Positions 1 through 64,000 of a DNA stretch of 64,000 nt are shown in pieces. The DNA is from Sphingobacteriaceae bacterium. GTDB lineage: Bacteria; Bacteroidota; Bacteroidia; B-17B0; Aurantibacillaceae. Positions within the stretch are counted from its first letter, which is position 1. Each line of letters opens with the position of its first letter. Made by a program: the position numbers and the translations under genes. The notes beneath the pieces were generated by a model, which searched no databases, had not been told where the DNA came from, and was given only the letters and a program-made list of their open reading frames with translations. The stretch spans positions 62,001 to 126,000 of the forward strand of contig CANKBS010000003.1 of assembly GCA_947480015.1 (NCBI GenBank), written 5' to 3'.

Positions 1-2565
1 TCTTAAACGTTCCAATATGGCAATAAAGGTACCAATGGCCATTATAATTATTCCTAGCCACAACACATTAATATAAGGAAACACATAGGCCTCCATCACA
101 ATAAAATCTTTAGTATTTGAAAGACGTTCACTCATGGTGATTTCTATGCTGCCTGCTTCAGGATTGATTTTCCAGAAAACAAGTTTTAATCCGAGATCAT
201 CTACAATGTCAGGCACGGGAATAATCATGTTATTTTTTATAACATATCGGGGATAAGCCATATGTATTTTCGACCTCACATCCACACATCGTAATACCGC
301 TGTTACTTCCAACATGGTGTCAATTTTTTCATACTGGGTTTTACTAATATTGGTTCGCAACGAATCAATAATAATAATCGCATTACTCGAAAATATAGTA
401 TCACCTACATGCCCCACGTAATTTTTTGCCGGATTGTAAGCGTCTTTACTTAATGCTAGGGTGTCGGTATTTAAATCGGCGTAAGTAACATGGGTATAAA
501 TATCGCGGGTTAAATAATGTTTGGTGTCGGGTTCGGGCGATTTACCCATACGAGGATTATCCTGAACATGTGGTGTTAAGGAAAAATCGTACTCTGCTTT
601 ATTATCCTTGTTTAATTTTAAATAATCAACCTTAAAATAAACATTTATGCCTTCACGTTTTTTTCCCGTGTAAGTAACCAGGTACGGACCCATTGGTAAG
701 GTATCACCCACTGTGAGCAGTATACTTTTTTTCTCATCAAACTCTGCTCCCAAGCCCGATACTTTTCTATCGGAAGTGTTTTTTGAGAGGACAACTTTTT
801 TCGAAGTAGAAATAAGAGCGCCCAGAATTAATAAAGCAAAACCAAAATGTGCAATGGCTGCACCACTTTTTTTAATCTTGCCATTAAGTACAGTTAAAAA
901 ATAATCGGCATTGGCTAAGGCTGCGAATAATGCGGTGATAAGCAATAAGGCATAACTTATCAGATTCCATTTTTCAGCACCGTCTGCTGCGCTAAAATCA
1001 CTTAAAAAATAAAGAGGTACGGCGCCAACTAAACCAAAAATAAGCGATAATATAAACGTATAAGAAATACGTTTGAGGAATTTTTTACCCTCTGTTTTTT
1101 TGTACTTTAAAAACTGAGCGGCTGCGATAAGAACCATTAAGGCAATAGTGAATGGGATCATCCACACATTGTAAACCGGTATTTTGGGTGGAGCATATTC
1201 GGTGCCAAATAATTTATTAATAACCGGAATGGAGGTGAAATAAGTTATAATCAAGGCGCCTAAAATTAACACCAAGGCCCCTAAAAACATCCAGAATTCG
1301 CGTGAATACAAATCCTCCTCTTCTTTTTCTTTTGGAAAATACTTAAAATAACAAAATAAGGTTATCACAGCCGATGATACCATCCAGAACATGAGGAGAA
1401 ATTTCGAATAACCATAAATCATTGAAAAGAAAAGAATCATAAATGAAATTACGATGTAAGTTGTTTGAAATAACTTATCGCGAATTAATAAAGCCACACT
1501 AATAAAAATGAAAGCCAGAACATATAAAACCAACTGACCGGTCATACCCAAATCGGTAAAGGCATGTACAGAAGCATTACCCAGTACACCACTGCGTGTT
1601 AAAAAAGTCGAATAAAGAACCAATAAAAAAGAACCAATAGTTAAAAAATGTGTCGTAAATAAAGAACCGCCTTTGTTTTTATTAATGATCATGGTATGCC
1701 CTGCCGCCACTAACACCAACCAAGGCACCAGTGAGGCATTTTCAACTGGATCCCATGCCCAGAAACCACCAAAACTCAATGCTTCATAAGCCCAAGCACC
1801 GCCCATTAAAATACCTACACCTAAAACTAAAATTCCAAAATACGTCCATGGCAAAGCTATGCCTTGCCACTCGGTATATTTTTTATTCCAAAGGGCAGCT
1901 ATCGAAAACGCGAAAGGTACAAGCGTGCTGGCAAAACCTAAAAATAAAGTAGGCGGATGAATGGTCATCCAGTAATTCATTAATAAAGGATTTAATCCAC
2001 GGCCGTTTAATTTAGCAACATAATTCGCATCCTGTATGAATGGTAAGTTGCTGAATTCAGGGTGCTCACGTAATAATAAAAATGGATTAGAACCGATCTT
2101 ATAATCCAAAATATGAACACCAAGTATCATAGAGGCCAGAAAAACCTGAACCAAAGCAAATATGGTCATGACCGGAATTTCCCAGACACCATCCTTCAAT
2201 TGTTTTTTAAGGAGTAAACCTAAAACCACATTCCAGAAGGTCCATAATAAAAAGCTACCCTCCTGTCCTTCCCAAAAGCACGACAAAATGTATTTCATAT
2301 TCATTTCGGTATTGCTGTGTTGCCAAACATACTGATACTCGAAATAATGATTAAAAAGCATAAAGAACATGGTTGCTACAATGCCGAGCACTGCAATTGC
2401 TTGCAGGTTAAAGGCCATGCGAGCAATTTTTAAAAAGGAGGCGTCTTTAACGGAAAGATAATATGTAACCAGTGAAAGCAGCGCGGCCACAAAGGATAGC
2501 ACTACAAAACCATTACCTAACTGCCCCGCCCAAATTCGTTCACCCACATAGTCAATCGTATTCAT
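1..2565 (-). CDS. ccmF: Cytochrome c maturation haem lyase CcmF (3' end beyond window)
   Basis: Inner-membrane haem lyase component of the Ccm (system I) pathway, which attaches haem to apocytochromes c in the periplasm. The reading frame opens with ATG at 2565 and stays open for 855 codons to the window edge, so the C-terminus is missing. It is strongly hydrophobic with many membrane segments. It shows WEGQEGSFLLW near residues 92-102 and the haem-handling WWD-type motif GGFWAWDPVENASLVPW near residues 262-278. A soluble region lies at about residues 560-830 before a last helix. The protein is already longer than E. coli CcmF (about 650), as is common in Bacteroidota. It is the last visible gene of ccmB-C-D-E-F, 9 bp after ccmE. 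Confidence 0.9.
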   Translation of the reverse strand, partial: MNTIDYVGERIWAGQLGNGFVVLSFVAALLSLVTYYLSVKDASFLKIARMAFNLQAIAVLGIVATMFFMLFNHYFEYQYVWQHSNTEMNMKYILSCFWEGQEGSFLLWTFWNVVLGLLLKKQLKDGVWEIPVMTIFALVQVFLASMILGVHILDYKIGSNPFLLLREHPEFSNLPFIQDANYVAKLNGRGLNPLLMNYWMTIHPPTLFLGFASTLVPFAFSIAALWNKKYTEWQGIALPWTYFGILVLGVGILMGGAWAYEALSFGGFWAWDPVENASLVPWLVLVAAGHTMIINKNKGGSLFTTHFLTIGSFLLVLYSTFLTRSGVLGNASVHAFTDLGMTGQLVLYVLAFIFISVALLIRDKLFQTTYIVISFMILFFSMIYGYSKFLLMFWMVSSAVITLFCYFKYFPKEKEEEDLYSREFWMFLGALVLILGALIITYFTSIPVINKLFGTEYAPPKIPVYNVWMIPFTIALMVLIAAAQFLKYKKTEGKKFLKRISYTFILSLIFGLVGAVPLYFLSDFSAADGAEKWNLISYALLLITALFAALANADYFLTVLNGKIKKSGAAIAHFGFALLILGALISTSKKVVLSKNTSDRKVSGLGAEFDEKKSILLTVGDTLPMGPYLVTYTGKKREGINVYFKVDYLKLNKDNKAEYDFSLTPHVQDNPRMGKSPEPDTKHYLTRDIYTHVTYADLNTDTLALSKDAYNPAKNYVGHVGDTIFSSNAIIIIDSLRTNISKTQYEKIDTMLEVTAVLRCVDVRSKIHMAYPRYVIKNNMIIPVPDIVDDLGLKLVFWKINPEAGSIEITMSERLSNTKDFIVMEAYVFPYINVLWLGIIIMAIGTFIAILERLR

Positions 2566-2574
2566 AGGTAGGTA

Positions 2575-2961
2575 TTAATTAATTTGAGGTTTACCGTCGT
2601 TATACTTGCTTGGACATTTCATTAGAATCTCATTGGCATGAAAATTATCACCCTGCATTTTACCAATTAAAACAATTTGCTCACTTTTTTCAAAATCCTG
2701 TGGTTTGCTTTTATGAAGCACCACTTGTTTTTCAACACCTTTATTATCTATCATCGTAAATCTAAATTCATCGGCATTTACTTTTGGATCATAAATTTGC
2801 GGTTGGTTTTTGTTGAGTTTACCCACCACATGAAACTCCTGATCGGGATTTGCAATGGCCTCGGTGAAATCGGCATAAGTACTGGTATTCTTAAGTGAGA
2901 TAAAAATAACCCCAATGGCAATGGCAATAACTATTATTCCGAGTATGTGTATTTTTTTCAT
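2575..2961 (-). CDS. ccmE: Haem chaperone CcmE, Cys (CxxxY) type
   Basis: Periplasmic haem chaperone that carries haem from CcmC to CcmF. It has 128 residues, one N-terminal membrane anchor (about residues 5-23), then the small beta-barrel OB-like domain (VVGKL, then the FRFTMID strand, then IVLIGKM). Near the C-terminus the haem-binding site reads KCPSKY with C116 and Y120, so it is CxxxY and not the HxxxY motif that holds the covalent haem in E. coli. Cys-type CcmE is known from some system I variants, for example Desulfovibrio. The gene sits between the CcmD-like gene (41 bp gap) and ccmF (9 bp gap), which supports the assignment. Confidence 0.92.
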   Translation of the reverse strand: MKKIHILGIIVIAIAIGVIFISLKNTSTYADFTEAIANPDQEFHVVGKLNKNQPQIYDPKVNADEFRFTMIDNKGVEKQVVLHKSKPQDFEKSEQIVLIGKMQGDNFHANEILMKCPSKYNDGKPQIN

Positions 2962-3002
2962 GAGTTGAGTATGCTGGTTTATTGTGATTGGTATAAACCA
3001 CC

Positions 3003-3233
3003 TTAGTTTTTAAATCCTTTTACTTCTTTTTCAAGGCGATTTAATTTTCTTTCAATTAAAATCAAAAAAACAACAATCGCTGTAAAAATTATCCCGAGCA
3101 CGCTGATGACAACGTAAATCTTACCGTCTTCACGAAAGGAATCTGCCATTTTTGGTCCTGCTTCATTCATGCCTTGAGCCCTTGAAAACAGAGCTGTTAA
3201 AACAAAAAGTGCAACTAAAATTTTTCTAATCAT
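3003..3233 (-). CDS. CcmD-like small membrane protein
   Basis: A 76-residue protein with a signal-like N-terminus (residues 1-20), a short hydrophilic stretch, one membrane helix (about residues 38-60) and a charged tail rich in Lys and Glu. This fits the CcmD role of holding CcmC, CcmE and haem together at the membrane; the family is short and poorly conserved, so the name rests on position and shape. I chose ATG at 3233 because it overlaps the ccmC stop by 8 bp (ATGATTAG). A longer frame from 3374 would run deep into ccmC without any family resemblance. Confidence 0.7.
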   Translation of the reverse strand: MIRKILVALFVLTALFSRAQGMNEAGPKMADSFREDGKIYVVISVLGIIFTAIVVFLILIERKLNRLEKEVKGFKN

Positions 3234-3885
3234 GTAATTTATTTTTGATAAAACTAATGCGGTTGGTAATATTGAACAACCAATAACTAAAAAACACCCA
3301 GCCAATAACCGCAGGGTAAAATACCAAACGCATGTTGCTATCGAGGTCGTATTTTGCAAAGGCAGGGTTACCACCGTTGCCGGGATGCAAAGAATCGGTT
3401 AGTCGGGGTAATACCATAATGAAGACATTCATCATGACATAAGCAAATATGTTATATACAGCCGAAATACGGGCGCGTTTTAATTCATCATCAATAGAAA
3501 AACGCAAAATAAAATAAGCCAGATAAATTAAAATACTAATGGCAACCCCGTTCAATTTTGGATCTTGAAAGGTCCACCAGGTTCCCCAGGTATATTTGGC
3601 CCAAACCGAACCGGTTAATAAACCCGGAATACTAAAGAAAAATCCAACCAAGGACGCATTAAATGCTTTGCTGTCGTTACGTAAGTTGTTTTTAGTTAAA
3701 CTTAATACACTTTGAATCACCGAAACGGTCATCATAAATAACATGGCAAACCAAATGGGCACATGATAATATACATTTCGTATGGTTTCATTTAGTATAT
3801 CCAGACGAGGTACCGTATTTAACAAGCCCCAAACGAGCGTGTAAATAATTATGATGACAGAAAGTATTTTATACCAATGTTTCAT
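3226..3885 (-). CDS. ccmC: Haem exporter / CcmE haem-loading protein CcmC
   Basis: Polytopic inner-membrane protein that presents haem to CcmE. It has 219 residues and six predicted membrane segments. The periplasmic haem site is visible: YYHVPIW with H41, the tryptophan-rich motif WGTWWTFQDPKLN starting at W100, and a second conserved His in the LHPGNGG segment near residue 167. Length and motifs match CcmC and not the longer CcsA. The stop overlaps the CcmD-like start. It lies 85 bp downstream of ccmB on the same strand, so it is probably cotranscribed. Confidence 0.92.
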   Translation of the reverse strand: MKHWYKILSVIIIIYTLVWGLLNTVPRLDILNETIRNVYYHVPIWFAMLFMMTVSVIQSVLSLTKNNLRNDSKAFNASLVGFFFSIPGLLTGSVWAKYTWGTWWTFQDPKLNGVAISILIYLAYFILRFSIDDELKRARISAVYNIFAYVMMNVFIMVLPRLTDSLHPGNGGNPAFAKYDLDSNMRLVFYPAVIGWVFFSYWLFNITNRISFIKNKLHD

Positions 3886-3970
3886 ATAGCGGCGATCTGA
3901 AATTTACTTTTAGGGGCCGCAATCGGAAACAGGGTTTTTAATCTGTTTTGACTTTATGCCCAAAAATCAC

Positions 3971-4621
3971 TTAATCGCGCCAAAGATAAGGAAATAATAG
4001 AAAGGAAAGGGCTAAGGTTAAAACATTTAGGGCTACTAAAATCACAATAAAGTCTAATCCAACACCGGCCCATTCAAGTCCATCAACGGCTTGTTTACTC
4101 AGTCGGATGACGACCAGAATAAGTGGCATAAGTACCGGAAAACTGAGGATACTCATGATCGCAAAATTACCACTGGCCTTACTGGCAATGGCACTCATTA
4201 AACTTAAAACCCCGGCTAAACCGCTCGATGCCAGGACAAGTACTAGAAAAAAGAGGCTCAGATTTTCAACTTCATTTTTAATAAAAAAGGCGTAAAAGAA
4301 AAAGGTTACAAAGCTTAAACAAAGCATAAATACCATGTTGTAGAGCACTTTAGAGATAATAAACTGTTGGGGGCTATAATGTAAAAAATTAAAAAGCGCC
4401 TGTCCTCCGGTTTCTTTTAAAAAACTTTTTCCACTGATGGTTACCGAGGTAAAAAGGGTAATTACCCAAAACAAAGCATTCCAAGTTGGTTTGTCGAGCC
4501 GAGCCTTAAAACAGAGAGCGCTGACAAAAATGGTTCCTATCACATACACCAATACCCCACCGATGGTAGATTTTTGACGAAACTCCAGCAGGAATTCTTT
4601 TTTTATTAATGACAAAAACAT
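3971..4621 (-). CDS. ccmB: Haem exporter ABC permease CcmB
   Basis: Membrane subunit of the CcmAB(C) transporter that drives release of holo-CcmE. It has 216 residues with six hydrophobic segments and the typical N-terminus with KEFLLEFRQKS followed by hydrophobic strands. The SGKSFLKE and LHYSPQQF segments after the second helix are family-like. It is the first gene of the visible ccm cluster. The ATPase partner CcmA is not next to it and not elsewhere in this window, so it would have to be encoded at another locus or beyond the left edge. Confidence 0.85.
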   Translation of the reverse strand: MFLSLIKKEFLLEFRQKSTIGGVLVYVIGTIFVSALCFKARLDKPTWNALFWVITLFTSVTISGKSFLKETGGQALFNFLHYSPQQFIISKVLYNMVFMLCLSFVTFFFYAFFIKNEVENLSLFFLVLVLASSGLAGVLSLMSAIASKASGNFAIMSILSFPVLMPLILVVIRLSKQAVDGLEWAGVGLDFIVILVALNVLTLALSFLLFPYLWRD

Positions 4622-5057
4622 AGTGTATTTAGTAACGATTTATCGCTTCACATGCATAGTTACGTAGAAAAAGTAAAATTAAAAACCCTGACGCCATTTT
4701 AAGTTGATTACATGAATTTAATCATATAGGTATTGAATTTCCGCCTAATTATAGTCACTTAGGCCTAATAAGGAAATATCCACCTATCCTAACGAAAGCA
4801 GGGGGTCATAAAAAAGCCCTCCAAAAATGAATAGTTTTTGTAAATCTATTTTAGGCAAGCGTCTTTATCTGTTTGTTTAATAAAAGTATCAAGCCATAAA
4901 TTTCAGACTACTTTCAATGAAGATAGCAAGTCAATAATTTGTCGCACGAACAAAAAAAGGATTTTTTTTCACAAATACCATGAATTTTATTATTTATATT
5001 TGTTATAATAAAATTATAAACTAATAACTAGTTAAGATGTAACACCTCAATCAGAAG
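4622..5057. other. 436 bp divergent intergenic region between ccmB and the sensor kinase
   Basis: No credible gene is seen on either strand. It should carry the promoter of the ccm operon (no clear TAnnTTTG match found on minus) and of the kinase on plus (see the element at 4995). A short A/T hairpin (CAAAAA-N7-TTTTTG, 4823-4841) and an A/T palindrome at 5003-5019 are the only structured elements noticed. Confidence 0.6.
4995..5019 (+). promoter_or_regulatory. Probable promoter (TATATTTG) followed by a 7-7 inverted repeat
   Basis: TATATTTG at 4995-5002 matches the Bacteroidetes -7 consensus TAnnTTTG. Directly after it, TTATAAT-AAA-ATTATAA (5003-5019) forms a perfect inverted repeat covering the expected start of transcription, which could be an operator or a 5' hairpin of the kinase mRNA. 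No clear -33 TTG was found at the usual spacing. Confidence 0.5.
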
Positions 5058-7988
5058 TTGCAAAAGCCCAAAACAAATACCCACAAAAGACCAATCACAC
5101 ATTGTTTTCTACCCCCACTTAAGCGCAGGGCACTTCTTTCGTTTTTTATTACCATTCAAGTAATAATTGGTCAAGCGCAATGTTCGGCCTTTAAAAATTA
5201 CAGTATACGAGATGGTCTTAGAACCGATGTAGTGTATGATAAACATCATGACAAGCAAGGCTATATTTGGATATTCTCAAAATATAGAACATTAAAATAT
5301 AACGGCTCTCCATTTTTACCAGTACTGAAAAATCTGTCGACTAAAGACGCTTTTATTTTTTCAGTATACGAAAATGATTACGAAAAGAAATGGGTAGCCA
5401 ATTCAAACGCGAAAATTCATGAAGTTCGCAACGACAGTGCATGCGTTATAAAAGGATTTGAAAAAATATCATCAGAACTAAAAACCTCTGTTAGTGAAAT
5501 AACCCAATTGATTACAGATGACAGTTTGAATATTTATGCACTAGCAAATGGAAGCTCGTATAAGTTTGTATACACGCTTGGCAACTACAAGGTCATTGAG
5601 ATCAGTAATAATTTAAAACCTGATCGTGTTTTTATTAAGATTTTAAAAGTTAAAGGTCGTTATTTATATATTGCCTATTGCCTTAAGAACGAAGAATTTA
5701 TTTTTCATCATTTAAACAAACCTGTTTATATCCAACTTTATGACAATAAAAGGATCCTTAAACTAAAGCATACTCGCATGATTGCTGCGTTTCGCAATTT
5801 CATAAAAACCAACAATGATTTCAATTTCAACTATTCTAAAAACCTTGGCACGTTATTAAATGGCGAGAAACCATTTTATATACCCATAAGTTCAATCGTG
5901 TTATATTATACGCGTGATAAAAATGGACATACCTGTGTTGGTTACCTTAATGCAGGTTTATTTGCGTTAGACGAAAATGACTCCATCATTAATCACTATT
6001 TACAGAAGCTTTCTGTGAACAACGTCATAATAGATTTTCAAAATGTCTTATGGATCACAACAGCGGTCTATGGCATTTATCGTTTTGAATACCTAAAGGA
6101 CAACCAGTATTCGCAAACGGATCCACTTAGTGCCCCAATTAGTTTTATTCAAAAAATAGAAAATAAATTGTTTATCGGCACAAACAACGGTAATGTTTAC
6201 GAATTGGAATCGGGTGTTTTTAATCAAATTCGAAAGGCAGACAACAATTTGCTTTTAGGTAGTCCAAAGACGCATAAAAACGATACCATTCGTTTTAATT
6301 ATTCCTTGGAGACCATGGTATTGAATAAAAGCAAACTAAAATCCATCCATTCAAAAAGTATTAAAAATTACGACATTATTTCGTTACATCCTGACCCACT
6401 TAATTTTATTTGGCGCAGAGGAATTCGACATTGTGACAAAGGGATTTTTGTAAAAAAAATTGATTTTGAACAAAAGATCATGCTAAGCGAACTAATAGAC
6501 CCTACTATGTGCTTGGGCACGGAATCAGGCGTGTACCCTTTTAAACCAATTTTTAATACATTGAGTGTAAGCATGAATGCTGCCTTGATACCAAATAAAG
6601 AAAAACTAAAACACTATTCAATAACTATTGGTTTGCCAAGTGCATTCATCAACCATATAAGTTTCATAAATGAAACGTTTGCGTTACTTTCAACTAATAA
6701 GGATTTATTTTGTTCATACTATTCATTCAATGCTCTAGCAACTTCCAAATGCAGATACATTTATCCGAGAGAAGTTAAAAATGCAGTAGTATTTGCAGCT
6801 AAAATATATTTAGATTCAAAAAACGACTTGGTATTTCTTAACAACGACAAGCTTAAAACCGATGCAGACAACCTATTTTTTAATTTAAGCTTAATTACGC
6901 GTGATGAATCAGAGCCTAATAAAGAATCCTTTAAGGTATACTACAGTTTTCGTAACACCCTTGAATTTTATTTTGACATCATCACTTTTCAGAATAGTAA
7001 ACCCGACATTAAGTACATTCTTCAAGGCCCTAGTTCTGACACCGATTATGTATCTAATCCCTTAATAAAATTAACGCGGTTAAGCCCCGGAAACTATTCC
7101 CGTGAAGCCTTCCCGAATATTAAAAAAGGCATACAATTAAAAATATGTATTCCTTTTAAAGTGAATCCAGGATTCATGCAGACTACACTTTTCAAAACGC
7201 TGTTTTATTTTTTTGGCATTGCTTTTTGGGCTGTGATTTTTTGGCTTTGGAATAGGAACAAACGGAAGACAGAGTCACAGAAAATTAAAAACGAACAATT
7301 ACTTATTGAATACAAATTGATAGCGCTTAATGCTCAAATAAATCCACATTTCATTTCAAATTGTTTAAGCGCTATTCAAAATTTAATTAAGGGAAATCAA
7401 AAAGATGAAGCTGCGCAATATATTGCCAAGTTTGGTTTATTGGCAAGAAAAATACTTGACTATTCTTCAAAACAGGTTATCCGTTTAGAAGAAGAATTGG
7501 ATTTATTGATTCATTATCTTGACCTTGAACAATTACGTTTCACGGAAAATTTCACTTACCACATTCAGGTTGAAGATACTGTTAATAAACGCGAAATCTA
7601 TATCCCGCCTTTAATTTTAAATCCCATTGTTGAAAATGCAATTTGGCACGGATTGTTACCTATTGTTGAAACTAAAGAAGGAATACTTTTTATTTCGATA
7701 AAGATTGTTCAAAACAGTCTCGAAATTAAAATAGAAGATAATGGGGTTGGAAGAAATTCGAAACTAAAATCCGCGTCTAATTACAACTCCACCTCCTTTG
7801 GCTTAAAGGTTACTGAACAACGACTAAACAACATTAATTTCTTATATTCCACGAAGGAAGCTAGATTTATTTTTACTGATCTCACAGAAGACAATAAACC
7901 TTCTGGTACCCGTGTAACTATTTATTTACCCCTCCAATTAAACCCGAAAAAACATGAACAAAATCAAAGCAGTAATTATCGACGATGA
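5058..7988 (+). CDS. LytS/YpdA-type sensor histidine kinase with large periplasmic domain
   Basis: A 976-residue membrane sensor kinase. An N-terminal signal segment (about residues 27-43, ending GQAQC) leads into a long periplasmic region of roughly 680 residues. Its start, SIRDGLRTDVVYDKHHDKQG, resembles the opening of the two-component-regulator propellers of Bacteroidota sensors. One membrane helix lies near residues 715-732, then a short coiled coil and the His_kinase domain with LNAQINPHF (phospho-acceptor H764) and an ATPase domain (NPIVENAIWHG; EDNGVGR). TTG at 5058 is the only usual start codon: a stop lies in frame at 5040 and the next Met is about 240 residues in. The last 35 bp overlap the response regulator, so the pair is translationally coupled. 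The ligand is unknown. Confidence 0.88.
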   Translation: MQKPKTNTHKRPITHCFLPPLKRRALLSFFITIQVIIGQAQCSAFKNYSIRDGLRTDVVYDKHHDKQGYIWIFSKYRTLKYNGSPFLPVLKNLSTKDAFIFSVYENDYEKKWVANSNAKIHEVRNDSACVIKGFEKISSELKTSVSEITQLITDDSLNIYALANGSSYKFVYTLGNYKVIEISNNLKPDRVFIKILKVKGRYLYIAYCLKNEEFIFHHLNKPVYIQLYDNKRILKLKHTRMIAAFRNFIKTNNDFNFNYSKNLGTLLNGEKPFYIPISSIVLYYTRDKNGHTCVGYLNAGLFALDENDSIINHYLQKLSVNNVIIDFQNVLWITTAVYGIYRFEYLKDNQYSQTDPLSAPISFIQKIENKLFIGTNNGNVYELESGVFNQIRKADNNLLLGSPKTHKNDTIRFNYSLETMVLNKSKLKSIHSKSIKNYDIISLHPDPLNFIWRRGIRHCDKGIFVKKIDFEQKIMLSELIDPTMCLGTESGVYPFKPIFNTLSVSMNAALIPNKEKLKHYSITIGLPSAFINHISFINETFALLSTNKDLFCSYYSFNALATSKCRYIYPREVKNAVVFAAKIYLDSKNDLVFLNNDKLKTDADNLFFNLSLITRDESEPNKESFKVYYSFRNTLEFYFDIITFQNSKPDIKYILQGPSSDTDYVSNPLIKLTRLSPGNYSREAFPNIKKGIQLKICIPFKVNPGFMQTTLFKTLFYFFGIAFWAVIFWLWNRNKRKTESQKIKNEQLLIEYKLIALNAQINPHFISNCLSAIQNLIKGNQKDEAAQYIAKFGLLARKILDYSSKQVIRLEEELDLLIHYLDLEQLRFTENFTYHIQVEDTVNKREIYIPPLILNPIVENAIWHGLLPIVETKEGILFISIKIVQNSLEIKIEDNGVGRNSKLKSASNYNSTSFGLKVTEQRLNNINFLYSTKEARFIFTDLTEDNKPSGTRVTIYLPLQLNPKKHEQNQSSNYRR

Positions 7989-8727
7989 GGCATCAAACAG
8001 AACACTCATTAACAAGCTCGTTACAGAGTTAAAGCCTAATTTCACTATTCTAGGTGAAGCGCAAAATGTAAAACAGGCTTATGAACTAATAAAAAAAGTT
8101 AAGCCGGATGTTATTTTTTTGGACATTAAAATGCCTGACGGAAATGGATTTAGCCTTTTGAATAGGTTTGATCAAATCGACTTTGAAGTAGTATTTATTT
8201 CGGGCTTTGATAATTATGCAATGAAGGCCTTTGAATTTAATGCCCTCGACTTTGTTCTAAAACCCATTGATTCGCACAAATTAATTAAAACTCTCCATAA
8301 AGTACAAATAACCATTGAAGGAAAATCACTACACTCTGAAAAATTGAAGCATGTACTGAATTCCTATGACCTTAAACAAATGATCATGACGAAAATTCCT
8401 GTACATGCAGGAAATCAGGTGATGCTAATTGGATTAACCGACTTGGTGTCCATTCGCGCAGAAGGTGGCTGTACCTATTTTAAAACAATTAAAAATGAAA
8501 GATTTCAGTCAGCCAAACAATTATCGGATTTTGATTTTTTCTACGAACACCTTCCCAATTTTGTTAAAATAAATAAAGGTGTTTGCATCAACATAAATTT
8601 TATTACCAATTATTCGAAAGGAGAGCCTTGCTATATAACACTTAGTGATAATTCCATATTTGAAATTCCTCGTCGCAAAAAGGGAGAAATACTCGATTTG
8701 ATGGATAAAAAATCAAAAAAAGAATAG
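7954..8727 (+). CDS. LytTR-family response regulator
   Basis: A 257-residue DNA-binding response regulator, the partner of the overlapping kinase. The receiver domain (residues 4-120) carries the acidic pair D10-D11, phospho-acceptor D57 in FLDIKMPDGNG and the LKPID lysine near residue 104. The C-terminal part (about 150-250) is a LytTR domain, with the IRAEGGCTYFKT strand and the FVKINKGVCININFI segment typical of the family. LytTR proteins bind imperfect direct repeats; the target genes are not known here. Confidence 0.92.
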   Translation: MNKIKAVIIDDEASNRTLINKLVTELKPNFTILGEAQNVKQAYELIKKVKPDVIFLDIKMPDGNGFSLLNRFDQIDFEVVFISGFDNYAMKAFEFNALDFVLKPIDSHKLIKTLHKVQITIEGKSLHSEKLKHVLNSYDLKQMIMTKIPVHAGNQVMLIGLTDLVSIRAEGGCTYFKTIKNERFQSAKQLSDFDFFYEHLPNFVKINKGVCININFITNYSKGEPCYITLSDNSIFEIPRRKKGEILDLMDKKSKKE

Positions 8728-8812
8728 TGAATTTGACGACTTAAAATGTCATTTCTTGTAATTGATAATCATACTTTATGACTCATCACCTTAAAACCGG
8801 AATAGCAATAAA

Positions 8813-10480
8813 CTATTTATTTTGTACCCTAATGCCTTTGTATATCTTGGATTGACCCGCTTGATTAACTTGAAAGAAATACAAACCTTCAGGCAAGTAT
8901 TCAGGAATATTCAATAAAATTTTACAATCCGACTCATTTTTAGGAAAATAATTGAAGGTTTCAATAATACTATTGCCTAATGAATTGAATAGTTTTATTT
9001 CCACCTTCACATTAGGAAGACAATTTAAATCAATTGTAACTTCATTATTAAATGGATTTGGTTTGATAAAATTCAAATAGTCCTGAGTTGTCGACTTTTC
9101 AATGCCAAGACATTCTGAAACTGAAACAGTGGCAACGGCATTTCCCTGGCATGATGTTCCTAAAACGGTTCCGTTTACAGTATAACTTGTGGAATTCAAG
9201 GGTGTAACATTGAGCACATTTCCAACTGCCCCATTATTCCAGGTATAGGAAGTTGCACCAGAGGCCGTTAAGGTTATACTTGTGCCCCGACAAACCAACG
9301 ATTTTCCAACAATACTGATTGTGAGATTCAGTCCAACAGTTACACCAATGGAAGTTGTGCTCGAACAATTAGAAGTTGTGCCGGTTACCGTGTAAACACT
9401 ATTCAGAGTGGGTGTTACTATAATACTCGAACTGGTTGAATTCGTATTCCACAAATAATTTTGAGCGCCTGAAACCGTTAATGTTGAAGATTGACCGTTA
9501 CAGATAGATTGTAATCCACTAATAGAAATGCTGGGTTGAGGACTAACAGAAATTAAAATAGTTGCATTGGAAGAGGCAACACCACAACTGTAATTGGAGC
9601 TTCCTGTTACCGTATAAATAGTATTACTCAATGGGCTAACGGCTATGGAAGCACTGGTTTGATTATTACTCCATACAAACGTGCTCGATCCGGTTGCAGA
9701 AAGTGTGGCACTTTGACCAGCGCAAATGCTGCCATTAGACGGGTTGCTGGAAATTGAAACCGGCGCGTATGAACCTGATGGCGGCCCAAGTAGACTAAGG
9801 TTATCAATAAAATAATTAGCATATGCCGAAGCCGCACCTCCCGGATTGGGCCATGATAAGGTGGGGTTGTTAGCTGCATCTGAACGAAAAGCGCCTAAGG
9901 TAATATAATTCCAAGATGCTGTGGCCGTAACAGTAAAAGTGTATTGTGTCCAACCTGGTGAAACAACATTTGTGAGAATTTCACATTGAGGTGTAACATT
10001 TATTGGCTGATAACCACTTTGTGTTAATGGCCCAACAGAAAAACAGGCAGCCATGTTCTGAATTGTCCATGGCGAATAATAACCCGTACCGTTTGACAAC
10101 CAAAACGAAAGTGTATAGGTTGAATTTATTTGCATGGCGCAATTTAATGGAGCAGCAATGTATTCTCTGTATTGAGGGTAACCCATATTATATACAACAA
10201 TTGACATCATTCCCACTCCTGACTGAGGCGTGCATATCCCTGAAAATAAATTAGGAGGGGAAGTTTGACCGGTACCACAGGCATGGTAATAATCAGGTGT
10301 GCCCCAAAGGCCTGCACCAAGATTCATATTTACATTATTCCAACTACTACAAACGTTCCAATTTGCACTTGAAACAGGACAAGTTGTAATAATTTCAAAA
10401 CTTGGATTTGGAATTAAATTAGATTGCGCTTTACTTAATATACTAAGCACAGCAAAAAAAACATAAAACAGATTTTTCAT
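8813..10480 (-). CDS. Secreted protein with PKD/Ig-like repeats and T9SS type A sorting domain
   Basis: A cell-surface or secreted protein of 555 residues. It has a signal peptide (MKNLFYVFFAVLSILSKAQ), an N-terminal region with PNPSFE and a jelly-roll-like pattern (about 20-250), then three Ig/PKD-like repeats of about 80 residues, each with CxGxxxTLxxSG and a YxWxxxxxxxxIxVxP pattern. The C-terminal domain (KPNPFNNEVTIDL ... GLYFFQV ... IYKGIRVQNK) is a T9SS type A signal. The ATG at 10480 begins the signal peptide; an upstream ATG at 10582 would add 34 residues that hide it. It converges with the response regulator and leaves 85 bp between them. Function beyond surface display is unknown. 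Confidence 0.88.
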   Translation of the reverse strand: MKNLFYVFFAVLSILSKAQSNLIPNPSFEIITTCPVSSANWNVCSSWNNVNMNLGAGLWGTPDYYHACGTGQTSPPNLFSGICTPQSGVGMMSIVVYNMGYPQYREYIAAPLNCAMQINSTYTLSFWLSNGTGYYSPWTIQNMAACFSVGPLTQSGYQPINVTPQCEILTNVVSPGWTQYTFTVTATASWNYITLGAFRSDAANNPTLSWPNPGGAASAYANYFIDNLSLLGPPSGSYAPVSISSNPSNGSICAGQSATLSATGSSTFVWSNNQTSASIAVSPLSNTIYTVTGSSNYSCGVASSNATILISVSPQPSISISGLQSICNGQSSTLTVSGAQNYLWNTNSTSSSIIVTPTLNSVYTVTGTTSNCSSTTSIGVTVGLNLTISIVGKSLVCRGTSITLTASGATSYTWNNGAVGNVLNVTPLNSTSYTVNGTVLGTSCQGNAVATVSVSECLGIEKSTTQDYLNFIKPNPFNNEVTIDLNCLPNVKVEIKLFNSLGNSIIETFNYFPKNESDCKILLNIPEYLPEGLYFFQVNQAGQSKIYKGIRVQNK

Positions 10481-11043
10481 TTGGACTATTTTAATGAGTT
10501 TGCTAGGTAAAAGTATAAAAAATTTAATTACAAAACCAGTATTGTATTGTTGAATAACCGTGGTTAGTGCCATGCCATGCACTTCATCAAAACGCCAACC
10601 AAATTTAATTTGAGTTTCTTTCCAGTTAACTGTTTAGAAACAATAACGATAGTTTTACCTTTGTTAGTAATTTTGACAAAGTACCATAGGAAAATAAACA
10701 TTTAGTTTGCAGCACGAGCTCACTAAAAATTTGATCTAGCATTTGCATTAGGTTTATTAAAAATGGCTGCCGATGACATTGAAAAATTGTCAAGAAAGAT
10801 GGCCAAAATATTTTAATTAAATATGATTGCTTATTGGGTGTTTACGTTGTTTGGGGTATAGCTGAATAGACAGCTCAAGAAGTCATACTCAAAAAGAAAT
10901 AGACATTTTTCAGAGAGAGAAAAAGGGATTGAAACAATCGGAATATTTACTCATGGAAGGGAATCATGAAAACGACTTCTTTTTTCCTTTTGGAAAAAAA
11001 TCACTTGTGAAAGAATTCAATTTCTAAATCTTAAAAGCCCCAC
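10481..11043. other. Gene-free stretch with possible decayed reading frames
   Basis: 563 bp without a gene I can support. On plus there is a TAnnTTTG match (TACCTTTG, 10656-10663) and two short open pieces: ATG 10763 to stop 10816 (MAADDIEKLSRKMAKIF, preceded in frame by LALGLL-like hydrophobic codons) and ATG 10953 to stop 11027 (MEGNHENDFFFPFG...). They look protein-like but have stops and frame changes between them, so they may be remnants of a lost gene. No homologue is recognised. Confidence 0.4.
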
Positions 11044-12318
11044 TCACATTAAATCTTTTCCAATATCTTTCCTGTAGTATTTGCCTTCAAACTGAATACG
11101 GTTTGCTGTATGTAAACTCTTTGCTACGGCTTCTTCAATACTTACTCCATAAGAAGTAATGGCAAATACACGACCGCCATTCGTTACTACTTTTGCCTCA
11201 GCTTGTTTAGTTCCTGAATGAAACACTAGGGAATCAAATTTTTGTTCCAAGTTGTCCACTACTTTTCCTTTCACAAATTCACCCGGATACCCACCACTTA
11301 CCATGACTACCGTAGTAGCATAACCATCACGTGTTTCATATTCTTTTGTATGCAAGGTTTGTGTAGCCACCCCATGCAACAAATCAAGCAAATCAGATTT
11401 AATGCGAGGTATCACCACTTCCGTTTCAGGATCGCCCATCCTGCAATTATATTCTATCACCGACGGCTCGCCATCGCAATTCATCAGACCTATAAAAATA
11501 AATCCGCGGTAATCAATCCCTTCTTTGTTTAAACCGGCTATGGTTGGCTTAACAACCTTTTCTTCCACTTTTTTAATAAAAGCTTCATCGGCAAAGGGCA
11601 CCGGACTAACCGCACCCATGCCACCTGTATTTAAACCGGTATCGCCTTCACCAATGCGTTTATAATCCTTAGCCGCTGGTAAAATTTTATACGACTTGCC
11701 ATCGGTTAAAACGAACACCGACAATTCAATCCCTTTTAAAAACTCTTCAATAACCACACGTGCACTGGCTGCGCCAAATTTGGCATCCACCAGCATTTTT
11801 TTTAATTCCTCCTTAGCTTCCTGTAAATCATTAATAATTAATACACCTTTACCTGCAGCTAGTCCATCGGCTTTTAATACATAAGGAGAGGGCATGTTTT
11901 CCAAAAACACAAAGCCTTCGTTTAAGTTGTCTTTGGTAAAGGTAGCATAACGTGCGGTGGGCAACCCATGCTTAATCATAAATTGTTTGCTAAAATCTTT
12001 ACTGCCTTCTAATTGCGCGCCGTCTTTTTTCGGACCAATAACCGGAATATCCTTTAAAACATCGTCATTCAGAAAAAAATCATGAATACCTTTTACTAAG
12101 GGGTCTTCAGGTCCAACCAACACCAAATCAATATCTTTTTCCCAAACCAGATTTTTAATACCTTCGAAATCAGTTACGGCAAGATTTACATTGGTTCCGC
12201 AATGAGCAGTGCCGGCATTACCCGGGGCTATGTATAAATTTTGAAGTGCTTTACTTTGGGCAATTTTCCATGCAAAAGCATGTTCTCTGCCTCCCGATCC
12301 TAAAATTAAAACGTTCAT
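11044..12318 (-). CDS. purD: Phosphoribosylamine-glycine ligase (GAR synthetase) PurD
   Basis: ATP-dependent ligation of glycine to 5-phosphoribosylamine, second step of de novo purine synthesis; cytosolic. The 424 residues match the family length. N-terminal MNVLILGSGGREHAFAWKI is the PurD signature, followed by the ATP-grasp fold (FSKQFM, then YVLKADGLAAGKGV near residues 145-158) and the metal and substrate segment NCRMGDPETEV near residues 288-298. It stands alone on minus with its own promoter match 14 bp upstream; purC and a purF-like gene lie elsewhere in the window. Confidence 0.97.
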   Translation of the reverse strand: MNVLILGSGGREHAFAWKIAQSKALQNLYIAPGNAGTAHCGTNVNLAVTDFEGIKNLVWEKDIDLVLVGPEDPLVKGIHDFFLNDDVLKDIPVIGPKKDGAQLEGSKDFSKQFMIKHGLPTARYATFTKDNLNEGFVFLENMPSPYVLKADGLAAGKGVLIINDLQEAKEELKKMLVDAKFGAASARVVIEEFLKGIELSVFVLTDGKSYKILPAAKDYKRIGEGDTGLNTGGMGAVSPVPFADEAFIKKVEEKVVKPTIAGLNKEGIDYRGFIFIGLMNCDGEPSVIEYNCRMGDPETEVVIPRIKSDLLDLLHGVATQTLHTKEYETRDGYATTVVMVSGGYPGEFVKGKVVDNLEQKFDSLVFHSGTKQAEAKVVTNGGRVFAITSYGVSIEEAVAKSLHTANRIQFEGKYYRKDIGKDLM

Positions 12319-12331
12319 ATGAATAAAAATG

Positions 12332-12339
12332 CAAAGATA
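12332..12339 (-). promoter_or_regulatory. -7 promoter element (TATCTTTG) of purD
   Basis: TATCTTTG on the minus strand matches TAnnTTTG and ends 13 bp before the purD ATG, predicting a leader of only a few nucleotides. No -33 TTG is evident at 17-23 bp upstream. Confidence 0.5.
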
Positions 12340-12354
12340 TAAAATCTGCGCTGT

Positions 12355-12762
12355 TTAGCGATCCTTATACCTTCTGAAACGAAAGGATTTGCTACCTTTC
12401 ACTCGGCTGCGTGCCCGATCAGAATTTTGTTTGTCTAAATAGGTAGCATTTTCAACTTTTCCTTTTGACCGGTTACGTGCAAATAAAAACTGATTGGCTT
12501 TAAAATGGCTTCTTTTTGAACCCGATGATTTATTTACCCAAGAAGGGTTGCTTTTTTTGAATAAACGGCTAAATACACCTCTTCTGCCGTTGTTACCTCT
12601 AGCAAAGTCATCGGCATGCCCATGACTTTTATACTGCGTTAATACAAAATTCCCGCGCTTTTTAGCTTTTTTTTCACGCTTTTTACCACCGGTTTGGCCA
12701 TAATAATCAGCAGAAACACCAATTCCGAATAAAAGTAAAAGTATGACTAAGGCCTTTTTCAA
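12355..12762 (-). CDS. Small, very basic secreted protein of unknown function
   Basis: A 135-residue protein with a clear signal peptide (MKKALVILLLLFGIGVSA). The mature part is about 30 percent Lys plus Arg, with clusters KKREKKAKKR and FRFRRYKDR, few hydrophobics and no cysteine. I recognise no domain. Such a composition suggests binding to an anionic partner (nucleic acid, polysaccharide, phosphate-rich matrix), but that is inference. A TATCTTTG -7 match lies at 12837-12844 on minus, about 75 bp upstream, so it probably has its own promoter. It lies upstream of purD on the same strand with 36 bp between. Confidence 0.7.
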   Translation of the reverse strand: MKKALVILLLLFGIGVSADYYGQTGGKKREKKAKKRGNFVLTQYKSHGHADDFARGNNGRRGVFSRLFKKSNPSWVNKSSGSKRSHFKANQFLFARNRSKGKVENATYLDKQNSDRARSRVKGSKSFRFRRYKDR

Positions 12763-13037
12763 ATTATAAATACACTGCTTATACGGTTTTTTTGGACTTG
12801 GCTTCGGTTTAAATTGTTTTTTTTTAGTATATCAAGCAAAGATACAAATAAAAACCTTATAAAGTCATGGCTGCAGACCCAAGGCTTTAATAACAATTCC
12901 TTCGTTAAAATTTAGGAAAGTTTAAATTCTGAGCGTCAAAATAAAAGCTAATTTTAAGCGTTCTAATACCTGTAAACCCTTTGATTTAAGGCTTGTTCAG
13001 AAAATTAGAGTGGCAAACAAGAGCAGATTAACAAAGT

Positions 13038-15065
13038 ATGAAAATACGTTTCTTATTACTTCTTTTTATTGGCAGCAGGCTCTTTTCTCAGGTTGCAGCG
13101 CCCGATTTGCGTTGCCTGGAAGTGATTAATGCAAATGGCGATGTGAAATTGTCCTGGATTCCACCAGCTGACCCAAACCATGCCTTCTCATCCTACGATA
13201 TTTGGTATTCAAATTTGGCTAGCGGACCTTTTTCAAACGTTGGTGCGGTGGGCGCCATAACGGCTACCACTTTTGTTCATACCAATACGGTTTCAACAGT
13301 TCAAAGTGTTTACTACTACATTGTAAGTCGTTATGGTTCCTCAGGTGTTAGTAGCTCAATACCTTCCGATACGCTTCACAGTATTTTTCTTAATATCCAT
13401 AAATACTCCATTGCCGAATGCCTCACCTTAGACTATAACCCTATTCATCAGCCCAATCGCCTAGGCACCGACAATAAGTACAAAATCATTAAAGAGTATC
13501 CGCTGGGTACTTGGAGTAATTTTTTTCTGACCACAAACACCTTGTGTTATGACACCATCAATGTGTGTAAGGCTAAAATGAATTATCAGGTTATTGTTAA
13601 AGATAATAGTGGCGTTTGTTTTTCAGCTTCAAATATTAATGGCGGTGAATACACCAATACCAAGTCGCCCAACCGCCCTTATGTTGACTCGATAAGTGTG
13701 CTGCCCAATGGTAATGTCATCCTTGGCTGGGAGGTGCCTTATGATAAAGATATTAATCACTATGAAATTCAATACCGCACCCCGACCGGGTCGAATGTGG
13801 CTTTGGATTTGGTGAACGGAAGAAACACGACCAGTTATCTGTATCAAACTACAAGCGCTAATTCCAATTCGGTAGGCCTTTTTGTGCAATCGGTTGATAG
13901 TTGTGGGGCACAGAGCACTGTAAATTATGATGTAAGAACCATTTACCTTTCGACTAAGTACAACAGTTGTGCCTATCAAACCGAATTAAATTGGAATGAG
14001 TATGTTTGGTCGCCCGGTAACGAAACCCTCGAGTACCGCATTTATTATTCGGTAGCCGGCGGGCAGTTTAAATTATTAGCCACCACAACTACTACCACCT
14101 ATACACACAACAAAACCAAGCCGGGCGAACTCGTGGGTTATTTTGTGAGGGTGATCAATCGCGCTAAAACCATTACCTCTTCTTCCAACCGAAACTTCTT
14201 TTTTTCAAGTCAAGTTGAAGCCGCTTCTTTTGTTTATATGCAATCGGCCAGTGTCATAGACAAAAATTCGGTGCAATTAAAATTATACATCGATACCGTT
14301 GCCGCCAGTGTAGGCATCAATATCTACCGTTCAGAAGATAGTGCACACTTTACCATGATTGGTTTTATACCCTACATAGGCCGTCATTTTTACAGCTACC
14401 TCGATAACACAGCCGAAACCACTAAAAAAAGTTACTGGTACAAAACCATGGTGCGCGATAGCTGCAGCAACGAACGAACGCCGGGCAATGTCTCTAAAAC
14501 CATGCTGCTAAGGGTTCAGGAAGACAAGGAAAAAATATTTACCAAACATCTTAACTGGAGTAAATATGAAGGTTTTGCAGCCGGAGTGAGCGGTTATAAT
14601 ATTTACAGAATCATTAATGATGTAAGTAATTCTACACCGTTTGCGAGTACCGATGCCCAAACCACCAGCTATCAAGATGAGCTGGAAAATGAATCGACCA
14701 ACGGCGCACGTATTGATTATTATGTGGAGGCCATCGAAAGTTTCGGGAACCCCTATGGTATAAAAGGCTCAAGTAATTCTAACCTGGGCTCTGTTTATAT
14801 GGAAGGTCGATTATTTGTGCCCACAGCCTTTGCACCGGAAGGGATTAATAAATTATGGCTACCCATTACTTACTTCGTAGACAAAAGTGATTATCACGTC
14901 TCTATTTTTAACCGCTGGGGTAAAAAAATATTTGAAACCTCTGATGACAAACAAGCCTGGGATGGTGCCGATTGTCCTGCTGATGTTTACGTGTATCTTA
15001 TTTCTTACAAAAATGCCCGAGGCGAATACCTCGATACCAAAGGCACTGTGATGCTGGTGCGTTAG
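13038..15065 (+). CDS. Fibronectin III-like surface protein with T9SS type B (gliding-type) C-terminus
   Basis: A 675-residue secreted or surface protein. It has a signal peptide (MKIRFLLLLFIGSRLFSQ), then about six fibronectin type III-like modules recognisable by repeated VKLSW/VILGWEVP/TELNWNEY openings and YDIWYS/YEIQYR/YRIYYS strands. The last 85 residues (PTAFAPEG, then VSIFNRWGKKIFET, then AWDG, then VYVYLISYKN) are the gliding motility-associated C-terminal domain of T9SS type B cargo. Type B cargo normally depends on a PorP/SprF partner; one lies at 49-50 kb, though no pairing can be inferred. The role is likely adhesion or scaffold; no enzyme domain is seen. Confidence 0.88.
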   Translation: MKIRFLLLLFIGSRLFSQVAAPDLRCLEVINANGDVKLSWIPPADPNHAFSSYDIWYSNLASGPFSNVGAVGAITATTFVHTNTVSTVQSVYYYIVSRYGSSGVSSSIPSDTLHSIFLNIHKYSIAECLTLDYNPIHQPNRLGTDNKYKIIKEYPLGTWSNFFLTTNTLCYDTINVCKAKMNYQVIVKDNSGVCFSASNINGGEYTNTKSPNRPYVDSISVLPNGNVILGWEVPYDKDINHYEIQYRTPTGSNVALDLVNGRNTTSYLYQTTSANSNSVGLFVQSVDSCGAQSTVNYDVRTIYLSTKYNSCAYQTELNWNEYVWSPGNETLEYRIYYSVAGGQFKLLATTTTTTYTHNKTKPGELVGYFVRVINRAKTITSSSNRNFFFSSQVEAASFVYMQSASVIDKNSVQLKLYIDTVAASVGINIYRSEDSAHFTMIGFIPYIGRHFYSYLDNTAETTKKSYWYKTMVRDSCSNERTPGNVSKTMLLRVQEDKEKIFTKHLNWSKYEGFAAGVSGYNIYRIINDVSNSTPFASTDAQTTSYQDELENESTNGARIDYYVEAIESFGNPYGIKGSSNSNLGSVYMEGRLFVPTAFAPEGINKLWLPITYFVDKSDYHVSIFNRWGKKIFETSDDKQAWDGADCPADVYVYLISYKNARGEYLDTKGTVMLVR

Positions 15066-15127
15066 AACTGTTATTATCTCATTTTTTAAAATCCTGGTTT
15101 TAGTGATTTGGGCGCCTCCCCCAGAAA

Positions 15128-15161
15128 CAAAAGGCTTTGTTTAATTTCGCTAAGCCTTTTG
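15128..15161 (+). terminator. Hairpin after the fibronectin-like gene
   Basis: Perfect 10 bp stem CAAAAGGCTT (15128-15137) / AAGCCTTTTG (15152-15161) with a 14 nt loop, 60 bp after the stop at 15065. It lacks a clean U-tract outside the stem, so it may be a weak terminator. Part of the loop (TTCGCT) can instead pair with AGCGAA at 15167-15172. Confidence 0.4.
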
Positions 15162-15204
15162 TATAAGCGAAGTTCTTCTACCGAACAATTTAGCTTCCTT
15201 CATG

Positions 15205-15310
15205 TTTTGGGCGCCCGGGCGGGCTGCGCCGGGCTCGCTGTTCGCTCGGCTTTTTTCAGCGGTAAAAGAAACCGCTGAAAAAGAGCTAAACCCTTTGCAT
15301 CCCTGGCGCT
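15205..15310 (+). repeat. GC-rich intergenic repeat, copy 1 (direct orientation)
   Basis: About 106 bp, much richer in GC than its surroundings. It begins TTTTGGGCGCCCGGGCGGGC and ends CATCCCTGGCGC. It contains a GC hairpin (GCCGGG/CTCGGC, about 15228-15250) and a T/A-flanked hairpin with arms TTTTTCAGCGG (15252-15262) and CCGCTGAAAAA (15272-15282). A second copy, inverted, lies at 16977-17083. The 15066-15505 gap otherwise holds only the hairpin at 15128. An open frame of 67 codons from 15202 runs through the repeat but is not gene-like. Confidence 0.85.
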
Positions 15311-15505
15311 CAAGGGATTTTAAGCTCCACCACTTTTCTATTAGTTTTAAATTTATACTGATTTACTTCTTTTTAAAAAACAGAAACCTCTTCGGATTTG
15401 TTTAATGCTCAATTACTGTCTTGCATGTTCACATTAAAACAGTTTAAAACTATTTGGTTTTTTAGTTATTGAAAGAGAGCTAAAACTTAATTTAGCGCTT
15501 ATTAC

Positions 15506-16873
15506 ATGCGTCATTTACTTTTCTTAATACTCTTTTTTTCGCTGGCATTTGCAAATGCACAGAAACGTCCAAGTCCCAAAGCTACCCGCATTTTATTTAT
15601 TTTTGATGCCAGCAAAAGCATGATCGCCAAACATCAAAACACCAGCCGTATGGATGGTGCCAAAGAACTGTTTTATAAATTCATCGATAGTTTAAGCCGC
15701 GATAAAAGTCTGCAATTTGCCCTGCGTATGTATGGCCATACCGTAAAATACCCTCCGGGCGATTGTAAAGACAGTAAGCTCATTGTTCCTTTTTCTCCCA
15801 ATAACCTAGCCCTCATCAAACAAAAAGTAAGTGAAGCAAAACCCACTGGCATCACGCCCATTGAGCATTCCATGACCGAAGCCGCCAATGATTTTAAAGA
15901 TAACAAAACCAATAACATTGTGATCCTGATCACCGACGGTATTGAAGAATGCGGTGGCGATCCTTGTAAAGCCCGTCAAAAATTAATGGAGAAAGGCATC
16001 GTATTTAAACCTTTTATTATTGGTATCGGCTTAAGTCCCGAACAAATAAAAACTTTCGAATGTGTGGGCACCTTTTACGATTACGATAATTCATCTACTT
16101 TTTCAAACATTTCTAACATCATTCAACAACAAAAACTTAATAAAACTACGGCCCAGGTTAATTTATTGGACAATACTTCCAAACCCAAAGAGAGCAATGT
16201 TAACATGACCTTTTACGATGTGAACCGTAAAGAATACAAATACAATTTAATTCACACACTTAATTATCAGGAAAATCCCGATACCTTGTTACTGGATGAT
16301 TATCCTACTTATAAAGTGATAGCGCATACCATTCCTGAAACTGAAAGCAAGGAAATAAAATTATCTACCGGTAAACATACCATCATTCCTATTGATGCGC
16401 CCCAAGGTTCTTTAACCGTAAAACGCAGCGAAGGGGCCTATAACTTCAATGAAAAAGTAAAGTGTATTGTAAGACGTGCCAACGACATGACTACCCTGAA
16501 TGTTCAGCCCCTTAACACCACCGAAAAATACATTACCGGCAATTACGACCTTGAAATACTTACACTTCCCCGCATCCAAATTAATCAAAGCACCATCGAA
16601 CAATCAAAATTAAAAAGCATCGACATCCCCAATGCAGGTATTTTACAAGTGAGGTGTTTAGAAGCCGGCGATGGTAGTATTTTGGTTAAACGCAACGGTA
16701 AACTGGAATGGGTTTGCAATTTAACAAGCCAAACCCAACAGACCTTTTTTTTACAACCCGGCAATTATATTGCGGTATGGCGCGCCAAGGCCTTACGTGG
16801 CAGTATTTATACGGTGGAACGTAAATTCAGTATCAGTTCCGATAATCAAAGTACGGTAGAGTTTTATAAATAA
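15506..16873 (+). CDS. Secreted von Willebrand factor type A domain protein
   Basis: A 455-residue exported protein: signal peptide (residues 1-18, ending FANAQ), then a vWA domain (about 25-215) with a complete metal-ion-dependent adhesion site: D34-A-S36-K-S38, the Thr in KPTGITPIEHS and the Asp in LITDGIEECGGD. Four cysteines in the domain (GDCKDSK, EECGGDPC and FECVG) could form disulfides. The C-terminal 240 residues look like two or three beta-sandwich modules without a recognised family. No sorting domain or lipobox is visible, so it is probably periplasmic. The gene sits alone between two inverted copies of a GC-rich repeat. The partner is unknown. Confidence 0.85.
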   Translation: MRHLLFLILFFSLAFANAQKRPSPKATRILFIFDASKSMIAKHQNTSRMDGAKELFYKFIDSLSRDKSLQFALRMYGHTVKYPPGDCKDSKLIVPFSPNNLALIKQKVSEAKPTGITPIEHSMTEAANDFKDNKTNNIVILITDGIEECGGDPCKARQKLMEKGIVFKPFIIGIGLSPEQIKTFECVGTFYDYDNSSTFSNISNIIQQQKLNKTTAQVNLLDNTSKPKESNVNMTFYDVNRKEYKYNLIHTLNYQENPDTLLLDDYPTYKVIAHTIPETESKEIKLSTGKHTIIPIDAPQGSLTVKRSEGAYNFNEKVKCIVRRANDMTTLNVQPLNTTEKYITGNYDLEILTLPRIQINQSTIEQSKLKSIDIPNAGILQVRCLEAGDGSILVKRNGKLEWVCNLTSQTQQTFFLQPGNYIAVWRAKALRGSIYTVERKFSISSDNQSTVEFYK

Positions 16874-16976
16874 GGAAATCAATAACGTAATTTTAATAAT
16901 TGTTCGTCCGGGTATATTTTTATTCAGGAAAGCTAAAATATTATGTTTTGTGACACATTTAATGGAACGTTATTTC

Positions 16977-17083
16977 GCGCCAGGGATGTGAAGGGTTTAG
17001 TTCTTTTTTGCCTCCTGTCCTTTGGAGGCAAAAAAAACCGCAGCGCAGCGGAGCCCGGAGCAGCCCGCCCGGGCGCCCAAAAG
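16977..17083 (-). repeat. GC-rich intergenic repeat, copy 2 (inverted)
   Basis: Read on the minus strand it begins TTTTGGGCGCCCGGGCGGGC and ends CATCCCTGGCGC like copy 1, with a shared block GAxCTAAACCCTT between. Its internal hairpin occupies 17004-17015 and 17024-17035 (arms TTTTTTGCCTCC/GGAGGCAAAAAA), so the stem sequence differs from copy 1 while the pairing is kept. It lies between the vWA gene and the mntR operator. Confidence 0.85.
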
Positions 17084-17104
17084 AAAATCGACCACTTTTG
17101 TATT

Positions 17105-17120
17105 TTTAGGCTAGCCTAAA
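17105..17120 (+). promoter_or_regulatory. DtxR/MntR-type operator palindrome
   Basis: TTTAGGCTAGCCTAAA is a perfect 16 bp palindrome with the TTAGG...CCTAA half-sites typical of DtxR/IdeR/MntR operators. It lies just upstream of the -33 element of mntR, so it is a probable autoregulatory, metal-responsive site for the mntR-mntH operon. Confidence 0.8.
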
Positions 17121-17127
17121 CTTTTTT

Positions 17128-17156
17128 TTTGATTTATATAAATATTCTTACCTTTG
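17128..17156 (+). promoter_or_regulatory. mntR promoter (TTTG-N17-TACCTTTG), probably leaderless
   Basis: TTTG at 17128-17131, a 17 bp spacer and TACCTTTG at 17149-17156 fit the Bacteroidetes sigma consensus. Only four bases (GATC) separate the -7 element from the ATG at 17161, so transcription should start at or next to the start codon. Confidence 0.7.
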
Positions 17157-17160
17157 GATC

Positions 17161-17829
17161 ATGGAAGTTTCTCTTACCGAAGAAAATTACATCAAAGCCA
17201 TTTTTTCGCTCAGCAAGCACAATCCTGCTATAGGCGTTAGTACTAACGATCTTTCGGAGCATTTAAATAATAAAGCCGGCTCGGTTACCGACATGCTCAA
17301 ACGTCTGGCCGAAAAAAAACTCATTCATTACGAAAAATACAAAGGCGTTTTTTTAAGTGCCAAAGGTGAGAAAATGGCGCTGGCCATTGTCCGCAAACAC
17401 CGACTCTGGGAAGTTTTTTTACTGGATAAACTGCAATTCACCTGGGATGAAGTGCACGACATAGCCGAACAACTCGAACACATTAAAAGTGAAGAACTCA
17501 TTGAACGCCTCGATGCTTTTTTAGGTCATCCCAAATTTGACCCGCATGGCGATCCCATTCCGAATGCAAAAGGCCAGTTAAACAGCAGCAAAGCTAAACC
17601 CTTAAATCAATTTAAAACCAAAGGCAATTATGTTTTTGTGGGCGTGAACGAACATTCAAAGCCCTTCCTGCAACATCTGAGCGCCCTGGGTTTAAAAATA
17701 GGAGAAAGCATTAAAGTAGAAGAGATCAATGCTTTTGACAATTCGTTCCGCGTGAAGATCAATAAAAAAGAATCTGCTTTTTTTAGTGATAAAGTAAGTG
17801 CCAATATTTTAGTTGAAGTAAAAAAATGA
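17161..17829 (+). CDS. mntR: DtxR/MntR-family metal-dependent repressor
   Basis: A 222-residue regulator that binds its operator when loaded with divalent metal. It has an N-terminal winged helix (SLTEENYIKAIFSLS; VSTNDLSEHLNNKAGSVTDM recognition region, residues 3-65), then the dimerisation and metal domain (HRLWEVFLLDKLQFTWDEVH; EQLEHI; LGHPKFDPHGDPIP, residues 75-145) and a C-terminal SH3-like FeoA domain (about 150-220). It overlaps the Nramp transporter gene by 4 bp (ATGA) and is preceded by a matching palindrome. The neighbour argues for Mn(II) over Fe(II), though DtxR members can respond to either. Confidence 0.9.
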   Translation: MEVSLTEENYIKAIFSLSKHNPAIGVSTNDLSEHLNNKAGSVTDMLKRLAEKKLIHYEKYKGVFLSAKGEKMALAIVRKHRLWEVFLLDKLQFTWDEVHDIAEQLEHIKSEELIERLDAFLGHPKFDPHGDPIPNAKGQLNSSKAKPLNQFKTKGNYVFVGVNEHSKPFLQHLSALGLKIGESIKVEEINAFDNSFRVKINKKESAFFSDKVSANILVEVKK

Positions 17830-19688
17830 ACAAGTCCCTCGAAGAAGTCCACTCAACGGTGAGTACCAACACCGGCAGCTCGTTCAGGCGACTCCTGGCC
17901 TTTTTTGGTCCGGCCTATATGATCAGCGTGGGTTATATGGATCCGGGTAACTGGGCTACCGACATTGCCGGTGGCAGCAAATTCGGATATAGTTTATTAT
18001 GGGTGTTGGTCATGAGTAATATCATTGCCCTGCTTTTACAAAGTCACTGTGTGCGTTTGGGTGTAGTTACGGGTAAAGATCTGGCCCAGGCTTCCCGCGA
18101 AAATTACCCTAAAATGGTGAACTTATTTTTATATGTCCTGGCCGAAATAGCCATTGCCGCCTGCGATCTGGCAGAAGTGATAGGCATGGCCATTGGTTTA
18201 CATTTATTGTTTCCGGGCATCAGTATTTTAATGGGGGTTTGTATTACGGTGTTTGATAGTTTTATTTTATTGTTTCTACTCAATAAAGGCATTCGTAAAC
18301 TCGAAGCTTTTATTATCAGTCTGGTACTCTTAATCGGTTGTTCATTTTTTATTGAACTCCTCATTGCTAAACCACAGGTAAGTGAAATTGTATCGGGACT
18401 AAAACCCTTTATCATGAACGATGAAGCGCTTTACATTGCCATTGGCATTATTGGCGCCACAGTTATGCCGCATAATTTATACCTGCACAGTTCACTGGTT
18501 CAAACCCGCACTTTTAAACGCACACCCACCGACATTAAAAAAGCCATTCGCTTTAATACGGTTGATAGTGCGATTGCTTTAAACCTGGCACTTTTTGTAA
18601 ATGGTGCCATCCTTATTTTATCGGCATCTACCTTTTTTAAAAACGGCAAACACGATGTGGTTGAAATTCAGGATGCCCATCAGTTATTGGCACCTATGTT
18701 AGGGAGTTCATTGGCACCTATTTTATTTGCTGTAGCTTTAATAGCAGCGGGACAAAGTTCCACCATCACTGGCACCTTAGCAGGACAAGTAGTCATGGAA
18801 GGGTACCTTAACATCCGTCTGCAACCCTGGATCAGACGTTTGATCACCCGTTTAATTGCCATCATTCCGGCTTTAATAACCATCCTTATTTTAGGAGAAA
18901 GTGCTACCGGAAAATTACTCATCTTTAGTCAGGTGATCTTAAGTCTACAATTAGGTTTCGCCATTATTCCCCTCATTCATTTTGTAAGCGACAAAACAAA
19001 AATGGGAGAGTTTGTCATTCCCCTCTGGCAAAAAATAGGTTCCTGGTTGGCCGCTGCCATTATTATTATACTCAACATGCGTTTGGTTTATTCTGAGATC
19101 TCTGATCTGATCATGAACAGCGCCAATCCCATTTTAGTAAGTTTTACCATTGTGCCGCTTTGTGTGTTTTGTTTTTTTATGCTCATTTATATTTTGATCA
19201 TCCCCTTCATCACCAAAGAAAGGCATGCGGTTCAAAAAGGATTTCACGAAGATGTAAAACCACTGGTACTAGATTTTCATTCGGAACTCAATAGAATTGC
19301 AGTGACGGTTGATTTTAGCACATCCGATAACAAAGCCATTAACAAAGCACTTCAACTAGGTAATAAAAACTCAACGCTCATTCTCATGCATGTGCTCGAA
19401 AGCACCAACGCCGTGGTGTATGGTGAAGATGCCTTTGACCTGGAACGCGAAGAAGATTTTCAAAAACTTAAACAGTATCAGGAACAATTACAAGCCCAAG
19501 GTATTAATACCGAAATTCAATTGGGCTTCGGAAGTCCAAAACAAGCCATCCCGGCTTTAATTTTAAAAAACAACTGTGATACGGTGGTAATGGGCACTCA
19601 CGGACATAAAACCATTAAAGACATTCTATTAGGAACTACCATCGAAAGTGTGCGCCATGCAATTAAAATTCCTTTGGTATTGGTTTAG
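17826..19688 (+). CDS. mntH: Nramp Mn(II)/divalent metal transporter fused to a universal stress protein domain
   Basis: Proton-coupled uptake of Mn(II) or Fe(II) across the inner membrane. Residues 20-460 are an Nramp carrier with the TM1 motif DPGNWATD (D39-N42) and the TM6 motif MPHNLYLHS (about 213-221). A linker of about 30 residues leads to a C-terminal Usp domain (about 488-620), which ends in the complete ATP-binding signature GTHG-x9-GT (MGTHGHKTIKDILLGTT). Stand-alone MntH is about 410-450 residues, so the extra 150-170 are the fusion. It overlaps mntR by 4 bp and shares a TTAG with the converging glycosyltransferase stop. The Usp part may report energy or stress state to transport; that is inference. 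Confidence 0.92.
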   Translation: MNKSLEEVHSTVSTNTGSSFRRLLAFFGPAYMISVGYMDPGNWATDIAGGSKFGYSLLWVLVMSNIIALLLQSHCVRLGVVTGKDLAQASRENYPKMVNLFLYVLAEIAIAACDLAEVIGMAIGLHLLFPGISILMGVCITVFDSFILLFLLNKGIRKLEAFIISLVLLIGCSFFIELLIAKPQVSEIVSGLKPFIMNDEALYIAIGIIGATVMPHNLYLHSSLVQTRTFKRTPTDIKKAIRFNTVDSAIALNLALFVNGAILILSASTFFKNGKHDVVEIQDAHQLLAPMLGSSLAPILFAVALIAAGQSSTITGTLAGQVVMEGYLNIRLQPWIRRLITRLIAIIPALITILILGESATGKLLIFSQVILSLQLGFAIIPLIHFVSDKTKMGEFVIPLWQKIGSWLAAAIIIILNMRLVYSEISDLIMNSANPILVSFTIVPLCVFCFFMLIYILIIPFITKERHAVQKGFHEDVKPLVLDFHSELNRIAVTVDFSTSDNKAINKALQLGNKNSTLILMHVLESTNAVVYGEDAFDLEREEDFQKLKQYQEQLQAQGINTEIQLGFGSPKQAIPALILKNNCDTVVMGTHGHKTIKDILLGTTIESVRHAIKIPLVLV

Positions 19689-20827
19689 GAATTAGATTTC
19701 TGGCTGAAAACCGCTTCCACAAGCTTCTTTACATTAACGGCATTATCAAAAACAGAACAGAGTTTTTGCCTTTCTTTGATCATCTCCTCTGTAAATTCTT
19801 TGATAAAACAATTATGAATGTGCCCAATAAATTCCTGAGCATCGTTACAAAGTTGCAGACCCGAATTTTCTACCAATCCTGTACCCGAAATTAGATGCGG
19901 ATTACAAAGTATAAAACGCCCTTTAAACAAAACATTCAATAATTTTAATTTTAAGCCGGTGGGCTGCGAGGTATACAGTACGTGAATTTGAGCATTTCTG
20001 ATCAACTGTGTCATTTCTTCTTCATTCGGACTCAACTTCAATTGTATGTGCGGGTATTCTTTAATAGCCTCCAGCAAAAAATCCGGTGGGTTTAAACCGG
20101 CAATAATGATTTTTAATTTTAGTTTAGAGAACACCTCATCCATTAACCATTGTGCCGCTTCGTAATTTTCCGACACGCTTAAATTACCATGAAACAATAT
20201 ATAATCCCCATGTCCTGATTTTATGGCCACTTCGGGATTCGGATGAAAACTTGGTAAGTACTCGGTTATAACTGCCGGAAACTTTTGTTTAAAGTAAGCC
20301 GTGTCTTTTTGATTCACCGCCAGAATCAGATCAGCATGCTTTAAAATAGTTTCAAAGTGTTTTAACTTCAAAGCTTCCACTTTTAAATACAAACGTTTGA
20401 TAAAACTTTTTTCGGAGCGTGATAATTCTAAATAATACTCATGCTCAATATTACTGTGTCGGTAGATTTTTTTTCGGTTCTTTAATCTCGGATCAGATAA
20501 CAAATAACAGGTATGTAAAACCTCAAATAAAATCGGATAATCGTTAGCAAGCAAATTCTTCTCCAGCTCCTTGGATTGCCGAGATACAACCGTGTAAGGA
20601 CTCAGTGAAAGATTTTTTTTTAATCCGGTTTGCCTCTCATAATAATAAACCTTCTCGCATAATTGTTCCAATTCAGGAGCAGGTTTTCTTCCGTATTGAA
20701 AACAATGCAAAATAATTTTTACACCCGATTTTTTGAGCCATACCAATTTATAATACACATCAATAACCCCACCGTAGTTAGCAGGAAATGGCACATCAAA
20801 GGAAACGATATTAAGATATTGGCTCAA
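19685..20827 (-). CDS. GT-B glycosyltransferase (GT4-like)
   Basis: A 380-residue cytosolic or peripheral glycosyltransferase of GT-B fold. The N-terminal nucleotide-free domain starts with IVSFDVPFPANYGGVIDVYY; the C-terminal donor domain includes DYILFHGNLSVSENYEAAQWL, KIIIAGLNPP and the acidic-poor QPTGLKLKLLNVLFKGRFILC segment in the usual place of the EGFGLPxxEAMAxGxPVI motif. Donor and acceptor are unknown. It follows the YncE-like lipoprotein by 18 bp, as last gene of the riboswitch operon, and its TAA stop overlaps the mntH TAG by 4 bp. Membership in the B12 operon is inferred from spacing alone. Confidence 0.82.
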   Translation of the reverse strand: MSQYLNIVSFDVPFPANYGGVIDVYYKLVWLKKSGVKIILHCFQYGRKPAPELEQLCEKVYYYERQTGLKKNLSLSPYTVVSRQSKELEKNLLANDYPILFEVLHTCYLLSDPRLKNRKKIYRHSNIEHEYYLELSRSEKSFIKRLYLKVEALKLKHFETILKHADLILAVNQKDTAYFKQKFPAVITEYLPSFHPNPEVAIKSGHGDYILFHGNLSVSENYEAAQWLMDEVFSKLKLKIIIAGLNPPDFLLEAIKEYPHIQLKLSPNEEEMTQLIRNAQIHVLYTSQPTGLKLKLLNVLFKGRFILCNPHLISGTGLVENSGLQLCNDAQEFIGHIHNCFIKEFTEEMIKERQKLCSVFDNAVNVKKLVEAVFSQKSNS

Positions 20828-20845
20828 TGCCCAAAGATGCTATTT

Positions 20846-21874
20846 TTATTCGAAATAAAAACCATTGGCATTAATACCGGCCTTAAACACTTGTTTTTGA
20901 TTTCCCTTCATGTCAAAAATATAAATGTTCGACTTCTGTGAATAATCCAGGGCATCGGAAGCATAAATACTGTAATCGTTAGGGTTAATACCCAGCCCGT
21001 AATAATTCCGCGCATTGCCCGGAATAAAAGTAGCTGATGGTAAAGCCGCGTCCCCAATACCCATCAGGCAAATCCCTTTGTTTAAATAAAATAAACTGTC
21101 TTTTGTTTTGTTCAAACAGATATGATCAGGCGATTCGCCTACTGAAAAGTCAAAACTTTTTTCAATAATATTAGTTAAGGGATCAATGCGTGTTAATCGT
21201 GCTCCAACTGAATTCACAGCATCACCCGAGGATAAGACCCAGATTTTATCCCGCTTGTCGATCACCAAACCCGAGGCATTTGGTCCGACTAAAACACTGT
21301 CATTAATTTGGTCGTTGAGAGTGTTGATCACGTAAACATAATTTCTGCGCAGGTTGCATACAAACACTTTGTTATAGATCAAAACCATTCCTTCGGTCCA
21401 GCCACTGCAGTTAATCGATTTTGTTTTGGTATTGCTCCCCAGATCGATCACCGAAATAGCATTGGCTTTAAAATCGCTCACGTAGGCTTTTTGATTGGTA
21501 ATGGGAAGGAAATATCTGGGTGAAAGCAGACCATTTATTTGCCCTGTTTTTTTAAACTGTGCGTCGCATACCATGATTCTACCTGAATTATTTACCACGG
21601 CATAAAAAGTCCCGTTCACATAATTCAGACTCTGGGTCACATCACCTAAATTGGCATTATTCTGCGTTTTAAAAAGATCTTCCACCACCGAATTGGTACC
21701 CGGATCAAAAAGTGAAATAGAAGAATTGCCATATCCAAAACCACCTTCATTGATCACATAAACCTTTTTAAGCTGACTCTGCGGGGCCGGATCGGGCGTT
21801 ATGGCAACAGGCTTATCCTTCACACAAGCACTAAAGAGGAGAAGAACAAGAACTATACAAAAGGATCTGAACAT
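20846..21874 (-). CDS. Surface lipoprotein beta-propeller, DUF5074/YncE-like (BtuG-like)
   Basis: A 342-residue lipoprotein: signal with lipobox LLFSAC (Cys16), then a seven-bladed-propeller-like repeat pattern (YVINEGGFGYGNSSISLFD; AYVSDFKANAISVIDL; VFVCNLRRNYVYVINTL; KIWVLSSGD; LFYLNKGICLMG). The opening YVINEG and propeller are typical of DUF5074. In Bacteroides, BtuG proteins of this class bind cobalamin at the surface on top of BtuB. Here it lies two genes after a BtuB-like receptor under a cobalamin riboswitch, so a B12-capture role is likely. Acidic residues after the lipobox are few; surface export is inferred. Confidence 0.82.
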   Translation of the reverse strand: MFRSFCIVLVLLLFSACVKDKPVAITPDPAPQSQLKKVYVINEGGFGYGNSSISLFDPGTNSVVEDLFKTQNNANLGDVTQSLNYVNGTFYAVVNNSGRIMVCDAQFKKTGQINGLLSPRYFLPITNQKAYVSDFKANAISVIDLGSNTKTKSINCSGWTEGMVLIYNKVFVCNLRRNYVYVINTLNDQINDSVLVGPNASGLVIDKRDKIWVLSSGDAVNSVGARLTRIDPLTNIIEKSFDFSVGESPDHICLNKTKDSLFYLNKGICLMGIGDAALPSATFIPGNARNYYGLGINPNDYSIYASDALDYSQKSNIYIFDMKGNQKQVFKAGINANGFYFE

Positions 21875-21896
21875 GCAGACAGGTTTTATTTCAAAA

Positions 21897-22895
21897 TTAA
21901 TTTTTAATGATCTTCTTAAAAGTACTTAATGATGAACTTAGAACTTCTAAAAAATAAACACCGCTTGGCAATACAGAAAGATCGTGTTCCGATTCGTTTT
22001 CATTGACTTGTTGGCTGTAAACCACTTTTCCTTGTTCGTCAAACACACGAATTGATTTTGGTTCGGCAAAAGTAGCAGTGCCTTTAATTTTTAAAGCCGA
22101 GCTGAATGGATTGGGATAGATCTGAAAGTCTGAGTTCATATTGTTTTCAGCAATACCAACCGTTATCGGTGAAGTCGTCATAAAATTATCCATGCCAAAA
22201 AACAAAGGCGTGTTAATGCCAAAAGCACCCACATCACTCGATCGCATAAAAAACTGAATGCTGTCAACCGCCCCTAAAATAGAGGTATTCACATACTGCC
22301 AGGTATCGAGAATAAAATCCTGTGCATTATTGGTAAAAGTAAAATTTGCCAGAAAAACGGTGACACTGTCACTTTTTAATGCGCCGTTTTTATAACCTTT
22401 CACGATCACTTTAAAAAAATCGGGATAGGAGCCTTGCGCAATTGTAGTACCGGATCCTGTTCCGGTCGTATCGCCGAATTTACGGGCAAAGGCATCACCT
22501 TTGGCCATTGATTTATAATCGTAAGTGGTATTGGTAATATAAAAACCGTTCACTGTGGTTTGAGCAGCAGCCAAGTGTATAAGTCCTCGGTCTTGCGCTA
22601 CCACATAATTTGCAGAGTTATTAAATCCTTTTAAAGGACGAACACCATACAAATTTGTAAAGCCAGCAGTAATTGAATCGTATTTGTTGGTGTATGTAAA
22701 ACCACCTTCCCAAAAATTATACGTGCTGCTCCACTTGTATGGAAAAACAACATTGTTAGTTTGAAAACTGGTAGTGATACTTGGTGAAAAAGCCGAATTT
22801 GGAGCTAAGGTGAAGGATTCAAAATCAACGACATTTTGTGCCTTGGTGTTAAAACTAGTTGCGAGTACTGTTAGGAGAACAATTTTTTTAAACAT
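21897..22895 (-). CDS. DUF4465 protein (BtuH-like) with T9SS type A sorting domain
   Basis: A 332-residue protein with a signal peptide (about residues 1-19) and a DUF4465 domain (about 22-240): VDFESFTLAPNSAFSP, WEGGFTYTNKYD, FYITNTTYDYKSMAKGDAFA, PDFFKVIVKGYKNG and NTPLFFGMDNF are in the family order. Residues 250-332 (QIYPNPFSSALKIKG; SGVYFLEVLSS; FKKIIKN) are a T9SS type A tail, so it should be secreted or attached by T9SS rather than carried as a lipoprotein. It starts 3 bp after the BtuB-like gene and precedes the propeller gene by 22 bp. DUF4465 proteins in B12 loci are, as I recall, the BtuH B12-binding family; ligand not proven here. Confidence 0.85.
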   Translation of the reverse strand: MFKKIVLLTVLATSFNTKAQNVVDFESFTLAPNSAFSPSITTSFQTNNVVFPYKWSSTYNFWEGGFTYTNKYDSITAGFTNLYGVRPLKGFNNSANYVVAQDRGLIHLAAAQTTVNGFYITNTTYDYKSMAKGDAFARKFGDTTGTGSGTTIAQGSYPDFFKVIVKGYKNGALKSDSVTVFLANFTFTNNAQDFILDTWQYVNTSILGAVDSIQFFMRSSDVGAFGINTPLFFGMDNFMTTSPITVGIAENNMNSDFQIYPNPFSSALKIKGTATFAEPKSIRVFDEQGKVVYSQQVNENESEHDLSVLPSGVYFLEVLSSSLSTFKKIIKN

Positions 22896-22898
22896 GTT

Positions 22899-24833
22899 TT
22901 ATTTTTTAGTTTGTATGGTTAGTCCAATTTCGAAATTTCTTAATGGCATTGGTCGGCCTGCCATAACAGTATAATTACTGTTAAATAAATTATTGCAAGC
23001 GGCAAATAATACGACAAGGTATTTTTTCTGAATCACCTTGTCATTAAAACGTAAACTGCTGTATTGGTATGGGCTCAGCCAGGCAGTGTTATCGCTACTG
23101 GTAAAACGATAACCCATGTATTGATGAAAATAAGCGAGCTCTAAGTTTTTAAATGCCAGCGAAGCATTGCCATTAAAATTATACCGCGGTGTGTAAATAA
23201 CTTGTTTGTTTAGGGTATTATCATTTTCCAAATTACTTTTTTGAATGGTCGATAATACATAGTTGCTCATTAACCCTACACGCATTTGCCACTTCTCTTT
23301 TTTATACGCTAATTTCCAATGACTTTCTAATCCCCTGCTCCATACTTGCTGTAAATTGAGTGGTGTGGGATTTGCATTTTCACCCGGCACCCACAAAATC
23401 CAATTAGAGATAAGTCGACTATAAGCAGCAGTGGAGGCTGAAAAGGCTATAGATTTTTTCTGCCATTGGTATGCCGCATTGGCTTCATAGGTATAACCTT
23501 GCTCGGCTTTTAAATTTAAATTGCCACCCGGTAACCAGTACAATTCATTAAGTGTGGGTTGTCGGTATACCTTTGCGACATTGGCCGAAACCGATAAACC
23601 TTTACACACTTTGTATTCGAGCGAAGTATTTCCTGTTAATGGAAGTGAACCCACGGAAAAATACTCCAGTCGTGCCGAAACATAGCTGATTAATTTTTCA
23701 TTAAAAAAACTGAATTTATTTCCTGCCAAGATTGAAACTTTACTTAAACTTTTTGTAGAACTGTAATTGTTTGAATTGGCTGTGCTGCTATTACCACTAA
23801 TGCCAATATTAACTTGTTGATTTTTAAACCAGCTAAAATAATTTTCATTTTCAAGCATCAAGGTTTGCGATCGGCTTTTTGAAAAAATGCCACTCAAACT
23901 ATCGGTGTAATTAATCACGTCTTTAAAAAGTCCGGCACGTACCACCGATTTATAATGTGATTGCAGGTAAGTCCAGTTGGCACTCAAACGCAGGGCTTGA
24001 TCTTCCTGATAACTTTTCCCACCTAAAGCTTGTTCGTTATTAGGCAAGGTGCGGTGATTCGAATTGAGCCAGGCATTAATGGCAAGAATTTGTTTTGAAT
24101 TAATCAGGAATTTAAATTCCTGCATGAGTCCACTTAAATCATAATTGGCATTGCGCTGATGTTTCAGACTTTGTACTTTATCAAGTGTATCGCGGTACAA
24201 AAAATTATTTTTAGAAGAACTTGTATACAATTTTGTGGAGGAAATAAATTTTTGTTTACTGATCTGAAATTGCGTCGAAGCATTCATGAGTCCAAAACTA
24301 CCTGCACCCAAATTGGTAGTACTAAAATACCCTTGTCCGAATGTTGATTTATTATTCAAATGAATAGTCCCGGCCACTGCCCCACTTCCCCACAAGGAAG
24401 AGGATCCGCCATATTCCAATTGAACCGATTCAAACAATACCGAAGAGATTAAGGCCAAATCGGTTTGACCCAACATAGCATTTTGTAAATTAAAACCATT
24501 CCACAGAATAGCTGTTTGTGAAGCATTACCTCCTCTAAAGGAAGTGGATGATAAGGAACCCGGTCCGTAATTTTTAATAAATATGCCGCTATTTAAACTT
24601 AACAAATCAGACAAGCTGCCATACTTGAATTTATCTTTGGTGGTTGAATCGATCTCCTCGGTTTTTTTTCCAATTTGTGAGAGACTGTATTTTTTGGTGA
24701 TCACTTCCACCGCTTGCAAAGAACTTGTGTTTTGGGCATAACAAAGCTGTCCTTTAAAAAGGAGCGCATACAGTGTGGCTTGCACAAAAAAACCAAAACC
24801 GTAAGCCAAATGCTTATGTGTTTTTACTTTCAA
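22899..24833 (-). CDS. TonB-dependent outer-membrane receptor, BtuB-like (cobalamin)
   Basis: A 644-residue outer-membrane receptor. It has a signal region (about 1-34), a plug domain (LQAVEVITKKYS ... GSLSDLLSLNSGIFIKNYGP ... SFRGGNASQTAILWNGFNL ... LEYGGSSSLWGSGAVAGTIHL, about 38-160) and a 22-strand barrel ending in aromatic strands (NFEIGLTIQTKK). No N-terminal carboxypeptidase-like domain, so it is not SusC. It sits directly downstream of a cobalamin riboswitch, which makes cobalamin or a corrinoid the likely ligand. The start is TTG at 24833 (TTG AAA GTA); no in-frame ATG follows near the N-terminus. First gene of a four-gene minus-strand operon. Confidence 0.9.
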   Translation of the reverse strand: MKVKTHKHLAYGFGFFVQATLYALLFKGQLCYAQNTSSLQAVEVITKKYSLSQIGKKTEEIDSTTKDKFKYGSLSDLLSLNSGIFIKNYGPGSLSSTSFRGGNASQTAILWNGFNLQNAMLGQTDLALISSVLFESVQLEYGGSSSLWGSGAVAGTIHLNNKSTFGQGYFSTTNLGAGSFGLMNASTQFQISKQKFISSTKLYTSSSKNNFLYRDTLDKVQSLKHQRNANYDLSGLMQEFKFLINSKQILAINAWLNSNHRTLPNNEQALGGKSYQEDQALRLSANWTYLQSHYKSVVRAGLFKDVINYTDSLSGIFSKSRSQTLMLENENYFSWFKNQQVNIGISGNSSTANSNNYSSTKSLSKVSILAGNKFSFFNEKLISYVSARLEYFSVGSLPLTGNTSLEYKVCKGLSVSANVAKVYRQPTLNELYWLPGGNLNLKAEQGYTYEANAAYQWQKKSIAFSASTAAYSRLISNWILWVPGENANPTPLNLQQVWSRGLESHWKLAYKKEKWQMRVGLMSNYVLSTIQKSNLENDNTLNKQVIYTPRYNFNGNASLAFKNLELAYFHQYMGYRFTSSDNTAWLSPYQYSSLRFNDKVIQKKYLVVLFAACNNLFNSNYTVMAGRPMPLRNFEIGLTIQTKK

Positions 24834-24890
24834 GGTTTGAAAAAAACTGTGTTTTGAACCTCAACTCCCGAAGGTTTTAAACCATGTGTA

Positions 24891-25079
24891 ATTGGCAGGT
24901 CTTCTGACTTATCCTTAACTTGAACGCCTTCCCGCTCAGATCAAAAATCTTTACAGTGGCTATCGATTGTTCAAGTTCTTAAAAGGACTCACAGCAGCGG
25001 GTACTATTAGCGAATCTCACGCTATTCCCTATTAATCTTTTCTTTTGCCCGTTTGGCATTTTGCCCGTCGGGTTCAAAA
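24891..25079 (-). ncRNA. Cobalamin (AdoCbl/B12) riboswitch
   Basis: On the minus strand the B12 box AGTCAGAAGACCTGCC lies at 24909-24894, preceded by the conserved GCCACTG (around 24954-24960), the GGGAATAGCGTGAGATTC segment (around 25012-25029) and ACCCGCTGCTGTGAGTCC. These in order are diagnostic of the class. GGTTCAAAA at 25071-25079 can pair with TTTTGAACC at 24852-24860, closing the aptamer. The TTG start of the receptor is at 24833, so control is probably at translation initiation or by early termination. High B12 should repress the whole uptake operon. Confidence 0.95.
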
Positions 25080-25184
25080 AAGAACCAATTTGCAGAAGTA
25101 AAATTATAAAATGTATTCTTATTTAAATAATTTATTTTTCTTTGTATTCTTATTCATTTAATAGCCAGAATGGTAGCTTAGTTT

Positions 25185-25889
25185 ATGACCGAAGTCCTAA
25201 AAAAAGAATTAATTAATTATTTATTGACTTTTGTGTCAGAAAAACGAAAAACCCGTTTTGATGAGGTGATTGCTCAGCGCACCGATCATTTAAGAATCGT
25301 TTTGGAAAATGTGTATCAGGGCCATAACGCCTCAGCAGTTTTAAGAAGCTGCGAAAGTTTTGGTGTGCAACATGTGCATTTTATTGAAAACCGAAATCAT
25401 TTAAAAATAAGTGAGGATGTGGCGATGGGAAGTAGCAATTGGATAAACATTCATCGTCATAACAAAACCCCGAACAACACTTTAGATGCGATTAGAACTC
25501 TGAAAAAAGAAGGATATCGTATAGTAGCCACCACACCACATAAAAATGATTGCACCATTGATCAGTTACCCGTTGATAAAAAACTCGCTTTAGTATTTGG
25601 AACAGAAATTGAAGGCATTTCACAAGATGTTTTTGATCAGGCCGATGAGTTTGTGAAGATTCCGATGTTTGGTTTTACCGAAAGCTTTAATGTGAGTGTT
25701 TGTGCGGCCTTGTGTATGTATGAATTAACCACGCGCATTCGTAAAAACATAGCGAATTGTACATTAGGCGATAAAGAAAAGGTGGATGTTTATTTTGACT
25801 GGGTCAAACATTCGGTTGAACACAGCGAAGCTCTGATAAAAGATTATTTAGAGAAAAAACAGATCGGAGGCAATGCCATCGGCTTGTAA
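25185..25889 (+). CDS. trmH: tRNA (guanosine-2'-O)-methyltransferase, TrmH/SpoU family
   Basis: A 234-residue SPOUT methyltransferase that 2'-O-methylates tRNA (G18 for TrmH). Motif 1 NVYQGHNASAVLRSCESFG (residues 47-65), motif 2 LALVFGTEIEGIS and motif 3 IPMFGFTESFNVSVCAAL give the trefoil knot SAM site and the catalytic Arg/Asn. The C-terminal helix region fits TrmH over TrmL by length. It is upstream-divergent from the B12 operon, and its 3' end overlaps the converging HemW-like gene by 42 bp. Confidence 0.92.
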   Translation: MTEVLKKELINYLLTFVSEKRKTRFDEVIAQRTDHLRIVLENVYQGHNASAVLRSCESFGVQHVHFIENRNHLKISEDVAMGSSNWINIHRHNKTPNNTLDAIRTLKKEGYRIVATTPHKNDCTIDQLPVDKKLALVFGTEIEGISQDVFDQADEFVKIPMFGFTESFNVSVCAALCMYELTTRIRKNIANCTLGDKEKVDVYFDWVKHSVEHSEALIKDYLEKKQIGGNAIGL

Positions 25890-26969
25890 TTTTCCCGATT
25901 CATTTAAGGTATAAACGCCATTAGTTTCTATCAAAAATTCTCTTTTCTCTTCACATCCATTTTTGAAATAGCTGAGAAATTTTTCGCCGAATTTTTTTTC
26001 AATCTCCTTTACATCACAACCCCAAATGGTGCGCAAACGGGTCAACACGTATTCATTATAAGCATCCCGTGTGCTCAATTCTTCTTTTTCAAAGTACGTT
26101 CCGCCTTCGTTTAAAGCTTTTATGTATAAGCTATTATTTTTCACATTCCATTGCCGCGATTTACCATTAAAGGAATGCGCCGAGGGTCCAATACCCAAAT
26201 ATGGTTTTTGTAACCAGTAATTACTATTGTGAACCGCTAAAAAATCGGGCTTCGCAAAATTTGAAATTTCATAATGCAAAAAGCCTGCATTCGAAAATTT
26301 TTCAATCATGAGTAAAAACTGTTTACTACTTAAATCTTCATTAACACCCGGTTCTTTTCCCCTTTTGTAATTCACACCTAACGCTGTTTTACTTTCAATG
26401 GTTAAATTGTAAGAAGAAATATGGCTGGTGTTTAAGGCAATGGCCGTGTCTAAAGTTTTATGCCAATCAGAAAGCGTTTGAAATTTACTACCATAAATGA
26501 GATCAATACTTATGTTGTCAAAACCGGCGTCCTGGGCCATTTTCACGCATTTAAAAGACTCTTCTGCGGTGTGTGCACGATTCATCCATTTTAATTCGGC
26601 ATTATTAAAACTTTGCAAACCAATGCTCAAGCGATTAATACCCATCCTTTTCCAAAGGAATAAATTTTCAGGCGTGATATCATCCGGATTCGCCTCCAAT
26701 GTAATTTCACAGGTACTTCGCCAGTTAAAATTTTTGTGTAGATTTTCGAAAATGGCCTCCAGCTGCTTTGCACGAAGGATACTTGGCGTTCCTCCTCCAA
26801 AATAAATACTGTCGAGTTCTCTGCTTTCTAAATAATTTGTGCGTAAGTCCATTTCCGTTAGTAGACTCCCTACCATATCACCGCCATTTGCCATAGAGGT
26901 GCTAAAGTGGAAATCACAATAGGTACAGGCTTGCTTGCAAAACGGAATATGAATGTAGATACCGGCCAA
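25848..26969 (-). CDS. hemW: HemW-like radical SAM protein (coproporphyrinogen oxidase-like)
   Basis: A 373-residue radical SAM protein. The cluster motif CKQACTYCDF (CxxxCxxC) is at residues 11-18, preceded by GIYIHIPF, and followed by SIYFGGGTPS, LEANPDD, NRLSIGLQSFN and SIDLIYG, all family blocks. HemW is a haem chaperone for respiratory enzymes; the true oxygen-independent coproporphyrinogen oxidase HemN is longer and has an extra N-terminal segment, so HemW fits better. The start is TTG at 26969 (TTG GCC GGT), as the conserved GIYIHIPF leaves no room for another start. It overlaps trmH tail to tail by 42 bp. Confidence 0.9.
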   Translation of the reverse strand: MAGIYIHIPFCKQACTYCDFHFSTSMANGGDMVGSLLTEMDLRTNYLESRELDSIYFGGGTPSILRAKQLEAIFENLHKNFNWRSTCEITLEANPDDITPENLFLWKRMGINRLSIGLQSFNNAELKWMNRAHTAEESFKCVKMAQDAGFDNISIDLIYGSKFQTLSDWHKTLDTAIALNTSHISSYNLTIESKTALGVNYKRGKEPGVNEDLSSKQFLLMIEKFSNAGFLHYEISNFAKPDFLAVHNSNYWLQKPYLGIGPSAHSFNGKSRQWNVKNNSLYIKALNEGGTYFEKEELSTRDAYNEYVLTRLRTIWGCDVKEIEKKFGEKFLSYFKNGCEEKREFLIETNGVYTLNESGKLQADGIASDLFFL

Positions 26970-27142
26970 TGAGTTTGTAATATTACTTAGAATCTATCTC
27001 GATTCGTAGAAAAACTCGCATTCTTTGACTTAAACAGGGAATTTCCATTTAAGAGACTGAAAAAAACAATAAAAAAGACATTTTTTTTAAACAATTTAAA
27101 AATAATCGTTATTTTAGCACCCGACTAAACTTTATTTAAAGT

Positions 27143-29200
27143 ATGAAAAACATTACCAAGCTTACTTTAGCAGCAGTTGCTGTTTTAACTTTCTGTGTAT
27201 CAGGATTTTCTCAAAAAATTTTAAAGAAAGCGGACGCTGCCTTTGAGTCTAAACAATATTTTAATGCTGTAAACTACTACAAGCAAGCATATGCCAATGC
27301 TCCAAAGGATAAAAGGGGCATCATCCTATACAGATCGGGTGTTTCAAGCCAAAAAATTAATGATTATAAAGGAGCAGAAGCCTATTTTAATAAGGCGGTA
27401 GCAGCCGGATTTGATGATCCAAGTGTTTACCAACATTTAGCTGAGGTATTAAAAAACCAAATGAAATACCCAGAAGCCATTACGGAATACACTAATTTTA
27501 AATCTAAAGGTGGTAACGCTAAAAAAGCCGATTTAGGGATTAAATCTTGTGACTTAGCGCAACAATGGGTTGATAACCCTATGCGTTACAAAATTGAGAA
27601 CATTTCTTTGATCAACTCTAAAGCCAGAGATTACGCGCCTTGTTTTAGCGATAAAAAATATCAAACCATTGTTATCTCTTCTAACCGCGATGGTAGTTTA
27701 GGTGGGCAAGATTTAAATACCGGTTTTAATAAATCAGATATTTATGAGGCGAAATTAGATAGAAACGGAAAATGGTCAACCCCTGTTTTGTTACCGCCTG
27801 CTGTATCAACTGAAGTTAACGAAGGCAGAGCTTGGATAAGCAAAAAAGGCGACTTGGTGTTTTTCACGCGTTGCCCTGAAGAAAAAGGAAAAGAAAACAA
27901 ATGTGGTTTGTATATGGCTAAAAAACAAGGTAGCACTTGGGGAGTTGCAACAGCACTGCCATTTAGCACCGATACCATAACGTTTGCTCACCCATCTTTA
28001 TCAGCGGATTCGAAAGTACTTTACTTTGCAACCAATATGGCAGGTGGATATGGTAAAACCGATATCTGGTCATGTACTTACGACGCAAAAACGAACTCTT
28101 GGGGTCAACCTAAAAATGCAGGTCCACTTGTTAACACTGAAGGAAATGAAGTTTACCCGTCAATTTCTGACGATAGTAAAAAATTATATTACTCTTCCGA
28201 TTACCACCCGGGTTTAGGTGGTTTAGATATTTTTGTAGCGGAAGTTGGTGGCGATGGTAAATTTAGTAAGCCGGTTGAAAACTTAAAATTCCCTTTAAAC
28301 TCAGCTTATGATGATTTCGGTATTGTATTTGAAGGCCGTAAAAATCGCGGTTATTTTACTTCTAACCGTGAAGGTGGTAAAGGTGATGATGACATCTGGA
28401 GCTTTAACTTACCGCCTTTAGCATTTAATGTAAAAGGTAATGTATTTAGTGAAGGTAGCAGCAGAACCGGTAAAGGAAAAGGTGAAACTGTAGAAGCTGT
28501 AAAAGTTAAAGTAATTGGTACCGATGGTTTTATTTCTGAAGTTACTACCGGAAAAGATGGTGCTTACACTTTCAAATTGAGAGAGAAAACACAATACACG
28601 GTTTCAACTGAAACTGGTAAATCATCTAAATCAGCATCTTTTCCTAAAGATGGGTATTTAGCTAACAAAGATGTTCGTGTACTGACAACAGTTGGCGAAG
28701 CTAATTCAAAAGACTTCGTTGCTGATTTCGCCGTAAAACCGGTTGAACCAGATTTAAGAATGCCGCAAATTCTTTATGAATTAGGTAGTGCTGATCTTTT
28801 ACCGGAATCAAAAGACTCCTTAACTTATTTATACAACATCTTAATGGATAACCCGAGTATTACGGTTGAATTAGATGCGCATACGGATAGTCAAGGTAAA
28901 CCGGATGCAAACATGACCCTTTCTCAGGCGCGTGCTCAATCCTGTGTCGATTTCCTTGTGAAGGAAAAAGGTATTAATGTAAAACGTTTAGTTGCTAAAG
29001 GTTTCGGTCAAACACAATTATTGGTTTCAGACGCTACCATTAAAGAAGCTAACTCAAAAGAAGAAAAAGATGCACTTCATGCTAAAAACAGAAGAACTGC
29101 TTTCAAGGTATTAAACTTTGATTTCTTCGATCCAAATGCTCCCAAAACTCCAACTAAATCGGCTAAATCAAAAGCCGATGATGAGGATGATGATGAATAA
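27143..29200 (+). CDS. OmpA-family protein with TPR, PD40 propeller and CRD domains (PorE-like)
   Basis: A 685-residue envelope protein: signal peptide (1-23), TPR helices (about 25-150, FNAVNYYKQAYANAP), PD40/WD40-like propeller repeats (about 170-430; YQTIVISSNRDGSLGGQDL, KVLYFATNMAGGYGKTDIW, KLYYSSDYHPGLGGLDIF, GYFTSNREGGKGDDDIWSF), a carboxypeptidase-regulatory-like domain (about 435-530) and a C-terminal OmpA peptidoglycan-binding domain (about 545-665; ELDAHTDSQG). The order TPR-propeller-CRD-OmpA is that of PorE, a T9SS component, though Bacteroidota carry several paralogues. The tail DDEDDDE is acidic. A strong terminator follows. Confidence 0.85.
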   Translation: MKNITKLTLAAVAVLTFCVSGFSQKILKKADAAFESKQYFNAVNYYKQAYANAPKDKRGIILYRSGVSSQKINDYKGAEAYFNKAVAAGFDDPSVYQHLAEVLKNQMKYPEAITEYTNFKSKGGNAKKADLGIKSCDLAQQWVDNPMRYKIENISLINSKARDYAPCFSDKKYQTIVISSNRDGSLGGQDLNTGFNKSDIYEAKLDRNGKWSTPVLLPPAVSTEVNEGRAWISKKGDLVFFTRCPEEKGKENKCGLYMAKKQGSTWGVATALPFSTDTITFAHPSLSADSKVLYFATNMAGGYGKTDIWSCTYDAKTNSWGQPKNAGPLVNTEGNEVYPSISDDSKKLYYSSDYHPGLGGLDIFVAEVGGDGKFSKPVENLKFPLNSAYDDFGIVFEGRKNRGYFTSNREGGKGDDDIWSFNLPPLAFNVKGNVFSEGSSRTGKGKGETVEAVKVKVIGTDGFISEVTTGKDGAYTFKLREKTQYTVSTETGKSSKSASFPKDGYLANKDVRVLTTVGEANSKDFVADFAVKPVEPDLRMPQILYELGSADLLPESKDSLTYLYNILMDNPSITVELDAHTDSQGKPDANMTLSQARAQSCVDFLVKEKGINVKRLVAKGFGQTQLLVSDATIKEANSKEEKDALHAKNRRTAFKVLNFDFFDPNAPKTPTKSAKSKADDEDDDE

Positions 29201-29223
29201 TACTACTAGTCATAATATGTGAT

Positions 29224-29256
29224 AAAAAAAGGCTACAGATTCTGTAGCCTTTTTTA
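29224..29256 (+). terminator. Intrinsic terminator after the OmpA/PorE-like gene
   Basis: AAAAAAGGCTACAG-ATT-CTGTAGCCTTTTTT: an 8 bp GC-containing stem extended by an A/T stem, then a T-run. It lies 24 bp after the stop and works in principle in both directions. The next gene begins at 29278, 22 bp beyond it. Confidence 0.88.
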
Positions 29257-29277
29257 TTTTTAGGCAATCTCACTAAA

Positions 29278-32200
29278 TTGAAAAATTTCGTTGTATACAA
29301 ATCGAGTGCCGGTAGTGGCAAAACTTTCACATTGGTGAAAGAATACCTGCGTTTGGCCTTGCATGACGAAAAGAAGTTAGGTTCCAATTATAAACGCATC
29401 TTGGCCCTAACCTTCACCAATAAAGCAGCCTCAGAAATGAAATCAAGGGTTATAGACTCCTTTCATGAGATTGCTAGTGGGCAAAGCTTGCCCTTTATAG
29501 GAACGCTTCTATGCGGGGAATTAGAGCTAACCGAACAGGAACTTAGAAGAAGGTCGCAAATCGTAATATCCAACATTTTACATCACTATTCCGATTTTTC
29601 AATTGGCACTATCGACAGTTTTACACATAAGATTGTAAAAACATTTGCCCATGATTTGAAGCTGCCGGTTAATTTTAATATTGAAATGGATACACAGGGT
29701 TTTTATGAAAAGGTAATTGCCCAACTGTTTAGTCGAATTGGTGAAGATGCATACATTAGCAAACTATTAAAAGAATATGCCCTACTAAAAGCCGAAGATA
29801 ATACTGCCTGGGATCCGGAATTACAAATTCAAGAATTTTCAAAGCTACTGCAAAAAGAAAATTCAGGGGCGTATATCGATCAGCTTAAAAATTTTGATGC
29901 CAATGAACTGGAAGAATTTAGAAAACAATTTCAGTACTTTACCCGACATTACAAAAAAACGCTTCAAACGGAAGCCCAGCAAGCTATTGATCTAATAAAA
30001 CAAAAGGGGCTTGGTGATGCTGATTTCACCTACAAGTCTTCGGGTCCGCAAAACTTCTTTACCAAATGCCTTAGCAATTCAGTTGACCTTGAAAATACTG
30101 TAAAAGGAAGACTGATAGACGCCTTGACTAGCGGTAAGTGGGCGTCAAAGGACATTGGGGCCAATGCAGGAAAACTGGAAGAAATAACTCCGCAACTACA
30201 AGCCATAGCCACACGCTTAATTGAATTTATAAAAGATAATTTCGCATACTTTTCTTTGTGTGAGTTATTAAGCAAGCAAATGTATCCACTGATGCTTCTT
30301 AAAAAGATAGAGGAGATTAGTTTGGAAAAAAAACAAGAAGAACGTTTGGTTTTTATTAGTGAATTTAATCACAAAATTTTTGAAATCATTCAAAATGAAC
30401 CTACGCCATTCATTTATGAGCGTTTGGGAGAGCGCTACCAACATTTTTTATTGGATGAGTTTCAGGATACGAGCAGTTTGCAATGGCAAAACATTTTACC
30501 ACTCTTAGATAATTCGTTGGCGAGTGGTTGGTACAATTTAATTGTGGGCGATGGTAAACAAAGTATTTACCGCTGGCGAAACGCTAACGTAAAGCAGTTT
30601 GCCGAATTACCGGCAATTGAAAATCCTGATCAGAATGCCATGATTGCCCAACGAAGCGCGAGTTTAAGCCGTAATTTTTCAGGCAAAGTATTGGATACTA
30701 ATTTTAGGAGCCTTGCTACCATTATTGAATTTAATAATTCCTTATTTGAATCGTTAAGCACTGATTTATTAAACGAAAGTTTCAAGAAAATATATGTCGA
30801 TCAGGTTCAAAAAATTAAAAATGAGGCATGTGGTTATGTGGGTTTAAATTTTGGCAAAGTGCCTAAAGACGATTTGGACGAATTAACCTGTAACACCATT
30901 ACCTATCAAATTAATACTGCCCTGCGCGATGGCTTCACTTATAAAGACATCTGTATTCTAGCCCGTAAAAATAGTGACGGCAATACCATTGCGGCTTATT
31001 TGATGTCGCATAAGATTCCTGTGGTTTCATCCGATTCACTATTGCTCAAAAACAATCTTGAAATAAACACCATCCTTTGTTATTTGAGCTACCTCCTAAA
31101 CCGGCAGGATGTGATTAGTGCGGCGGCTGTTCTAAATTATTTACTTCAATCAAAACAAATTACCGAAGAAGCCTTTAATAATTACTTATCAGAGCTAAGC
31201 CTAAATGTATCCTTGTTTGACATTTTTAAACGTTGCGGCGTTAGCCTTGAGGAAGAAGATCTTTCGTTAAATAATTTACTGGACAATTGTATTGAAATAG
31301 CCAAAGCGCTGCATTTAAATAAAACGGCTTATCACTATGTGCGTTTTTTATTGGACGAGGTGAATGAATTTTTGGTACTTAAAAATTCCAATATCGATTC
31401 TTTTTTCGATTGGTGGCAAACCCGACGGAATAAGGCCTCCATGATAATTCCCGAAAACACCAATGCCGTAAAAATCATGACCATACATGCCAGTAAGGGT
31501 CTCGAGTTTCCGGTCGTTATAATTCCTTATTGCAACTGGGGCATTTACCGGGCTAATGATAGTTGGGTGAATGTTCACAGCGAAAAAATTGCCTTACCCG
31601 TATCGGTAATTAGTCTCACTAAAAAAGTAGTGGAGTCGGGATTTGAAAAAGAATTAAAAGCAGAAGAGCAAGAACAATTACTCGACAATTTAAATTTACT
31701 TTATGTGGCCTTTACACGGGCAATTGAACGTTTACACATTATTTGTATCGGATCAAACAACATGCGAGCAAACAATGTAAGTGAATGGCTTGAGGCCTTT
31801 GCAAGGAAGAATCTGAATGCGATAGATGGAGCTAGTTTTGCAAGTGGTCGTTTAAGTTTAAAACAAACCAAACATCAAACAGCAAGTCTAAACAATTTTG
31901 ATCTCGCCCCACTCTCTTTTACAACAGCAAGTAATACCATACAGATTAAAGCTTCTTACTTAAATAACACGGAAGAAGTTGAATCGGCTAAAAGACAGGG
32001 CTTATTGCTGCATTGGTTACTTTCAAAAATCATCGCTGTGCCTGACATTGAGAGGGCCGTTGAATTGGCTTTTATGGAGGGATTACTTGCGGAAAAAGAA
32101 ATTGCGGAACTTACATTAAAATTAAATGGCATTCTCCATCATCCTCAAATAAAAGAGTTTTTTGCCGGCAATCTTGAGTGTAAATTAGAAGCTGAATTAA

Positions 32201-32412
32201 TCACACAAAATGGTGAAATCCTTCGTCCTGACCGCATTATTTATGAAGCTGACGCAATTATTTTAATTGATTACAAAACAGGAAAAGAAAACACAACTAA
32301 ATACCATCAACAGCTTATAAAATATGAAGACGCTTTGATTTCAATGGGTCATAAAAAAATTACAAAAATTCTTATTTATTTAGATGAACTACAGGTCATT
32401 AATTTGAACTAG
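29278..32412 (+). CDS. UvrD-type helicase with C-terminal PD-(D/E)XK nuclease (AddA/RecB-like)
   Basis: A 1044-residue DNA repair helicase-nuclease. Superfamily 1 motifs appear in order: Walker A SSAGSGKTFTLV (about 9-20), LTFTNKAASEMKSRV (Ia), FLLDEFQDTSSLQW (II, Walker B), GDGKQSIYRWRNA (III), LDTNFRS (IV), MTIHASKGLEFPVV (V) and LLYVAFTRAIERL (VI). The C-terminal nuclease shows RPDRIIYEADAIILIDYKTG with the D-x-DYK active site and Y-x-x-Q-L-x-x-Y. This is the AddA/RecB plan for double-strand break processing; an AddB partner is not in the window. The TTG at 29278 starts the Walker A region; the next Met is too late. Confidence 0.9.
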   Translation: MKNFVVYKSSAGSGKTFTLVKEYLRLALHDEKKLGSNYKRILALTFTNKAASEMKSRVIDSFHEIASGQSLPFIGTLLCGELELTEQELRRRSQIVISNILHHYSDFSIGTIDSFTHKIVKTFAHDLKLPVNFNIEMDTQGFYEKVIAQLFSRIGEDAYISKLLKEYALLKAEDNTAWDPELQIQEFSKLLQKENSGAYIDQLKNFDANELEEFRKQFQYFTRHYKKTLQTEAQQAIDLIKQKGLGDADFTYKSSGPQNFFTKCLSNSVDLENTVKGRLIDALTSGKWASKDIGANAGKLEEITPQLQAIATRLIEFIKDNFAYFSLCELLSKQMYPLMLLKKIEEISLEKKQEERLVFISEFNHKIFEIIQNEPTPFIYERLGERYQHFLLDEFQDTSSLQWQNILPLLDNSLASGWYNLIVGDGKQSIYRWRNANVKQFAELPAIENPDQNAMIAQRSASLSRNFSGKVLDTNFRSLATIIEFNNSLFESLSTDLLNESFKKIYVDQVQKIKNEACGYVGLNFGKVPKDDLDELTCNTITYQINTALRDGFTYKDICILARKNSDGNTIAAYLMSHKIPVVSSDSLLLKNNLEINTILCYLSYLLNRQDVISAAAVLNYLLQSKQITEEAFNNYLSELSLNVSLFDIFKRCGVSLEEEDLSLNNLLDNCIEIAKALHLNKTAYHYVRFLLDEVNEFLVLKNSNIDSFFDWWQTRRNKASMIIPENTNAVKIMTIHASKGLEFPVVIIPYCNWGIYRANDSWVNVHSEKIALPVSVISLTKKVVESGFEKELKAEEQEQLLDNLNLLYVAFTRAIERLHIICIGSNNMRANNVSEWLEAFARKNLNAIDGASFASGRLSLKQTKHQTASLNNFDLAPLSFTTASNTIQIKASYLNNTEEVESAKRQGLLLHWLLSKIIAVPDIERAVELAFMEGLLAEKEIAELTLKLNGILHHPQIKEFFAGNLECKLEAELITQNGEILRPDRIIYEADAIILIDYKTGKENTTKYHQQLIKYEDALISMGHKKITKILIYLDELQVINLN

Positions 32413-32447
32413 TTCAATTATCAAAGCATAAGCCTTTTCAAAACACC

Positions 32448-33869
32448 ATGAAAAACTATTTATTCCTTTTTATTTTCGTTTGTTTTAATTTAACGGCTCA
32501 GTTAGAATTACTGAAACAGAATTGGGCTACAGACATAGATTTAAAAAACGCCTCCTATGGCTTTTGCGTGTTAAATGCTAAAACTGCGGAACCAATTGCC
32601 GAATATAACGCCCATTTAGCCCTCATACCCGCCAGCACCTTAAAAATAGCCACAACCTCAGCGGCCTTATATTTGCTTGGTGTAAATTACCGTTATGAAA
32701 CAAAAATTTATATTACCGGAACTTTGGATAAAAACTCGGGGATATTAAAAGGCAATATTCTTATTGTAGGTAGTGGTGACCCCAGTTTGCAATCGGAGTA
32801 TTTTACGAAAGATAATTCATCACTAAGCGATAAATGGGCAAAAGTGATTAAGGAAAAAGGCATTACTGAAATTCAGGGTAACATCATTGCCGATGCTTCT
32901 TGCTTTGAACGAAGTGTTCCAAACAACTGGATATGGGAAGATATTAGTAATTATTTTGGCGCCACAGCTTGTGGATTATCTTTTATGGATAATAAATTTA
33001 AATTGAGTTATACAAGTAAAGAAAAAGGCAGTTCAGCCACCTTAATTTCAACCTCTCCTAATTATTTAAACAGCACCTATGCCATTCAAAGCGCTGTTAT
33101 TGCACAAGGCAGCGAAGATGAGGCCTATGTTTACGGCGATCCGTTTTCATTTACAAGAATGGTGAGCGGGAGCATTCCTCCGAATAAAACCAATTATGAA
33201 GTAGAGGCAGCATTGCCCGACCCTGCCCTACTCTGCGCCGAGCAACTTTACACCGCTTTAAAAGCACTTGGTATAAAATGTGGCAATACTGCTGCCCAAT
33301 CGCATTACAACAAAAAGCAAAAGGATGATTCGCAACAATTGTTATATACCCATTACTCGCCAACCCTCGAAAAACTTGTTTATTACACCAATTTAAAAAG
33401 CAACAACCATTACTGTGAAAGTATACTTTTAACTTTAGGTAAAGGCGAAAGGGCAGCCGGACTATTAGCCGTAAAAAATTACTGGCAGAATCGTGGTTTA
33501 AATGGTGACGAATTATTTATGAAAGATGGATCCGGTTTATCGCGGATCAATACCATGACTCCTAATCTTCAAGCTAATTTACTTCAAAAAATAGTTAAAG
33601 ACAGTCTCATCTATCGCGTATTTTCATCGTCACTGCCCATTGCGGGCAAACAAGGCAGCATAAGTAACATTGGCAAAGGGAAGTTTATCGAAAATAACAT
33701 GCGGGCCAAAACAGGCTATATTACAAGGGTAAGAGCATATTGTGGTTATGTTACAACGCGGTCGGGTAAGGCCTTAAGTTTTTCTGTGATCATAAATAAC
33801 TACACCTGTAGTCCGAAGGAGGCAAAAGTAAAAATGGAGTCCTTCTTAAATGCTTTAGCCGAATTATAA
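32448..33869 (+). CDS. dacB: D-alanyl-D-alanine carboxypeptidase/endopeptidase (PBP4/DacB family)
   Basis: Periplasmic peptidase S13 acting on peptidoglycan stem peptides. 473 residues with signal peptide (1-17). Active-site motifs: SxxK in IPASTLKIATT (about residues 59-69), SxN in LKSNNHYCES (about 319-328) and KTG in AKTGYITRVRAYCGY (about 420-434). The large insert between SxxK and SxN is typical of PBP4. It starts 35 bp after the helicase gene on the same strand, perhaps in one transcript. Confidence 0.95.
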   Translation: MKNYLFLFIFVCFNLTAQLELLKQNWATDIDLKNASYGFCVLNAKTAEPIAEYNAHLALIPASTLKIATTSAALYLLGVNYRYETKIYITGTLDKNSGILKGNILIVGSGDPSLQSEYFTKDNSSLSDKWAKVIKEKGITEIQGNIIADASCFERSVPNNWIWEDISNYFGATACGLSFMDNKFKLSYTSKEKGSSATLISTSPNYLNSTYAIQSAVIAQGSEDEAYVYGDPFSFTRMVSGSIPPNKTNYEVEAALPDPALLCAEQLYTALKALGIKCGNTAAQSHYNKKQKDDSQQLLYTHYSPTLEKLVYYTNLKSNNHYCESILLTLGKGERAAGLLAVKNYWQNRGLNGDELFMKDGSGLSRINTMTPNLQANLLQKIVKDSLIYRVFSSSLPIAGKQGSISNIGKGKFIENNMRAKTGYITRVRAYCGYVTTRSGKALSFSVIINNYTCSPKEAKVKMESFLNALAEL

Positions 33870-34064
33870 AATTCCACTGTAAAAGTCCGAAAATAAATTA
33901 AGCGATAACAAGCTTATTTCCGTCGAAATTATTTGCTTTTTTTTTATAGATGCGTAAATTCATTGCGAGAATATGAAGCGACCTTAGCCTGTGCAATTTT
34001 GATTTGACATTTATCAGGAGACTGCGCCGCAAATAATAGTATCTTTAACCTTAAGTTTAAGCCT

Positions 34065-35399
34065 ATGAAATATTTAATTAAAAAAGCCAATTTGGTAAAT
34101 GAAGGTGAAATTGGCATTTACGATGTGCTTATTGAAGATGGCATTATTTCAAAGATCGATCGCAACATTGAGAACACATTAAATGCTGTAGAAATTAATG
34201 CAGAAGGGCTTGTGCTCATGCCAGGCGCTATTGACGATCAGGTGCATTTTAGAGAGCCGGGTTTAACGCATAAAGGCGAAATTTATACGGAGGCCAAAGC
34301 GGCTGTAGCCGGTGGTGTGACGTCGTATATGGAAATGCCAAACACCGATCCACAGGCTGTGAACCTTACCGAATTAGAAAAAAAATACACCAGGGCATCT
34401 AACTGCTCACTTGCCAATTATTCATTTTTTATGGGAGGCACCAATCACAATTTGGAAGAAACCTTAAAGGTGGATTATTCACAAGTGTGTGGTTTAAAAA
34501 TATTTATGGGTTCATCTACCGGTGATATGTTGGTTGATCATGAGGAAGTGCTAGAAGGTTTTTTCTCACGGGTGCCGGCTTTAATTACCACCCATTGTGA
34601 ATTTGACCCCATGATTAAAGAAAATCAAAAACGAATCATGCAGGAATACGGTGATAAGATTCCAGCCTATTTCCATCCCATTATTCGCAGCGAAGAGGCT
34701 TGTTACAAATCATCCAGCATGGCTGTAGCCCTTGCCAAAAAACACAACACACGTTTGCACGTTTTACATATTTCAACAGCTAAAGAACTAAGTTTATTTA
34801 GTAATAAATTGCCCTTGGCCCAAAAACGCATTACTGCCGAAGCATGCATCCATCACCTTTGGTTTTCGGATGAAGATTACAGAAGTAAAGGCAATTTAAT
34901 AAAGTGGAATCCTGCGATTAAAACCGCCTACGATCGCGCCAAAATTTTTGAGGCTGTTTTGAACGATACCATTGATGTGATAGCTACCGACCACGCACCT
35001 CATACACTGGAGGAAAAGAATCAAAGTTATCTTAAAGCACCAAGTGGTGGCCCATTAGTGCAACACGGCATTTTGGCCATGCTCGATTTTTATCACGACA
35101 AAAAAATTTCGCTTGAGAAAATTGTTCAAAAAATGAGTCACCATGTGGCCGATCTTTTTCATATCGAAAACAGAGGTTATATCCGTGAAGGCTATTTTGC
35201 CGATTTGGTTTTGGTGAATCTCAATAAAACGCATTTTGTAAATAAAGGCAATATTTTATATAAATGCGGTTGGAGTCCATTTGAAGGTCACACCTTTAAA
35301 AGTAGCATCGAAAAAACCTTTGTAAACGGGCAGCTGGTTTATGATAATGGCCGTTTTGATGAATCGAAGCTCGGTCAACGCTTAACATTCAGATTGTAA
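34065..35399 (+). CDS. pyrC: Dihydroorotase (PyrC type) with a QxH metal motif
   Basis: Cyclises carbamoyl aspartate to dihydroorotate in pyrimidine synthesis; cytosolic. 444 residues of the amidohydrolase fold: IDDQVHFREPGLTHKG (Q59-V-H61), GVTSYMEMPNTDP, LKIFMGSSTGDML with the probable carbamylated Lys near 145, THCEFDP, HVLHIST and IATDHAPH near 309. The usual first metal motif DxHxH reads DDQVH, so one His ligand is Gln, while the other ligands are present. I recall the same QVHFREPG spelling in other Bacteroidota dihydroorotases, so it is probably a clade trait and not a mutation. A TATCTTTA near-promoter precedes it. Confidence 0.93.
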   Translation: MKYLIKKANLVNEGEIGIYDVLIEDGIISKIDRNIENTLNAVEINAEGLVLMPGAIDDQVHFREPGLTHKGEIYTEAKAAVAGGVTSYMEMPNTDPQAVNLTELEKKYTRASNCSLANYSFFMGGTNHNLEETLKVDYSQVCGLKIFMGSSTGDMLVDHEEVLEGFFSRVPALITTHCEFDPMIKENQKRIMQEYGDKIPAYFHPIIRSEEACYKSSSMAVALAKKHNTRLHVLHISTAKELSLFSNKLPLAQKRITAEACIHHLWFSDEDYRSKGNLIKWNPAIKTAYDRAKIFEAVLNDTIDVIATDHAPHTLEEKNQSYLKAPSGGPLVQHGILAMLDFYHDKKISLEKIVQKMSHHVADLFHIENRGYIREGYFADLVLVNLNKTHFVNKGNILYKCGWSPFEGHTFKSSIEKTFVNGQLVYDNGRFDESKLGQRLTFRL

Positions 35400-35674
35400 G
35401 CCACATACCTTCTTATTAATCCTTCTTTCCTCGCTTATAATTTCGTATCTTTACCAAACAACTTCAAGGTGGAGTGTATGAACCAATTTAAAGGAATATA
35501 AATTTTGAATTAAACAGTCCTGTTTCAATAATTGAGTATCGGTACTATACAAACTCTTCCTTTGAAAACTTAGCACAGCTAAGACTCGAAAACTTGTCCA
35601 AAGCCTGTTTCAAAATTATAATTGTCTAGCTAAACAAATTCATCCCTATAATAAAGTTAACGACTGAATAAAAA

Positions 35675-36844
35675 ATGATTATAAGTACCGCGACCCCTCT
35701 TAGTGATTTTGCAAAAGAATTCGAATTTGAAGATATTCGTCCATATTACGACGATGAAATTAAATTAGTGGCTACAAAACTGATCACCGATCCGGTTTTT
35801 ATGCAGCTCATCAATTATTTATGGCCTTCAATGACCTTTGAGGATGTTAAACAAAAACTCGCCAAGGTTAACAGTTCGCAAGATTTTCAACTGGAGTTTA
35901 TGCATGGTGCTATTCGAAAAGTACTCGAATTAAGCGCAACCGAATTAAGTAGCAGCGGATTTGAACATTTAGATAAAACTAAAAGTTATTTATTTGTTGC
36001 CAACCATCGTGATATTTTACTCGACGCTGCGATTTTACAGGTATTATTAGTTGAACACGGATTTCAAACTTCTGAAATTTCTTTTGGAAGTAATTTAAAG
36101 GAAAAAGGATTCATTAATGAATTTGTAAAACTTAACCGCATGTTTACGGTTTTACGTGATGGCAGCAGCAAAGAGCTTTACGAGATCTCGCGTAAATTGT
36201 CGGCTTACGTGCGACATACCTTAGTAGACAAAAAAGTCTCCTTGTGGATCGCACAGCGAAACGGAAGAACAAAAGACGGTTGTGATATTACTCAAAATGG
36301 CTTACTTAAAATGCTTAACATTAGCGGTAAAAAAACTTTTTCCGAAAACTTCCAACAATTAAATATTGTACCCTTAACCATTTCTTACGAATATGAACCC
36401 TGTGATTATTTAAAAACACAGGAAACTTATTTGGCAAATTTAAATACCAAATATGTAAAATCACCCGGTGAAGATCTTAACAGTATTATTACCGGTATAA
36501 AACAATTTAAAGGGAAGATTCATTTAACTGTTGGCAAACCCATTGAAAAGAAGGACCTCGTGGCAATTGACGTGTTTGAAAACGACAATGATAAAATAAA
36601 AGCATTTGCCGCCATGCTTGATAAACTTATTTATTCGAATTATAAAACAAATCCGGTTAACTTTATTGCAGCCGATATTTTAGAAAAATCGTATAAACGC
36701 GCCGATAAATATAATTCGGAAGAAAAACAATCCTTCATAAATTACATTGAGGAAAGTTTAAAAAAGATTAAAGGCGAACGCGAACAAGTCAAACAACTGT
36801 TTCTTAAAATATACGCCACTCCGGTTCTCAATAAAGGTATATAA
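35675..36844 (+). CDS. Phospholipid/glycerol acyltransferase (PlsC-like domain)
   Basis: A 389-residue protein with an acyltransferase domain at about 95-300. The first motif is FVANHRDILLDAAIL: the usual HX4D reads H-R-D-I-L-L-D, one residue longer. Motif 2 is in FGSNLKEKGFINEFVKLNRMF, and IAQRNGRTKDG stands in the place of the FPEGTRS motif. The family transfers acyl chains to glycerophosphates at the inner membrane; this subtype is not assigned to PlsB or PlsC by me. It is followed by suhB after 11 bp and likely cotranscribed. The 275 bp before it hold no gene. Confidence 0.8.
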   Translation: MIISTATPLSDFAKEFEFEDIRPYYDDEIKLVATKLITDPVFMQLINYLWPSMTFEDVKQKLAKVNSSQDFQLEFMHGAIRKVLELSATELSSSGFEHLDKTKSYLFVANHRDILLDAAILQVLLVEHGFQTSEISFGSNLKEKGFINEFVKLNRMFTVLRDGSSKELYEISRKLSAYVRHTLVDKKVSLWIAQRNGRTKDGCDITQNGLLKMLNISGKKTFSENFQQLNIVPLTISYEYEPCDYLKTQETYLANLNTKYVKSPGEDLNSIITGIKQFKGKIHLTVGKPIEKKDLVAIDVFENDNDKIKAFAAMLDKLIYSNYKTNPVNFIAADILEKSYKRADKYNSEEKQSFINYIEESLKKIKGEREQVKQLFLKIYATPVLNKGI

Positions 36845-36855
36845 TCCAAATTACT

Positions 36856-37641
36856 ATGTTGCAGGAAGGCTTACTCGAAAAAGTAATTTTATGTGCAAAA
36901 GAAGCAGGCGCTTTTATCAGAAAGGAACGTCTGGATTTCAGTTATCAAAAAGTAGAAATCAAAGGTTTAAATGACCTGGTAAGTTATGTGGATAAACGTG
37001 CTGAAGCCATGATTGTTAAATCGCTTCAGGAAATTCTGCCCGAAGCAGGCTTTATAGTGGAAGAAAACACTAAATCGGAAAAAAGAACGTATAACTGGAT
37101 TGTAGACCCTCTTGATGGCACCACCAATTTTATTCATGGGGTCCCTTGTTACGCTGTGAGCGTTGCCTTGGAGCATGAAGGAAAAATAATTTTAGGCGTG
37201 GTTTATGAAGTGAGCCGCGATGAATGCTTTTATGCCGAAAAAAGTAAAGGTGCATTTTTAAACGGTGCCACCATTAAGGTATCATCCCGCCAAACACTAT
37301 CAGAAAGTCTAATCGCCACAGGTTTTCCTATTTATAATTTTTCGCGATTAGATGACTATTTCGCCGCTTTAAAACATTTCATGCAACACACACATGGCAT
37401 TCGTCGTATTGGCGCGGCGGCTGCTGATCTGTGTTATTTAGCTTGCGGACGTGTGGATGCTTTTTTTGAATACAATTTAAATCCTTGGGATGTAGCAGCT
37501 GGCGCACTCATTGTGCTGGAAGCCGGTGGTACGGCGTGTGATTTCTCTGGGAAAAATAATTGGTTGTTTGGTAAAGAAATCAGTTGTACCAATTCACTCT
37601 TAGATGCTGAGTTTAATGCCGTGATTAGAAACTCATTTTAG
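36856..37641 (+). CDS. suhB: Inositol monophosphatase family protein (SuhB-like)
   Basis: Mg-dependent phosphatase for inositol or other sugar phosphates. 261 residues with all three family motifs: EENTK (motif A Glu), WIVDPLDGTTNFIHG (motif DPxDGTxNF, about 77-91) and WDVAAGALIVLEAGG (about 211-225). Likely cotranscribed with the acyltransferase 11 bp upstream. Its TAG overlaps the converging prmA TAA in a shared TTAG. Confidence 0.93.
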   Translation: MLQEGLLEKVILCAKEAGAFIRKERLDFSYQKVEIKGLNDLVSYVDKRAEAMIVKSLQEILPEAGFIVEENTKSEKRTYNWIVDPLDGTTNFIHGVPCYAVSVALEHEGKIILGVVYEVSRDECFYAEKSKGAFLNGATIKVSSRQTLSESLIATGFPIYNFSRLDDYFAALKHFMQHTHGIRRIGAAAADLCYLACGRVDAFFEYNLNPWDVAAGALIVLEAGGTACDFSGKNNWLFGKEISCTNSLLDAEFNAVIRNSF

Positions 37642-38465
37642 TTTTTTTCGAGAAGCATCATTGCCCACTCATTTTCGTTTTTAGTCAGCACATGCCGTAT
37701 TCCAAATTCGGTAGCAACGAGTTTGAGTTCATCCACATCCGTTGTGAAAAATCCACTTAAAAATAATGTAGAACCGGTTTTAAGTTTTTTGGCATAGGAT
37801 GGAATCTGTGCCTTTAAAATATTTTTATTGATATTCGCCAGTATGATATCAAAGTCAACTTCTTCCTCCAACAAATCTACATCTCCCAGTAGTAATTCAA
37901 TTTCAGGAAAATGATTGGATGTGCAATTTTCTTTTGCGTTTTCTACCGACCATTCATCGATATCAATACCCAGCGTATCACCTGCCCCCAATTGTTTGGC
38001 CAAAATGGCCAGAATGCCAGTGCCACAACCCATATCGAGCACACGCTTGTTTTTAAAATCAATGTTAAACATTTGCTCACACATCAATCGCGTAGTTTGA
38101 TGATGACCCGTTCCGAAACTCATTTTTGGCATGATCACAATTTCATTCTTTACCCTTGTGTTTTTTTCATGAAAGGGTGCGCGTATACATAACAGACTTC
38201 CTACCACAACCGGTTCGAAATTAGTTTCCCATTCGGCATTCCAATTAGTAGTGGCAATTTTTTCGATGTCAAAAGAATACGAGAAGTCCTCAAACTGAAA
38301 TTCATTAAAATTAATGTTAGCTACTTCCGATTCTTTTATAAATGCATCAAAGCCGTCTTCCTTCGTGTCAAAACTTTCAAAACCAAAATCCGAAATCATA
38401 GCAATTAAAATGTCGCTACCCGGTTGGGCCGGGTCAACTTTAAAATGATAGGCTAAATAACTCAT
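37638..38465 (-). CDS. prmA: Ribosomal protein L11 methyltransferase
   Basis: SAM-dependent trimethylation of ribosomal protein L11. 275 residues: N-terminal substrate domain (1-95), then the Rossmann methyltransferase with MSFGTGHHQTTRLM, VLDMGCGTGILAILA (motif I) and DIILANINKNIL (NPPF-equivalent). I chose ATG at 38465 because it overlaps the tpiA stop as ATGA; a longer frame from 38489 would add eight residues inside tpiA. Last gene of the permease-tpiA-prmA operon. Confidence 0.95.
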   Translation of the reverse strand: MSYLAYHFKVDPAQPGSDILIAMISDFGFESFDTKEDGFDAFIKESEVANINFNEFQFEDFSYSFDIEKIATTNWNAEWETNFEPVVVGSLLCIRAPFHEKNTRVKNEIVIMPKMSFGTGHHQTTRLMCEQMFNIDFKNKRVLDMGCGTGILAILAKQLGAGDTLGIDIDEWSVENAKENCTSNHFPEIELLLGDVDLLEEEVDFDIILANINKNILKAQIPSYAKKLKTGSTLFLSGFFTTDVDELKLVATEFGIRHVLTKNENEWAMMLLEKN

Positions 38466-39223
38466 GAAAAGGAACTCATTATGGTACAAAAATCTTCTGC
38501 CTTTAAACTTGCGCCGCCTATCAAACCTCCGTCAACATCGGCACAGGCAAATAACTCGGCTGCATTTTGTGCATTACAACTTCCACCGTATAAAATAGAA
38601 AGTTCATTAGCATCCTCCTTGCTGAAAATAGAAGCCAATTGTTCGCGCACATAAGCGTGCATTTCCTGAGCCTGAGCCGGGGAGGCTGTTTCACCGGTAC
38701 CAATGGCCCATACGGGCTCGTAAGCCAATACCAGTTTAGGTAACTGATCCTTTGGGAAATAACTTAGCACTTCCAGTAATTGTTTATTTACCGTTTCAAA
38801 ATGACTGTTGTTTTTACGATCGCTGAGTTGTTCCCCAAAACAAAAAATGACACTCAGGTTGTTTTCAATCGCTTGATTGATCTTAGCTATGAGTTGTGTA
38901 GAACTCTCATTAAAAAACTGACGGCGTTCGCTATGCCCTACCAAGGCATAATCGCAACCCAAAGAACGCAGCATGGCTGCCGATACTTCACCGGTATATG
39001 CTCCTTTTTGAAATTCGCTGCAATTTTGTGCCCCGATATAAAAATCACCTTCCTCCTTCACAATCTCCTTTACCATCTGCAAAAAAGGAAAAGGTGGGAA
39101 AATTATTTTTTCCACGCCCTTTATTTTTTCTGATTTATTTTTAATGGCCGTGGCCAGATCGAAAGCCTCCAACCAGGAGGTATTCATTTTCCAGTTACCT
39201 GCAACTATTTTTTTTCTTTTCAT
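38462..39223 (-). CDS. tpiA: Triosephosphate isomerase
   Basis: Interconverts glyceraldehyde 3-phosphate and dihydroxyacetone phosphate in glycolysis. 253 residues of TIM barrel: GNWKMNTSW with catalytic Lys (about residue 11), GHSERRQFF with catalytic His, LAYEPVWAIGTG with catalytic Glu, and LYGGSCNAQNA near the end. It starts 1 bp after the permease stop and shares ATGA with prmA. Confidence 0.98.
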   Translation of the reverse strand: MKRKKIVAGNWKMNTSWLEAFDLATAIKNKSEKIKGVEKIIFPPFPFLQMVKEIVKEEGDFYIGAQNCSEFQKGAYTGEVSAAMLRSLGCDYALVGHSERRQFFNESSTQLIAKINQAIENNLSVIFCFGEQLSDRKNNSHFETVNKQLLEVLSYFPKDQLPKLVLAYEPVWAIGTGETASPAQAQEMHAYVREQLASIFSKEDANELSILYGGSCNAQNAAELFACADVDGGLIGGASLKAEDFCTIMSSFS

Positions 39224-39224
39224 G

Positions 39225-40304
39225 TTATTTTACCCTAACGCGTGGATCTAAAATACCGTAAATAATATCCACCACTATATTTATGATTACAAAGATAGAA
39301 GCGAATACCAAAGTAGCACCCATAACAACGGGCAAATCATTATTATTCAAAGCTTCTACCACCTCATTGCCAATGCCTTTCCAGCTAAAAATCTTTTCTA
39401 CAAATACAGCTCCTGCCATCAAACTGGCAAACCAGCCCGAAATAGCCGTTACAACCGGATTTAAAGCGTTTTTTAGAGCATGCTTAAGGATGATGCGCTT
39501 AAACGACAAGCCCTTTGCCTTAGCTGTACGGATGTAATCCTGAGAAAGGACTTCCAACAGAGAACTGCGGGTTAACTGAATCACAATGCTGAGCGGTCGC
39601 ACACCTAAAGTAATCGCAGGCAAAATAAGGTTCTTTATCTGCAGTACCTCTCCATCCCATACATCCAAGTCATATAAACTTCCCGAAGGACTTAATCCTG
39701 TGTGAGAAGCCAGCACATAGCCAAAAAACCAGGCTACCAGTAATCCTACCAAAAATGAAGGAGCACTCATGCCAAACACAGTGGCCAGAAAAAAAACAGA
39801 GCGGTCGAGCCAGCTGTTCTTTTTTACAGCGGTAATTATCCCGAGGAGGATCCCAAGTAGGGATGCGATGATAATGGCGCTAAAGGCTAATACAGCGGTC
39901 TCCGGCAGTGTGTTTTTAATAATATCTGAAACATTGCGTTTACTAATATAACTCCGGCGCAAATACGGGTATTTTAAAACGGCGGTATGATTGTTTCCTA
40001 GTTTAAATAGGGGGGTCCATTGGTATTTTTGAGGATTCAAATACCAGAGATCAACGGTGCCTTTAGTGGAATGAAAAGAAATGGGGGAAAGATCATTTAG
40101 GTAATTAACATACTGTTCAAACAAAGGTTTATCGGTACCCAAATCACGGTGAATAGCTTCAACCGATTCTTTATTGGCTCTTTGGCCCAACATAACCGAA
40201 GCCGGGTCGCCGGGTAAAACATTAAACAAAAAGAAAATGGTTGTTATTACGCCTAGCAATACTACGGAGCCGTACAAAAATTTCCTAAAAATAAATCTAA
40301 TCAC
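39225..40304 (-). CDS. ABC transporter permease, DppB/OppB family
   Basis: A 359-residue inner-membrane permease of the peptide/nickel ABC importer family. It has one N-terminal helix (FLYGSVVLLGVITTIFFLF), then LPGDPASVMLG, a periplasmic insert of about 70 residues, five further helices and the EAA loop QDYIRTAKAKGLSFKRIILK (20 residues). The usual partners DppC, DppD/F and a binding protein are not adjacent; it is instead in an operon with tpiA and prmA. It may pair with subunits encoded elsewhere. Substrate unknown. Confidence 0.88.
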   Translation of the reverse strand: MIRFIFRKFLYGSVVLLGVITTIFFLFNVLPGDPASVMLGQRANKESVEAIHRDLGTDKPLFEQYVNYLNDLSPISFHSTKGTVDLWYLNPQKYQWTPLFKLGNNHTAVLKYPYLRRSYISKRNVSDIIKNTLPETAVLAFSAIIIASLLGILLGIITAVKKNSWLDRSVFFLATVFGMSAPSFLVGLLVAWFFGYVLASHTGLSPSGSLYDLDVWDGEVLQIKNLILPAITLGVRPLSIVIQLTRSSLLEVLSQDYIRTAKAKGLSFKRIILKHALKNALNPVVTAISGWFASLMAGAVFVEKIFSWKGIGNEVVEALNNNDLPVVMGATLVFASIFVIINIVVDIIYGILDPRVRVK

Positions 40305-40552
40305 GTTTATACTAGTTCTGGCACTAAGATAATGGTTTTTAATTAAGGATTAACGGCATAGGTGGATTGATTTTATGGGAATTGTAAGTGCAATTGTAAA
40401 CATTATTTAATGTTCAAACCTTTGTAAAATGTGATTTACCACTTATAAAATAATAGGCTTAACAGCTAAATAAATTGTAAATTTCGGATATGATTAATAA
40501 GGTTTTAAATCAACGCTTAGACCGTGTAATAGTGTAATAAACCCAGCAGCCT

Positions 40553-42850
40553 TTGTTTACTGTGAGAAATACCATTTTTGTTTTTTTAAGCTGTCTGCTT
40601 TTTCTTCAATTAAAGTCGCAAAAAGTAGGCTTGGTGTTAAGTGGCGGTGGCGCCAGTGGCATGTGTCATGTTGGCGTTTTAAAAGCTTTGGAAGAAAACG
40701 GCATCCCTATTGATTATATAACCGGCACTTCCATTGGCGGATTAATTGGCGCCTATTATGCCAGTGGTTATTCACCGCAAGAAATTGAAGGATTAGTGAA
40801 AAATTATTTTTTTCAAAGTGTGTTAAGGGGTGAGTTGCCTGCGCGCTATAAGTACATGATCAAAAAACGCGATGAATATGCATCCTGGTTAACCTTCAAA
40901 TATAATTTTCGAGATAATTACCTTAAGAATTTACCCACCAATGTCATTAATTCGATACCCATTGATTATTACCTCATGGAGACCTTCACCGGCGTGTCTA
41001 ATAGAATGCATAATGATTTCGATAGTCTCTTTGTTCCGTTTCGCTGCGTAGCTGCTGATGTGGAAAACAAAAAGTCTGTTGTTTTTAAAAACGGTGATTT
41101 ACCCAGTGCCATCAGAGCAAGTATGAGTTACCCCTTTTATTTAAGGCCCATTTCTATTGATGGAAAATTATTGTTTGATGGCGGTCTGTATAATAATTTT
41201 CCAACCGATGTGATGCTCACGGATTTTAATCCCGATTATATTATAGGTTGTAATGTGGCTGAAAAAACGGTAAAACCCGATGATGATAATTTGTATTTGC
41301 AGTTAAGGAGTTTACTGGTAAGTCAAAACAATTACACGGCTGTTTGCGAAAATGGCGTCGTTATTGAACCCTGGAGTGACGTGAATGTTTTTAATTTCGA
41401 CAACATACAACGGCTCATCGATAGTGGATATGCCGCCACTATCCGAAGGATACCGGAAATAAAAAAACAAATGCGTGTGCAGATTGAAGCAAAAGACCTT
41501 CAAGCAAAAAGACTTCGATTTAAAGATTATCAAAAACTGGATGGCTTTATTTTTCACAAAGTTGAAGTTATTGGCTTTAACGACAAACAAACAGGGTTTA
41601 TTAATAAAAGTCTCTTTTATCAAAAAAAACCATTTACCCTTTACCAATTACAAAAAAGATATTTTCGACTGGCCAGTGAAGATAAAATAAAAAACATTTT
41701 TCCGGTTTCCTATTTAGATACGAGTACACATACCTACACCCTTAAACTTATTGGTAAAAAAGAAAAACCGTTTTATCTTGAACCTGGCGCCATTGTTTCT
41801 AACAGACCAATCAGCGAAGGATTCCTAGGCATGCAGTATAATCATTTAGGAAAAATAGGTTTTAGCGCCTACAGTAACGCTTATCTCGGCAAATTACACA
41901 CCAGTAGTTATTCGCACATTCGTTTTGACTTACCCGGACGGATTCCGCTTTTTATACAACCTTCATTCAGTATATCCCGTTGGGATTTTTATAGCAGCTC
42001 TGCATTATTTTATGATTTTGAAAAACCGGCCTATTTGGTACAAGAAGATAAATTCGGCGAACTAAAGCTAGGTATACCCATAGGGAATATATCCCAGTTT
42101 AATATTTCGGGTGGATTCACCGAATGGAAAAATCAATATTTTCAAAGTGGTGTTTTTACCAAACGCGATACAGCCGACGTAACCTATTTTGATTACTGGT
42201 ATGTGCAGGCTAATTATAAGATTAATACACTTAACCGTAAAATGTACGCGACCAGTGGCACGTTTTTAAATGTGAGGGCACGCTACTTACAAGGACAAGA
42301 AAGTTATTACCCTGGTAATACCAGTCCTGATACCATTCTTTTTAAAAATAAAAATCAATCGCCTTGGTTACAATTAAAACTAACCTTTGAAAGTTATATA
42401 AAAACTTTTAGAGGATTTAGAATTGGCGTATTTGCTGAGGGTGTTTATTCGTCACAGGATTTTTTTGTGAATTATAAATCTACCATACTTTCCGCGCAAG
42501 CCTTTAACCCAACCCCCGAGAGTCAAACCTTTTTTATTGATGCTTATCGCACTCACAAGTATTTAGCCGGTGGCATTAAAGCCATTACCAGTCCAACGAA
42601 GAGCTTCGATATCCGTTTGGAAGCATATATTTTTCAACCTTACCAATCGATTAAGGAAAACAGTAACGGTCGCGCCGTATATTCTTCGCCTTTTATAAAT
42701 CATTACTTTTCGGGACTCGCTGCTTTGGTTTATAACAGTGCTATTGGTCCCATTAGTATTGGCGTGAATTATTATGATCAGAATGAAAATTCTTTTTCAC
42801 CATTCTTTCACATTGGTTACATTATTTTTAATAAAAAATCCAGCGACTAA
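40553..42850 (+). CDS. Patatin-like phospholipase with Omp85-type barrel (type Vd-like)
   Basis: A 765-residue outer-membrane protein. Signal peptide (about 1-21), then a patatin domain (about 25-230): GGGASGMCHVG oxyanion loop, GTSIGGL nucleophile (GxSxG) and FDGGLYNNFP catalytic Asp. Residues about 325-400 look like a POTRA module and 400-765 like a 16-strand Omp85/FhaC barrel. This is the PlpD plan (type Vd), where the barrel serves to export the lipase. The start is TTG at 40553 or GTG at 40562; no ATG fits the signal peptide. Phospholipase activity is predicted, not shown. Confidence 0.88.
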   Translation: MFTVRNTIFVFLSCLLFLQLKSQKVGLVLSGGGASGMCHVGVLKALEENGIPIDYITGTSIGGLIGAYYASGYSPQEIEGLVKNYFFQSVLRGELPARYKYMIKKRDEYASWLTFKYNFRDNYLKNLPTNVINSIPIDYYLMETFTGVSNRMHNDFDSLFVPFRCVAADVENKKSVVFKNGDLPSAIRASMSYPFYLRPISIDGKLLFDGGLYNNFPTDVMLTDFNPDYIIGCNVAEKTVKPDDDNLYLQLRSLLVSQNNYTAVCENGVVIEPWSDVNVFNFDNIQRLIDSGYAATIRRIPEIKKQMRVQIEAKDLQAKRLRFKDYQKLDGFIFHKVEVIGFNDKQTGFINKSLFYQKKPFTLYQLQKRYFRLASEDKIKNIFPVSYLDTSTHTYTLKLIGKKEKPFYLEPGAIVSNRPISEGFLGMQYNHLGKIGFSAYSNAYLGKLHTSSYSHIRFDLPGRIPLFIQPSFSISRWDFYSSSALFYDFEKPAYLVQEDKFGELKLGIPIGNISQFNISGGFTEWKNQYFQSGVFTKRDTADVTYFDYWYVQANYKINTLNRKMYATSGTFLNVRARYLQGQESYYPGNTSPDTILFKNKNQSPWLQLKLTFESYIKTFRGFRIGVFAEGVYSSQDFFVNYKSTILSAQAFNPTPESQTFFIDAYRTHKYLAGGIKAITSPTKSFDIRLEAYIFQPYQSIKENSNGRAVYSSPFINHYFSGLAALVYNSAIGPISIGVNYYDQNENSFSPFFHIGYIIFNKKSSD

Positions 42851-42865
42851 ACGTTCAGTCAAAAA

Positions 42866-42897
42866 AAAACCGCCTTTCGAGCGGTTTATATTTTTTT
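42866..42897. terminator. Bidirectional intrinsic terminator
   Basis: AAACCGC (42867-42873), 7 nt loop, GCGGTTT (42881-42887), with an A-run before and a T-run after. It separates the converging patatin gene (plus) and DUF2795 gene (minus). Confidence 0.85.
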
Positions 42898-43117
42898 AAA
42901 ACTCATCTTCGTTAAAAAAGAAATCTTCTTTGGTCGGGTAATCTGGCCAGATTTCTTCAATACTTTCATAACTTTCTCCTTCATCTTCCATTTCTTGCAA
43001 ATTCTCAATTACTTCCATCGGAGCACCGCTGCGCATGGCATAATCAATTAACTCATCTTTTGTTGCAGGCCAAGGCGCATCTTCTAACCAACTCGCTAAT
43101 TCTAATGTCCAATACAT
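42896..43117 (-). CDS. DUF2795 domain protein
   Basis: A 73-residue acidic cytosolic protein with WPATKDELIDYAMRSGAP, the DUF2795 signature (helix-turn-helix-like fold), and a very acidic C-terminal tail. Members are short and usually stand alone in Bacteroidota; function unknown. It converges with the patatin gene across the terminator. Confidence 0.85.
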   Translation of the reverse strand: MYWTLELASWLEDAPWPATKDELIDYAMRSGAPMEVIENLQEMEDEGESYESIEEIWPDYPTKEDFFFNEDEF

Positions 43118-43443
43118 ATCTTATGTTTTAAATTTTAAGCCCTTTTTAATTCTTGCAAAAGAAAAAAAATTTTCGGTAAGAAAAAAGAAATATTTAAGAA
43201 TATTACTCAATTCTATACAATACATATATCGCTTATTGTCAAGTAGTTATGAATATAAACGTTTGATTCGCGATTTTATAGGCGCCAATTAGCACACACT
43301 TGTGCTTAATTCAACGAATTATTGGGCTAATAAATCTTATACGACCTATTTTAAACCCGTTAACCCCAAACCAGAAATCCCTATTAACCGTCCGACCTTC
43401 AACAAATTCAAAGAAATGGCTTAAAAAAATGAGCAAACCCTTT
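43118..43443. other. 326 bp intergenic stretch with a possible gene remnant
   Basis: No intact gene. On plus, 43302-43424 is open from a GTG to TAA over 41 codons and reads like a protein C-terminus (NYWANKSYTTYFKPVNPKPE, then IPINRPTFNKFKEMA), unlike random A/T sequence. A stop lies directly upstream. It may be the tail of a lost gene; no homologue recognised. Confidence 0.4.
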
Positions 43444-44436
43444 TTATTTTCCTTCTTGAGAAAAGTAATTTTGTACAATTTGTTTTGCCTGAGAAAAAGG
43501 TTGAATCACATCGGAATGTTTTATTGCGTTTATTTTTTCTCTCACATCAACACTCGCATAAAACTTTTGTTTTAATTGTTCATCAATACTCGACAAAAAT
43601 AAATCAAACTGTTGCTCTGTTCGTTTCTTTCCAAAAAAATCTGAAGCCTTCACGTACTGTTCATACGCTTCAATCATTTGATATATCTCATCAATACCTT
43701 CGTTAGTGAGACTTGAACAAACTTGTGTGCGAGTAATCCAACCACTATCGGATGCTTGTAGTAAATGCATGGCGTGCGCGTATTCCGATCGGGCAGCTTT
43801 GGCTTTGATTAAATTATCGCCATCGGCTTTTGTAATGACCAGTGCATCGGCCATTTCCATAATACCACGTTTTATGCCCTGCAATTCATCGCCAGCTCCT
43901 GCAAGCATGAGTAGCAGAAAAAAATCACAGATCTTACTTACAGCAATTTCGCTTTGACCAACACCCACTGTTTCAATAATGATAAAATCATAACCCGCCG
44001 CTTCACACAATAAAATAGTTTCGTATGTGCTTTTGGTAACCCCACCTAAATTGCCACTACTAGGGGAAGGCCGTATATAAACGTTTTTTGAAACAGACAA
44101 TTCTTCCATGCGGGTTTTATCGCCCAAAATACTGCCCTTGCTTTTACTACTTGATGGATCAATAGCCAATACCGCTACTTTATGACCCTTTGTTACCAGT
44201 AATTTTCCGAAACTTTCAATAAAGGTACTTTTACCCACACCCGGAACTCCTGTAATACCAAGCCTAAAGGACTTTCCAGTGTTTGGTAAAATGGCTTCTA
44301 ATAAACGTTGCGCTAATCCTTGATGCGCTTCTTTCTGCGATTCAACCAGCGTAATGGCCTGACTTAAAATGGCAATATCACCATTTAAAATACCTTCTGT
44401 GTAGTAGGCTGTATCTTTTGTGTTTAATGGTTGCAT
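43444..44436 (-). CDS. meaB: Methylmalonyl-CoA mutase-associated GTPase MeaB/ArgK
   Basis: G3E GTPase that protects and reloads the B12-dependent methylmalonyl-CoA mutase. 330 residues: Walker [14 protein letters not shown] (about 60-72), [20 protein letters not shown] (20), the Mg/Walker B segment [11 protein letters not shown], and VITKADGDN (NKxD equivalent). The mutase genes are not in the window. The B12 uptake operon at 20-25 kb fits a B12-using metabolism. Located 3 bp after AMP nucleosidase, so cotranscribed. Confidence 0.95.
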
Positions 44437-44439
44437 CCT

Positions 44440-45213
44440 TTATTCGAATCGAAGATGTTTAACGGATACGCCTTTGTTTTGCAATTCAACGATAGCGTCG
44501 ATACCAACTTGTAAATGTGTATTCACGAATTTTTCTGTAACCGTTTTATCACTCTCTTCTGTTTTTACACCTTCGGCAATCATTGGTTGGTCGGTAACTA
44601 GCAAGAGTGCACCGGTTGGTATGGCATTGGCAAATCCAACTGTAAAAATGGTGGCCGTTTCCATATCAATAGCCATGGTGCGTAATGAACGCAAATAATC
44701 TTTAAACGCTTCATCATGTTCCCATACCCGTCTGTTGGTTGTATAAACGGTACCTGTCCAATAATCCAGTGTCTTTAATCGAATGGTATAAGAAATCGCC
44801 TTTTGCAAACTAAAGGCCGGTAAAGCCGGTACCTCCGGTGGTAGATAATCATCGCTGGTGCCTTCGCCGCGAATCGCCGCAATGGGTAAAATTAAATCAC
44901 CAATTTGATTTTTCTTTTTGAGTCCCCCACATTTTCCTAAAAACAAAACAGCATTTGGAACAATAGCCGTTAATAAATCCATTACCGTGGCTGCACTTGC
45001 ACTACCCATGCCAAAATTAATAATGGTGATGTTGTTAGCTGTAGCACTGCTCATGGGGCGGTCGCGTCCGGCTACTTCCACCCCATACATTTTAGCAAAC
45101 TGATAAACGTAGTTTGAAAAATTAACCAGTATAATGTATTTACCGAACTTATCTATCGGAACGCCGGTATAACGGGGTAACCAGTTATTTACGATCTCTT
45201 CTTTACTTTTCAT
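44440..45213 (-). CDS. amn: AMP nucleosidase
   Basis: Hydrolyses AMP to adenine and ribose 5-phosphate. 257 residues of the short Bacteroidota type: nucleoside phosphorylase fold with INFGMGSASAATVMDLL, FLGKCGGLKK, GEGTSDDYLP, AIDMETATIFTVGF (catalytic and ribose-binding Met-Glu) and LLVTDQPM. The E. coli enzyme is about 480 residues because of an N-terminal regulatory domain, which is absent here. Upstream gene of meaB. Confidence 0.9.
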   Translation of the reverse strand: MKSKEEIVNNWLPRYTGVPIDKFGKYIILVNFSNYVYQFAKMYGVEVAGRDRPMSSATANNITIINFGMGSASAATVMDLLTAIVPNAVLFLGKCGGLKKKNQIGDLILPIAAIRGEGTSDDYLPPEVPALPAFSLQKAISYTIRLKTLDYWTGTVYTTNRRVWEHDEAFKDYLRSLRTMAIDMETATIFTVGFANAIPTGALLLVTDQPMIAEGVKTEESDKTVTEKFVNTHLQVGIDAIVELQNKGVSVKHLRFE

Positions 45214-45293
45214 CTCCTTCTGTATTAATTCGTAATAAAATCCTGTACTAAAATCAAATAATGTAAATATATTTAAAAAAACATTTTTTCAAT

Positions 45294-45731
45294 CTGGACT
45301 TAGCATTAAAATATCCACCATTTGCAACGCGACTAAAAAAACAAGGCGCGCAAACCAGTATTTTCGATGCTATCCGTAAAAAGTGGTTAGTCCTTACCCC
45401 CGAAGAATGGGTGCGACAACATTTACTGAATTTTTTAGTCAGCGAAAAAAAGTATGCGCCTGCTTCTATTGCCATTGAAAAAGAAATTAGTTTAAATGAT
45501 CTTAAAAAACGATTTGATGTGGTTGTGTACGATCTTCAGCTCCAACCTTATCTTATCATCGAATGCAAAGCGCCCTACATTAGTCTTGATAAATCGGTGG
45601 TTGAACAGGCGCTGCGTTATAACCTCACCATCAAGGCCCAATTTCTGATGATTACCAACGGCATCAGTGATTTGGTTTTTAATTCAAAAAATGAGGTGGT
45701 AGAATTGCCGCTTAGTCCTTCACAAATTTGA
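45294..45731 (+). CDS. Orphan HsdR_N (type I restriction R N-terminal) nuclease-like domain protein
   Basis: A protein of about 145 residues. FDAIRKKWLVLTPEEWVRQH, then IEKEISLNDLKKRFDVVVYD, PYLIIECKAP and ALRYNLTIKAQFLMITNG form the HsdR_N domain with a PD-(D/E)XK core (D of RFDVVVYD; ExK in IECK). No HsdS/HsdM is near, so it is not a restriction system; the family is a stand-alone Bacteroidota protein of unknown role. The conserved part begins upstream of the first GTG (45411). In that frame no ATG, GTG or TTG occurs between the stop at 45264 and 45411; CTG at 45294 is the best candidate. Its end overlaps the esterase-like gene by 20 bp. Confidence 0.75.
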   Translation: MDLALKYPPFATRLKKQGAQTSIFDAIRKKWLVLTPEEWVRQHLLNFLVSEKKYAPASIAIEKEISLNDLKKRFDVVVYDLQLQPYLIIECKAPYISLDKSVVEQALRYNLTIKAQFLMITNGISDLVFNSKNEVVELPLSPSQI

Positions 45732-46842
45732 TCATATGTTCCTGATCATATTTTTTAATTTTCAGAAAATAAATTCCCTTTGCCAAAGAACTTACTGCAA
45801 TTTTAGTAGCGGAGGTCTCAGAAATAACTTTTCTTCCTTCAATGGAATAAATGGTAAAGACCCCTTCGCTTAGGCCTGCGATAGTTATAAAATCATTGGC
45901 TGGACTAGGATAAAGACTAAGTTCATTAAAAACCTGATTCTCTTGCAAACCAACGGTGGTTACAAATTGGCTCAATTTAAACTTCCTGAAAAAGCGCCAG
46001 ATTTCTTGTGATGCACTGAAATCATAATTGGTATTGGTCATGCTCGTTGCAGCCCCAGGCCATGAGTGACTTCCGTCAATCACTTTATATACCTCAACTG
46101 TACTTCCATCCGTGCCACCTGAGTAAAGATAATTAACAGCATGACTGTTGTCTAAATTAGTGGCATCAGGTAAGGAATAGCTTGTAGCTGCCGATGCACA
46201 TTTATTTAAGCTTAGCCATCGTCGCGCCACTGAATCGACCGAAGCAAAAGCTGCACTGCCTGCATAATTTACAGTGCCATCAAGTGTGCCATGTATTTCC
46301 ATAACCGGAACGGCACGATACGGTTTACAGTTTAAAATCCAAAAATTATACATCGACCCGGCAACCGAAGCCACAGCTGCAATTTTATTCGGTAAGTGGC
46401 AAGCCAAATAATAACTCATCACCCCACCATTGCCGTAACCACTGCAATACACTTTATTCAAGTCAATATTATATGAAAGCTTAATCGAATCAATTAACTG
46501 ACTAATGAACATCACGTCATCCACAAGTGTATTTAATCCGGCATTCCAGTAGGGGTTGGAAGTGCTGCCTTGAGGGTGTAACACCAAAAAACCTGCGGTA
46601 TCGGCAATTAGCATGTAATTACTATAGGTCTGCTGGATGGCCGCAGTTTCATTAATTTCATGCAGACTCATCACCAAAGGAACCGGCTTACTGCCATCGT
46701 AACTTAAGGGAATGTATAAACGGAATTTCCTGCTAATCCCTCCTGAAAAAATGCTGTCCACGATTGTCGTGCCACTTTGAGCAAAACAAAAAAAGCCTGT
46801 TAATACAAACAGGCTAATGGTTATTATTTTTCTTAGCCTCAT
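45712..46842 (-). CDS. Esterase/PHB depolymerase-fold protein lacking the Ser nucleophile, T9SS type A cargo
   Basis: A 376-residue secreted protein: signal peptide (ends CFAQ), alpha/beta-hydrolase domain of the LpqC/PHB depolymerase class (about 25-285) and T9SS type A tail (LSLYPSPANDFITIAGL; GIYFLKIKK). The nucleophile elbow, GxSxG in the family, reads VYCSGYGNGGVMSY: Gly137 (codon GGC) stands where Ser is expected. The oxyanion segment is LHEINETA instead of LHGxxxxA. The Asp (HGTLDGTVN) and His (IDGSHSWPG) positions remain. Probably a non-enzymatic binding protein, or a different chemistry. It starts 26 bp after dnaN. Confidence 0.82.
   Translation of the reverse strand: MRLRKIITISLFVLTGFFCFAQSGTTIVDSIFSGGISRKFRLYIPLSYDGSKPVPLVMSLHEINETAAIQQTYSNYMLIADTAGFLVLHPQGSTSNPYWNAGLNTLVDDVMFISQLIDSIKLSYNIDLNKVYCSGYGNGGVMSYYLACHLPNKIAAVASVAGSMYNFWILNCKPYRAVPVMEIHGTLDGTVNYAGSAAFASVDSVARRWLSLNKCASAATSYSLPDATNLDNSHAVNYLYSGGTDGSTVEVYKVIDGSHSWPGAATSMTNTNYDFSASQEIWRFFRKFKLSQFVTTVGLQENQVFNELSLYPSPANDFITIAGLSEGVFTIYSIEGRKVISETSATKIAVSSLAKGIYFLKIKKYDQEHMIKFVKD
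46788..46815 (-). terminator. Terminator-like hairpin inside the esterase signal-peptide codons
   Basis: On the minus strand AGCCTGTT-TGTATT-AACAGGCT is a perfect 8 bp stem followed by TTTTTT. It lies about 55 bp after the dnaN stop but within codons 10-19 of the downstream gene. It looks like a dnaN terminator embedded in coding sequence. Confidence 0.65.
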
Positions 46843-46867
46843 GGTTAGACTAAGTTAGTGATTTTTT

Positions 46868-47989
46868 TTAGTTATTCAACATCACCGGCATAACTAACAT
46901 TAACACATCTTCAGCCGGATTGGTTTTATTATTAGGCAAAATGATTCCGGCACGGTTAGGAGCGCTCATTTCAATGATAATTTCATCGCAGTCGAGGTTA
47001 CTTACCATCTCAAGTAAAAAACGTGAATTAAAGCCAATTTCCATATCCTCGCCCACATAGGTACAAGTTAATAACTCATGGCCTTCGTTCGCGAAGTCAA
47101 GATCCTCTGCACTAACGCGTAATTGACTACCGGTAACCTTAACGCGAATTTGATGTGTTGCCTTATTTGAGAATACACTCACGCGCTTTAAAGCGCCTAA
47201 AAAAGCACTTCTGTCAACCGTTAGTTTATTTGGATTTTGTTTTGGAATAACCGCTTCATAATTCGGGTACTTACCATCAATTAAACGACAAATAAGATTG
47301 ACGTTTCCAAAACTAAACAAGGCATTGGTTTTATTAAATTCAACTTTTACGGCGTCATCCACACCGGCTAACAAACTACGCAAAACATTAAGTGGTTTTT
47401 TTGGCATGATGAAAGAGGCCGATGCGCCGGCTTTAGCATCGTTACGTGTGTATCGCACAAGTTTATGAGCATCGGTTGCTACAAAGATGGAATTCAATTC
47501 GCTGAACTGACAGAATACCCCACTCATAACAGGTCGAAGGTCATCGTTACCGGTAGCGAAAATAGTTTTGTTGATAGCACTCGCTAACACATCGCTTTTG
47601 ATTACAATGGAAGTTTGTGTATCCAGTTTTGGCATTTTAGGATATTCATTTCCGTTTTGTCCGGATATATTATAATCACCAGTTTCAGTTTTTAGTTTAA
47701 TAGAATGCTTGGTACTATCAATGATAAAAGAAATTGGTTGTTCAGGTAAATTAGCAAGTGAATCTAAAAGTGTTTTAGCAGGTACTGCAATACTACCCAC
47801 TTCACTCGAATCAACTTTAAGGGAAGTGGTAATGGTGGTTTCCATATCACTGGCCGAAAGAGTCAGTTCACTTTTATTAATTTCAAACAAAAAACAGTCT
47901 AAAATCGGAATGGTGTTATTGGTGTTCAATACCCCTCCAATGGCTTTTAAATGTTTTAACAATGTGGATGCGGATACAACAAAATTCAT
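46868..47989 (-). CDS. dnaN: DNA polymerase III sliding clamp (beta subunit)
   Basis: Ring-shaped processivity clamp of replication. 373 residues in three homologous clamp folds, beginning MNFVVSASTLLKHLKAIGGV and ending LMLVMPVML, where the family ends in the M-P-M/V-R/x-L motif. FATGNDDLRPVMSGVF and SVFSNKATHQIRVKV are typical clamp blocks. It is not next to dnaA or recF as in many bacteria; upstream is a DUF4340 gene (72 bp). Confidence 0.97.
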   Translation of the reverse strand: MNFVVSASTLLKHLKAIGGVLNTNNTIPILDCFLFEINKSELTLSASDMETTITTSLKVDSSEVGSIAVPAKTLLDSLANLPEQPISFIIDSTKHSIKLKTETGDYNISGQNGNEYPKMPKLDTQTSIVIKSDVLASAINKTIFATGNDDLRPVMSGVFCQFSELNSIFVATDAHKLVRYTRNDAKAGASASFIMPKKPLNVLRSLLAGVDDAVKVEFNKTNALFSFGNVNLICRLIDGKYPNYEAVIPKQNPNKLTVDRSAFLGALKRVSVFSNKATHQIRVKVTGSQLRVSAEDLDFANEGHELLTCTYVGEDMEIGFNSRFLLEMVSNLDCDEIIIEMSAPNRAGIILPNNKTNPAEDVLMLVMPVMLNN

Positions 47990-48061
47990 AAATTTAATTT
48001 TAGTTAAGCGAAATTACGGTAAGCAAAGGAAAATCAATAGAAAGAGCGCTTTAGTTTTAAA

Positions 48062-49102
48062 CTACTTTTTAACAGAAACAGCCGGTGTAAAGTAGGTAGA
48101 TGACAACATTAATTTTCCGAAAACAAAATACTGAATAAGGGCCCAGTCCTTATCATTATTAAAACTCATGTACAAACGATCGGGATCGAAATTATAAGTG
48201 ATGCCATGTTCGGGATTAATGTCACCCAGAAATTTTTTACGGTAAAATTTATATTCCGCAGTATTAAAATTTGTAGTGCTAAGGCTAATGACGCAAAATG
48301 GTTTTACATTATTTAAGGAGTCTTGTAACTTTTTATTCTTGCCGGTAATTAACACCTCGTAAGATAAATTCTGAAAATAAATCAAGTACTGTCTTAGTTT
48401 GCCTTCATCAAAATTTAAATCCTGCCCATTTAATTTTTTAAGTTTAAACTGGTTAGCACTTAACAGGTCAATTACAAAGGAGGGATCGACACCTTGATCA
48501 AAATGTTGCACTTTAATTTGTTTTAATTGTGGTGGTGTATAATTAATCACCAAACGATCGCGCCATTCATTCTCTTTGGTAACAAAACGGGGCTGTAAAT
48601 AACCGTTAAATCCCGCAATAAAACAGGCATAAGGATCCTTGTAATTTTCTCCACTTTCCGGATCACACAAAAGCATGTAACTGGCTTCTGAGTCGTATGT
48701 TTCGTGTCCCACATAATATTGTCGCACCTTTTTTTCGCTGCAATAAATCTCCACTTTAATGGCATTACTCGACATGTATTTAATTACATTTTCTCTGCCT
48801 TCTTTAGGTACCGACATTTTAACTTCAACCAGCTTTATCACCTCCAAAATATTTAAAATGGCATCGCTTCTACATTCGTATTTACCATTCACTACCCAGC
48901 CTTTTTTTGTGCGCTCTATGGTAGATTTATTACCTTCTTTATCTGCCATAAAAATGCGGGTTATTGCAGCCGTATCTTTAAAACTAAAGTTCCGTGAATC
49001 TTCATCAACGGTACTTAATTTGGATTTACTTTTATAAATATAGATGGAGAGCCCAACTAGGATCAATAAAATAAGAATAATGAATGAAGATACTTTTTTC
49101 AT
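48062..49102 (-). CDS. DUF4340 membrane-anchored protein
   Basis: A 346-residue protein with one N-terminal membrane anchor (residues 5-24). ITRIFMADKEGNKSTIERTKKGWVVNGKY and the following repeat are the DUF4340 pattern, known elsewhere next to gliding or ABC-2 export genes (GldG-like). The rest is soluble, probably periplasmic. It follows PorP/SprF by 33 bp, so they may be cotranscribed and functionally linked to the T9SS cargo upstream; inference only. Confidence 0.75.
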   Translation of the reverse strand: MKKVSSFIILILLILVGLSIYIYKSKSKLSTVDEDSRNFSFKDTAAITRIFMADKEGNKSTIERTKKGWVVNGKYECRSDAILNILEVIKLVEVKMSVPKEGRENVIKYMSSNAIKVEIYCSEKKVRQYYVGHETYDSEASYMLLCDPESGENYKDPYACFIAGFNGYLQPRFVTKENEWRDRLVINYTPPQLKQIKVQHFDQGVDPSFVIDLLSANQFKLKKLNGQDLNFDEGKLRQYLIYFQNLSYEVLITGKNKKLQDSLNNVKPFCVISLSTTNFNTAEYKFYRKKFLGDINPEHGITYNFDPDRLYMSFNNDKDWALIQYFVFGKLMLSSTYFTPAVSVKK

Positions 49103-49135
49103 TTTAGGAGAGAACCATAATATGTTCAGAACTGT

Positions 49136-50179
49136 TTACTTGAATTCTTTCCTGGACTCAAACAGTGAACTTGCCAGCTTGTTATACCTGAGGGAGATTT
49201 CGAAACCACCTTTATAATTGGATGCCGTTCTGTATCCTGATACATTAATATCATATGACATACCAACAGAATAATCACCCAAATCAAAAATAAGTTTAGG
49301 CACCAAGGCATCCTTCGCGCGATAAAACACACCAAAACCAATTGCGTTTTGTGTTTTTTCGCCAGTTACTTTTGTTCCGGTACTCATGCGGTATTTTACA
49401 TAACTACCCATAAACCATTCCTGATATTTACCTTGTGTTTGGTAAATAAATGTTGGCGTTAAAGTAAATTTCGTGTCTTCTAAATCGAATACCGAAGTAA
49501 AGGAGTAGGCATAACGAACTGGTATTTTATAACTTGAGCCTGGACCAAATTCTTGAACAGGTTTATTTAAATGGAAGGCGCCAAAAGCAATTTTAAAAGA
49601 AGAGACGTCATCATGATCTTGATCTTTTTTGTAGGAAGCGTATTCATACGCTGCTCCGGCAGACACATCAACCGTAGTATATTGACGATACAAAGGTTCA
49701 CGCGAATCAATGGCGGTATTAAAATTGTTGCCGTCAAATTGATTCGCATAGGTAAGTTTATTATAATTTGCGTTAGTAGCCGCTGTTCCACCTGCCAATC
49801 CGACACTCAAAGCACTATGCCTTCCTATTTTAACCAAACCACTTACATTCAGCATGGCCGATGTTTTTCTGAGTTTTGCTGCACCTGCCTGATCGTTAAA
49901 AAAAGTCAAGCCTATACCCATAAAAGCGGGACGTTTTTTCGATTTAAATAAACCACCATCAATCGACAATGCCATGGTTTGAAAAGCATTGTTCATGGCA
50001 GCCCACTGATTTTTGTAATTGGCAATGGCTCTGAAATAACCGTTGTAAAAGCCCGTGTTAGCCGGACTTAAAAACAAAGGTGTTTCATTTACCTGCGAAA
50101 AATGAAGGTCCTGACCGCGCATAACAAAACCCGCCAGGCTAAACATCAAAAGGGTCGAAACGTAATTTATTTTCCTCAT
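49136..50179 (-). CDS. T9SS-associated outer-membrane protein, PorP/SprF family
   Basis: A 347-residue outer-membrane beta-barrel with signal peptide. QDLHFSQVNETPLFLSPANTG is the family start, and GYFRAIANYKNQWAAM and GLTFFNDQAGAAKLR follow. PorP/SprF proteins act in attachment or export of T9SS type B cargo. It directly follows the CotH/lamin-tail type B protein (95 bp), a usual cargo-partner pairing. Confidence 0.93.
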   Translation of the reverse strand: MRKINYVSTLLMFSLAGFVMRGQDLHFSQVNETPLFLSPANTGFYNGYFRAIANYKNQWAAMNNAFQTMALSIDGGLFKSKKRPAFMGIGLTFFNDQAGAAKLRKTSAMLNVSGLVKIGRHSALSVGLAGGTAATNANYNKLTYANQFDGNNFNTAIDSREPLYRQYTTVDVSAGAAYEYASYKKDQDHDDVSSFKIAFGAFHLNKPVQEFGPGSSYKIPVRYAYSFTSVFDLEDTKFTLTPTFIYQTQGKYQEWFMGSYVKYRMSTGTKVTGEKTQNAIGFGVFYRAKDALVPKLIFDLGDYSVGMSYDINVSGYRTASNYKGGFEISLRYNKLASSLFESRKEFK

Positions 50180-50274
50180 ATAGTGTAATTTGCTCTGTAT
50201 TTCACTCCTTACTTAGAATGAAACACATCCTGTTCGTCGTCTTATTTTTATGCAATTCAATCTTAATTATAAAA

Positions 50275-53076
50275 CTATCTGGTTAAGGTAACATTTCCTT
50301 TTACCGTTTTTGACTCGTTATACATATTATTGTAAATGATGATATAGGCGTAAACACCTGTTTCTGCCATTTGGCCTTTATAGTTTCCGTCCCAAGCATT
50401 TAGAGGGTCAACAGTTCTAAATACTTCTTGACCCCAACGGTTAAAAATAGTCATTTGATATTCAGTTGCGAATTCGCCGGTACCTAGTGGCCTGAATGAA
50501 TCATTATTTCCATCGCCATTTGGTGTAAAACCAGTAGGTACATTCGCGCCATCGCCGGATGCCACAATGTTGTTACGTTTATCCGTAAACACCGCAATCA
50601 CATCCTCAGGTGAACTAAAGGTAACCCCAACCGAATCCATGCTCAAAGGATCTTTTACACTTTGTGGATTCCTAAATTCCCAGTGGTGGAATTTATAATC
50701 CGAGTTTGCAGGAATTGCTTTAAAGCTCATAGTGGTTGCATAATAATTCCCATTCCAAATATAAGTATCCAATACCATCGAATTTAATTTTACTTTGCCA
50801 GAGCCTTCCGGCTTTACATCAATCGAAATTGGGTAAGGCCCGGTCATACCGTAACATTTGGCATCCTTACTGAAATTTGATTCAACCACATAACAACGTT
50901 GCAGTAATGTTTTACGGAAACGCGTCATGTTGGTATCCCATTGGTCTACCGCGGTATGAAAATTACCATTCGTTTCACAACCTGCATCTTCATGACATTT
51001 CATTTCTTTTAAATATAACTTTTTGATATAATCAAAATGCGCAAGCACATTATCACATTTAAGTGCACTATTTAATAAATCCTGATAACGGTTTTTATAC
51101 TCCAATTGGAAGGAAGCATTGCCATACGAGTTTTTACCCTGATAGGTTCCCATCAATAAGCTCAACATGTTGCCATGTCCGTTATAAGCACGGGCGTTAA
51201 TAGGTGTAATACCATTGTGCACATAACATGGTGAAAGCAACGGACTACTGTATTGATTTTGTCCTAATGGCACTATTGTATAATTAAACACTGAAGGCAT
51301 GTTCCATAAGTAGTAATGCCACTTATTACCTGGCTTGCTAGCCTGACCACCCTTTGCAAAACCCACATTGTAACTCCATAAATTTGAATTCATGGCGTAG
51401 CTATTTACAATCATATAATCCATAAAACTGGTTTTATCCAATCGTGTCATGGCGGTGCTGTAATTTTTAGCCGTCATGGGATTGTTAATGATATAATCAT
51501 ACACATTCGTTCTAAAATTACTACCGAAGGAAGACGTTGAATTATCCCAATAAGTAACCGAACTCTCTAAAAAGTGATTGTAGTTCATGTCGAGTGAATC
51601 AAGGGACTGTCCATTATAGTAATTTTCGTAGTATTTATCAAAAACTTCTCTCAGGTCGTATACACCATAATATTTACCATTAACAAAAGTAATCACTGGC
51701 TTAATATGCAAAGGATTGACATTTAATTTATACTTCGCCGCGAGCGATTGTACAAACACATCACGCATAGCTGTACCAAACGATGTGCTGGTGGTAATGG
51801 CAATGGGTTGTGAGTGACTTTCGAGATCTCCTGCTTTCAAATGTAAGGTTGGGAATACAGTTCGGCTGGAGGTTCCTAAACCTTCGACGTTAAATACGTT
51901 TCCTTCAAAATTACAGCCGAAGCCAAAACGATCATCAATACTAATGTATAAACCTCTTTGTTTGGTTAGCCATTCTTCTTGTGGAGGGCGGTTAATAATA
52001 CCATAACCTTCACTTACTTGTTTCTTGTTGTCATAGTATTCAACATGAATAGTTGAAGGTGTAGTTCCACCGGAAGTGAACCAAGAGGTGTCCATCGCTA
52101 AAGAAACCACCCCAAAGCTCGGATCAAACAACTGATGGTTAGGGTCTGTGAAATAAGTATTTGTCTCGCAGAAACCTACCAGTATGTCGGTTGGACTTGG
52201 GCAAGCCGCAGCAGTAGGATTTGGTACCGCTATGGCCCTAATCATGATAGTATTAGCAAGCGTTAAGTTCGAGCTGCCAGTCGCCGAATCGGCATAAAAC
52301 TGAGTACGTGGGAGATTTCCGGGGATAGGGTATGAACCGTCGAGGGTATAGTAAATATGATAGCAGGATAGTGAAGTATCAAAGGTTTGACCCTGAAGCT
52401 TAAAATAGACCATCTGAGATTGATCAGGTATGAAACTACCTGTATTGATACTTTGCGTATAATTACTTGCAGAAGAAGTCACCATTTTTGGTGTTGGTGC
52501 ATAACCTTTATAAAAGATAGATCCGTTTTTCTGACCCGGTGAAGGTGTTTTGAAAATCCGCCACTCGGCGCCGCCAATACTGTTGTATGCGCCATACATG
52601 CGGCCACGTGAATGGCCCGCCATGGTGTGGCTCACAAAAATGGAATCACGCACAACGCCGGTAGAACTGGAGAGAATCAACCATTGATTTTTACATTGTT
52701 CCATGCTGAAATTAGCGTGCACTTCACTAACACCATTTACAGTCACAAAACCACTAGAGCTGGTACTTCCGGATAACCAAATAACACTGTAAGTGCCCAC
52801 AGCCATACTAAATCCATTCGGAAATTTCCACTTGGTGAGGTTATTACGGTCATTACTCAGGTAATAACCTGTTAAAGAAACAGAAAATGTATGGTTGTTG
52901 TAAATTTCAACCCAATCGCTCAAATTACCTCTAATGTCGGCACTGCCCGGAGGCACATTGGACACACCGTATTCATTTAAAACTATTGGCTGTTGTGCTA
53001 TTTGAGCTTTTAAGACTCCAGCTCCAATCAATATAAAGAACATCCCAAAAACCAGAAAAAGTTTTCCTTTTATCAT
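50275..53076 (-). CDS. Lamin-tail and CotH-like domain protein, T9SS type B cargo
   Basis: A 933-residue surface protein. Signal peptide (1-24), lamin-tail domain (about 30-150; VLNEYGVSN, DWVEIYNNHTFSVSL, GYYLSNDRNN), chitobiase-like beta-hairpin segment (YHIYYTLDGSYPIPG), then a CotH-type spore-coat kinase-like domain (about 370-690; RTVFPTLHLKAGD, KYYGVYDLREVFDKYY), a short YKFHHWEF repeat-like module, and the gliding-associated C-terminal domain (PTGFTPNGDGNND, MTIFNRWGQEVFRT, AWDGNYKGQ). CotH is a protein kinase in Bacillus; activity here is untested. Strong promoter upstream; PorP/SprF downstream. Confidence 0.88.
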   Translation of the reverse strand: MIKGKLFLVFGMFFILIGAGVLKAQIAQQPIVLNEYGVSNVPPGSADIRGNLSDWVEIYNNHTFSVSLTGYYLSNDRNNLTKWKFPNGFSMAVGTYSVIWLSGSTSSSGFVTVNGVSEVHANFSMEQCKNQWLILSSSTGVVRDSIFVSHTMAGHSRGRMYGAYNSIGGAEWRIFKTPSPGQKNGSIFYKGYAPTPKMVTSSASNYTQSINTGSFIPDQSQMVYFKLQGQTFDTSLSCYHIYYTLDGSYPIPGNLPRTQFYADSATGSSNLTLANTIMIRAIAVPNPTAAACPSPTDILVGFCETNTYFTDPNHQLFDPSFGVVSLAMDTSWFTSGGTTPSTIHVEYYDNKKQVSEGYGIINRPPQEEWLTKQRGLYISIDDRFGFGCNFEGNVFNVEGLGTSSRTVFPTLHLKAGDLESHSQPIAITTSTSFGTAMRDVFVQSLAAKYKLNVNPLHIKPVITFVNGKYYGVYDLREVFDKYYENYYNGQSLDSLDMNYNHFLESSVTYWDNSTSSFGSNFRTNVYDYIINNPMTAKNYSTAMTRLDKTSFMDYMIVNSYAMNSNLWSYNVGFAKGGQASKPGNKWHYYLWNMPSVFNYTIVPLGQNQYSSPLLSPCYVHNGITPINARAYNGHGNMLSLLMGTYQGKNSYGNASFQLEYKNRYQDLLNSALKCDNVLAHFDYIKKLYLKEMKCHEDAGCETNGNFHTAVDQWDTNMTRFRKTLLQRCYVVESNFSKDAKCYGMTGPYPISIDVKPEGSGKVKLNSMVLDTYIWNGNYYATTMSFKAIPANSDYKFHHWEFRNPQSVKDPLSMDSVGVTFSSPEDVIAVFTDKRNNIVASGDGANVPTGFTPNGDGNNDSFRPLGTGEFATEYQMTIFNRWGQEVFRTVDPLNAWDGNYKGQMAETGVYAYIIIYNNMYNESKTVKGNVTLTR

Positions 53077-53112
53077 AATATTTATTCGTGTTTTAGTTCA
53101 AAAAGTACTTTT

Positions 53113-53144
53113 CAAATATACACATTAGAACGATATATCTCAAA
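53113..53144 (-). promoter_or_regulatory. Promoter of the CotH/lamin-tail gene (TTTG-N20-TATATTTG)
   Basis: On minus, TTTG (53144-53141), a 20 bp spacer and TATATTTG (53120-53113) match the Bacteroidetes consensus exactly. Predicted start about 7 bp later, giving a leader of about 30 nt before the ATG at 53076. Confidence 0.78.
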
Positions 53145-53182
53145 AAATCGTCGGTTTAGGTAACTTAATTGTTAAATTCTTA

Positions 53183-53214
53183 TTGTTAATTCCCGAATCA
53201 AAAGCCTAACTTTG
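53183..53214 (+). promoter_or_regulatory. Promoter of the purF-like gene (TTG-N21-TAACTTTG)
   Basis: TTG at 53183-53185 and TAACTTTG at 53207-53214 precede the ATG at 53227 by 12 bp, so a very short leader. This position rules out the longer TTG start at 53212, which lies inside the -7 element. Confidence 0.72.
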
Positions 53215-53226
53215 CAATCCGGAATT

Positions 53227-55128
53227 ATGAGCGATATTATTCACCACGAGTGCGGCGTTGTACTCATCAGGTTATTAAAACCTTTAGAACATTATAAAAC
53301 AAAATATGGTTCTGCCAGATATGGTTTACACAAGATGTACCAGATTATGGAAAAAATGATCAATCGCGGTCAGGACGGGGCTGGTGTGGCCACCATCAAA
53401 TTGGATGTGGAGCCCGGAAACACCTATATCGACCGCATGCGATCGGTTAAACCAAAAGCCACACAGGACATTTTTGGCAACATCAATCATAATTTTGTTG
53501 AGGCTCATAAAAATTTTCCCGAACACTACAAAAGTGCGAATTGGCAAAAAGAAAATATACCCTTTTTGGGTGAGCTCATGTTGGGCCATTTGCGCTACGG
53601 AACCTTTGGGAAAAACGGTGTTCAGAGTTGCCATCCTTTTAAGCGTCAAAACAACTGGATGAGCCGTAATCTGGTGGTTGCAGGCAATTTTAATCTGACC
53701 AATGTAGACGAACTTTTTACCCACTTGGTTGAACTCGGTCAACACCCGGTTCAAATGGCCGATACCGTTACGGTCATGGAGAAAATCGGTCACTTTTTAG
53801 ACAAGGAAAACGACCGCCTATTTAAAAAATTTAAAGAAATTAACGACAAAAACTACGAAATCAGCAAACTCATACAAGCTAATATTGACGTGGCCTCCAT
53901 TTTGAGAGAAAGTAGTAAAAAATGGGATGGTGGTTATGTGATGTGTGGTATGATGGGACATGGCGACGCCTTTGTATTGCGTGATCCTAACGGCATCCGT
54001 CCTGCCTATTTTTACAAAGATGATGAAGTGATTGTAGTAGCCAGTGAAAGACCGGTCATTCAAACTGTATTTAATGTGCCATTTGAGCATGTGAACGAGG
54101 TAAAACCCGGTCATGCCCTCATTATTAAAAAGAATGGCTCATTTAGTGAAGAAGAAATTATGGAACCTCAGAAAAAACTGGCTTGTTCGTTTGAACGGAT
54201 CTATTTTTCGAGGGGTAATGATAAAGAGATTTATAAGGAACGTATTAATTTGGGGAAAAATTTAACGGATCTTGTTTTAAAATCGGTTAATTACGATCTC
54301 GAAAACACCGTGTTCAGCTATATCCCAAACACAGCCGAAGTAGCATTTGGCGGATTGGTTGAGGGACTGGATGATTATGTGAATAAATGGAAAGCCGAGC
54401 AGATTCTGAAATCTAAGGGTAAGTTAAGTGAGGCAGAATTACGAAAAATTTTATCAACACGAGCCCGCGTGGATAAAGTTGTTTTAAAGGACGCCAAACA
54501 ACGTACTTTTATTACCAACGATGAAAGTCGCGATTCATTAGTGAATTTGGCGTACGACATTACCTACGGTACTGTAAAAAAAGGCATAGATAACCTGGTT
54601 GTGTTGGATGATAGCATTGTAAGAGGCACTACCTTAAAACAAAGTATTTTAAAAATATTAGATCGTTTAGAACCTAAAAAAATTGTGGTGGTAAGTTCAG
54701 CACCACAAATCAGGTATCCTGACTGTTATGGCATTGACATGGCCGTAATAAATAAGTTTGTCGCCTTTGAAGCCACCATTTCACTGCTAAAAGAAACCGG
54801 TAAAGAAAGTTTTATTCAGGACGTTTATAAACGTGCTAAAAAAGAACTTGAAAAACCTAAAGAAGAACAGGTGAATATGGTCAAAGAGATCTATAATGCT
54901 TATAGTACTGACGAAATTTCGAAAAAAATAGCCTCTTTGATAAAACCAAAAGATCTGAATGCTGAATTTGAATTGATCTACCAGACGCTGGAAGGCTTGC
55001 ATACCGCTTGTCCCGATAACGCCGGTGACTGGTACTTTAGTGGCAACTTCCCTACTCCTGGTGGGAACAAGGTAAGTAATCAAGCTTTTGTGAATTTTAT
55101 AGAAGGTAATACAAAGCGCGCTTACTAA
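53227..55128 (+). CDS. Long PurF-like class II glutamine amidotransferase / amidophosphoribosyltransferase
   Basis: A 633-residue homologue of glutamine PRPP amidotransferase (first step of purine synthesis). The N-terminus MSDIIHHECGVVL places the Ntn nucleophile at Cys9, so an eight-residue propeptide would have to be removed, as in Bacillus PurF. Glutaminase segments NRGQDGAG and GHLRYGTFG follow. The PRPP loop is VVLDDSIVRGTT (about 458-469), followed by SSAPQIRYPDCYGIDM. It is about 130-160 residues longer than ordinary PurF, with an insert around residues 60-110 and a C-terminal extension. Bacteroidota often carry this form in addition to a normal PurF, so the exact role is open. Confidence 0.85.
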   Translation: MSDIIHHECGVVLIRLLKPLEHYKTKYGSARYGLHKMYQIMEKMINRGQDGAGVATIKLDVEPGNTYIDRMRSVKPKATQDIFGNINHNFVEAHKNFPEHYKSANWQKENIPFLGELMLGHLRYGTFGKNGVQSCHPFKRQNNWMSRNLVVAGNFNLTNVDELFTHLVELGQHPVQMADTVTVMEKIGHFLDKENDRLFKKFKEINDKNYEISKLIQANIDVASILRESSKKWDGGYVMCGMMGHGDAFVLRDPNGIRPAYFYKDDEVIVVASERPVIQTVFNVPFEHVNEVKPGHALIIKKNGSFSEEEIMEPQKKLACSFERIYFSRGNDKEIYKERINLGKNLTDLVLKSVNYDLENTVFSYIPNTAEVAFGGLVEGLDDYVNKWKAEQILKSKGKLSEAELRKILSTRARVDKVVLKDAKQRTFITNDESRDSLVNLAYDITYGTVKKGIDNLVVLDDSIVRGTTLKQSILKILDRLEPKKIVVVSSAPQIRYPDCYGIDMAVINKFVAFEATISLLKETGKESFIQDVYKRAKKELEKPKEEQVNMVKEIYNAYSTDEISKKIASLIKPKDLNAEFELIYQTLEGLHTACPDNAGDWYFSGNFPTPGGNKVSNQAFVNFIEGNTKRAY

Positions 55129-55142
55129 ATTACTGAGTACCT

Positions 55143-55472
55143 TTATTCTTCGAGAATACTTATCTGTTGGATCCCGTCTATTTGAATGGTTCGTTTACCA
55201 CTGCCTTTATTGGGAATGACGAGGGAACTGTAAAATTTCTTTTTTGAACGGCTGATCAGGGTGATATGATAACTTCCCTTTGCTATTTTTGAATAATCGC
55301 TGGAATTTTCAAGTCCGATATTTTTAAACACAACTTTGTTATTTCCCAGCACCACCGAATCCATAGGTTCAATGTAATAATTCGTAAAACGTACTTCATA
55401 GCCCTTATCGCATGAACTTAAAATGACAAGCAATGCCAACAGAAGAGAAAAATATGTGGCTTTGTTTTTCAC
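55143..55472 (-). CDS. Small lipoprotein of unknown function
   Basis: A 109-residue protein with signal peptide and lipobox VILSSC (Cys21). The mature part is a short beta-rich domain (YEVRFTNYYIEPMDSVVLG; YHITLISRSKKKFYSSLVIP). No family recognised. Its ATG starts 1 bp after the smpB stop, so it is cotranscribed with smpB; it converges with the PurF-like gene, 14 bp away. Confidence 0.65.
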   Translation of the reverse strand: MKNKATYFSLLLALLVILSSCDKGYEVRFTNYYIEPMDSVVLGNNKVVFKNIGLENSSDYSKIAKGSYHITLISRSKKKFYSSLVIPNKGSGKRTIQIDGIQQISILEE

Positions 55473-55925
55473 TTAAAACTTTCGATTCATTTCACGTTCA
55501 ATGTCGCGTTTTTTAATGTCATCTCGCTTATCGTAATCCTTTTTACCCTTTGCTAGTGCAATATTCAACTTGGCAAAACCACGATCGTTAATAAACAGTT
55601 TGATGGGTACTATGGTAAGACCCGAATCTTTTACACGTTTTAACAGCTTATTTAATTCCTGGCGACTCAGTAACAATTTTCTTTCACGAAGGGGTTCATG
55701 CTGATAAAAAGAGGCATCGGTGTATTCGGTAATGTGAAAATTTTTAATGAACAATTCATCGTTTCTGAAATAACAATAACTGTCTGACAGGCCGGCCTTG
55801 CCTTCCCGAATGGATTTAATTTCAGTGCCTTTTAATACCAAACCTGCCGTGAGGGTATCTAAAAACTGATAATCAAACTTTGCTTTTCGGTTCTCTATGT
55901 TAACGGTATTACTTATCTTAGCCAC
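55473..55925 (-). CDS. smpB: SsrA-binding protein SmpB
   Basis: Binds tmRNA and brings it to stalled ribosomes for trans-translation. 150 residues: KFDYQFLDTLTAGLVLKGTE, SIREGKAGLSDSYCYF, FIKNFHI, RERKLLLSRQEL and the basic C-terminal tail (KGKKDYDKRDDIKKRDIERE, 20). I chose GTG at 55925: the match TAACTTTG (promoter) lies directly upstream, and a longer frame from 55979 would start before that promoter and exceed the family length. Lipoprotein gene follows. Confidence 0.95.
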   Translation of the reverse strand: MAKISNTVNIENRKAKFDYQFLDTLTAGLVLKGTEIKSIREGKAGLSDSYCYFRNDELFIKNFHITEYTDASFYQHEPLRERKLLLSRQELNKLLKRVKDSGLTIVPIKLFINDRGFAKLNIALAKGKKDYDKRDDIKKRDIEREMNRKF

Positions 55926-55930
55926 GGGTT

Positions 55931-55963
55931 CAAAGTTACGTAAAAAAAATGCAGGATATTCAA
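55931..55963 (-). promoter_or_regulatory. smpB promoter (TTG-N22-TAACTTTG), probably leaderless
   Basis: On minus, TTG (55963-55961), 22 bp and TAACTTTG (55938-55931). Only five bases (AACCC) separate it from the GTG at 55925. It decides the smpB start. It overlaps the start of the divergent GNAT gene. Confidence 0.7.
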
Positions 55964-56443
55964 TTAAAAGCAGCCACATCTATCGATCTTGGAACCATTT
56001 CCGAACTTGCCAAAACCATCTGGAATAAACACTACCCTGCCATCATCACCCAAGCTCAAATCGATTACATGCTCAATCTCATGTATAGTCAAGAAAGTTT
56101 AGCCACACAAATCGATCAAAAAAAACATCAGTTCTATCTTATCCAAAATAATGAAATCAACTATGGATTTATTTCGGTGAACAAAGCGAATGAAAATAAC
56201 TGGTTCTTAAATAAATTCTACATTGATCAAACCATCGCCAATAAAGGAATAGGAAAGTCGGCGTATGTTCAGTTACTTGAAATCATTAAGCCCGAAAAAA
56301 TTAGCCTGACCGTCAACCGTAAAAATTTCAAGTCCATTAATTTTTATTTTAAACTGGGATTTAAAATTGAACAGGTGGCCGACTTTGATATCGGTAATGG
56401 TTATGAGATGAACGATTTTGTAATGGTCTGGCAAAAGGTCTAG
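55949..56443 (+). CDS. GNAT-family N-acetyltransferase
   Basis: A 164-residue acetyltransferase: ATSIDLGTISELAKTIWNKHYP (N-terminal GNAT strand and helix), then NNWFLNKFYIDQTIANKGIGKSA as the acetyl-CoA P-loop (Q/RxxGxG/A; here NKGIGKS), and LTVNRKNFKSINFYFKLGFK. Substrate unknown. It diverges from smpB with 23 bp between starts, so the two promoters overlap each other's coding sequence. It converges with uvrB (2 bp gap). Confidence 0.88.
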   Translation: MQDIQLKAATSIDLGTISELAKTIWNKHYPAIITQAQIDYMLNLMYSQESLATQIDQKKHQFYLIQNNEINYGFISVNKANENNWFLNKFYIDQTIANKGIGKSAYVQLLEIIKPEKISLTVNRKNFKSINFYFKLGFKIEQVADFDIGNGYEMNDFVMVWQKV

Positions 56444-56445
56444 GC

Positions 56446-58476
56446 CTACTCTTCTTTACTTTCAAGCATTTTCTCCAAGGCGTACATCTCGTCACGCAAT
56501 CGTGCGGCTTCCACAAAATCCATTTCTTTCGCAGCACGAATCATGCTTGATTTTATCTTAGAGATCTGCTTTTTCAGTTCATCAGCAGTCATATATTGTA
56601 CCACCGGATCTGCGGCCAGACTAATGCCATCGGGCTCTGCATAGGCCTTCACCAGTTTACCGTTAACGGTTACCTCAATGGCACCAAATGATGATTGAGC
56701 GATTTGTTTACGCCCGGCTTGTACCGGTGTGATGTTATTTTTAAAATTATATTCGATCTGTTTTTTACGACGACGCAATGTTTCCTCCATAGTGAAGCGC
56801 ATGCTGTCCGTTATCCGATCAGCGTACATGATCACTCGGCCATTTACGTTGCGAGCTGCGCGACCTACGGTCTGAACCAAACTGCGTTCGTTTCTTAAAA
56901 AACCTTCCTTGTCTGCATCCAAAATGGCCACTAATGACACTTCCGGTAAGTCCAAGCCTTCACGCAATAAATTAATGCCGATTAAAACATCAAAGATGCC
57001 GGCCCTTAACTGGCGCAGAATTTCCACACGTTCAAGAGTGTCAACCTCACTGTGGATATAACGGCAACGCACATTTAATTTGGTTAAGTATTTAGTGAGT
57101 TCCTCTGCCATACGTTTGGTTAAAGTAGTCACCAAAATTCGTTCATCCAAGGCAACCACTTTATGAATTTCATCCAGTAAATCATCTACCTGATTGGAAC
57201 AAGGTCTCACGTCAATTAATGGATCCAGAATTCCGGTCGGGCGAATGAGTTGTTCAACTACAATGCCTTCGGCTTGTTGTAATTCGAATTCAGCCGGTGT
57301 TGCAGAGATGTAGATGGTTTGTTTTAATATGGAAAAAAATTCTTCGAATTTTAAAGGCCGGTTATCTAGTGCGGAAGGTAAACGGAAACCGTATTCAACC
57401 AAATTTTGTTTACGGCTTAAATCTCCGCCAAACATGGCGCGCACCTGAGGCAAGGTCACATGACTCTCATCAATGAGCATTAAAAAATCATCCGGAAAAT
57501 AATCCATCAGACAAAAAGGTCTGGTGCCAGGCAAACGGCCATCCATGTAACGCGAATAATTTTCTATCCCGCTGCAGTAACCAAGTTCGCGCATCATTTC
57601 CAAATCAAAATTCACGCGCTCTTCAATACGTTTTGCTTCAAGCATTTTATCCTGTTGCGTAAAAAACTCTACTTGTTTCTTCATGTCCTCTTCAATGCTC
57701 ATCATGGCATTTTTTAAGGTGTCGGGAGCGGTCACAAATAAATTCGCCGGAAAGATGGTGAAGGAATCATATTGTTTGATCACATAATTGTTGGCGTTAT
57801 CAAAGGACTCGATGCTTTCAATTTCATCACCAAAAAACACGAAACGTAAACAAAAATCCACATAAGGTAAATTCAAATCAACCGTATCGCCTTTTACCCG
57901 AAAGGTACCCCGGTTGAAGTCCCCGGTAGTTCGTGAATACAAAGATCCCACAAATTGGTACAATAATTTATTTCTTGAAATAACCTGACCTTTTTCAACA
58001 ACAATAATGTTTTTTTTAAAATCAGTTGGATTGCCAATACCATAAATGCAACTCACCGAGCTCACTACAATCACATCGCGTCGCCCTGATAATAAAGCCG
58101 AAGATGCCGAGAGGCGGCATTTCTCAATTTCCTCATTAATGGCCAGATCTTTTTCGATGTAGGTTCCGGTAGTCGGTAAATAGGCTTCGGGTTGATAATA
58201 ATCGTAATAACTCACAAAATACTCAACAGCATTGTTGGGGAAGAACTGTTTGAATTCGCCGTATAATTGTGCTGCCAGCGTTTTATTGTGACAAAGAATA
58301 AGGGTAGGTTTATCCACTTTTGCAATTACATTAGCGGCTGTAAAAGTTTTACCCGAACCTGTAACGCCTAGTAAAACCTGATGTTTTGAGCCATTGTTAA
58401 TGCCTTCCACCAGTTGACGGATGGCCTCTGGTTGATCACCGGTTGGTTCAAATTCGGAAATTAATTGAAATGCCAT
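56446..58476 (-). CDS. uvrB: Excinuclease ABC subunit B
   Basis: DNA damage verification helicase of nucleotide excision repair. 676 residues: FEPTGDQPEAIRQL, Walker A GVTGSGKTFTAANV (about 38-51), the beta-hairpin YYDYYQPEAYLP, DEIESIESFD, Walker B LMLIDESHVTLPQV, GFRLPSALDNRPL, GINLLREGLDLPEV, and the UvrC-binding UVR domain at the C-terminus (AAKEMDFVEAARLRDEM). Starts 9 bp after the VanX-like gene, probably cotranscribed. Confidence 0.98.
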   Translation of the reverse strand: MAFQLISEFEPTGDQPEAIRQLVEGINNGSKHQVLLGVTGSGKTFTAANVIAKVDKPTLILCHNKTLAAQLYGEFKQFFPNNAVEYFVSYYDYYQPEAYLPTTGTYIEKDLAINEEIEKCRLSASSALLSGRRDVIVVSSVSCIYGIGNPTDFKKNIIVVEKGQVISRNKLLYQFVGSLYSRTTGDFNRGTFRVKGDTVDLNLPYVDFCLRFVFFGDEIESIESFDNANNYVIKQYDSFTIFPANLFVTAPDTLKNAMMSIEEDMKKQVEFFTQQDKMLEAKRIEERVNFDLEMMRELGYCSGIENYSRYMDGRLPGTRPFCLMDYFPDDFLMLIDESHVTLPQVRAMFGGDLSRKQNLVEYGFRLPSALDNRPLKFEEFFSILKQTIYISATPAEFELQQAEGIVVEQLIRPTGILDPLIDVRPCSNQVDDLLDEIHKVVALDERILVTTLTKRMAEELTKYLTKLNVRCRYIHSEVDTLERVEILRQLRAGIFDVLIGINLLREGLDLPEVSLVAILDADKEGFLRNERSLVQTVGRAARNVNGRVIMYADRITDSMRFTMEETLRRRKKQIEYNFKNNITPVQAGRKQIAQSSFGAIEVTVNGKLVKAYAEPDGISLAADPVVQYMTADELKKQISKIKSSMIRAAKEMDFVEAARLRDEMYALEKMLESKEE

Positions 58477-58485
58477 GTTATTAAT

Positions 58486-59268
58486 TTACTTGATCAGTTT
58501 GAATTTTTTTACGGCTTCTGCTTTATTACAAATACTAAAATGCCACCACTCCGAGTTAATCGGATTGAGCCCTGCCCGCTGCATGACCTTACGTAAGATT
58601 AAACGGTTTATATAAGCCTGCTGACTAAGCTCACCACTTTTTAAAAATTTAGTTTCAAAAATAGGTTCCGATAATTTTCCAAAAAAATCAAAATCGCTTC
58701 CCATATCTAAAGACTTATTCGTCTTAGTATCTAGCAAAGTCACATCTACCGCACAGCCATAATTGTGCAATGAGGTTTCGTAAGGTGGTGCCAGATAATT
58801 GAATTTAAGATCGGGATGCATGTTTAAACTGTCCCACATCATTTGTTGCACGTGTTGTGGGCGAGAGGCATCTAATATTAATAGCGTAAGATTGGGATGG
58901 TTTTGTTTTAAGTAATACTGAGCTGCAGCAATTCTTAAAGCGGTTTCACAATTAAAATAAGCGTTCTTCAATCCGTCATAAAGATTCAGTTTTAAAAAAT
59001 TACTTGTGTCTGCATACCTTAAATCAACACGAACTGAGGAGTCGAGTAATTTGATATTCACCAAGTCGTATGCTCTAAATACAAATTCAATATATGAGGT
59101 GTCGGCATTTTGCGAAAGATTTTTTTTAGCTGTAGCTGATATATCCTTCTTTTCACTAATTACAAATAACTTTCTATGTGAGAGTTTATGAGTGTCCGAT
59201 TCATTTCTGAAATCACATGCCACAAACATTATGAGGACGAATACTGTATATAGGGGATAAATTTTCAA
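58486..59268 (-). CDS. VanX/DdpX-like D-Ala-D-Ala dipeptidase lipoprotein (M15D)
   Basis: A 260-residue zinc dipeptidase. Signal with lipobox MFVAC (Cys18), so anchored in the periplasm or outer membrane. The M15 site is complete: LDASRPQHVQ, the first zinc motif SLHNYGCAVDVTL (SxHxxGxAxD) and EWWHF with catalytic Glu and zinc His. Such enzymes cut D-Ala-D-Ala, and outside vancomycin resistance serve in D-Ala recycling or predation on peptidoglycan. No VanHA genes nearby, so a resistance role is not indicated. Confidence 0.9.
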   Translation of the reverse strand: MKIYPLYTVFVLIMFVACDFRNESDTHKLSHRKLFVISEKKDISATAKKNLSQNADTSYIEFVFRAYDLVNIKLLDSSVRVDLRYADTSNFLKLNLYDGLKNAYFNCETALRIAAAQYYLKQNHPNLTLLILDASRPQHVQQMMWDSLNMHPDLKFNYLAPPYETSLHNYGCAVDVTLLDTKTNKSLDMGSDFDFFGKLSEPIFETKFLKSGELSQQAYINRLILRKVMQRAGLNPINSEWWHFSICNKAEAVKKFKLIK

Positions 59269-59308
59269 AAAATAATTTCAGTTCCTGTTATGTTTAATTT
59301 CTATTAGC

Positions 59309-59316
59309 TATTTTTG
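59309..59316 (+). promoter_or_regulatory. -7 element (TATTTTTG) of the YajQ gene
   Basis: TATTTTTG matches TAnnTTTG and ends 19 bp before the ATG at 59336. No -33 TTG was seen at the right spacing. Confidence 0.45.
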
Positions 59317-59335
59317 AGAGACCAATATAAACAGG

Positions 59336-59824
59336 ATGCCATCATTTGACATAGCCAGTAAACTCGACGCTCAATTATTAGATAATGCTGTAAATGTAGC
59401 GAAAAAAGATATTTTAAACCGCTGGGATTTTAAGGACAGCAAAAGTAGTATTGAACTAAACAAAAAAGACCTCATTATTAATGTAGCCACCGAAAACGAT
59501 ATGCGCTTGGAAGCCATCATTGATGCCATCCACTCGCGCATGATTAAACAAGGTTTAGACCCCCGTGGCTTGGATGAAAGCAAAGAACATTACCCAAGTG
59601 GGCCACTCATTAAAAAAGACATTAAGGTTAGGCAGGGTATTGAAAAGGAAGCTTCCAAAAAAATTATTAAGGACATTAAAGATAGTAAACTAAAAGTAAG
59701 CGCTCAGGTAATGGATGATATTATTCGGGTGAGTGCGAAAAAGATTGATGATCTTCAAGAAGTAATCAGTCTTTGCCGAAGAGGTAATTATGAAATCCCT
59801 CTTCAGTTCATCAACATGAAATAA
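59336..59824 (+). CDS. YajQ family nucleotide-binding protein
   Basis: A 162-residue cytosolic protein of two ferredoxin-like folds: MPSFDIASKLDAQLLDNAV, ILNRWDFKDSKSSIEL, VRQGIEKEASKKIIKDIKDS and the closing LQFINMK are the family blocks. Members bind cyclic di-GMP or nucleotides in several proteobacteria; in Bacteroidota the ligand is less clear. The outer-membrane barrel gene follows after 27 bp. Confidence 0.95.
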   Translation: MPSFDIASKLDAQLLDNAVNVAKKDILNRWDFKDSKSSIELNKKDLIINVATENDMRLEAIIDAIHSRMIKQGLDPRGLDESKEHYPSGPLIKKDIKVRQGIEKEASKKIIKDIKDSKLKVSAQVMDDIIRVSAKKIDDLQEVISLCRRGNYEIPLQFINMK

Positions 59825-59851
59825 GCACCAAATCCAACTAATACCGTATAT

Positions 59852-60529
59852 ATGCGTAAAAAAATTGTCATTCTAGCTCTCCTACTTCAGGCCGGTGGTT
59901 TTTCAGCCCAGAACGAAGACCCCAAAGGGCAACATTGTGTTACGGTTGGATACGGCGTTCCAAACCTTTATAAGGTTATATTAAAAAACGCATTTGACAA
60001 AACGCATTTACTTTCAATGGTTTTCGGCTCTTCCGGAGGCTCCACCTACACTACCAAAGCTTTTGGATCGGGTCCTTTTTTTTTAAAATACGACCATATG
60101 GTTCGCAATCACATAGGTCTTGGCGTGGTCATTGGCTACTTTAATGCCGGCATTGAAGAAACGCATAAATACACCGAAAGCAGTGCTACAAGCCCTGCCG
60201 TTAATTATACCGATGTTACGCGTCTTGATTTTAGCAGCCTATCCATTGGTGGTCGCTTTAATTATCATTTTGGTAAAAACCCAAAATTTGATCCCTATTT
60301 AGGTTTTGCTACAGGTTATAATTCCATTTCCAATTCTTTCAGTTTTAAATCCGACAACCCGAATTTATTTAGTGGGCGCATTCCTTTGCCAGCAGTAACT
60401 TCTAACCTTTACCTGGCCCTTACTTTTGGCTGGCGCTATTACATCAATGAACACTTGGGTTTTTACGCTGAAATAGGTCTCGATAAATGGGCAATTATTC
60501 AGGGCGGACTAGCCTTTAAATTCAAATAA
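59852..60529 (+). CDS. Outer-membrane beta-barrel protein
   Basis: A 225-residue protein with signal peptide (MRKKIVILALLLQAGGFSAQ) and eight amphipathic strands with alternating residues (HCVTVGYGVPNLYKV, GLGVVIGYFNAG, LDFSSLSIGGRFNYHFG, DPYLGFATGYN, LGFYAEIGLDKWAII), ending in aromatic FKFK. OmpA/OmpX-like small barrel; function unknown. Confidence 0.82.
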   Translation: MRKKIVILALLLQAGGFSAQNEDPKGQHCVTVGYGVPNLYKVILKNAFDKTHLLSMVFGSSGGSTYTTKAFGSGPFFLKYDHMVRNHIGLGVVIGYFNAGIEETHKYTESSATSPAVNYTDVTRLDFSSLSIGGRFNYHFGKNPKFDPYLGFATGYNSISNSFSFKSDNPNLFSGRIPLPAVTSNLYLALTFGWRYYINEHLGFYAEIGLDKWAIIQGGLAFKFK

Positions 60530-60545
60530 AAATCTTTTTTTTATA

Positions 60546-60553
60546 TACTTTTG
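60546..60553 (+). promoter_or_regulatory. -7 element (TACTTTTG) of the GHMP kinase gene, probably leaderless
   Basis: TACTTTTG ends four bases (CCAC) before the ATG at 60558, the same spacing as at mntR. No -33 TTG is visible. It lies 17 bp after the barrel stop. Confidence 0.55.
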
Positions 60554-60557
60554 CCAC

Positions 60558-61586
60558 ATGATTATTAGAAGTAAGGCGCCTTTAAGAATTGGTTTGGCAG
60601 GTGGAGGTACCGATGTTAGCCCCTATTCAGATATTTACGGTGGCGCCATTTTAAACGCTACCATTGATTTATACGCCTATGCCTCTCTTGAACCTTTAAG
60701 TAACGGTAAAATAGAATTAGTCATCGATGGGAGTTCAAAAAACTGTGTGCTCGATTCTAAAAAAGAATTAGAATTGATTCCGGACTTTGAATTATTTATT
60801 GGTGTGTATAACCGATTGGTGAAACAATTTAATTTGGATGCTTTATCCTTTCGTCTAACCTCTTACATTGAAGCTCCGCAAGGTTCAGGACTGGGAACTT
60901 CTTCAACATTAGTGGTTACCATATTAGGCGCTTTTGTGGAATGGTTAAAATTACCATTGGGAAAATACGACATTGCTCATCTTGCCTTTGATATAGAGCG
61001 TAACGATCTTAACATGTCGGGAGGAAAACAAGATCAGTATGCCGCAACTTTTGGGGGCATTAATTACATTGAGTTTTTCGCTAATGATAAAGTGATTGTT
61101 AATCCGCTTCAACTCAAGCCCGAAATTATTTACGAACTCGAATATAGTTTGTTATTATACTTTACCGCCACGCAACGTTTATCGGCCACCATCATTAACG
61201 AACAGGTTAAAAACGTGAACGAAAAAAACACCAAAAGTGTGGAAGCGATGCACAACCTCAAAGAACAAGCGCATCAAATGAAAGACGCTTTGTTACGTGG
61301 TGAACTTTCACAAATTGGCGAGATCTTAAATTTTGGTTGGCAAAATAAAAAACAAATGGCTCATAGTATTACCAATCCTCTCATCGATTCCATTTACACC
61401 AAAGCTCTTGAAAACGGCGCTACCGGTGGAAAAATATCGGGAGCCGGGGGCGGTGGCTTTATGTTTTTTTACTGCCCTGCGGTTACAAAAATAAAAGTAG
61501 CCAAGGCTATTGAAAGTCTGGGCGGAAATACCCAGCCCTTTAAATTTACACAACAAGGTTTGGTTACATGGACCAGTAATGGATAA
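60558..61586 (+). CDS. GHMP kinase, HddA-like (D-glycero-D-manno-heptose 7-phosphate kinase family)
   Basis: A 342-residue small-molecule kinase. [56 protein letters not shown] (GHMP P-loop, about residues 109-127) and [15 protein letters not shown] are the motifs. The family phosphorylates heptose 7-phosphate at C1 for S-layer or polysaccharide heptose; fucokinase-type members are close, so the substrate is tentative. No other heptose genes nearby; purC follows after 29 bp. Confidence 0.88.
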
Positions 61587-61615
61587 TCACACTTCAAATA
61601 TTTTCATACAATAAG

Positions 61616-62563
61616 ATGATGACGCTCGACAAAACAAATTTTAGTTTCCCAAATCAAACGGCTTATTACAAAGGCAAAGTAAGGGATGTGTATACCATTA
61701 ATAAAAAATTACTGGTGATGATTGCCAGCGATCGGATCTCGGCTTTTGATGTGGTGTTACCAAAAGGAATTCCGTATAAAGGACAGGTATTAAACCAAAT
61801 AGCAGAACAATTTTTAGGGGCTACCAAGGATATTGTGCCTAACTGGTTGATCTCTTCGCCACACCCCAATGTGAGTATTGGTCGTATGTGCGAGCCTTTC
61901 AAAGTGGAAATGGTAGTGCGTGGTTATTTAGCCGGACATGCTGCCAGAACTTACCAAAGCGGCTTACGTAAGTTATGCGGCGTAACTTTACCCGAAGGCT
62001 TAAAAGAGAACGATAAATTACCTCAGCCCATTATTACGCCAACTACCAAGGCTTCAGAAGGACATGATGAGGATATTAGTCGCGAAGAAATTATAAAACA
62101 AGGCATTGTAAGTAAGGAACATTACGAACAACTGGAAAAATTCACATTGGCGCTTTATCAGCGCGGTCAAGAAATTGCCAACAAAATGGGGTTGATTTTA
62201 GTGGATACCAAATACGAGTTTGGTTTGTTTGATGGACAAATCTGTTTAATGGATGAAATCCACACACCTGATTCGTCGCGTTATTTTTATAAGGAAGGAT
62301 ATGAAGACCGTCAATTGGCTGGTGAAGAACAGAAACAATTAAGTAAAGAATTTGTACGTCGTTGGTTAATTGAAAACGGATTTCAGGGTAAGGACGGTCA
62401 GAAAGTACCCGAAATGGGAGTAGCCTGGATTATGGAGATTAGCAACCGTTACATTGAACTATATGAAAAAGTAACCGGCAAACCATTTGTGAAATCAAAT
62501 TACGCCAATGTGTTGGCTGATGTGGAAAGTGCTGTGAATGCTGAGTTAATTCGACTTGGCTAA
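61616..62563 (+). CDS. purC: SAICAR synthetase PurC
   Basis: Ligates aspartate to CAIR, giving SAICAR in purine synthesis. 315 residues: [79 protein letters not shown] and [12 protein letters not shown]. Longer than E. coli PurC (237) and like the yeast-type form with the SSxx domain variant. Starts with tandem ATGs at 61616 and 61619. Confidence 0.97.
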
Positions 62564-62626
62564 ACAATTTCTCAAAGAAGCTTCACTCAGGTTTCAGAAA
62601 GAATTCGATTTAATGCTTAATTTATT

Positions 62627-63439
62627 TTGTTGAAAAAACAGTTTCATATACTTTTTGGTTTTCTACTTTTTGGATCTACTCTATTCAGTCAACTTGCCAT
62701 GTGTTCGTGGAATCTTGAAAATTTCGGACGATCTAAATCTGATTCGGCCATACAATTTATTGCTGTCAATTTAAAAGATTTTGATGTGGTGGCTGTGGTT
62801 GAAGTGGTAGCTGGTGATGGCGGGGCTCAGGCAGTAGCAAGACTGGCCGACGAACTTAATCGAAAAGGATCAAAATGGGATTACTGTATTAGCGATCCAA
62901 CCCTGAGCACACTGGGTAGTACAGAGCGTTATGCTTTTTTATGGAAAACGGCGCGCTTAAAAAAAATGGGTGATGCCGTGCTTGAAAAAAAATACCAAAC
63001 CAGTATTGAACGCGAGCCTTATATAGCCACCTTTGCATTAGGCGACAAGCAGTTTAGCATTGCTGCTTTTCATGCGGTACCTAAAAGCAAACATCCGGAA
63101 ACGGAAATTAAGTATTTGCAGTTCATGCCACAGGAATATCCCGATAAAACCATTTTATTTTGTGGGGACTTTAACTGCTCCGAATCCAATCAGGTATTTA
63201 ACCCCCTTAAGACCATGAATTATCCGCCGGTCTTGGTTCATCAGCGCACCTCATTAAAAATGAAATGCAAGGGCGACACCTGTTTGGCTAACGAATACGA
63301 CAATGTTTTTTATCCTAAACAAAAAATTCAATTTATCGAATCGGGCGTGATCCATTTTTATAAAGGCTTTAGCAGCATGAAAGCCGCCAGAAAGATTTCT
63401 GACCATTTACCGGTTTATTTTAAGTTCTCTTTGAACTGA
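62627..63439 (+). CDS. Secreted endonuclease/exonuclease/phosphatase family protein
   Basis: A 270-residue protein of the EEP (DNase I-like) fold with signal peptide (residues 1-21, ending LFSQ). MCSWNLENFGRSKSD (metal site Asn), DVVAVVEVVAGDGGA (catalytic Glu replaced region), FCGDFNCSESN (GDFN) and ISDHLPVYFKF (SDH) are present. Extracellular nuclease is likely. Starts are TTG at 62627 or the next TTG at 62630 (TTG AAA AAA CAG); no ATG fits. Confidence 0.88.
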   Translation: MLKKQFHILFGFLLFGSTLFSQLAMCSWNLENFGRSKSDSAIQFIAVNLKDFDVVAVVEVVAGDGGAQAVARLADELNRKGSKWDYCISDPTLSTLGSTERYAFLWKTARLKKMGDAVLEKKYQTSIEREPYIATFALGDKQFSIAAFHAVPKSKHPETEIKYLQFMPQEYPDKTILFCGDFNCSESNQVFNPLKTMNYPPVLVHQRTSLKMKCKGDTCLANEYDNVFYPKQKIQFIESGVIHFYKGFSSMKAARKISDHLPVYFKFSLN

Positions 63440-63447
63440 GGTTCAAA
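63430..63447 (+). terminator. Hairpin over the stop codon of the nuclease gene
   Basis: TTTGAAC-TGAG-GTTCAAA, a perfect 7 bp stem with the TGA stop in the loop, followed by ACATTTTCTTC. A modest terminator for the plus gene. Confidence 0.4.
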
Positions 63448-63458
63448 ACATTTTCTTC

Positions 63459-63488
63459 AAAAAAAATCCCCGCCTTTTCGGGCAGGGA
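63459..63488 (-). terminator. Intrinsic terminator of pckA
   Basis: On minus CCCTGCC-CGAAAA-GGCGGGG (one C.A mismatch) followed by ATTTTTTTT. It lies just beyond the pckA stop at 63511. Confidence 0.8.
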
Positions 63489-63510
63489 CCTTTACAAATC
63501 TCAATAAGCA

Positions 63511-64000
63511 TTAAGCCGTCACTTCAACTTTAGGAGCAGCGGCAAGAATTTCTTCATTAGCAGCAGAAGCATACTGTTCGAAGTTTTTCAGGAATGAAGC
63601 AGCTAAATTGCGTGCAACTTTATTGTATTCTGCTTTATCCTTCCAAGCGTTGATTGGTTCCAGAATTTCTGTTGGAACACCGGCACAAGCTTTAGGGAAT
63701 TTTAATTGGAAATAGGGCGTTACACCATATTCGGCTTTGTCTAACTCACCGCTTAATGCAGCAGTAATTAAAGAACGGGTATACGATAATTTGATACGGG
63801 AACCTACACCGTAGGCACCGCCTACCCAGCCGGTATTTAATAACCAAACATTAACTTTATGTTTTTTTAATTTATCACCTAATAATTCAGCGTACTTGGT
63901 TGGATGCAAAGGAAGGAAAGCCTTCCCAAAACATGCCGAGAAAGTTGTGGTAGGTTCTGTAATACCCATTTCGGTACCGGCCACTTTAGCTGTGTAACCG
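63511..64000 (-). CDS. pckA: ATP-dependent phosphoenolpyruvate carboxykinase, C-terminal part (5' end beyond window)
   Basis: Converts oxaloacetate and ATP to phosphoenolpyruvate in gluconeogenesis. About 163 C-terminal codons are visible; the frame runs off the right edge, reading GYTAKVAGTEMGITEP at its start. LLNTGWVGGAYGVGSRI and SYTRSLITAAL are family blocks. The frame has no start in the window. A terminator follows. Confidence 0.95.
   Translation of the reverse strand, partial: GYTAKVAGTEMGITEPTTTFSACFGKAFLPLHPTKYAELLGDKLKKHKVNVWLLNTGWVGGAYGVGSRIKLSYTRSLITAALSGELDKAEYGVTPYFQLKFPKACAGVPTEILEPINAWKDKAEYNKVARNLAASFLKNFEQYASAANEEILAAAPKVEVTA

Follow-up and report, generated by a model that had tools for sequence, protein, structure and literature searches.

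The window analysed here, a stretch of 64,000 nucleotides from a Sphingobacteriaceae bacterium, contains a gene for a vWA-domain protein between two inverted copies of a GC-rich repeat, which raises the question of whether repeats and gene form a single mobile unit or whether the repeats are independent copies of a dispersed element, and if so, of what kind. The bracketing itself, claimed in a preliminary description of the sequence, is borne out by our comparison: the coordinates of the two copies agree (Table 1) and their outer inverted arms of 32 nt each are 97% (15205-15236/17051-17082) and 91% (15278-15309/16977-17008) identical. As also described, the copies are far richer in GC than their surroundings (0.59 and 0.61 versus 0.38 for the window, where just 0.07% of all 106-mers reach at least 0.58), and their inner hairpins have different stems that nevertheless pair fully, at 12 of 12 positions both in copy 1 (TTTTTCAGCGGT/ACCGCTGAAAAA) and in copy 2 (TTTTTTGCCTCC/GGAGGCAAAAAA). 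A model of the repeat family, which we call R1, found both copies in the window at 1e-28 and 1e-26 and otherwise one weak, self-overlapping match. The short sequence TTTGGGCGCC at 15107-15116, suspected of being a degraded third head, proved to be part of 14 letters starting at 15107 (TTTGGGCGCCTCCC) that are the exact head of another R1 subfamily; since this head is followed by a degenerate hairpin, the fragment is a truncated copy.

Table 1. Features of the vWA locus (window positions) and R1 elements with target duplications elsewhere.
Feature	Position or length	Strand	Basis or remark
Structured repeat R1, copy 1	15205-15309	+	sequence comparison and family model
R1, copy 2, inverted relative to copy 1	16977-17083	-	sequence comparison and family model
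Copy 1, helix P1	15211-15215/15305-15309	+	covariation
Copy 1, helix P2	15221-15227/15297-15303	+	covariation
Copy 1, helix P3	15231-15233/15291-15293	+	covariation
Copy 1, variable P4	about 15236-15244	+	
Copy 1, helix P5	15248-15263/15271-15287	+	covariation; bulged G at 15283
Copy 2, P5			stem other than in copy 1, GCCTCC/GGAGGC; GGTT/GAAC variant at the base of P5
Truncated third copy	15107-15160	+	head TTTGGGCGCCTCCC and hairpin AAAAGGCTT/AAGCCTTTT
3' tail of copy 1	15310-15350	+	TCAAGGGATTTTAAGCTCC..; homologous tail after many other copies
vWA-domain gene between the copies	15506-16873	+	core gene, outside the element
MntR-like regulator gene past copy 2	17161-17829	+	adjacent to the vWA gene in repeat-free relatives
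L330 (G017)	288 bp		R1 core, TAAATA on both sides
L323 (G017)			R1 core, duplication TAGGTA
L332 (G017)	294 bp		R1 core, duplication TAAGTA
L334 (G017)			R1 core, duplication TAGGTA
L317 (G017)			R1 core, duplication TAATTA
L007 (own genome)			duplication TAAGTA
L287/L020 (own genome)			duplication TAATTA
L288 (own genome)			duplication TAAATA

Two other features of the window are worth recording. Directly before the MntR-like gene lies a palindrome, TTTTTAGGCTAGCCTAAAC (17103-17121), which resembles sequences at the same place in three relatives (L064, L067, L073) and is likely to be the operator of the gene; copy 2 is inserted immediately upstream of it. Further along, a cobalamin riboswitch occupies positions 24877-25104 on the minus strand (81.5 bits).

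From the two different stems, the preliminary description had argued that the fold of the repeat is kept and not its sequence, and covariation across many copies strongly supports maintenance of the fold by compensatory change. We obtained a first structure with RNAalifold from 15 intact copies of the same genome and added helices that it had missed by reading the aligned copies. The resulting fold consists of an outer helix P1 (GCGCC/GGCGC) followed by an optional variable hairpin, P1.1, then P2 (GGG-C-YRY/RYR-T-CCC), P3 (xGG/CCx'), a variable hairpin P4, and P5, which starts with GG(C/T)T-TTTT and continues into a variable stem with a bulged G on its 3' side. In an alignment of 34 copies, made with the first model, which had no P2 and P3, 95.5% of the cells pair and 133 are compensatory, compared to 39 after shuffling and 20-28 after sliding. 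For 92 copies the values are 95.2% and 438, compared to 132 shuffled and 52-86 slid, in an alignment that leans to the new model because it was fitted to it. The stems of other copies thus covary in both sets. P1 is complementary in all nine distant copies that we read, in six sequence versions across the phylum (GCGTT/AACGC, GCATT/AATGC, GCGTG/CACGC, GCGCT/AGCGC, GCGTC/GACGC, GCAAT/ATTGC). A bidirectional terminator, which we also considered, is ruled out from the sequence, as the T and A tracts are reversed, with T before and A after the stem.

R1 is not confined to the vWA locus. In the genome of origin (3.77 Mb, 66 contigs), blastn gave 43 matches and the covariance model 53 at E<1e-3 and 68 at E<1, which puts the copy number at about 60. 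One of the two possibilities raised at the outset, that the copies are independent and belong to a dispersed structured element, is upheld, and neither outcome that the preliminary description named as refuting it, unpaired stems elsewhere or a family of just these two copies, was observed. Blastn searches with copy 1 found a match in 20 of 60 relatives. A pattern of the conserved 3' part occurred at 74 places in 84,980 genomes, all of them in assemblies of Bacteroidota except for one Planctomycetota MAG, which we take for a chance match or a binning error, and a wider sample of the phylum, searched with stricter filters, yielded relatives in eight more genomes from six other families. No significant match was found in the plasmid and phage records searched, nor was the R1 subtype found in the viral contigs searched. 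Many R1 copies carry a second, shorter repeat, CACAGGCTGGCTCATCAAGCCACAGGCTTGATGCCCT, nested in their hairpin loops up to three times per copy (seen at L018:1533-1645, L024:1500-1716, L012, L014, L020 and L028).

The other possibility, that repeat, gene and repeat form a mobilisable cassette that moves the vWA gene, was suggested by the arrangement of inverted copies 1.7 kb apart around a single gene, but we now regard it as scarcely tenable. The vWA gene has relatives in 35 of 37 genomes, with 66-80% identity within the genus, and is thus a core gene. The empty sites whose existence bears on this question do occur: in L064 and L067 the vWA gene has the same left neighbour and is directly followed by the MntR gene, and both gaps lack the repeat; L065 and L068 also retain the left neighbour of the vWA gene without a repeat. 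Further, the two copies come from different subfamilies. The genome G010 has an R1 copy of yet another subtype upstream of its vWA gene, and the gap at this place must therefore have been hit more than once.

One of the known families closest to R1 is Flavo-1 (RF01705), which Weinberg et al. listed in 2010 as a probable non-cis-regulatory RNA of Bacteroidetes (PMC2864571) and which has been placed among the most abundant families of sRNA (PMC9029176). In the window copies no Rfam family reaches its threshold; copy 1 scores 16.2 bits with RF01705, against a gathering cut-off of 42, and copy 2 is unlisted. In contrast, distant relatives found with R1-based models score 62.0, 59.9, 62.3 and 55.2 bits, and a locus of the same genus, L057, scores 53.7. 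The RF01705 matches on the distant relatives have the coordinates of the R1 matches on the opposite strand and, conversely, a model built from R1 copies (R2) recovers L171, L174, L177 and L178 at the RF01705 coordinates, again on the opposite strand. The window elements are therefore a divergent sister subtype and not Flavo-1 members, since they remain under the Rfam threshold while their relatives pass it; judged by these reciprocal matches, R1 as a whole belongs to a Flavo-1 superfamily. Both have the helix order P2-P3-P5 with the bulged G, occur in Bacteroidota and are present in many copies, whereas R1 differs in its extra hairpin P4, GC-richer junctions and GGCGC ends. The Rfam model, which describes an sRNA gene on the strand opposite to R1, lacks the outer P1 helix and the optional P1.1 hairpin that are present in R1.

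Two side observations concern Flavo-1 itself. At L057:1344-1607, an R1 copy and a canonical Flavo-1 stand tail to tail about 30 bp apart, resembling a REP doublet. In viral contigs we found 14 matches to the canonical 3' end, three of which score as Flavo-1. The matches that exceed the Flavo-1 gathering cut-off (L362:2627-2703, L359:314-392, L353:6189-6256) lie on IMG/VR contigs classed as viral and could be host flanks.

This relationship raises the question of whether R1 is an RNA element, that is an sRNA gene or a 3'-UTR element whose copies are retained for a function in the host. Such a reading would agree with the RNA-like covariation, with the typing of Flavo-1 as sRNA in Rfam and with the location of the copies downstream of genes. 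We could classify the gene context of 63 copies: 25 are in convergent gaps, 34 in tandem gaps and 4 in divergent gaps, and the median distance from an upstream stop codon is 43 nt. This distribution fits a target often containing TAA or TAG, or else selection against insertion into promoters. In the tandem gaps the Flavo-1 strand is sense to the preceding gene in 23 cases versus 11, a lean that is suggestive only. Against a retained RNA stand the dozens of copies, the variety of their flanks, the existence of empty sites and the target duplications; wobble pairs give no clear strand preference. In the transcriptome of Flavobacterium psychrophilum, moreover, Flavo-1 matches are sense or antisense alike and many lie outside transcribed regions, and the study found no role for them (PMC9723704). 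We therefore judge an RNA element to be improbable.

The target duplications come from small elements that contain the R1 core. In congeneric species we found this core within elements of 286-363 bp, which have terminal inverted repeats (TIRs) of 18 bp (GTCGAACCTCAAAAAGTC) and are flanked by 6-bp target duplications of the form TANNTA (Table 1); in these elements the distance inward from one of the two TIRs to the core is about 25-30 nt. With RF01705, the TIR-bearing copy L330 scores 29.6 bits at the same place and strand. Three further elements (L313, L318, L326) have the same ends around other folded or unrecognised bodies, with exact duplications of TACTTA (twice) and TAATTA. When we aligned the flanks of close copies in the genome of origin, they showed a right part of about 170 nt, common to 16 places and ending in TTTGAGGCTCGAC, and a left sequence, TTAGTCGAGCCTCAAAAAGT, about 30 nt ahead of the core; read inward, right and left ends are one terminal repeat. 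The stop codon of the preceding gene and the duplicated target overlap at L287, L288 and L007. Separately, we noted another family of about 370 bp with no evident long ORF (L294:1500-1869, L300:1147-1516, L304:1500 onward), which also has the TTAGTCGAGCC ends but a different, apparently folded body; the exact TANNTA duplications of L313, L318 and L326 are from other genomes.

The TIR signal is found in a minority of the R1 copies (83-101 scored). A search with the TIR pattern TTAGTCGRRCCTCAAAWAGTC gave 27 matches in 9 of 60 genomes versus 3 for a reversed control, but these loci say nothing on frequency because they were picked by their TIR. Among unselected copies, about seven have a TIR at 13 or more of 18 positions versus two in a control region farther upstream, and scoring all unselected copies for TIR plus duplication showed no excess over the control, for which reason we restrict the TIR claim to a subset. 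Neither window copy is flanked by a recognisable TIR pair or target duplication. A subfamily of near-identical copies in the same genome (TCCCAATCAGG) likewise has the core in common but no TIR, and the core may therefore also move in another way. Either decay removes the TIRs more quickly than the folded core disappears, or, as we consider distinctly less probable, the core moves by itself.

In its full form, the latter explanation holds that the folded core is a mobile unit of its own, guided by single-stranded DNA or structure and moved by some recombinase, which only in some lineages was taken up into a TIR element. It would explain why most copies have no recognisable TIR, why the similarity within recent subfamilies of the genome of origin covers the core and 40-80 nt of tail and leaves out the flanks, and why copies across the phylum have just the core in common; the unrelated stems within one genome also recall elements recognised by their structure, such as attC or REP. 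Yet wherever TIRs and an exact 6-bp duplication are sharp, the core sits inside a larger unit, a remnant of the left TIR recurs at the same offset of 25-33 nt in several species, and no Y1 transposase is linked to R1. On balance we hold an autonomous core to be possible but doubtful.

The absence of a linked Y1 transposase bears equally on the suggestion, made in the preliminary description, that R1 is REP-like and moved by a TnpA-REP (RAYT) transposase. Like R1, REP and REPIN sequences are dispersed, intergenic palindromic repeats that often form inverted pairs downstream of genes, and RAYTs of the Bacteroidetes subclass 2.6 have been reported to be flanked by atypical structures (PMC6006769). 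We searched the genome of origin, 60 relatives and 10 picked genomes for proteins of the Y1_Tnp family and checked about 75 loci for R1. The sole Y1 protein in the genome of origin is of a non-REP type (DHTH/WQ/YIQNQEEHH) and has no R1 beside it; over all loci only one R1 was nearby, at a distance of 480 bp, and the genome concerned has abundant R1. Nine genes of the RAYT 2.6 type in the genus are flanked by short, plain palindromes such as CCGCAGGATTTGTAATCCTGCGG and not by R1. Further, a REP is a hairpin of 20-65 nt with a tetranucleotide of the GTAG/GTGG type, whereas R1 folds over about 105 nt into several helices around a three-way junction and flanks no RAYT. The suggestion does not survive these searches, and we regard mobilisation by a RAYT as very unlikely. 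As an aside, the RAYT 2.6-like genes L150, L153, L155, L156, L157, L162 and L168 each have a short palindrome of their own (e.g. CCGCAGGATTTGTAATCCTGCGG), and in L150 tandem copies of it lie upstream of the gene.

A better candidate for a partner is an intact IS5-type element of 1441 bp (L345:1334-2774) in the species G025, where R1 copies are numerous. Its transposase of 441 residues scores 414 bits with the NCBIfam family transpos_IS5_1 (NF033578), its TIRs are GTCCTTCCTTAAAAACTC/GTCCTTCCTTAAAAAGCC, and TAATTA is present on both sides. Its ends, of the form GTC...CCT.AAAAA, and its TANNTA duplication resemble those of the R1 elements with TIRs, and 14 of 18 positions agree between its left end and the right end of L330; unlike them, it encodes a transposase and has no R1 core. 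We found no IS with ends identical to the TIRs of R1 elements and, in a weak search, no close transposase in the genome of origin. From the similar ends of this one intact element we infer that an IS5-type family is the likely source of transposase for the R1 elements. A broken IS with a T1-like end (L339, in G041) was discarded as an autonomous partner, since no second end was found.

Taken together, we consider it probable that the window repeats are separate old insertions of a non-autonomous, MITE-like and structure-bearing DNA transposon, whose core is a divergent sister of Flavo-1; the window copies would descend from TIR-bearing elements. In this proposal, a dispersed element of Bacteroidota, with TIRs of about 18 bp (GTCGAACCTCAAAAAGTC) and the core near one end, would behave as a non-autonomous DNA transposon, for which an IS5-type DDE transposase (transpos_IS5_1) recognising related ends would supply transposition in trans. 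Insertion duplicates 6 bp of a TANNTA target, and stop codons (CTAATTAA, CTAAATAG) are often overlapped by such targets, in agreement with the location of copies just past the ends of genes and their rarity in divergent promoter gaps. The fold from P1 to P5 with its conserved bulged G is maintained by compensatory change and may act either as single-stranded DNA, for instance in recognition by the transposase or in replication, or at the RNA level, within the 3' regions of transcripts nearby.

Bacterial MITEs, such as MITECca01 of Cardinium, which derives from IS982 (PMC9769881), offer a close parallel: like the R1 elements with TIRs, they are short, lack ORFs, have TIRs and target duplications and occur in many copies, and a related autonomous IS may exist for R1 as well. 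They differ in that the body of the R1 elements contains a conserved fold of several helices, which varies through compensatory change, that the link between R1 and an IS is one of similar ends only, and that most R1 copies have no TIR. If true, a MITE-like element whose body is kept together by a conserved fold and not by sequence would be an uncommon case.

The presence of an R1-type fold inside small TIR elements of sister species suggests that the so-called Flavo-1 RNA gene is transposon-like DNA. More tentatively, the whole Flavo-1 superfamily might be phylum-wide mobile DNA whose folded form, preserved through compensatory changes as the sequence drifts, is itself recognised by the mobilising machinery or the replication fork, although we would not count this as the likelier outcome. 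Flavo-1 has been a candidate structured RNA with an unexplained function since 2010, and transposon-borne DNA is a concrete alternative that can be tested on existing genomes, with the caution that covariation alone does not prove an RNA gene. The main interest of the locus lies in the tie between this long-unexplained motif and an element that has TIRs and target duplications.
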